A DNA stretch of 23,924 bases from positions 1 through 23,924 of IMG/VR virus record IMGVR_UViG_3300038485_000059. The stretch is one strand, 5' to 3'. This DNA comes from a virus. The notes under the pieces were generated by a model. The model ran no database searches. It was not told the origin of the DNA and worked only from the letters and a program-made list of their open reading frames with translations. Both the position numbers and the translations under genes were made by a program. Below, one piece after another: positions 1 to 23,924 of the stretch. The first letter of the stretch is position 1; each line of letters starts with the position of its first letter.

Positions 1-3
1 TAT

Positions 4-80
4 GAAACGCAACAACAACAAAGCAAACCTTGTTATCGAATTCGATAACAAAACAAACCCAACAGAAACGGAGCAAGATC
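4..80 (+). promoter_or_regulatory. CA-rich leader carrying palindrome copy 1
   Basis: This 5' leader contains GAAACGCAACA at 4-14, a CA-rich stretch, the 20-bp perfect palindrome TGTTATCGAATTCGATAACA at 31-50 (22 bp when the flanking T/A at 30 and 51 are counted), and the ribosome binding site GGAG about 70-73 ahead of the ATG at 81. The same order recurs at 2315-2374 before the AAA+ ATPase gene. A dimeric repressor or activator binding the palindrome is the simplest reading. As RNA it could also fold into an 8-bp stem with an AATT loop. The promoter itself would lie upstream of the window. Confidence 0.6.
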
Positions 81-275
81 ATGGACAACAAAGCACTAGC
101 AGCACACCTCATTCATTTACTACATCAGGTTAACCAAGCCGAAGCAGTTGAGGGAAACACTATTGACCACGCTTACTCTCGACAAGATAGCGTTTACGGT
201 AAGTTGCATGACGCGTTAGAGATTGTCGCACCAGAAATCCTAGCAGATTATTTAGTAGCAGGTGACGTAGCCTAA
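81..275 (+). CDS. Small helical protein of unknown function
   Basis: This 64-residue protein begins at the ATG at 81, which has a GGAG Shine-Dalgarno site 7 to 8 bases upstream in the same GGAGCA context used by the following genes. The frame is open back to position 30, but that extension would run through the palindrome and starts at a TTG without a ribosome binding site, so I rejected it. The product looks mostly helical and mildly acidic, with no cysteines, signal peptide or membrane segment. I do not recognise the family. It is the first gene behind palindrome copy 1 and is followed by a GAAA-loop hairpin, so it may form a short, separately controlled early transcript. Confidence 0.6.
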   Translation: MDNKALAAHLIHLLHQVNQAEAVEGNTIDHAYSRQDSVYGKLHDALEIVAPEILADYLVAGDVA

Positions 276-282
276 CCAACCC

Positions 283-298
283 GCCCCCGAAAGGGGGC
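283..298 (+). terminator. GAAA-tetraloop hairpin without U tract
   Basis: GCCCCC at 283-288 and GGGGGC at 293-298 pair perfectly around the GNRA tetraloop GAAA, 8 bases after the stop codon of the preceding gene. No T run follows, so it is not a canonical Rho-independent terminator. It could act as an attenuator, a 3'-end stabiliser or a weak terminator. Confidence 0.5.
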
Positions 299-318
299 AC
301 AAACTGGAGCAACAAAGC

Positions 319-555
319 ATGGGTAAAGTAAAGCAAGAACTACTAACCGAAGTCGGCTGCATGGTATGCGAAACCTTGTATCCAAAAGAACGCGCTGCGC
401 TAGGCTATCGAACCTGTACCGATTGCGGTGAGGTACTAGCCAAACAGGAATCACAACGCTACGCCGTTGTACCAATGCATAAATCAAATTATGTGCCCAT
501 CACTAACCTAGCCGACCTGCGCGGCATCAACAACAAAGGGGGATTCTTCCGATGA
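319..555 (+). CDS. Small zinc-ribbon-like protein
   Basis: This 78-residue protein starts at an ATG preceded by GGAG in the motif TGGAGCAACAAAGC. Residues 14-17 read CMVC and residues 33-36 read CTDC, giving two CxxC knuckles 15 residues apart, typical of a zinc ribbon. The C-terminal half contains a patch around HKSNYVPITNLADLRGIN that I associate with small uncharacterised phage proteins, though I cannot name a family. Zinc-ribbon proteins of this size often bind nucleic acid or RNA polymerase, but that is inference only. Its stop codon overlaps the next start by 4 bases (ATGA), so the two genes are probably translationally coupled. Confidence 0.7.
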   Translation: MGKVKQELLTEVGCMVCETLYPKERAALGYRTCTDCGEVLAKQESQRYAVVPMHKSNYVPITNLADLRGINNKGGFFR

Positions 556-773
556 GAAAAACAGCGGGAACATCAAACCACGCAGTGGGCGAGTGCTACA
601 AGCCGCACTCAAAACTAAACATCCACGACCCAGATAATAAGTACGTGTGGGCAGATGTGGTAGCTAGAAAAAAGCTGTTATCGAATTCGATAACATTAGT
701 CGGCGGTGCGCTAGGCGCACTTGGTTTCATCACAGGCATTTACTGCCTAGTCTTTTTGGGGATGTTGTTATGA
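552..773 (+). CDS. Small predicted membrane protein overlapping palindrome copy 2
   Basis: This 73-residue product starts at an ATG that overlaps the upstream stop, with GGGGGA about 8 bases before it. Residues 1-40 are polar, and residues 48 to 73 are strongly hydrophobic (LVGGALGALGFITGIYCLVF), consistent with one C-terminal membrane helix and a short or absent outside tail. The 20-bp palindrome at 676-695 lies in frame inside the gene and encodes the polar segment just before that helix (LLSNSIT). The family is not recognised. Small phage membrane proteins may be holin-like, anti-host or superinfection factors, and nothing here decides between these. The gene ends in an ATGA overlap with the next one. 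Confidence 0.6.
   Translation: MRKTAGTSNHAVGECYKPHSKLNIHDPDNKYVWADVVARKKLLSNSITLVGGALGALGFITGIYCLVFLGMLL
676..695. promoter_or_regulatory. Palindrome copy 2 (intragenic)
   Basis: This is an exact copy of the 20-bp palindrome found at 31-50 and 2337-2356. Here it lies inside the small membrane-protein gene, about 75 bases before the next start codon. Unlike the other two copies it lacks the GAAACGCAACA leader. Identity of all 20 bases despite coding constraint argues for selection on the DNA site. Confidence 0.65.
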
Positions 774-1027
774 AACAGTACGAATCTTGGGGCGCGATGT
801 TAGCGCAGGAAGTAGAAAAAGCAGGGGACACAATAGTCGCCTCGACACTAACCCGAAGCCAAGCGGACGCGCAGTTCAGCAGTGGATGGGGTACCCCCGA
901 AGGGTGTGCGTTTACGGCGTGGGGTGAGAAGTATGTGTACTTTCCTGCGACCTATGATGGCGCGGAGTGGGTAGCAAAGGTACCGCGAAACCCTTGTGAT
1001 GAACCAACCGAACACGTTGGAGGTTGA
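770..1027 (+). CDS. Small protein of unknown function
   Basis: This 85-residue protein starts at the ATG of an ATGA overlap with the upstream membrane-protein gene, so it is probably translated by reinitiation; the local Shine-Dalgarno is weak. An N-terminal amphipathic helix (about residues 1-35) is followed by an aromatic, probably beta-rich part with several Trp and Tyr (about 38-72). There is one cysteine at about residue 46 and another near the C terminus. No signal peptide or membrane segment is visible. I do not recognise it. It is followed by a GGAGG that overlaps its last codons and serves the next gene. Confidence 0.55.
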   Translation: MKQYESWGAMLAQEVEKAGDTIVASTLTRSQADAQFSSGWGTPEGCAFTAWGEKYVYFPATYDGAEWVAKVPRNPCDEPTEHVGG

Positions 1028-1030
1028 GGC

Positions 1031-1204
1031 ATGACAGACAAACCCAAGTTCAAGCCCGCTGTAACCAACAAAAAACCCTGCGAGGTATGCCACGCTCAAA
1101 TCCGTGCGACCAAAGGGAACGACTTCTGCGAGCCATGCGCTGCGCACATAAACTTGTTTAACTACCTGTGGAGGATAACCGACCATGAAAGACTCGAACG
1201 ATAA
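1031..1204 (+). CDS. Short zinc-ribbon protein
   Basis: This 57-residue gene starts at the ATG at 1031 with a strong GGAGG at 1019-1023, seven bases upstream. It has two CxxC pairs, C17-x2-C20 and C33-x2-C36, separated by 12 residues, in a basic background that ends in a short Leu/Trp-rich helix. This is a compact zinc-ribbon pattern, similar in size to small phage nucleic-acid or RNA-polymerase-binding proteins. The exact family is not recognised. Its last 20 bases overlap the next gene in a different frame. It is the second CxxC/CxxC protein within 1 kb. Confidence 0.65.
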   Translation: MTDKPKFKPAVTNKKPCEVCHAQIRATKGNDFCEPCAAHINLFNYLWRITDHERLER

Positions 1205-1334
1205 CGCAACACTGGACTGGGTGGACATCGCGAACGACCCGCGACCTGAACTACCCCCAAACCCTGCGCTCGACAAAGCGCTAGCTAATATCATCAACGT
1301 AACACTGCAAGATTTACTTGCTGAATATAACTAA
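1185..1334 (+). CDS. Very small acidic protein, unknown
   Basis: This 49-residue frame starts at the ATG at 1185, preceded by GAGG at 1171-1174, and overlaps the end of the zinc-ribbon gene by 20 bases. The product is acidic, with a proline-rich middle (about residues 19-27) and a C-terminal helix with aliphatic spacing. There is no known motif. Support comes from the ribosome binding site, the tight packing (its stop is followed directly by AGGAGCACGACC and the next ATG) and the absence of any other gene in this stretch. It could be a small regulator, but nothing in the sequence shows that. Confidence 0.5.
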   Translation: MKDSNDNATLDWVDIANDPRPELPPNPALDKALANIINVTLQDLLAEYN

Positions 1335-1345
1335 GGAGCACGACC

Positions 1346-2242
1346 ATGAATGCAATAACTGAAACACTACCAACCGTACACGCGCCAACAATATCCTCCT
1401 CAGCCCTCCGCGTGGGGCTATCTATCAGCGTACCAACCATGCGCAAGATGGATAAGAAGGCAACGCGCGATGTAATCGCACACAATCGGGCACAAACAGG
1501 TTCGGCTAACGTGAGCAAGAAACTCATCAAGAGCACAGCCCACGAGGATATGACCAAGCTAGTGGCGTCTATCCGTGCCTACCATAGAGATCAGACCGTG
1601 CCTTGGGGTGACATGGGTGACCGGCTTGTATCTAACGTGAGCCTCATCGACTACAAGAACAACATAGCGCAGCTCGAGGACGAGTTCTGGGACTTAGCGC
1701 AACAAATCCTAGACGGCTACCCGCAAGCAGTAGCACAGGCACAACTCCAACTGGGTGATATGTTCAACGAGGACGAGTACCCATCGGTCGAGGTGCTGCG
1801 GCGCAAGTTCAAGTTCTCTCTAACCTTCGAGGCAGTGCCGGACGTGGGGGATTTCAGAGTAGACATCGGTAACCAAGCGGCGGACGAGATGCGTGAGCAG
1901 TACAAACAAGTATTAGAATCCCGTATCAACGCAGTCAAACAAGACCTAACCGAGCGACTACTCGAACCGTTGCAACGCATGAGCCGTGGACTGGACTATA
2001 GAGAGGGCGAGAAACCATCGGGGTTCAGAGATACGCTAGTCGACAACGTGCTATCTATTGTCGAGCTGATGCGCACTTGTAATCTGTCCAACGATGCGCG
2101 ACTCACTGACATACAGCAACAGCTTAAGCGAACGCTGACAGGTGTAACACCTGATGGGCTGCGCCGTGACCCCAACCTGCGAGCCAAGACCAAGCAGGAT
2201 GTGGATACGATCATCAAAAACCTCCCCTCGCTAGGTTTCTAG
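1346..2242 (+). CDS. DUF3150-like protein, first gene of AAA/VWA cassette
   Basis: This 298-residue soluble protein starts at an ATG with AGGAG 8 bases upstream. It is mostly alpha-helical: a basic region at about 40-65, a long helical stretch at about 85-140, and an Arg/Glu-rich coiled region at about 180-215. The length, the helical character and above all the position directly upstream of a CobS/MoxR-type ATPase and a VWA protein fit the DUF3150 family, which is repeatedly found next to such pairs in phages and plasmids. The biochemical role of DUF3150 is unknown; a substrate adaptor or partner of the ATPase is a reasonable inference. Its isoleucine codons are mostly ATC, as in its two partners. 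I assign the family from memory of its size and context, not from a catalytic motif. Confidence 0.6.
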   Translation: MNAITETLPTVHAPTISSSALRVGLSISVPTMRKMDKKATRDVIAHNRAQTGSANVSKKLIKSTAHEDMTKLVASIRAYHRDQTVPWGDMGDRLVSNVSLIDYKNNIAQLEDEFWDLAQQILDGYPQAVAQAQLQLGDMFNEDEYPSVEVLRRKFKFSLTFEAVPDVGDFRVDIGNQAADEMREQYKQVLESRINAVKQDLTERLLEPLQRMSRGLDYREGEKPSGFRDTLVDNVLSIVELMRTCNLSNDARLTDIQQQLKRTLTGVTPDGLRRDPNLRAKTKQDVDTIIKNLPSLGF

Positions 2243-2257
2243 CGGGTGGGCGTACTA

Positions 2258-2287
2258 TTGACACAGCGGTGCGAAACCGTTGATAAT
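2258..2287 (+). promoter_or_regulatory. Sigma70-type promoter before the AAA+ ATPase gene
   Basis: TTGACA at 2258-2263 is a perfect -35 hexamer. It is followed by 18 bases and GATAAT at 2282-2287, a 5/6 match to the -10 consensus. Transcription would start near 2294, giving a leader of about 80 bases that contains palindrome copy 3. It lies in the only sizeable gap (132 bases) within the cassette, so the ATPase and VWA genes could be expressed separately from the DUF3150-like gene. Confidence 0.6.
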
Positions 2288-2314
2288 AATAACTGAAACA
2301 AAGCAAGACCGCAC

Positions 2315-2374
2315 GAAACGCAACACCAACCCAACCTGTTATCGAATTCGATAACAAACTAACGGAGCACGACA
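2315..2374 (+). promoter_or_regulatory. Leader with palindrome copy 3
   Basis: GAAACGCAACA at 2315-2325, a CA-rich stretch, the palindrome TGTTATCGAATTCGATAACA at 2337-2356 and the site CGGAGCACGACA just before the ATG at 2375 repeat the organisation seen at 4-80. The palindrome lies about 50 bases downstream of the -10 element. It could be a roadblock operator or an RNA hairpin close to the ribosome binding site. Confidence 0.6.
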
Positions 2375-3472
2375 ATGAATAACGCAACTACAGCAAGCAA
2401 CATATACGCACTGGGCATCAACCAAGTCGCCAACCTCATCGGCACCATCGGGCGGGACATCACGGTAGTAGTGCAAGGTAACATGGGGACAGGCAAGTCC
2501 TCGATCATCAACATCCTCGCTGACCGTTTCCCAAACCACAAACCTGTTTACCTAGACTGCACAACGCTAGTCGATTCGGCTGACATGTTTATGGTGAAGT
2601 ATTCAGAGGACGGCAAGACATTCAAGACCGTACCACTCGAAGACCTTGGGCTGCACCTGCCCGACCAACCTGTAATCCTAATGCTAGACGAGATCGGTAA
2701 GTGTAACCGCTCAGTTATCCTAGCCTGTAACCGCATCATGCTCGAACGTAAGCACAGCGGGTATGAGCTGCACCCTGACAGTATTGTATTCGCTACAACT
2801 AACTTAGGTGCGGAGGGTCTAGGTGACCTGCTACCTGCACATACTCGTAACCGCATCACCGTAGTTACCATGCGTAACCCTGACAACATGGAGTACATCG
2901 AGTGGGGTATCGACAACGACATCGACCCTATCATACTTGGTTTCTGTAAGGAGCACCCTGAGTTATTCCACAGCTTCGAGCAGTACGAGAACCCAGACGA
3001 GAACCCCTACATCTTTCACCCACGCAGTGCACGAGCTGCTTTCTGGACACCACGTGCTGGCGAGAAGTCTAGTGACATACTCAAAATGCGCCACTTACTA
3101 GACGACACACAGCTCACCGCTGCGCTCATTGGTACGATTGGTGACCGCACTGCGCTAGACCTAGCTGCCTTTATATCCCTAGCTGACAAGGTACCAACCC
3201 GCGATCAGATAGAGACCGACCCGATGAATGCGCCTGTACCTGACAGCCCTGCCGCTGTGTGCATGGTGGTGTATCGAGCACTGGCAACTATCGAGCGCAA
3301 GTGGGTAGATCAATGGCTGACTTACATGAACAGGTTATCCAAGGAAGCACAGGGTTTGTTTGTCAATGGCGTACGTGCACCACAGTACAGCCGACGTGAC
3401 TACGTAGTGCAGCACAAGAAGTTCCAAGACTGGTGCATGGCTAACAACTACATGTTCAGTGCTGACAAATAG
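2375..3472 (+). CDS. MoxR/CobS-type AAA+ ATPase
   Basis: This 365-residue protein begins 10 bases after a clear GGAG. It shows Walker A GNMGTGKS at 35-42, Walker B VILMLDE at 100-106 with D105 and E106, a sensor-1 asparagine at 143 (ATTN) and arginine-finger candidates R158 and R160. This pattern fits the MoxR/CobS branch of AAA+ ATPases, which work as rings with a VWA-domain partner to remodel or metallate a target (as with CobS-CobT and NorQ-NorD). The partner gene starts 11 bases downstream. CobS-like ATPases occur in many phages, but cobalamin synthesis is unlikely here because no other pathway gene is visible. Residues about 200-365 form a helical C-terminal region. Ile codons by hand count are 18 ATC, 5 ATA and 3 ATT. 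Confidence 0.85.
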   Translation: MNNATTASNIYALGINQVANLIGTIGRDITVVVQGNMGTGKSSIINILADRFPNHKPVYLDCTTLVDSADMFMVKYSEDGKTFKTVPLEDLGLHLPDQPVILMLDEIGKCNRSVILACNRIMLERKHSGYELHPDSIVFATTNLGAEGLGDLLPAHTRNRITVVTMRNPDNMEYIEWGIDNDIDPIILGFCKEHPELFHSFEQYENPDENPYIFHPRSARAAFWTPRAGEKSSDILKMRHLLDDTQLTAALIGTIGDRTALDLAAFISLADKVPTRDQIETDPMNAPVPDSPAAVCMVVYRALATIERKWVDQWLTYMNRLSKEAQGLFVNGVRAPQYSRRDYVVQHKKFQDWCMANNYMFSADK

Positions 3473-3483
3473 GAGAACGAATC

Positions 3484-4701
3484 ATGCTAGCAATCAACAC
3501 ACAACTATCCGCCGAGCAGCGGCTATCTAAGAACATCACAGCCATCATGGGCAACCCGAAGTACGTGGCGCTCGCAGGTGTACTGATGATTGGCGAGAAG
3601 GGTATCAAGGACGACTGCCCTACTGCCTACACTAACGGACGCGATGACTACTATGGTCGTGCGTTTGTCGATGGACTGGCAGACTCAGAGTTCCGGTTCC
3701 TTATCTTGCACGAGACATACCACAAGCTGTTTAAGCATCTCACTACATGGGAACACCTATATAAAGACGATGCGCAGCTAGCCAACATGGCGTGTGACTA
3801 TGTAATTAACCTGATGATCGCTGACGAGAACCGTGACATGTTTGCGGTGATGCCCAAGGACGCAGAGGGTAACGCGATAGGCTTGCTCGATGAGAAGTTC
3901 CGCAACATGGACACAGCGCAGGTCTACAAGATACTGAAACAAGAACAGGAAGAGAACGGTGGTGGTGGGGAAGGTGAGGGTGAAGGTGGTGGGCTAGACG
4001 AACACGACTGGGAAGGTGCGCAGGAGATGAGCGCAGACGAACAGCGTGAGTTAGCACAAGAGATCGACCAAGCCGTACGCCAAGGTGCGCTGACCGCAGG
4101 TAAGGTAGGTAGTGGAGGCAACCGAGCTATCGACCAACTGCTACAGCCCGAGGTTAACTGGCGCGAGGTGCTACGTGAGTTCATTACAGAAACGTGTCGA
4201 GGTAACGACGACAGCACGTGGAGACAACCTAGCAGACGACACCTAGCGATGGGCATGCTTAGACCAAGCGGTATTACAGAGCGAGTGGGCGAGCTAGTCA
4301 TTGCCATAGACACGTCGGGTAGTATCGGGCAACACGAGCTGACCAAGTGCCTGAGTGAGATCAAGGGTGTGTGCGATACAGTAAGACCCGAATCCGTTCG
4401 CATACTGTACTGGGATACCAAGGTGTGCAGTGACGAGCTATATGGTGACGTACCCAACGCATGCGCTTCTCTCGAACAACTTACACAAACAACCAAGCCC
4501 GCAGGTGGTGGAGGTACGAGGGTGCAGTGTGTGCCTGACTACATACGCGACAACAACATCAACGCACAGGCAGTAATCGTGCTGACTGATGGCTATCTAG
4601 GTGGTGACTGGGGTGCATGGACTATGCCCCTGCTGTGGGGAATCCTAGATAACAAGAGTGCCCGACCTACAATCGGCAAGACGTTACACATCAACCTATA
4701 A
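3484..4701 (+). CDS. Zincin-like plus VWA domain protein (DUF2201 type)
   Basis: This 405-residue protein starts at an ATG with GGAG upstream. The N-terminal part (about 1-150) has the zinc-protease-like motif HETYH at 76-80, followed by a helix with N101 and D105 (ANMACDYVIN), as in the putative metallopeptidase half of DUF2201 proteins. A Gly/Glu-rich linker at about 157-172 leads to a helical stretch. The C-terminal VWA-like domain has the metal-ion-dependent adhesion motif DTSGS at 276-280, followed by the expected GGGGT and LTDG motifs. VWA proteins of this type partner with MoxR/CobS ATPases, and the ATPase gene is immediately upstream. Whether the HExxH region cleaves anything is unknown. 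The product is cytoplasmic, with no signal peptide. Family assignment is firm; substrate and function are not known. Confidence 0.85.
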   Translation: MLAINTQLSAEQRLSKNITAIMGNPKYVALAGVLMIGEKGIKDDCPTAYTNGRDDYYGRAFVDGLADSEFRFLILHETYHKLFKHLTTWEHLYKDDAQLANMACDYVINLMIADENRDMFAVMPKDAEGNAIGLLDEKFRNMDTAQVYKILKQEQEENGGGGEGEGEGGGLDEHDWEGAQEMSADEQRELAQEIDQAVRQGALTAGKVGSGGNRAIDQLLQPEVNWREVLREFITETCRGNDDSTWRQPSRRHLAMGMLRPSGITERVGELVIAIDTSGSIGQHELTKCLSEIKGVCDTVRPESVRILYWDTKVCSDELYGDVPNACASLEQLTQTTKPAGGGGTRVQCVPDYIRDNNINAQAVIVLTDGYLGGDWGAWTMPLLWGILDNKSARPTIGKTLHINL

Positions 4702-4718
4702 CTAACAGGAGCAACATC

Positions 4719-5705
4719 ATGAGAAACCACATAGAAAAAACATTCGGATTTGACGCATCACTTAACCGCGCGATGGAGGACAGCTATTATTCCCCACAAA
4801 TGGCAGATGAGTTAGTCGCGTTACAGAAACGTATTAAGAAGTCTCACCCATTCGCCAAGTTCAGACACACCGCAGACGATGCGTTAGCTATACACCTTAG
4901 CCCACAAAGTATGTGCTTCGATGCCAAGGTATCGTGGGACACGGACGCCTACATAGTTATGACTGTAAGCACCCGCCGCGAACGCGAAATCTCATACGAC
5001 GACACCGATAAATACGGCATAGCCTACAGTGATAGACGTTTCACTAGCATAACCAAGACCCTAGCCCGCGCGACTAAGCTAATCAAAGATACCAAAAGCG
5101 CGACAGGTGAGCGTGTGTTAGAGAAAGTTATGCAGGGAACTATACCCCCCTTTGGGCGGGGTCTTCAGCAAGCCCAAGAGAAGCTAGACACCTTACAACG
5201 TGACGTGTTCAGCTCAATGAGAAATTCCCTAACCAGTGATGCGCTGCTCGAATACTCCTTAGCTGCTATGGAACAACGCCCAGTACGTGCCGACATACGA
5301 CACCAAATTGAGGACTGCACGACCCAATACTTGGAGCGTAAAAAAGATTTGGGTGACTCTATTGCTGCGTGCGATGGGCTACAGACTCTTTCTATATACA
5401 AGCTAAAGAACATAGACAAGGTGTTCTTTCATTACAGAGACACGACCGCAGGTGAGATGCAGCGCATCAAGCATGTAGACGATGTAAACAAGTTACCCCA
5501 AGAAGTTCTGGCTAAGCTGTCTGTGTTGCAAGCTACAGGTATAGATGCGATGGAGACCGTAGGGTATTCGTATGACACTAAGGTGCTGACTAGTATTGGC
5601 TGCGTGACCAGAGACGCATACGTCTATGACTTTGTTGAAGATGCTATGTGTGTATACATCTCGCCCGAAACAATGGCTGAGGTAGAAACTCTTGTCGGAT
5701 ACTAA
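4719..5705 (+). CDS. Unknown protein following the AAA/VWA cassette
   Basis: This 328-residue protein starts at an ATG with AGGAGCAACATC upstream, the same ribosome-binding context as the cassette genes. It appears soluble. The N-terminal third has a mixed alpha/beta look; a basic helical part lies at about 105-135, and helices at about 150-215 could form a coiled coil. It carries no catalytic motif that I can identify and I do not recognise the family. The 17-base spacing from the VWA gene and the shared ribosome binding site suggest it belongs to the same transcript and may be a fourth component. Its Ile codons are more mixed than in the trio, with ATA common. Confidence 0.7.
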   Translation: MRNHIEKTFGFDASLNRAMEDSYYSPQMADELVALQKRIKKSHPFAKFRHTADDALAIHLSPQSMCFDAKVSWDTDAYIVMTVSTRREREISYDDTDKYGIAYSDRRFTSITKTLARATKLIKDTKSATGERVLEKVMQGTIPPFGRGLQQAQEKLDTLQRDVFSSMRNSLTSDALLEYSLAAMEQRPVRADIRHQIEDCTTQYLERKKDLGDSIAACDGLQTLSIYKLKNIDKVFFHYRDTTAGEMQRIKHVDDVNKLPQEVLAKLSVLQATGIDAMETVGYSYDTKVLTSIGCVTRDAYVYDFVEDAMCVYISPETMAEVETLVGY

Positions 5706-6000
5706 CGCACCACTGTCACCAGACAAGTATACCTACCGAGTCGAATTCATTGGGGATACAGCCAGAGTGCAGTGTTTTGGTATACCCATACACGCATGCG
5801 CAGAGTTCGAGGAAGAGACAGTGTTACCTATTGCTGAGCTACCCGACTGGATGACACGACGTGTTGCTGTACTGTGCACCATGTCATACGAACCACCTAC
5901 CGAGTTTGTTAATAAGATCGGTAGGAGGATAGGCAAATACGTTTACTGGATATTTTACGAAGGAGAAGACGATGGCGCTGACACCGGAAAAGAAAGTTAA
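5692..6000 (+). CDS. Small protein of unknown function (TTG start)
   Basis: This 102-residue frame most plausibly starts at the TTG at 5692, overlapping the upstream stop by 14 bases; no early ATG exists in the frame. AGGTAG upstream is a modest Shine-Dalgarno match. The product is acidic, with aromatic strands such as KYVYWIFYEGE near the C terminus, and it overlaps the next gene by 29 bases. I find no motif and do not recognise it. The open frame, the dense packing and the absence of an alternative gene support it as real. The exact start is uncertain. Confidence 0.55.
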   Translation: MSDTNAPLSPDKYTYRVEFIGDTARVQCFGIPIHACAEFEEETVLPIAELPDWMTRRVAVLCTMSYEPPTEFVNKIGRRIGKYVYWIFYEGEDDGADTGKES

Positions 6001-6271
6001 GAACGCTATAGTAAAACAGTTGAAGTTGTTCGGGGATTCTGTATATTATTTCTTTCCTGCAACAGGTGGTTACGGGCGTAGTGGCGTGCCCGATATTGTA
6101 GGATGTTTCAACGGTAAGTTCTGGGCAATAGAATGTAAGGCAGGTAAGAACACCACGACCGCTTTACAGGACAGAGAACTTAACGCCATACGTAACGCGC
6201 GTGGTGAAGCGTGGGTAATCAACGAAGAGAATGTTGATGCAGTTGCCCTGATGTTTAGAAAGTTTTTGTAG
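5972..6271 (+). CDS. VRR-NUC domain nuclease
   Basis: This 99-residue protein has the PD-(D/E)XK-type core of the VRR-NUC family: a Gly-rich turn GGYGRSGVPD with D41, followed by E54-x-K56 (AIECKAG). A helix then runs from Q66 (LQDRELNAIRNA) and the protein ends in a short strand and helix. E6 may be the N-terminal helix glutamate. Standalone VRR-NUC proteins of about 100 residues are common in phages and are related to Holliday-junction-resolving and structure-specific nucleases. Here the protein would act on branched replication or recombination DNA. The ATG has AAGGAG 7 to 8 bases upstream, and the gene starts inside the preceding one. It is the last gene before the 258-base gap. Confidence 0.9.
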   Translation: MALTPEKKVKNAIVKQLKLFGDSVYYFFPATGGYGRSGVPDIVGCFNGKFWAIECKAGKNTTTALQDRELNAIRNARGEAWVINEENVDAVALMFRKFL

Positions 6272-6279
6272 TTTGGTAG

Positions 6280-6308
6280 GGGGTAGGGTTTTCATGGTTA
6301 CCTACCCC
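6280..6308 (+). terminator. Hairpin after the first operon, no U tract
   Basis: GGGGTAGG at 6280-6287 pairs with CCTACCCC at 6301-6308 around a 13-base loop, 8 bases after the VRR-NUC stop codon. No T run follows. It may be a weak or factor-assisted terminator or an mRNA 3'-end protector. An alternative pairing with GGTAGG at 6275-6280 is possible. Confidence 0.4.
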
Positions 6309-6485
6309 GTGTCCCAGTGGGCGGTGGGCATATTCAGCAAAACACCCTCAGTTAACGATCGCGGTCACGGCATTTAGTTTTGTTAATCAAGCTAGTGCCT
6401 CCTACGTGATGCGTTGCCGAGTAAGCCACGAGAAGGTTAGTCGTGTTAAGCAAACAAGTTGAACTGAATGGGTGGGAATACTTGT

Positions 6486-6503
6486 TGGTGCAAGCACGCA
6501 CCA
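6486..6503 (+). promoter_or_regulatory. Inverted repeat upstream of the 6530 gene
   Basis: TGGTGC at 6486-6491 and GCACCA at 6498-6503 are exact inverted repeats around AAGCAC, immediately before an AT-rich stretch and the ribosome binding site at 6520-6524. It could be an operator overlapping a promoter or a leader hairpin; I see no convincing -35/-10 pair. Confidence 0.35.
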
Positions 6504-6529
6504 CAATTTAAATATAAATAAGGATAAAG

Positions 6530-6826
6530 ATGATGGACATGACAGATAAAATTTTTGCAGTAGACGATGTACCGCCACATGATTTGGAAGACCACTTAAA
6601 CGAATTAGCAACAGACCATTGGGTTTTGCATAGCATAGAAAGTGTTAGCACCGCCGAAGGGACACTGTGTGGCTTTACTGTAATTGCGTATAGGGCGCAT
6701 GACTGGGAAGCCTACTTCGAAGCGAACAAGAAAAAGTGGGAAGCAGAGTTAGATGCGGAGAAAAAAGCTGAGAAGTACTGGGCAGCTAAGATGGCTGAGA
6801 ATAATGGAGGACACGCTAATGAGTAA
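6530..6826 (+). CDS. DUF4177-like small protein
   Basis: This protein has up to 98 residues. The ATG at 6533 is equally likely, because AAGGA at 6520-6524 lies 8 bases before it. Residues 20-55 (DHLNELATDHWVLHSIESVS, then FTVIAYR) match the small beta-alpha-beta pattern of DUF4177, in which a helix with LNELxxxGWxL precedes two strands. The rest (about 58-98) is a charged, Lys/Glu/Trp-rich helix, probably a coiled coil. The function of DUF4177 proteins is unknown. It is the first gene of the middle group of accessory genes, behind the non-coding gap, and overlaps the next gene by 8 bases. Confidence 0.55.
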   Translation: MMDMTDKIFAVDDVPPHDLEDHLNELATDHWVLHSIESVSTAEGTLCGFTVIAYRAHDWEAYFEANKKKWEAELDAEKKAEKYWAAKMAENNGGHANE

Positions 6827-6944
6827 CAGAGACTCTTTAGACGCAGACTTAGATAGATGGCAAGACGAGCAAGACGAGGATTACATTAACCCCGCTGATG
6901 CCGCGCGTGAACGTGCTGAGTACTTAGCTGACCAAGAAGACTGA
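6819..6944 (+). CDS. Very small acidic protein
   Basis: This 41-residue frame uses the ATG at 6819, with a strong GGAGG at 6806-6810, 8 bases upstream. A longer reading of the frame from 6753 lacks a ribosome binding site and would overlap the previous gene extensively, so I chose the later start. The product is highly acidic (many Asp and Glu) and helical, with no motif. Very acidic phage peptides sometimes mimic DNA or bind host factors, but nothing here proves that. Confidence 0.55.
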   Translation: MSNRDSLDADLDRWQDEQDEDYINPADAARERAEYLADQED

Positions 6945-6967
6945 AGCCAGTTCTCTAGGAGATGAGG

Positions 6968-7063
6968 ATGAGTAACGAAGAAATCAGAGATATGCTTAAA
7001 CTGTTTGCTCGCCAGTTAGAAATAGCAGCGGAACTTAAGCAATTAAAGAAGGAAAACAAATGA
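6968..7063 (+). CDS. 31-residue helical peptide
   Basis: The ATG at 6968 has AGGAG at 6957-6961, 6 bases upstream, and the frame ends in an ATGA overlap with the next gene. The peptide is a single predicted amphipathic helix rich in Glu, Lys and Leu. It has no recognised motif. Support is limited to the ribosome binding site, the exact coupling to the next gene and the otherwise empty interval. It may be a genuine micro-gene or a leader peptide that couples translation. Confidence 0.45.
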   Translation: MSNEEIRDMLKLFARQLEIAAELKQLKKENK

Positions 7064-7260
7064 GTGGTAAAGGAAGCAGACGTAGACCAACCCTTATCCC
7101 CGCCAAAGACTTTGGGGATAACTGGGCAAAAATCTTTGAGAAACCAAAACAGAAGGAAGAAGAGAATGTTAACAGCAGAAGTACCAAGAACGAAAATGAG
7201 CGACCCCGTAGTGAACAAGCAGACAGCCCTACAGACACAAACGGGCGGGACGCACTATAA
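7060..7260 (+). CDS. Small basic phage protein of unknown function
   Basis: This 66-residue protein starts at the ATG of an ATGA overlap, with AAGGA upstream. Its N terminus (MSGKGSRRRP, then FGDNWAKIF) resembles a short conserved phage protein I have seen in replication neighbourhoods, whose function is unknown. The C-terminal third is Ser/Asn/Glu-rich and low in structure. That third overlaps the start of the DUF3310 gene in another frame by up to 95 bases, which may explain its odd composition. It is soluble and basic at the N terminus, so nucleic acid binding is conceivable. Confidence 0.6.
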   Translation: MSGKGSRRRPTLIPAKDFGDNWAKIFEKPKQKEEENVNSRSTKNENERPRSEQADSPTDTNGRDAL

Positions 7261-7432
7261 GAACATGGCTATTCAACCTGCCGAGTACGCAGAGAAGAAC
7301 GGCTTGTCTTTGTTGGAAGGTAACGTAGTGAAATACATAACTAGGTGGAAGTTGAAGGGGCAACCCTTGTCAGACTTAGAGAAAGCTAAGCACTGCATCG
7401 ACCTGCTAATCGAGATACACAACGTCAAATGA
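7166..7432 (+). CDS. DUF3310 protein
   Basis: This protein has 88 residues from the ATG at 7166, which has AAGGA at 7153-7157; the ATG at 7196 is an alternative. The DUF3310 signature is clear: GGTHY at 27-31, the IQPAEY turn at 36-41, EGNVVKYITRWK at 51-62 and DLEKAKH at 70-76. DUF3310 proteins are widespread in phages and have been labelled nucleotide kinase-like, but their activity is not established. The compact helical domain occupies nearly the whole protein, so it looks complete. The gene overlaps both neighbours: the upstream gene out of frame and the downstream gene by an ATGA. Confidence 0.85.
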   Translation: MLTAEVPRTKMSDPVVNKQTALQTQTGGTHYKNMAIQPAEYAEKNGLSLLEGNVVKYITRWKLKGQPLSDLEKAKHCIDLLIEIHNVK

Positions 7433-7557
7433 AAATAACTATAGAAGTAGATGGCGCTGATGCCGAAGAACTTGTTGCCCTAGTACAACGTGCAGCAGAG
7501 GCGGTGGAAAAACTAGAAGCCATACTCGAGGAGTTCGAAGATGCTGATAAAGTGTAA
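7429..7557 (+). CDS. 42-residue acidic peptide
   Basis: This frame starts in the ATGA overlap with the DUF3310 stop and ends 17 bases inside the next gene. The product has a short beta-like start (MKITIEVDG) and a long Glu/Ala-rich helix that could dimerise as a coiled coil. The family is not recognised. It carries no strong Shine-Dalgarno of its own, so translation would depend on coupling to the DUF3310 gene. The GAGGAG near its end is the ribosome binding site of the following gene. Confidence 0.5.
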   Translation: MKITIEVDGADAEELVALVQRAAEAVEKLEAILEEFEDADKV

Positions 7558-8056
7558 TGCCGCCGATCACCTGCACCTAATAAAAGATGATCCTGTACGC
7601 CCCGACTTGTTTGAAGGGAACATAAAAAGGTTTGAAGACCCGTTCCATGTTTACGCAGAAGTGAATGATGAGACGGGTGAGATAGCCGCAGTTGTTTGTG
7701 TAATAGTTTGCAAGTTTGTTCCGCAAGATGAGTTACAGATACAAGCAGTTGCCGAGGGGCGACTTACCGAGATAGAAGAAAAACTTGAGGAGCGGGAGAA
7801 AATATATGGGGAGTTGGGCACCGTGCTGTGCCCTTACTCAATCTGGTCTTACCAACGCGGACATGGTAGAAAGTTAATTAATAATCTATTGGAAGCTGCG
7901 GCGGTAATACACCCAGAAGTAGATGCAGTAATAACTATGTCGCCACACACCGCTACCGCTATGAAGTTCCACTTGGACAACGGCGCAGATATATTTGGTA
8001 CGAACGCAGAGTGTGTTAACTACGAGTACGAGGTGCCTGATGTCATACTTCACTGA
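7541..8056 (+). CDS. GNAT-like acetyltransferase (probable)
   Basis: This 171-residue protein starts at an ATG with GAGGAG upstream. The N-terminal half has strands (HVYAEVNDETGEIAAVVCVIV) interrupted by a charged helix at about 65-90. The segment SYQRGHGRKLINNLLEAA at about 104-121 resembles the acetyl-CoA pyrophosphate-binding loop and following helix of GNAT enzymes (R-G-x-G-x-x-L). The stretch TMSPHTATAMKFHLDNGAD near 132-150 resembles the GNAT end motif, in which a helix with FHLxNGA is common. The first Arg/Gln of the loop consensus is replaced by Tyr, so activity is uncertain. Possible substrates are host or phage proteins or small molecules; none can be inferred. It sits among small accessory genes. 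Confidence 0.55.
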   Translation: MLIKCNAADHLHLIKDDPVRPDLFEGNIKRFEDPFHVYAEVNDETGEIAAVVCVIVCKFVPQDELQIQAVAEGRLTEIEEKLEEREKIYGELGTVLCPYSIWSYQRGHGRKLINNLLEAAAVIHPEVDAVITMSPHTATAMKFHLDNGADIFGTNAECVNYEYEVPDVILH

Positions 8057-8237
8057 CCCTATGGCTGCGATAGAAGAAGCAGAGTACATAGCAAAAGAAG
8101 AGAAGCGCACTATGTGTGTGGTGGAAGTTGAACCTAATATGATTGTGGTTGTACCAAAAAAAGCCGCTGTAGATATGGGCGGCATAATATTAGAAACCTG
8201 CGTACCTTTTGAAGAGAACCACAACATATACGACTAA
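8040..8237 (+). CDS. Small protein of unknown function
   Basis: This protein has 65 residues from the ATG at 8040, preceded by GAGGTG, and overlaps the GNAT-like gene by 17 bases. A start further upstream in the frame would lie deep within that gene and lacks a ribosome binding site. A short helix (AAIEEAEYIAKEE) precedes strands (CVVEVEPNMIVVVPKK). The product is compact, acidic and soluble, with no motif I recognise. Confidence 0.5.
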   Translation: MSYFTDPMAAIEEAEYIAKEEKRTMCVVEVEPNMIVVVPKKAAVDMGGIILETCVPFEENHNIYD

Positions 8238-8242
8238 AGGAA

Positions 8243-8428
8243 ATGATGATGTTTGTAATAGATAGCTATGGTATAAAACCACCCCGCCGTCTTTCGGCTA
8301 AAGAAAGAGCGGCTAACCAAGAAAGCATTAGAATGATTAAGCGTAGATGGAATACGTTCGATGATGAAACACGTATGCGTGCGACGAAAACAATACGTTG
8401 TTTAGAAACCCAAGGGTTTTTCAGATGA
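8243..8428 (+). CDS. Small basic protein, unknown
   Basis: This protein has up to 61 residues. Three tandem ATG codons at 8243, 8246 and 8249 follow AAAGG at 8236-8240, and the last has the best spacing. The product is basic, with an Arg/Lys-rich helical middle (RLSAKERAANQESIRMIKRR) suggestive of nucleic acid binding. The family is unknown. It ends in an ATGA overlap with the cell wall hydrolase gene, so the two are probably translationally coupled. Confidence 0.5.
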   Translation: MMMFVIDSYGIKPPRRLSAKERAANQESIRMIKRRWNTFDDETRMRATKTIRCLETQGFFR

Positions 8429-8832
8429 TTACCCCTGCGATGATGTGCGTTGCTATGGCAGTGTACTTTGAAGCAAGGGGTGAACCGACAGCAGGACAGA
8501 TTGCTGTAGCTCATGTAATACAAAACAGAATCGAAGACCCACGTTACCCAGACAATGCGTGTGACGTGGTTAAGCAGGGGTACTACTGGAACGGTGTACC
8601 TATAAGAAACAAGTGCCAGTTTAGTTTTTATTGTGACGGTAAGTCGGACGACCCGAAGAACAAACAGGCATGGTTTAACTCGTTGTACATTGCGCACTTA
8701 AGTGGGTTCGTACCGGATACTACACAAGGCGCGACCCACTACCATAGTACAGAGGTGTTTCCACAGTGGGCATACAACGCCGAGATAACTACTAAGATTA
8801 ACAAACATATTTTTTACACAGGTATTAACTAG
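8425..8832 (+). CDS. SleB-type cell wall hydrolase (endolysin candidate)
   Basis: This protein has 135 residues from the ATG at 8425, coupled to the upstream stop (ATGA). It matches the Hydrolase_2/SleB family along its whole length: YFEARGE at 14-20 with the likely catalytic E16, GQIAVAHVIQNRI at about 24-36, the CQFSFYCDG segment in the middle, AWFNSLYIA, ATHYHS, and a C-terminal IFYTG. Family members cleave the glycan strand of peptidoglycan. No signal peptide is convincing; the N-terminal hydrophobic stretch carries the catalytic motif. As a phage protein it is a plausible endolysin for release, but it lies within early and replication genes rather than next to a holin, so it may serve another step. 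Confidence 0.85.
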   Translation: MITPAMMCVAMAVYFEARGEPTAGQIAVAHVIQNRIEDPRYPDNACDVVKQGYYWNGVPIRNKCQFSFYCDGKSDDPKNKQAWFNSLYIAHLSGFVPDTTQGATHYHSTEVFPQWAYNAEITTKINKHIFYTGIN

Positions 8833-9080
8833 TGACTACAACAAAGATAGATCGGCCCACGCTAAACGAAAAAGAAAAACACAGTGCGAAGTTGGCACAA
8901 CAAGTAGCAGAGTATCTAGCCCAAGGGGGTACGATAACTAGATGTCCTGATCGTGCGTTTACAAAAACCGAAGGCCCCAAGAAAAAATTTGCCGGTAGTC
9001 AGTTTGATTCTTTAACTGACCCAACCAACCGAGACGTAGGGGCATACCGGCCTACAAAAAACAAAGGTGGTAGTGAGTAA
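8832..9080 (+). CDS. Small protein of unknown function (GTG start)
   Basis: This 82-residue frame starts at a GTG whose first base is the last base of the hydrolase stop codon. AGG upstream is a weak ribosome binding site, so coupling is likely. The product is hydrophilic and basic: an N-terminal helix (EKEKHSAKLAQQVAEYLAQGG) is followed by a disordered Lys/Gly-rich tail. It has no membrane segment or lipobox, so it is not an obvious holin or spanin. The family is not recognised. Confidence 0.5.
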   Translation: MTTTKIDRPTLNEKEKHSAKLAQQVAEYLAQGGTITRCPDRAFTKTEGPKKKFAGSQFDSLTDPTNRDVGAYRPTKNKGGSE

Positions 9081-9157
9081 TGACCAATATATGGCGCATA
9101 AAAGTGTGTAAAAAGCATCTTACAAGGCGCATTAAAGTGGAAAAGCAACATGTATGA
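9080..9157 (+). CDS. Possible 25-residue basic peptide
   Basis: An ATG overlapping the previous TAA opens a frame of 25 residues that ends 8 bases inside the SNase gene. The product would be very basic. It lacks a good ribosome binding site and spans a direct repeat (9093-9106 and 9126-9139), so the interval may be regulatory rather than coding. Listed as a weak candidate. Confidence 0.2.
   Translation: MTNIWRIKVCKKHLTRRIKVEKQHV
9093..9139 (+). repeat. 14-bp near-perfect direct repeat
   Basis: GGCGCATAAAAGTG at 9093-9106 and GGCGCATTAAAGTG at 9126-9139 differ at one base and start 33 bases apart, in the short gap before the SNase and polymerase genes. Three helical turns of spacing suits a pair of sites bound on one face of the DNA. 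They may be protein-binding sites ahead of the replication genes. Confidence 0.4.
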
Positions 9158-9557
9158 ATACAATTGCAAGATTGTGAGAGTCGTAGATGGAGACACAGTA
9201 GATGTGGATATTGACCTTGGCTTTGATACTTGGAAGTGCGGTGAGCGCATACGTCTTTATGGTGTTGATACTCCAGAGTGCCGCACAAGAGATGCAGAAG
9301 AGAAAGCTGCCGGACTCGTGGCAAAGAAGTTTGTCGAGGACGCACTGCACGTCGGAGGAACGTACACCCTAACTACCCGAGAGAAGGGTAAGTTCGGGCG
9401 CTACTTGGGAGTCATCATGTTAAGCGACAGGACTTCAGTAAATGCCGCACTAGTAAGTGAGAACTTAGCAGTACCGTACCACGGGCAAAGCAAGCAAGAA
9501 ATAGAAGACGCACACGCAGCGAACTATGAAATTCTAAAAGATAGGGGATTGATATAA
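9150..9557 (+). CDS. Staphylococcal-nuclease-like thermonuclease
   Basis: This 135-residue protein covers a complete SNase domain (OB fold). VVDGDTVDVDID at 11-22 holds the calcium-binding aspartates. RIRLYGVDTPE at 33-43 supplies R35, D40 and E43, and GRYLG supplies R84, matching the catalytic Arg-Asp-Glu-Arg set of the family. These enzymes cleave DNA and RNA using Ca2+. There is no signal peptide, so it would act inside the cell, for example in host DNA breakdown or nucleotide scavenging. The ATG is preceded by a purine-rich stretch without a perfect Shine-Dalgarno. The polymerase gene starts 1 base after its stop. Confidence 0.9.
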   Translation: MYEYNCKIVRVVDGDTVDVDIDLGFDTWKCGERIRLYGVDTPECRTRDAEEKAAGLVAKKFVEDALHVGGTYTLTTREKGKFGRYLGVIMLSDRTSVNAALVSENLAVPYHGQSKQEIEDAHAANYEILKDRGLI

Positions 9558-9558
9558 A

Positions 9559-11421
9559 GTGAATATAATAACGGTAGACTTCGAGACGTACTACGACAAG
9601 GCGTTTTCTCTTAGTAAGCTAACAACCGAGCAGTACGTGCGAAGCCCCGAGTTTGAGGTCATAGGACTTGCGGTTAAAGTTAACAGTGGTGAAACAGATT
9701 GGATAAGTGGGCCATTCGATGCGGTTAAAAAATACTTACACGCTAACTACGATTGGGAAGGTTCTGCTGTCCTTGCCCATAACACTATGTTTGATGGCGC
9801 TATTCTTAGTTGGCTGTTTGATATTCACCCTAAGCTATGGCTTGATACGCTGTGTATGGGCCGCGCGTTACATGGTACGGAAGTTGGTGGTTCGCTTAAG
9901 TACTTGGCTGACATGTATGAGATCGGCGAGAAAGGTAACGAAGTCTTAAACGCATTAGGTAAGCACCGCGCAGATTTTACTGAAGAAGAACTAGAACGGT
10001 ACGGTGACTACTGCATACAAGACGTTGAGCTTACCTATCAGTTGTTTGAGATATTCCTAAAAGTATTCCCGAAGAAAGAACTTAAAGTAATCGACATGAC
10101 GCTGCGTATGTTCACCGAGCCTAAGTTGGAGTTGGACGTAGGTAGGCTAGAAGATCACTTGGATACGCTGCAAGAACAAAAAGAAAAACTACTCGAAGAG
10201 TGTGGCATCGAGAAAGAAGAGCTGATGTCCAACCCTAAGTTCGCTAAGGCACTTGAGTCGCTGGGCGTTACCCCGCCAATGAAAACAAGTCTACGTACGG
10301 GTAAGGAAGCCTTTGCTTTTGCTAAGAGCGACGAGGGATTTAAAGCCCTACAGGAACATGAGGACGCGCGAGTACAAGCCCTAGTAGCTGCACGAATAGG
10401 TTTGAAGAGCACACTAGAAGAGACACGCACCGAGCGGTTTATCGACATTGGTATACGCGGGACAATGCCCGTACCGATTCGGTACTACGCTGCACACACA
10501 GGAAGGTGGGGCGGTTCCGACAAGATAAACCTACAAAACCTACCATCACGCGGTCCGAACGGCAAGGTATTGAAATCATGTATTTGCGCCCCCGAAGGCC
10601 ACACCCTGATCGAAGCTGACTCTGCGCAGATAGAGGCCCGGGTGTTAGCTTGGTTAGCAGGACAAGTTGATCTAGTTATAGCGTTCGAGAATGGTGAAGA
10701 CGTATACAAGAAGATGGCGGCTACTATCTATAATAAGAAGGTAGACGAGATAGACAGCTCACAACGCTTCATCGGTAAGACTACTATTCTAGGTGCGGGC
10801 TACGGTATGGGTGCCGCTAAGTTCCGCGACCAGTTAAAGGGTATGGGCGTCGAGGTAGACGAGGAGGAATGTAAGCGCATCATACGGGTGTACCGCAGTG
10901 CCAATGCTTCTATCTCTCAGTTGTGGCGTGATGCGCAGAACGCTTTGATGGGTATGTACCAAGGCGAACGCTACGGCATAGGTAAAGGGGGCGTACTAAA
11001 AACACTACCAGAAGTTAATGGCATACGTCTGCCGTCGGGACTCATCATGCGCTACGGTGACCTCAAAGCCGAAGAAGGTGAGATGGGGGTTCAGTTTTCG
11101 TACAAGACCCGTAGAGGGTGGATAAATATCTATGGCGGTAAGGTTATAGAGAACGTATGCCAAGGCATCGCCCGCTGTATTATGTCGGATCAAATGTTAA
11201 TGATTTCAAAGCGGTACCCTATACTTCTTACTGTCCATGACTCTGTGGTATGCTGTGTTCCAGATAGCGAAGTTGATGAGGCTGCGGCCTATGTTGACTT
11301 ATGTATGCGACACACACCCGATTGGGCAAAGGGCCTTCCGGTGCGTGGTGACGTGGAAACTGGAAAGAACTACGGAGAATGTACGGAATGGGTAAACCCA
11401 CATGGTCTTTCAGCAGCATAA
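9559..11421 (+). CDS. Family A DNA polymerase with 3'-5' exonuclease
   Basis: This 620-residue protein has a GTG start directly after the SNase stop. The N-terminal exonuclease shows VDFET (D7, E9), DTL near residue 95 and a YGDYCIQD segment near 147-154. The polymerase domain shows motif A EADSAQIEAR with D354, motif B RFIGKTTILGAGYG at 403-416 with R403, K407 and Y415, and motif C TVHDS with H560 and D561. Length and domains fit phage replicative PolA proteins that lack the 5'-3' exonuclease. The residue aligning with E. coli Phe762 is L411 (codon 10789-10791), the Leu762 variant noted as common in marine virus polymerases and associated with slower or temperate lifestyles. It would copy the phage genome with the primase-helicase and SSB-like protein encoded downstream. 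Confidence 0.95.
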   Translation: MNIITVDFETYYDKAFSLSKLTTEQYVRSPEFEVIGLAVKVNSGETDWISGPFDAVKKYLHANYDWEGSAVLAHNTMFDGAILSWLFDIHPKLWLDTLCMGRALHGTEVGGSLKYLADMYEIGEKGNEVLNALGKHRADFTEEELERYGDYCIQDVELTYQLFEIFLKVFPKKELKVIDMTLRMFTEPKLELDVGRLEDHLDTLQEQKEKLLEECGIEKEELMSNPKFAKALESLGVTPPMKTSLRTGKEAFAFAKSDEGFKALQEHEDARVQALVAARIGLKSTLEETRTERFIDIGIRGTMPVPIRYYAAHTGRWGGSDKINLQNLPSRGPNGKVLKSCICAPEGHTLIEADSAQIEARVLAWLAGQVDLVIAFENGEDVYKKMAATIYNKKVDEIDSSQRFIGKTTILGAGYGMGAAKFRDQLKGMGVEVDEEECKRIIRVYRSANASISQLWRDAQNALMGMYQGERYGIGKGGVLKTLPEVNGIRLPSGLIMRYGDLKAEEGEMGVQFSYKTRRGWINIYGGKVIENVCQGIARCIMSDQMLMISKRYPILLTVHDSVVCCVPDSEVDEAAAYVDLCMRHTPDWAKGLPVRGDVETGKNYGECTEWVNPHGLSAA

Positions 11422-12065
11422 AAACTTTCGATCAATGCCCTAAGAAGTACTACCACACCAAGGTACTTAAAGACTATAAAGAAGACTTCAACACCGAAGC
11501 CATACTGTACGGTAACGAGTTCCATGAAGCTGCGGAACTATACGTTAGAGGCGATGTTGAGACGCTAGACCCAAGGTTTGATTACGCGTTATCTGCGTTA
11601 GACAAACTTAAAAATATGAAAGGTGAGAAGCTCTGTGAGTACAAGATGGGCCTTACCGAGAACCTTGAACCCTGCGGTTTCTTTGATAAAGACGTATGGT
11701 TTAGGGGTGTCTCTGACCTTACGATATTAGATAGAGAAGCCGGTGTAGCTAAGATATTCGACTACAAGACCGGTAAGTCTGCGAAGTATGCGGACAAGGG
11801 ACAGCTTGAGTTGATGGCGCTAGCTACGTTCAAGCACTTCCCAGAAGTAAAGGTAGTAAAGAGTGGCTTACTATTTGTAGTGTGTAACGCGTTTATCAAA
11901 GAGACGTACACTATTGAGAACGAGCCTGCCCTTTGGGAAAAGTGGTTAGGTGAATACGGTAAGCTAGAGAAAGCGTTTGAGGTAGATACTTGGAACGCAA
12001 GGCCAACGGGGCTTTGCCGCGCATGGTGCGTGGTACTGGAGTGCCCACATAACGGGAAGAGATAA
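11379..12065 (+). CDS. PD-(D/E)XK nuclease, Cas4/RecB-like, with Fe-S cysteines
   Basis: This protein has 228 residues from the ATG at 11379; the ATG at 11388, which has GGAG at 11374-11377, is a likely alternative. It overlaps the polymerase end by 43 bases. The motifs follow the RecB/Cas4 nuclease order: WSFSSIKTFDQCPKKYYH at 9-26, H49 in the helix NEFHEAAE, D113 in FRGVSD and D128-x-K130 in FDYKTGK. C20 together with C213, C217 and C222 form the N-terminal-one plus C-terminal-three cysteine set that holds a 4Fe-4S cluster in Cas4 and AddB proteins. Such phage enzymes are exonucleases linked to recombination and DNA end processing. No CRISPR array or other Cas gene is present, so it should not be called a CRISPR component. 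Confidence 0.88.
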   Translation: MYGMGKPTWSFSSIKTFDQCPKKYYHTKVLKDYKEDFNTEAILYGNEFHEAAELYVRGDVETLDPRFDYALSALDKLKNMKGEKLCEYKMGLTENLEPCGFFDKDVWFRGVSDLTILDREAGVAKIFDYKTGKSAKYADKGQLELMALATFKHFPEVKVVKSGLLFVVCNAFIKETYTIENEPALWEKWLGEYGKLEKAFEVDTWNARPTGLCRAWCVVLECPHNGKR

Positions 12066-12078
12066 TAGGAGAAAAGTA

Positions 12079-12390
12079 ATGACGGAATACACATTTAGCG
12101 ACACCCCTGTCTATAAGCTACATCGTACAGACGCTCCTGAGACTAGCATAGACGCAGCAGAAGAAGTTTCTAGCGGGAAAATGCTAGCCTTGGTTTATAG
12201 CGAAGTTGTCAAAGCGGGGGATCGGGGCATCACCACAAAAGAAATACGCGCTATTTATCCCCATCTCCCTTATAGCAGCATTACCGCTAGGCCCGCTCAA
12301 CTTGAATCAGATGGTAAGATATATTATCTAGGGGACAAACGTGATAAATGCCGTGTAATTCGCCTTAAGGAGAAACACTATGCCTTATAA
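12079..12390 (+). CDS. Winged-helix DNA-binding protein (probable)
   Basis: This 103-residue protein starts at an ATG with AGGAG upstream. Residues about 22-100 follow a winged-helix order: a helix (SIDAAEEVSSGKMLALVYSE), a second helix after GITTKEI, a recognition helix in LPYSSITARPAQLESDG and a wing KIYYLGDKRDKCRVIRL. Similar proteins in phages decide between alternative DNA sites or serve as transcription or replication regulators. The TSxDAA-type N-terminal helix is frequent in such phage proteins. Target unknown. The end of the gene overlaps the next by 11 bases. Confidence 0.65.
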   Translation: MTEYTFSDTPVYKLHRTDAPETSIDAAEEVSSGKMLALVYSEVVKAGDRGITTKEIRAIYPHLPYSSITARPAQLESDGKIYYLGDKRDKCRVIRLKEKHYAL

Positions 12391-12649
12391 GAACCCAAAA
12401 GATAGACCGAAGCAAAAGAACAAGCCCGTAGGTAGTCCTGAGTTTGAAGCTCGAATGGAACGCCAACGCGCTAGACGTAAGATGGATAAAGAAGGTAAGG
12501 ACGAAAACAAGAACGGTAAGGCCGACAAGCGTGAAGGCAAAGACGTTAGTCATAAGAAAGCGCTAAGCAAAGGCGGTAGTAACAAGGACGGCGTGACTGT
12601 AGAGAGCCGTAGCAAGAACCGCGCTAGAAATTATAAAAAGAAAAAATAA
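12380..12649 (+). CDS. Highly basic HNH-like protein
   Basis: This 89-residue protein starts at an ATG with AAGGAG upstream. It is extremely rich in Lys and Arg. The segment GKDVSHKKALSKGGSNKDGVTVESRSKNRARNY (about residues 53-85) resembles the core of HNH endonucleases (DxxHxxPLSxGGSNxxxNxxxxxxxxN) but lacks the last conserved histidine and has Ser-His in place of a paired His, so catalysis is doubtful. A DNA-binding structural role or a degenerate nuclease are both possible. Similar short phage proteins are of unknown function. Confidence 0.55.
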   Translation: MPYKNPKDRPKQKNKPVGSPEFEARMERQRARRKMDKEGKDENKNGKADKREGKDVSHKKALSKGGSNKDGVTVESRSKNRARNYKKKK

Positions 12650-12661
12650 CTACAAACGAGG

Positions 12662-13216
12662 ATGATGAAAATGGAAACAAGTACAGTAGGAATGCTTTAC
12701 CTTGTAAGCATAAAACTAACCCGCAAGGCGACTAACGAGAAAATAAAACAACGGTTGTTAGTCGTTGGGTGTGAGGCGGATGACATAGAAAGAAAACTTA
12801 GGTGGACTATAGACACCAGCAAGTACGATAACTTTACGGTTACAGGTGTAGAAAAGATACGCCAGAAAGTGCATGTACTCAGTACGTCCGTCCAACAGCT
12901 AGATGAAGGACTAGACGGACCAGTGATTACACGGGACGATGGGACTAAGATAGTTGACCAGACCGTAGACACAGTAAAACGCCCTCGATTCGCAGTGGGG
13001 TTAGCCACACAAGTCATTGCCGTTGATGAAGACGCGGCACTGCGAAAGGTGGGGCACGCGCTTATATCTCATACTCTGGGGGACATCACTTCTTCAGGGG
13101 CCAGTCTATCCGCAGACTCTGTGTTGACCATAGAAGAGTTAGCCCCCAGAGATGGTACAGCGCGTGCGCGGGATGTTAGTAACGAGTCCAACTACGCACA
13201 TATCTTTAGAGGGTAA
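12662..13216 (+). CDS. Unknown protein upstream of the SNF2 helicase
   Basis: This protein has up to 184 residues. The three in-frame ATGs at 12662, 12665 and 12671 follow GAGG at 12658-12661, and 12671 has the best spacing. The N-terminal 65 residues look like a beta-alpha-beta-beta domain (MLYLVSIKLTRKATNEKIKQRLLVVG). The later part has strands and a helix (AVDEDAALRKVGHALISH) and a C-terminal tail. It has no catalytic motif and I do not recognise it. It lies 30 bases before the SNF2-type helicase and could be a partner in DNA processing. Confidence 0.6.
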   Translation: MMKMETSTVGMLYLVSIKLTRKATNEKIKQRLLVVGCEADDIERKLRWTIDTSKYDNFTVTGVEKIRQKVHVLSTSVQQLDEGLDGPVITRDDGTKIVDQTVDTVKRPRFAVGLATQVIAVDEDAALRKVGHALISHTLGDITSSGASLSADSVLTIEELAPRDGTARARDVSNESNYAHIFRG

Positions 13217-13246
13217 CTTATGTGCCCAACAAGGAAGAAATAATAC

Positions 13247-14788
13247 ATGCAAATAATAGATAACAGGGGCCTGCTCTTGAGGCTCCGTAATCCTGCGAAA
13301 ATCACAACGGCAATACCAACAAGCAAGGCAGTAGGTGAGCACGAAGTACTAGTTAAGTGGGGTGTAGACGAAGCCCGCGTACTTAGAAACTTAAACATAA
13401 AGGACGTACCCTCACCTATTCTGGGTACTTACGATTGGCCCGGGCGCTATACACCGTTCGACCACCAAAAAACAACCGCTTCTTTTCTTACTATGAACCC
13501 ACGCGCCTTTTGCTTTAACGAGCAGGGCACAGGCAAAACAGCTTCTGCTATATGGGCGGCTGACTTCTTGATGAAGCAAGGCAAGATAAACCGCGTACTT
13601 ATTATCTGCCCCCTATCTATTATGGACTCTGCATGGCGGGCTGATTTGTTTAGCTTTGCAATGCACCGTACAGTAGACATAGCGCACGGCGCTAAGAAGA
13701 AACGCCAAGAAATAATCCACAGCGATACTGAGTTCGTCGTCATTAACTACGATGGTGTAGAGATAGTAAAAGACGATATAGCTAATGGTGGGTTTGACCT
13801 AATTATTGTAGACGAGGCAACACACTACAAGAACGCGCAGTCTAAGCGATGGAAAGTACTGGCTAGCATAATGAATGGGGACACTTGGTTGTGGATGATG
13901 ACCGGTACTCCTGCTGCACAGTCACCGGTTGACGCGTACGGACTAGCTAAACTAGTTAACCCTAAAGAAGTCCCTAGGTTCTTCGGTGCTTTCCGCGAGT
14001 TAGTAATGCACAAGGTGACGCAGTTTAAGTGGGCACCGAAACCTAACGCTACCGAGATAGTCTACAACGCCCTACAACCTGCAATACGTTTCACTAAAGA
14101 ACAATGTCTCGACCTACCAGAGATGACCTACGTGAAGCGCGAAGTAGAGTTGACGGCGCAGCAAAAGAAATACTACGAACTACTACGTAAAGAAATGATG
14201 ACCACTGCTGCGGGCGAACAAATTACTGCGGCTAACGCAGCGGTTGCCATGAACAAGCTATTGCAGATTTCATGTGGTGCGGTCTATAGCGATACTGGAG
14301 AGACGGTGGAGTTCGATGTTAAGAACCGGTACAAAGTACTGCGTGAAGTTATCGACGAGTCTAGCCAGAAAGTTCTTATCTTTGTCCCGTTCAAGCATGT
14401 CATTGGAATACTTAAAGAAAAGCTGACCAAAGAAGGTATTACCAACGACGTGATAAACGGAGATGTAAGTGCAAACAAACGCACCGCTATCTTTAAAGAG
14501 TTCCAAGAAACCGACAACCCCCGAGTACTTATTATACAACCGCAAGCTGCTGCGCATGGCGTGACTCTTACTGCGGCGAATACAATCGTATGGTGGGGAC
14601 CAACTTCTTCTCTCGAAACTTACGCGCAAGCTAATGCTCGTGTGCATCGCTCGGGACAGAAGCACCCAAGTACTGTAGTACAACTGCAAGGGTCGCCCGT
14701 TGAGAAACGCCTGTACAAAATGTTAGACGAACGAATTAATGTTCATACTAAGATGATAGATTTATACCAAGATATACTTGAACTATAA
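13247..14788 (+). CDS. SNF2-type superfamily 2 helicase/translocase
   Basis: This 513-residue protein starts at an ATG with AAGGA upstream. The SF2 motifs appear in order: FDHQ with Q74, motif I EQGTGKT at 92-98, motif II DEAT at 189-192, motif III TGTP at 219-222, and motif VI ARVHRSGQ with R465 to Q471. The RSGQ pattern with HR is typical of SNF2 proteins. The length matches compact phage SNF2 enzymes that have only the two RecA-like lobes and a short N-terminal region. They use ATP to move on dsDNA and remodel replication or recombination intermediates. Located between the polymerase and the SSB/primase genes, it probably acts in replication restart or recombination. DEAT instead of DEAH is a mild variation. 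Confidence 0.92.
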   Translation: MQIIDNRGLLLRLRNPAKITTAIPTSKAVGEHEVLVKWGVDEARVLRNLNIKDVPSPILGTYDWPGRYTPFDHQKTTASFLTMNPRAFCFNEQGTGKTASAIWAADFLMKQGKINRVLIICPLSIMDSAWRADLFSFAMHRTVDIAHGAKKKRQEIIHSDTEFVVINYDGVEIVKDDIANGGFDLIIVDEATHYKNAQSKRWKVLASIMNGDTWLWMMTGTPAAQSPVDAYGLAKLVNPKEVPRFFGAFRELVMHKVTQFKWAPKPNATEIVYNALQPAIRFTKEQCLDLPEMTYVKREVELTAQQKKYYELLRKEMMTTAAGEQITAANAAVAMNKLLQISCGAVYSDTGETVEFDVKNRYKVLREVIDESSQKVLIFVPFKHVIGILKEKLTKEGITNDVINGDVSANKRTAIFKEFQETDNPRVLIIQPQAAAHGVTLTAANTIVWWGPTSSLETYAQANARVHRSGQKHPSTVVQLQGSPVEKRLYKMLDERINVHTKMIDLYQDILEL

Positions 14789-14789
14789 T
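14761..14789 (+). promoter_or_regulatory. Candidate promoter for the SSB/primase block
   Basis: TATAAT at 14784-14789 is a perfect -10 hexamer at the end of the helicase gene. TTTATA at 14761-14766 (4/6 match to TTGACA) lies 17 bases upstream. Transcription would begin near 14796, before the gene at 14840. The weak -35 and AT-rich surroundings make this tentative. Confidence 0.35.
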
Positions 14790-14839
14790 TCAAACTGCAA
14801 TACACTTTATAAAACGTAACAAAAAAGGAACTATGAATC

Positions 14840-15244
14840 ATGACAGACGTTGTTGTGACGGACCTCGACCGCCTCGTTTCTGTATACATTAAGATTCGAG
14901 ATAAGAAAAACGAGTTAGCTGCTACGTTTGCTGAGCAAGAGAAAGAACTTGAAGGCAAACTAGATAAGGTAAAGCAAGCTCTACTAGAACATTGCAAGGC
15001 CACTGGAACTGAGTCTGTAAAGACCGCTTCTGGTACGTTCTGGCGCACCCAGAGAAAGCGTTTCTGGACAAGCGACTGGGAAGCAATGAACCGATTCATC
15101 GTAGAAAACGAAGCGGTGGATTTATTAGAGAAACGAATTCATCAAGGCAACATGAAAGAGTTTCTCGAAGAGAACCCTGATGTATTACCGCCGGGGTTAA
15201 ACGCAGACAGTGAGTATTCTATTACTGTACGGAGGAAGAAATGA
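14840..15244 (+). CDS. Phage replication-associated coiled-coil protein, unknown function
   Basis: This 134-residue protein starts at the ATG at 14840. A ribosome binding site AAGGA lies at 14825-14829, 10 bases upstream. Residues about 10-50 form a heptad-like coiled coil (DRLVSVYIKIRDKKNELAATFAEQEKELEGK). The C-terminal half includes SVKTASGTFWRT, a Trp-rich segment with DWEAMNRFIVENEAVDLLEKRI, and a beta-like end (EYSITVRRKK). I know this architecture from phage genomes near an SSB-like gene, but its function is not established. A partner of the SSB-like protein is a reasonable guess. It overlaps the next gene by 4 bases (ATGA). Confidence 0.6.
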   Translation: MTDVVVTDLDRLVSVYIKIRDKKNELAATFAEQEKELEGKLDKVKQALLEHCKATGTESVKTASGTFWRTQRKRFWTSDWEAMNRFIVENEAVDLLEKRIHQGNMKEFLEENPDVLPPGLNADSEYSITVRRKK

Positions 15245-15492
15245 GTGGAATAGAAAGTTACGTCCCTGTTGAGGATGTCGCCGACCACCTTTCTGTAAAA
15301 GTAAGCACGATTAGGCAATGGGTAAATAAGGGCTTTATACCAAGAAGTACTTATATAAAAGTGGGTTACACATACCGCTTTAATTTGCCCGCTGTTATCG
15401 AAGCGCTGAAACAGGAGGAGCCGGTAGAAGAACAAGAAGGCCAAATTACAGAACAACTAGAACTGGATTTTAACGAGGAGCAAGACCTATGA
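15241..15492 (+). CDS. Excisionase-like helix-turn-helix (HTH_17) protein
   Basis: This 83-residue protein is coupled to the upstream gene by ATGA, with GGAGG 5 to 6 bases before the ATG. Residues 7-55 follow the HTH_17/MerR-like pattern: VPVEDVADHLSVKVSTIRQW, a turn at NKGFIPRST, a strand pair IKVGYTYRF and a final helix LPAVIEALK. The tail is rich in Glu and Gln. Such proteins bind DNA as excisionases or regulators. No integrase is in view, so a regulatory role is more likely here. It is a candidate to bind repeated sites such as the palindrome, but no evidence links them. Confidence 0.8.
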   Translation: MSGIESYVPVEDVADHLSVKVSTIRQWVNKGFIPRSTYIKVGYTYRFNLPAVIEALKQEEPVEEQEGQITEQLELDFNEEQDL

Positions 15493-16418
15493 GCGAATTA
15501 GCTTTGTTTGACAACATGCCACAAGAGTACAAAGACTTACTGGCACAACTAGAGCCTGATAAGAACGCATCCGGTGGCGGTGCTAAAGGTGGTACTAACC
15601 GTCTTAGTATTCGTGGCGGCGTATTCCGCAAGGTAGTAAATGGACAAGAGGTAGGCGAACTTGACGGGCGCTCTATTAACATAGTAATCGTTAAGACCTC
15701 ACCTGTATCACGCATGTTCTACGAGGGGCAATACGTAGCGGGACAAGCTACAGCACCTTCTTGTTGGTCTGCTGATTCTGGTAGTGGTAAGCCATCGCAA
15801 GACGTACCAAGTGACATCCGCCAATCAGTATCATGTTTTGATTGTCCGCAGAATGTTAAAGGTTCTGGACAAGGACAGTCTCGTGCGTGTCGCTTCCAAC
15901 AACGTGTTGCGGTAATGCTAGCTGATGCAGAAGGCAAGCTGCGCTCTAATGCGGTGTACCAATTATCCTTACCCGCTACTAGTGTGTTCGGTGATGACAA
16001 GAAGAAGATGGGCCTACAGTCTTACGCCCGTTTGATCGACGCGCAGAACGTACCACTAGCATCCATCATGACTGAGCTTCGCTTTGACACCGATAGTTCT
16101 ACGCCTAAGCTGTTGTTTAAGCCGGTAAGAATACTGGACAAAGACGAGCTACGTATGTCGGTAGATGCTCAGAAGGACGAAGGCACGCTAAAATTAGTTA
16201 CGCTATCTATAAAACCTAAACAAGATACTAGCGTTCCACAACTAACTAATGATACAGTCCCAAGCCCTACCACAGAAAAGCCGTCCCTGTTCGATCAAGC
16301 TGACGATGACGACGAGGAAGCGGTAGAGGAACCCAAAGTTAAGGTGTCTAAGAAGAAAAAAGACGCACCGGCACCTGACGTTGATTTAGCTTCTTTGCTA
16401 GATGAATTTGATGACTAA
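15489..16418 (+). CDS. Probable ssDNA-binding protein
   Basis: This 309-residue protein overlaps the HTH gene by 4 bases. A Gly/Ser-rich N-terminal stretch at about 25-45 is followed by strands (SINIVIVKTSPVSRMFYEGQYVAG) and a cysteine group, C92, C116, C119 and C134, that could bind zinc. A beta-rich central domain lies at about 135-240. The tail (about 260-309) is strongly acidic and ends in LLDEFDD, as in many SSB proteins that use an acidic C terminus to recruit partners. Its place between a coiled-coil protein and the primase-helicase supports an SSB role. I recognise this as a common phage protein type, but the SSB assignment is an inference from layout and tail. Confidence 0.6.
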   Translation: MSELALFDNMPQEYKDLLAQLEPDKNASGGGAKGGTNRLSIRGGVFRKVVNGQEVGELDGRSINIVIVKTSPVSRMFYEGQYVAGQATAPSCWSADSGSGKPSQDVPSDIRQSVSCFDCPQNVKGSGQGQSRACRFQQRVAVMLADAEGKLRSNAVYQLSLPATSVFGDDKKKMGLQSYARLIDAQNVPLASIMTELRFDTDSSTPKLLFKPVRILDKDELRMSVDAQKDEGTLKLVTLSIKPKQDTSVPQLTNDTVPSPTTEKPSLFDQADDDDEEAVEEPKVKVSKKKKDAPAPDVDLASLLDEFDD

Positions 16419-16425
16419 CAACAAG

Positions 16426-16445
16426 CGGGTGCCTTCGGGCACCCG
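16426..16445 (+). terminator. UUCG-tetraloop hairpin, no U tract
   Basis: CGGGTGCC at 16426-16433, loop TTCG, and GGCACCCG at 16438-16445 form an 8-bp perfect stem with a very stable UUCG loop, just after the SSB-like gene. No T run follows, so it may act as an mRNA 3'-end stabiliser, a processing site or a weak terminator that lowers expression of the primase gene. Confidence 0.5.
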
Positions 16446-16473
16446 TAACACCCTCTAAGATACGGACTAAACG

Positions 16474-19404
16474 ATGGACACCAAACAGTTTCTAAGTACT
16501 GTGTTGAGTGATGAAGGATACTACTGCGTAGCAGGTCTTAAAGACGGAAAGATGATAAGAAAGACCTATGCGTCTTTAGACTCTGTTACCGATGTCGCAA
16601 ATAATTTTGATTTAGAACAACGAGATGCGTACTTTGCACCGGCGTCTTTTACTGACGACACTAGTACCAAAGGCGAAAACATACATCATATAAAATCTCT
16701 GTTCCTAGATTTGGATTGCGGAAAAGGTAAACCCTACAGCACACAACAAGAAGCGCTACTTGCGCTCAAAGATTGGTATAAAAAACATAATATTCCCCGC
16801 CCTACTGTAGTTAATTCGGGGCGCGGTCTACACATATACTGGTCGCTTGATCGGGCGTACACCCGTGAGGAGTGGCTACCGGTTGCTATTAGCTTAAAGG
16901 CTGCGTGTCTACAGGAGGGGCTAGAGATAGACCCCGCTGTAACTGCTGACGCTGCGCGTTTGCTACGCATACCGAACACACATAACTTCAAAGACAATCC
17001 GCCTACAGAAGTTCGGGTAGTTAGTTTTGCTAAGGGGCCAGTGGTTTTGGCGGAGTTTGCCGCGAAGCTGCCCGTAGATTTGATACCAGTTCTCCCTCCC
17101 AGAGAATACTCCAGTGCCGATAAGGCCGACATGGACAACGCAAAGGGTAACGAGAATAAGTACACGTACAAGTTTGCTAACATTCTAATGAAGACTGCTC
17201 AAGGTAGTGGCTGCGCGCACATAGACAAAGCCATACGAAAACCAGATGAGCTTACCTACCCAGAGTGGACTCACGCCCTGTCTATTGCCAAACGCTGCGA
17301 TACAGACGGAGTTGTTGGGCTACCTGCAATACATTTAATATCAAAGGGCTACAGTGAGTACAGTGCTGATGAAACGGAAAAGATAGCCTCGTCGATTGAG
17401 TACCCACACCTCTGTACTACGTTCGACAGTGATTGCCCCGGCCTATGCGAAGGGTGTCCTAACAACGGTAAGATCAAAAGCCCAATCACGCTATGCCGAG
17501 AGCTTAAGCTAGCCCAAAGCGATGAAGTAGAAGTGCAGGGTTATGCGGAAGTAGAGGAAGAGTTCTACGACGAACGTGCAGAAGAGGTTGAAGCTACCGA
17601 CGCCGAAAGTGAAGACGTACAGGAAGCTAAGCCCAAGAAAGAATCTGTACTAGAAAAGATAAAGATACCCACTTACCCAGACAAGTATGTAAGACCCGAA
17701 GGTGGTGGGGTAGCAAAAGTAATGCACGACAAAGAAGGTAACCGTGAAGAAATAATAATATGCCCCGACAATCTGTACGTTAAGAAGCGTATGTTGGACA
17801 TAGACGGGCCTTGCTATGAGATAGCCCACACAAGCGATTACGAGGGGGAGCGTACGTTTATTGCCTCTCAGAAAGACCTAATGTCCACTGAATCGTTTCG
17901 GGCTACGTTGAACTCAAATGACGTATTGGTGCTACCTAGCACCCAGAAGGAACTTATGGAATATATAGGCGCTTGGATAACTAAACTCAAACCAGAAGGC
18001 CCCCCGATTAAAGTTAAGTCACAGTTCGGATGGACAGAGGGTGGTAAGTCTTTTGTTGTTGGGGATAAAGAGATATTTGCTAATCGTATAGAGCATAACC
18101 CCGCAGGATCGCGCACCGCTCAGTATGTTTCTATGTTCGATAAAAAGGGCACACTAGAACAGTGGAAGGAGCTTGCTAAGTTCTACAATCAGCCGGGGTT
18201 TGAGCAGCACCAGTACATGTTCGGGCTGTCTTTTGGGTCTCCACTCATGGAGTTTATGTCCGGCATAGCCGGTTGTATCTATAACCTTAACAGTCCAGAG
18301 ACAGGTATAGGTAAGACCACAGGTATGTGGGGCGGTGCGTCCGTATGGGGTAACCACAAGAAGTTAGTACTGATAGGTAAGGACACCCCCAACTCAGCAT
18401 GGAACCGCGCAGAAGTACTGAAGAACCTGCCGCTCTACATAGACGAGGTGTCTAACTACAAGCCGGAAGCGGCTAGTGATTTCTGTTATGCCATTAGTGA
18501 CGGCGTGCAGAAAAACCGTATGAGTAACAGAGGCGAGAACGCTGAGCGGTACAGGGGCGAACCTTGGTCTTTGAATTGTGGGGCTACTGGCAATAACAGC
18601 ATAAGAGACGTAGCAGGTCAGTACCGATCATCTCCGAAAGGGGAAGCAGGGCGTGTAACAGATTATACTGCCACTAAGCTACTGCATGGCGCTGCGGACA
18701 CGCTACGGGCGAACGATCTCAATGACCAGTTAGCCGAAAACTATGGGCATGCAGGACCGTTGTTCATACAACACGTTATTAGAAACAAAGCTGCGGTAAA
18801 AGAGTTAACGCTTCAGACTCGTACGGACTTAGTTAAAGCGTTAAATGCAGAGCCACAAGAGCGTTTCTGGATAGCGCAGGGCGCTACTGTATATGCAGGT
18901 TGCGTCGTAGCAAAAGAAATTGGCCTAATAGACTGGGACTTAGACAGACTGTGGAAGTGGATAATCAAGATGATTAAAGCCCAAAGGGCTAACCTCGTCG
19001 GTATGGACATGGATATAGAGGACATAATCTCACAGTTCTATATGGATCACGCACGCTCAATACTACGCATAACTAGCACTACTAATGCTACCGACCCAGA
19101 GCTGCAAAACATAATACCGATAAGCCTTCAGGATATGCCTAACTTTCAGTTTGTATCACGGCATGAGACTGACACCCACAAGCTCTACATACGCATCCCA
19201 CCACTTAAAAAATGGCTCGCGGATCGTAAGTATACTTTTGAAAGTGTGAAGGCGCTTATCTTTGAGAAAATGGAAGGTAAGTACACCAAGAAGCGGATGG
19301 GCGCCGGTACTAAAATGGACATAGGCGTAACACACACTTTAGAGTGCACCTTAAACATGGACCCTACTGTACAAGCGGAAGACTCTGATGAGGCTGAAGC
19401 ATAG
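16474..19404 (+). CDS. Primase-helicase: AEP primase plus DUF927-type ATPase
   Basis: This 976-residue multidomain protein starts at the ATG at 16474. The N-terminal archaeo-eukaryotic-type primase shows FLDLD with D79 and D81, the SGRGLH motif at 115-120 with H120, and RLLRIPN at 162-168. A cysteine cluster C314, C321, C325, C328, ending in CPNNGKIKSP, may bind metal or an Fe-S cluster. An acidic linker lies at about 350-385. The C-terminal DUF927-like ATPase has Walker A TGIGKTT at 610-616 and a likely Walker B YIDE with D657 and E658. Such fusions synthesise primers and unwind the fork. Placement next to the SSB-like gene and after the polymerase supports a replicative role. Confidence 0.85.
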   Translation: MDTKQFLSTVLSDEGYYCVAGLKDGKMIRKTYASLDSVTDVANNFDLEQRDAYFAPASFTDDTSTKGENIHHIKSLFLDLDCGKGKPYSTQQEALLALKDWYKKHNIPRPTVVNSGRGLHIYWSLDRAYTREEWLPVAISLKAACLQEGLEIDPAVTADAARLLRIPNTHNFKDNPPTEVRVVSFAKGPVVLAEFAAKLPVDLIPVLPPREYSSADKADMDNAKGNENKYTYKFANILMKTAQGSGCAHIDKAIRKPDELTYPEWTHALSIAKRCDTDGVVGLPAIHLISKGYSEYSADETEKIASSIEYPHLCTTFDSDCPGLCEGCPNNGKIKSPITLCRELKLAQSDEVEVQGYAEVEEEFYDERAEEVEATDAESEDVQEAKPKKESVLEKIKIPTYPDKYVRPEGGGVAKVMHDKEGNREEIIICPDNLYVKKRMLDIDGPCYEIAHTSDYEGERTFIASQKDLMSTESFRATLNSNDVLVLPSTQKELMEYIGAWITKLKPEGPPIKVKSQFGWTEGGKSFVVGDKEIFANRIEHNPAGSRTAQYVSMFDKKGTLEQWKELAKFYNQPGFEQHQYMFGLSFGSPLMEFMSGIAGCIYNLNSPETGIGKTTGMWGGASVWGNHKKLVLIGKDTPNSAWNRAEVLKNLPLYIDEVSNYKPEAASDFCYAISDGVQKNRMSNRGENAERYRGEPWSLNCGATGNNSIRDVAGQYRSSPKGEAGRVTDYTATKLLHGAADTLRANDLNDQLAENYGHAGPLFIQHVIRNKAAVKELTLQTRTDLVKALNAEPQERFWIAQGATVYAGCVVAKEIGLIDWDLDRLWKWIIKMIKAQRANLVGMDMDIEDIISQFYMDHARSILRITSTTNATDPELQNIIPISLQDMPNFQFVSRHETDTHKLYIRIPPLKKWLADRKYTFESVKALIFEKMEGKYTKKRMGAGTKMDIGVTHTLECTLNMDPTVQAEDSDEAEA

Positions 19405-19606
19405 TGATATATCCCCAGATGGGGTACGCATAGTTATAGACTGGGATAAATTCGCTGTAGGTACTTCGGTATTTATCCCATGCCTAAACACAAAGCAGGC
19501 TATCGCTGACATAGTAGATGCTAGCGGTATACCGAAGTCTGACCTGATAAAACGTGTTTGTATTGAGGGTGGTATGTACGGGGTGAGGGTGTGGCGGATG
19601 CGCTAA
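19388..19606 (+). CDS. Small protein of unknown function
   Basis: This 72-residue frame starts inside the last codons of the primase gene, overlapping its stop by 17 bases. Residues 12-35 (VRIVIDWDKFAVGTSVFIPCLN) look like two strands. They are followed by a helix and a short HTH-like stretch (DASGIPKSDLIKRVCIEGG), then a basic end. I have no family name for it, though short proteins of this kind commonly sit at the end of phage replication blocks. It is the last plus-strand gene before the terminator. Confidence 0.6.
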   Translation: MRLKHSDISPDGVRIVIDWDKFAVGTSVFIPCLNTKQAIADIVDASGIPKSDLIKRVCIEGGMYGVRVWRMR

Positions 19607-19701
19607 GACCCTGTTGGACCTATATGTAGTTGTGTAGGTAGACTTTTACTACCAGTATTAGTATTATCGTAGCTTCATCATCCTCTTTAGTCCAGAGAGT
19701 T

Positions 19702-19726
19702 AGCCCCCTACTCGGGGGCTTTTTTT
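19702..19726 (+). terminator. Rho-independent terminator ending the plus-strand block
   Basis: AGCCCCC at 19702-19708 pairs with GGGGGCT at 19714-19720 around TACTC and is followed by a T run to 19726. This is a canonical Rho-independent terminator for the plus strand. On the minus strand the hairpin is preceded by an A run and followed by mixed sequence, so it is directional. The stop codon of the convergent minus-strand gene (TAA, read from 19727 to 19725) falls within the T run, so the two transcription units meet here. Confidence 0.9.
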
Positions 19727-22700
19727 ATTCTTCACCCATATCTTCCATTCGCCGTTGGATAATCCGCTGCATTGCGCGTTGAGATGCGGTAATACCCCCA
19801 AGCTGTCTAGCGATCTCATCTGACACGCGGTGCTGGCGCACAGACCTCCCTACAGTACTGCCTTTTATGGCGTGGTATGGGTTTCTTTCGGAAAACGCGA
19901 CCATCTCTTCTATTAACTCAATAGCGCTATCTGTATCCCCCTCCTTCATCGCCATGTAGTAGTCGCGCATCATGTCGGTACGTTTGGTATTTAGCCTACG
20001 CTCAAGCCCTTTGTCTCGGGCGTTTGTCTCTAACTGCTTTGTGTAACCTGCTGGAGCCAAACCTAGAGACTGAGCAAATACATTCCACGCATTTATATCT
20101 TCCATTATGGGGTCACCGCGCAGTGTAGTAGCGCCCTCAGTACCGTAGCGTAGCGCTTTCATACCGTTGGATAACGCAGACGGTAACATTCTTTCTACAC
20201 CACGACTTACCTCACCTTCGGCTATTAAGTCGTAACCATCCTCCATACGACTAGCTATACCAAAGATAGGACCACCAATAGTTTCCATCGTACGTAGTAT
20301 CAGACTCTCCTGCTCACGGTTAGGTAGTGACCGGTACACTAGGTTAGTCATACCAATACGTGGTGCTACATCTACATCGAAGACAGCGTTAATCGCACCA
20401 GAGTACAGCCCCTCACCGAAGTAGCTAGCGGCTATGCTATCGAAGTCTTCGTCTTCTTCGTCAAGCAGTAGCGCATTGGCTAGCATTGAGACAATACCGT
20501 ACAGCGGTAAGCCTTGAACACCTGCAAACAATGCCGACGAGGCGAACAATCCAACGATCTGCTTTACTGCCTGTGCGCGCTCGTCAGGGTCTTTTGCACC
20601 TTTAAGGGCTTGCTTAGCCATTTGGAACTGAAGGTAGTACATGGATATACCGAACCGCTTGTACATCATCATCCAGTTGCCCATGTCGCTCTGGGCTACC
20701 CTAGGGGCGGTTTCGGCCATAGCTCCACTGTTTGTCATCTCGGTATCGTCAAGTGCAATCTCAGCAGCTTCTTTATAATCTTGTTCTGTTAGCTCGCCGT
20801 TCTTGGCTCGCTCAGCTAATTCAAGCTCGTAGGAAGTCATGGCCGTAACTTGGCGGTTAAACCGTTCGCCTTGGTGAAACATCCAGCCCATGTAGGCATT
20901 AGTAGCAGTCCACGCCGTATTAGCGGGGTTCTCCATATCCAAGTTTTCAGACGTAGTGGATATGTTCGACTGCCCGCGCGCTTCCATTAACTCTTTGAGC
21001 ACTTTGTATTTCTTCATCTCTGGGGACAAGTTGGGGTCGTTGAAGTCCACATTAGATAGTGACGGGCCTTCAAATACTTCCCTACCGCCCTCGTCAGTAA
21101 ACGTCTCAGTCCGGCGCTTCATGCCAGTACCCATAAATATCTTACGGGCGTTATTCATAGCCTTCATAGTATCGGTAAACCCATAGCGCCCGCCCAAGTA
21201 GGGTAGCACCACGATGGGTAAGTTAGACGCGTTGACTATTACCGATGACACGTTGAAACCTAGAGTCATACCAAAGCCAGCAGTCTTAAGTGCTTTACTC
21301 CAAGTAGCGATCTTAGGGTTACGTGCGAAGTTAATGTAGCCTTGTAGCTGTGCTTCGAGCTTTTCCGCCCCTGAGTATATTTCTGGAGTAGCTTTGTATT
21401 CGTTCTTAGCCGCAGCTATATCGTTACTAATTTTGCTTAGGTTCAGATCGTGCTTTAGGTTGACAATCTGGTTAGTGAAGTTAGGCATCCGCTCCCTAAA
21501 CACTTTAAGGGCGTCCGTCTCAAAACCTCGTGTACCTTGGCGTGGCTTAAACGCGCGTACTAAAGATCGTTCCGGCATGATGTCGAATAGCGAGTCAAGC
21601 AGTACGTCTTGTATCTTTTGATCCGCACCCTTTGCCCGTACATCAGCAAGTAAGTTAAACGCAAACTGCGCATCAACCTGCCCAAAGTTACCGGTTTTGT
21701 TGCGTGTATATACTTCTATGTTGTCCACACCTTCCATGTTTCTAAGCTGTCTTGCGGCTTCTTGTTGGGCGTATTCGGACTGGAATGCTTCTTTGTAGAC
21801 CTCAACTTGCCCGGTCTTAGGGTCGCGCGCACTGTAGAAAACCCAATGGCTGCCCTTACGGTACAGCGGGAAGTATGGCTCGATGGCTTCTTTCTTCAAA
21901 AGCTGAGTGAGTAGCTTATCTTTCAGGTTCTTACGTACATCCGCGTCTTCTATCTGGTCTAAACGAGTATTCATTGTCTGGACGAGCATCTCGTAAATCT
22001 TAGAGTACGAATCACGAAGCATACTGTAGGAGTCTTTAACAGCTTTTTGCTGCGCAGGAGTCATGCCTTTCAGCATGTCGTTCATCATATCCCACGCTTC
22101 TAGCGCCGCAGTGTCGTTTTCATACTTTGACCTAGGCTTAGTTGGGTCAACACGGGCAAGCGTACTCTCGGCAGTCCAGTTGTTAAGCGTTTCCTTAACT
22201 TGTTTGTCCTTGCCTATAATCCTTTCAACCGCATCAGCAGTATCTTTGGTCATGCTCAAGTACTTTTGACGGTCGCCGTTCTTAGTCTGGAGTAACTTAA
22301 ACAACTCTTCGGCCTTCTCAGCCATCTTCGGGTACTTCTCTTTAGCTATCTTGTACACGGCGTTAAGTGGTAGGAACTGCATTACGGCATTCTGCGCTTG
22401 CCCACCTAGAGTAGTAAATGCGGTAGCGGCAACTGCTATGTCTTCTTTGCTGATCTTACCTTTGGCGAACCTACCGGACGCATCGAGGGTGGCCTTTTCT
22501 TTGCCTTCAACAGTAGCAGAGTAGAGCTTAGCGGCGTCGCGTGACTCAGGAGCTGGAGAGATAAGTTCTGCAACGAGGGAATCAGCCTTGTCCATAGCGG
22601 ACTCGATCTTCTTGCTAGGCTGTCCACGGAGTCGGCGTAGTATATTGTTTACGATATTCTTGAACCGGCTCCACAGGCTAATCTTCTCGCCCTTAGCAGT

Positions 22701-23924
22701 AATGCGACCTAGCTTGGCTTGGAACTCTGGGTTACTAAATGCCTCTGCCACGAACTCATCTATATTGGTAGCGCCGTATGCAGTATCCAAGCGGTCTTTA
22801 ACTGACTCAAACAAGTTACGCATTTGCTGCGCAGCAGGAGTATTCTTAGCAATTTCGTGAGAGGTTACAGCGTGCATAGCCTCATGAAGTAGGACGTGGT
22901 TTCTAAGGTCTGCGTCTTGGTTAAGAGTAATAGTATCTGTTTTAGGATCGTACAGACCCGCTACTGTTTTGCCTTCGGCATTTACTAAACCGCTAGCCAT
23001 TACGACTTTAGTATTACCCAAACCCTGTTCTATAGCGGCGGCCACACGGGATACTGTTGCATCTGTACTCTTCGTAAGGTCGTTTATCGCCCCACGTAAA
23101 TCACCGGCATCCAGCTTAGCCCGAATCTGTTGGGATAGTGGCTGACTAGAAACAGCTATAGCGTCCGCAGGTAATGGTAACCCCATAGACTCGCGCATAA
23201 ACCGCACTGTGTTGGACAACTCTTTACGTGACGCGACACTTAGGTTCGCTTTAACCCACTCTTGCGCAGCTACATTTTCTTTAGTCAGACCCATAGACAT
23301 ATCGGCAGCTAGTGCGTCTATGCCTTCTTCTAAAGTCTTGCCTTTAAAGTATTTGCTTGCAGGGCTTTTAGGGTTTATAGCGGCCTCAGCGCCGACAAGA
23401 ACATTGTCCTTAGCCCTACTAGCAGACCGCTTGACTTGCGCTTCAGGAGTAGCTTGAGAAACAGCTTCTGCTTCGGCTTTAGCTACATCCGCATCTACAT
23501 CGCCTTCTTCCGCTGCCACCGCAGCAGCTTCAGCTTCCGCTGTGCCTACCGCTTCCTCTTCTACTACAGGCGCAGCTTGAGTTTCTTGTACAGCAGGAGC
23601 AGGAGCAGGGGCAGCAACAGGTTCGGCTTCAGGCTCTACTCGACGTTGCGCTACGGCAGCCTGTAGGGCTGCACCCATAGCTGTAGGAGTACCTTCCGGC
23701 AATTCGGCAGCGCGTTGTACCGCTTCTTGTTGAGCAGCAGTTTGTTTGGCTTGCAGGGCTGCTTTTAGGTCAGCTTGTTTTTGCTGCTCCGCTAGCTGTG
23801 CTTCTCTTCCTGCATACGCTACGTCTTCCTCTTGCCGCCTTGCACCTTCCTCTAAAGTCATTTGCTGGGGTGCTACACCCTCTTCAACAGTATAAGCAGC
23901 CTCTTCAGCGACTTGTTTAGCGTA
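19725..23924 (-). CDS. Giant virion-type protein with zincin motif and PLxRFG-like region (5' end outside window)
   Basis: The frame is open from its stop at 19725 to the window edge, giving about 1399 residues with no start; the ATG at 23861 is internal or only a candidate. Counting from that ATG: residues 1-150 are an Ala/Glu/Gln-rich low-complexity region; HEAMH at 326-330 with E373 in EFVAEAF forms a zincin-like protease motif; YFPLYRKG near 664-670 resembles the PLxRFG motif of giant phage proteins (with RKG in place of RFG); and the C-terminal part has hydrophobic stretches (SSALFAGVQGLPLYGIVSML) followed by long helices. Such large polyvalent proteins are usually carried in the virion and delivered into the host. 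It is the only minus-strand gene here and likely borders the structural module. Confidence 0.75.
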   Translation of the reverse strand, partial: YAKQVAEEAAYTVEEGVAPQQMTLEEGARRQEEDVAYAGREAQLAEQQKQADLKAALQAKQTAAQQEAVQRAAELPEGTPTAMGAALQAAVAQRRVEPEAEPVAAPAPAPAVQETQAAPVVEEEAVGTAEAEAAAVAAEEGDVDADVAKAEAEAVSQATPEAQVKRSASRAKDNVLVGAEAAINPKSPASKYFKGKTLEEGIDALAADMSMGLTKENVAAQEWVKANLSVASRKELSNTVRFMRESMGLPLPADAIAVSSQPLSQQIRAKLDAGDLRGAINDLTKSTDATVSRVAAAIEQGLGNTKVVMASGLVNAEGKTVAGLYDPKTDTITLNQDADLRNHVLLHEAMHAVTSHEIAKNTPAAQQMRNLFESVKDRLDTAYGATNIDEFVAEAFSNPEFQAKLGRITAKGEKISLWSRFKNIVNNILRRLRGQPSKKIESAMDKADSLVAELISPAPESRDAAKLYSATVEGKEKATLDASGRFAKGKISKEDIAVAATAFTTLGGQAQNAVMQFLPLNAVYKIAKEKYPKMAEKAEELFKLLQTKNGDRQKYLSMTKDTADAVERIIGKDKQVKETLNNWTAESTLARVDPTKPRSKYENDTAALEAWDMMNDMLKGMTPAQQKAVKDSYSMLRDSYSKIYEMLVQTMNTRLDQIEDADVRKNLKDKLLTQLLKKEAIEPYFPLYRKGSHWVFYSARDPKTGQVEVYKEAFQSEYAQQEAARQLRNMEGVDNIEVYTRNKTGNFGQVDAQFAFNLLADVRAKGADQKIQDVLLDSLFDIMPERSLVRAFKPRQGTRGFETDALKVFRERMPNFTNQIVNLKHDLNLSKISNDIAAAKNEYKATPEIYSGAEKLEAQLQGYINFARNPKIATWSKALKTAGFGMTLGFNVSSVIVNASNLPIVVLPYLGGRYGFTDTMKAMNNARKIFMGTGMKRRTETFTDEGGREVFEGPSLSNVDFNDPNLSPEMKKYKVLKELMEARGQSNISTTSENLDMENPANTAWTATNAYMGWMFHQGERFNRQVTAMTSYELELAERAKNGELTEQDYKEAAEIALDDTEMTNSGAMAETAPRVAQSDMGNWMMMYKRFGISMYYLQFQMAKQALKGAKDPDERAQAVKQIVGLFASSALFAGVQGLPLYGIVSMLANALLLDEEDEDFDSIAASYFGEGLYSGAINAVFDVDVAPRIGMTNLVYRSLPNREQESLILRTMETIGGPIFGIASRMEDGYDLIAEGEVSRGVERMLPSALSNGMKALRYGTEGATTLRGDPIMEDINAWNVFAQSLGLAPAGYTKQLETNARDKGLERRLNTKRTDMMRDYYMAMKEGDTDSAIELIEEMVAFSERNPYHAIKGSTVGRSVRQHRVSDEIARQLGGITASQRAMQRIIQRRMEDMGEE

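What the first reader, a model, noticed from the sequence alone, without database searches (positions are those of the whole stretch)
1346..4701. DUF3150 / MoxR-like ATPase / zincin-VWA cassette of unknown purpose in a phage
An intact AAA+ ATPase (Walker A, Walker B, sensor and Arg-finger candidates) is followed by a protein with both HExxH and MIDAS motifs, and preceded by a DUF3150-like protein. In bacteria such ATPase-VWA pairs activate or metallate a specific enzyme. Here no target gene is visible, so the target may be a host complex. The trio is expensive coding (over 3 kb) and placed under its own promoter and palindrome, so it is probably important early. This is the best candidate in the window for an undescribed system.
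Basis: partly seen in the sequence, partly recalled or inferred. Interest (0 to 1): 0.75.

Follow-up and report, generated by a model that had tools for sequence, protein, structure and literature searches.

The report
Phage MoxR/VWA-metallopeptidase module with DUF3150
The phage carries a real and widely shared molecular machine, an ATP-driven motor plus a gripping, metal-dependent protease-like partner, which on mobile DNA often comes with a third protein (DUF3150) that looks like an interchangeable target-recognition part; what it acts on is unknown, but it usually sits among DNA-replication genes.

Summary
The trio is real. Window 2375-3472 is an intact MoxR/AAA_5 ATPase. 3484-4701 is a DUF2201 protein (zincin HExxH plus complete MIDAS VWA). 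1346-2242 is a divergent DUF3150 homologue.

The ATPase-VWA pair is the stable unit, found in phage N4 (gp24/gp25, core and middle-expressed), other phages, plasmids and bacterial chromosomes. DUF3150 is optional and occurs in three gene orders, but 47/47 DUF3150-anchored viral loci with adequate flanks carry both partners.

Canonical DUF3150 in gammaproteobacterial elements and IncC plasmids accompanies a different pair (CobS-like ATPase, CobT-like VWA). Chromosomal pairs often carry an LRV/HEAT solenoid instead (35/62). DUF3150's N-terminal three quarters is swapped between near-identical phages while its C-terminus is kept.

I infer a Midasin/NorQD-like remodelling machine with a probable protease, and DUF3150 as the plug-in target-recognition subunit. 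It probably acts on replication/recombination complexes, because its viral neighbours are mostly DNA polymerases, helicases and primases.

The pair was already reported in jumbo phages, with a virion-assembly proposal. No paper in the searched library names DUF3150. The promoter and palindrome lie inside the trio; the palindrome is a separate, clade-wide, sequence-diversifying repeat.

The parts
1346..2242 (+). DUF3150 homologue (298 aa): proposed target-recognition/adaptor subunit; N-terminal ~220 aa allele-variable, C-terminal ~75 aa (ending IIKNLPSLGF) conserved
2375..3472 (+). MoxR/AAA_5 ATPase (365 aa), related to Midasin AAA modules (profile E 6e-40); relative of N4 gp24
2477..2500 (+). 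Walker A GNMGTGKS (aa 35-42)
3484..4701 (+). DUF2201_N zincin + DUF2201 VWA protein (405 aa); relative of N4 gp25; VWA fold matches the MDN1/Rea1 MIDAS domain
3709..3723 (+). HExxH (HETYH, aa 76-80), invariant in 107 homologues
4309..4323 (+). MIDAS DTSGS (aa 276-280); T345 (4516-4518) and D369 (4588-4590) complete it
2258..2287 (+). sigma70-like promoter match TTGACA-18-GATAAT (11 of 12), between the DUF3150 and ATPase genes; consensus match only
2337..2356 (+). perfect 20-bp palindrome TGTTATCGAATTCGATAACA, 18 nt upstream of the ATPase start codon; further copies at 31-50 and 676-695
4719..5705 (+). ORF4 (328 aa), next gene downstream, no known family; present only in close relatives and allele-variable; membership in the system not shown
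9559..11421 (+). family A DNA polymerase, part of the replication cluster (with SNF2 13247-14788 and DUF927 primase/helicase 16474-19404) that follows the trio on the same strand; context only

Best explanation
The ATPase and the zincin-VWA protein form a MoxR/VWA remodelling machine that works like Midasin or NorQD. A hexameric AAA+ ring is plugged by the VWA domain. The MIDAS metal grips an acidic handle on a target complex. ATP hydrolysis strains or dislodges the target. The HExxH domain, which those machines lack, probably clips the target or an inhibitor. DUF3150 is the mobile-element version of an interchangeable third subunit that selects the target: its C-terminus docks on the conserved machine and its variable N-terminus recognises the target. 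The most likely targets are replication/recombination nucleoprotein complexes on the element's own DNA, such as recycling of stalled or terminated replisomes or removal of host proteins from phage DNA, early to middle in infection. Shown here: motif integrity and invariance, homology, co-occurrence, interchangeability of the third gene, allele swapping, genomic context. Inferred: complex formation, docking and specificity roles, proteolysis, target.
For: Motor and MIDAS/zincin residues invariant across phages, plasmids and chromosomes. ATPase profile best matches Midasin (E 6e-40). VWA model matches MDN1-MIDAS/NLE1-UBL (E 7e-5) and weakly NorQD (E 1e-2); VWA profile hits the minimal metallopeptidase MJ1213 over the HExxH region (E 2e-3). 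DUF3150 in viruses occurs with the pair in 47/47 loci with adequate flanks. Canonical DUF3150 in nine gammaproteobacterial genomes sits beside a CobT-like VWA in 9/9 and a CobS-like AAA_5 ATPase in 8/9, so one third subunit serves two kinds of AAA+/VWA pair. Conversely the pair takes other third genes: LRV/HEAT solenoid in 35/62 chromosomal loci and 0/143 viral loci, or an unrelated ~220-aa protein between ATPase and VWA in 17 phages. DUF3150 N-terminus exchanged (44-57% versus 77-88% identity) in phages whose ATPase/VWA/polymerase are mostly 80-95% identical, C-terminus kept. Context: among 78 long neighbours in distant viral contigs, 13 DNA polymerases plus helicases, primases and a processivity factor dominate over virion proteins; window trio precedes PolA/SNF2/DUF927; IncC DUF3150-VWA follows ssb-bet-exo; pSYSA pair lies near the plasmid replication gene. 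N4 gp24/25 are middle transcripts (PMC4193335).
Against: No biochemical or genetic evidence; no complex was modelled (only single chains could be predicted). Neighbours were the two longest ORFs within 5.5 kb, with no matched control. Allele swapping of DUF3150 could reflect its position at the edge of a mosaic early region rather than specificity. Proximity to replication genes is weak evidence for a target. In roseophage RPP1 a second structural module lies next to the gp24/25 homologues (PMC4193335). SXT genes in the equivalent region (s067, s068, s070; my mapping is by position only) reduce transfer 10-fold or less when deleted (PMC2791158), so they are not essential there.
Confidence: 0.42

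Rival explanations
1. Virion assembly and processing machine: the ATPase-VWA pair is a chaperone for head or tail proteins and the zincin trims structural precursors, as proposed for group 2.2 jumbo phages and by analogy with ATV tail development.
For: Explicit proposal in PMC7824862; a second structural module lies near the gp24/25 homologues in roseophage RPP1 (PMC4193335); a few structural proteins among the neighbours.
Against: The pair also occurs on plasmids without virions (Cupriavidus, Burkholderia, pSYSA) and on bacterial chromosomes; N4 gp24/25 are middle, not late, transcripts; in the window the giant virion-like protein lies on the opposite strand (19725-23924) while the trio runs with the replication genes.
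Confidence: 0.2
2. Host takeover or counter-defence: the machine remodels or cleaves a host complex (RNA polymerase, nucleoid protein, defence complex) and DUF3150 alleles track different host targets.
For: Bimodal DUF3150 alleles in otherwise similar phages; early-cluster position; wide occurrence on phages and conjugative elements.
Against: No PADLOC or anti-defence match; chromosomal pairs in free-living bacteria are not explained by host takeover; no host target identified.
Confidence: 0.2
3. Chelatase or metal-insertion maturation factor (CobST, NorQD or CbbQO type) for a phage or host metalloenzyme.
For: Same AAA+/VWA architecture; fold similarity to NorD; canonical DUF3150 partners carry CbbQ_C and CobT domains.
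Against: No chelatase large subunit or candidate metalloenzyme in the window; the zincin domain is not part of those systems; the target gene is not shared between contexts.
Confidence: 0.08
4. No single system: DUF3150 is a neighbour that travels with the pair but acts independently.
For: Variable order and absence of DUF3150; it diverges independently of the pair.
Against: DUF3150 found with an AAA+/VWA pair in 47/47 viral loci with adequate flanks, nine gammaproteobacterial loci and Burkholderiaceae plasmids.
Confidence: 0.1

Closest known systems
Phage N4 gp24 (ATPase) / gp25 (vWFA, annotated 'HNH endonuclease'), core of N4-like phages
   Same: Homologous ATPase and zincin-VWA pair, same order, in a middle/replication region (PMC4193335, PMC7650795)
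   Different: No DUF3150 next to the pair; 20-24% identity
MoxR + metallopeptidase-vWA pair of group 2.2 jumbo phages (PMC7824862)
   Same: Same domain architecture (MoxR ATPase, VWA with N-terminal metallopeptidase)
   Different: DUF3150 not mentioned; the published proposal is virion assembly
IncC plasmid and gammaproteobacterial CobS-like ATPase / DUF3150 / CobT-like VWA region
   Same: AAA_5 ATPase + DUF3150 + VWA protein on a mobile element, near ssb-bet-exo in IncC
   Different: ATPase is CbbQ/CobS-type and the VWA protein CobT-type without DUF2201_N; DUF3150 only distantly related (hhalign 97.4%)
Cupriavidus/Burkholderia plasmid ATPase-DUF3150-VWA (pRK1-1 and relatives)
   Same: Same three families in tandem; DUF3150 25% identical to the window's
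   Different: Gene order ATPase-DUF3150-VWA
NorQ/NorD, CbbQ/CbbO, RavA/ViaA; Midasin (Rea1/MDN1)
   Same: AAA+ motor with a VWA-MIDAS partner; VWA model matches the MDN1 MIDAS domain, ATPase profile matches Midasin
   Different: Those lack a zincin domain and DUF3150 and have known host-enzyme or ribosome-assembly targets

Membership tests
MoxR / AAA_5 AAA+ ATPases | AAA_5 domain with Walker A, Walker B, sensor 1, Arg finger, sensor 2 | tested here: met
   PF07728 29.9 bits against cut-off 22; invariant K41, D105, N143, R160, R227
MoxR / AAA_5 AAA+ ATPases | Hexamer formation and ATPase activity | not testable with these tools
   Needs purified protein
DUF2201 metallopeptidase-VWA (PF13203/PF09967) | N-terminal zincin with HExxH and C-terminal VWA with complete MIDAS | tested here: met
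   Both Pfam models above cut-off; all motif residues invariant in 107 sequences
DUF2201 metallopeptidase-VWA (PF13203/PF09967) | Peptidase activity | not testable with these tools
   No activity data; the third zinc ligand (perhaps D105) is inferred
DUF3150 (PF11348) | Match above the Pfam gathering score | tested here: not met
   18.9 against 24.9 bits
DUF3150 (PF11348) | Homology to bona fide members by profile comparison, and same gene context | tested here: met
   hhalign 97.4%, E 1.5e-11 over 194 columns; ATPase/VWA context. I therefore call it a divergent homologue, not a Pfam-defined member
Cobalt/magnesium chelatase (CobNST, ChlHID) | Large chelatase subunit CobN/ChlH beside the AAA+/VWA pair | tested here: not met
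   No such gene among the window ORFs or families found; the record is partial
NorQD/CbbQO-type activators | Cognate target enzyme gene adjacent (NOR, Rubisco) | tested here: not met
   Window genes are replication genes
vWA-MoxR ternary conflict systems (PMC7159879) and known defence systems | bpMoxR domain or PADLOC defence model match | tested here: not met
   No bpMoxR hit for the window ATPase; only marginal PADLOC hits (E 1e-3)

The most novel reading that the evidence does not exclude
A previously unrecognised modular machine of mobile genetic elements: a conserved AAA+ motor plus zincin-MIDAS gripper that accepts plug-in third subunits (DUF3150 on phages and plasmids, LRV/HEAT solenoids on chromosomes, a ~220-aa family in other phages) and uses them to select protein complexes on element DNA for forced disassembly and cleavage.
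Probability: 0.35. Interest if true: 0.75.

Novelty: new variant of a known kind. Interest (0 to 1): 0.55.

Why it matters
N4 gp24/gp25 are core genes of a large phage family without an assigned function, and canonical DUF3150 is on more than a thousand sequenced plasmids, many conjugative, without a study in the searched library. The comparison gives a directly testable model (conserved motor and gripper, swappable recogniser) and a tractable place to test it (phage N4 in E. coli K-12). It also flags a misleading database label: the zincin-VWA family is called 'HNH endonuclease' in PHROGs and RefSeq.

Tried and rejected
Near-identical DNA in the phage collection: none. PF11348 in ten genomes holding chromosomal pairs: none. 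DUF3150 fold against PDB: no match below E 0.3, so the fold gives no functional hint. PADLOC and NCBIfam: nothing informative. IncC DUF3150 as a viral query: no relatives. Idea that DUF3150 carries an SSB-like acidic C-terminal tip: many C-termini end in F/W (41% against 8% background), but distant viral members do not, so it was dropped as a general feature. A strict LRV repeat regex undercounted and was replaced by phmmer.
Full report
1. Observation. The window (a 23.9-kb virus record with no larger assembly held) contains the three ORFs at the stated positions. The middle ORF is a MoxR-type AAA_5 ATPase with every catalytic motif. The third is a DUF2201 protein with an HExxH zincin domain and a VWA domain with a complete MIDAS. 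In 107 homologues from phages and bacterial chromosomes, H76, E77, H80, H85, N101, D105, N109 (zincin side) and D276, S278, S280, T345, D369 (MIDAS) are invariant. The first ORF falls below Pfam's cut-off for DUF3150, but its family profile aligns with bona fide DUF3150 proteins at 97.4% probability, E 1.5e-11, and its confident model (pLDDT 91.8) matches phage DUF3150 models at E 4e-20. So the families were named correctly. The layout was not: the promoter-like site and palindrome lie between DUF3150 and the ATPase.

2. Distribution. I collected 148 loci of the same phage clade, 82 more distant viral loci (two of them N4-type), 80 chromosomal loci and named phages and plasmids and scored them with profile HMMs. 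In the clade, DUF3150 is near the pair in 114 of 148 loci, 31 contigs are cut off beside the pair, and three lack it although their upstream flank is long (one of these is cut off downstream). Orders: DUF3150-ATPase-VWA 97, ATPase-VWA-DUF3150 12, ATPase-DUF3150-VWA 4, and one VWA-DUF3150 on a truncated contig. In the distant viral set DUF3150 is present in 32 of 82. In the chromosomal set, chosen by similarity to a cyanobacterial plasmid VWA protein and therefore biased, it is in none, while 65 of 80 show the ATPase-VWA pair. Phage N4 (gp24/gp25), a Rhizobium phage, a Thermus phage and plasmid pSYSA also have the pair alone. Anchoring instead on DUF3150, all 47 viral loci with at least 3 kb on both sides contain both ATPase and VWA. 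So the pair does not need DUF3150, but DUF3150 goes with the pair.

3. A second kind of partner. Canonical PF11348 proteins occur in 9 of 369 sampled gammaproteobacterial-class genomes and on 1147 plasmid records, including IncC, where the order is AAA_5 ATPase, hypothetical, ssb, bet, exo, DUF3150, VWA. There the VWA protein is CobT-like (9 of 9 genomes) and the ATPase CobS/CbbQ-like (8 of 9). DUF3150 is thus a recurrent third partner of two different AAA+/VWA pairs on mobile elements. In Burkholderiaceae plasmids it accompanies the DUF2201-type pair.

4. Other third partners. In chromosomal loci, a LRV/HEAT-repeat solenoid protein lies on the same strand within 5 kb of the VWA gene in 35 of 62 loci with enough upstream sequence, against 0 of 65 distant viral and 0 of 78 clade loci. 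In 17 distant phages without DUF3150 an unrelated ~220-aa protein sits between ATPase and VWA (hhalign probability against DUF3150 2.9%). Related chromosomal loci are not independent, so these counts are not independent events.

5. Allele exchange. Among phages whose VWA proteins are 83-100% identical to the window's, DUF3150 is either 77-88% or 44-57% identical. DNA identity is about 50-65% over the first ~700 bases of the gene and up to 95% over the last ~150 in L004, which points to recombination that replaces the N-terminal part. ORF4 (4719-5705) shows a similar but independent bimodality. This fits a recogniser with a fixed docking end, but DUF3150 also borders a mosaic early region, so the inference is moderate.

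6. Mechanism. The ATPase profile's best solved relative is Midasin (E 6e-40); the VWA model's best match is the MDN1 MIDAS domain bound to the NLE1 UBL domain (E 7e-5), with NorQD further down (E 1e-2). In NorQD the VWA domain inserts a finger into the AAA+ pore (PMC13036017) and the MIDAS site is implicated in gripping the target rather than the ATPase (PMC9976466). By analogy I propose an AAA+ ring with a VWA plug, MIDAS gripping the target, and the zincin domain cutting. Cutting, docking and the target are inferences.

7. Target. Among 78 long neighbours of pairs in distant viral contigs, DNA polymerases (13), replicative helicases and primases dominate over virion proteins (longest neighbours only, no matched control). 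In the window clade the trio precedes PolA, SNF2 and the DUF927 primase-helicase. N4 gp24/25 are middle transcripts (PMC4193335). In IncC, DUF3150 follows ssb-bet-exo. I therefore favour a replication/recombination target over virion assembly, the published proposal for jumbo phages (PMC7824862). Plasmid and chromosomal occurrence argues against a purely virion role, while the structural module beside gp24/25 homologues in roseophage RPP1 (PMC4193335) keeps it alive. SXT deletions of s067, s068 and s070, which I map to this region only by position, cost 10-fold or less in transfer (PMC2791158).

8. Novelty. The pair is known, the DUF3150 family is named but unstudied in the searched library, and the swap of third subunits and DUF3150 alleles appears to be new here. 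I class it as a new variant of a known kind.

9. A by-product. The palindrome 2337-2356 is one of three identical perfect 20-mers in the window (0 expected). Across the clade, 66 of 120 loci carry at least two identical inverted repeats (arms of 8 or more), often with a different sequence in different lineages, against 0 of 120 shuffled loci, 4 of 64 chromosomal and 2 of 73 distant viral loci. Copies often lie 15-40 nt before start codons, including that of the ATPase. This looks like a diversifying operator or 5' UTR hairpin and deserves its own study.

Noticed in passing
window 31-50, 676-695, 2337-2356; relatives L009, L014, L015, L037, L062, L091, L100, L103, L113, L136 and others: Each lineage of this phage clade carries its own repeated 18-22 bp dyad (window TGTTATCGAATTCGATAACA x3; L062 GTTAGGGAATTCCCTAAC x10), often just upstream of start codons; 66 of 120 clade loci have at least 2 identical copies, 0 of 120 shuffled, 4 of 64 chromosomal loci. 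Possible diversifying operator or 5' UTR hairpin; regulator unknown.
   Followed up: partly
L158-L237 (chromosomal loci): Chromosomal MoxR/DUF2201 pairs often have an LRV/HEAT-repeat solenoid gene beside them (35 of 62 loci), absent from all viral loci tested.
   Followed up: partly
L242, L244, L245, L248, L255, L262, L266, L277, L280, L281, L283 and others: A ~220-aa protein family unrelated to DUF3150 sits between ATPase and VWA in 17 phages, in the position DUF3150 takes elsewhere.
   Followed up: partly
window 4719-5705: ORF4, no known family, present only in close relatives and bimodally diverged (40-55% or 81-92%), independent of the DUF3150 allele class.
   Followed up: no
window 19725-23924 (- strand): Giant protein (cut by the record end) with an HExxH motif (HEAMH) whose C-terminal part matches 'DarB-like antirestriction' mega-proteins of other phages (PHROG 10089).
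   Followed up: no
PHROG 1314; RefSeq records of N4 gp25 and relatives: The zincin-VWA family is labelled 'HNH endonuclease'; the window member matches DUF2201 metallopeptidase/VWA models and no HNH model, so the label is probably wrong.
   Followed up: partly
L089 3667-6981 (Burkholderia cenocepacia pBcp895-1): DUF3150 gene interrupted by an IS21-family element while the flanking ATPase and VWA genes are intact.
   Followed up: no
window 2150-2242: C-terminal tail LPSL(G/D)(F/I/L/M/W) of DUF3150 is conserved in much of the phage clade; a possible docking peptide.
   Followed up: partly
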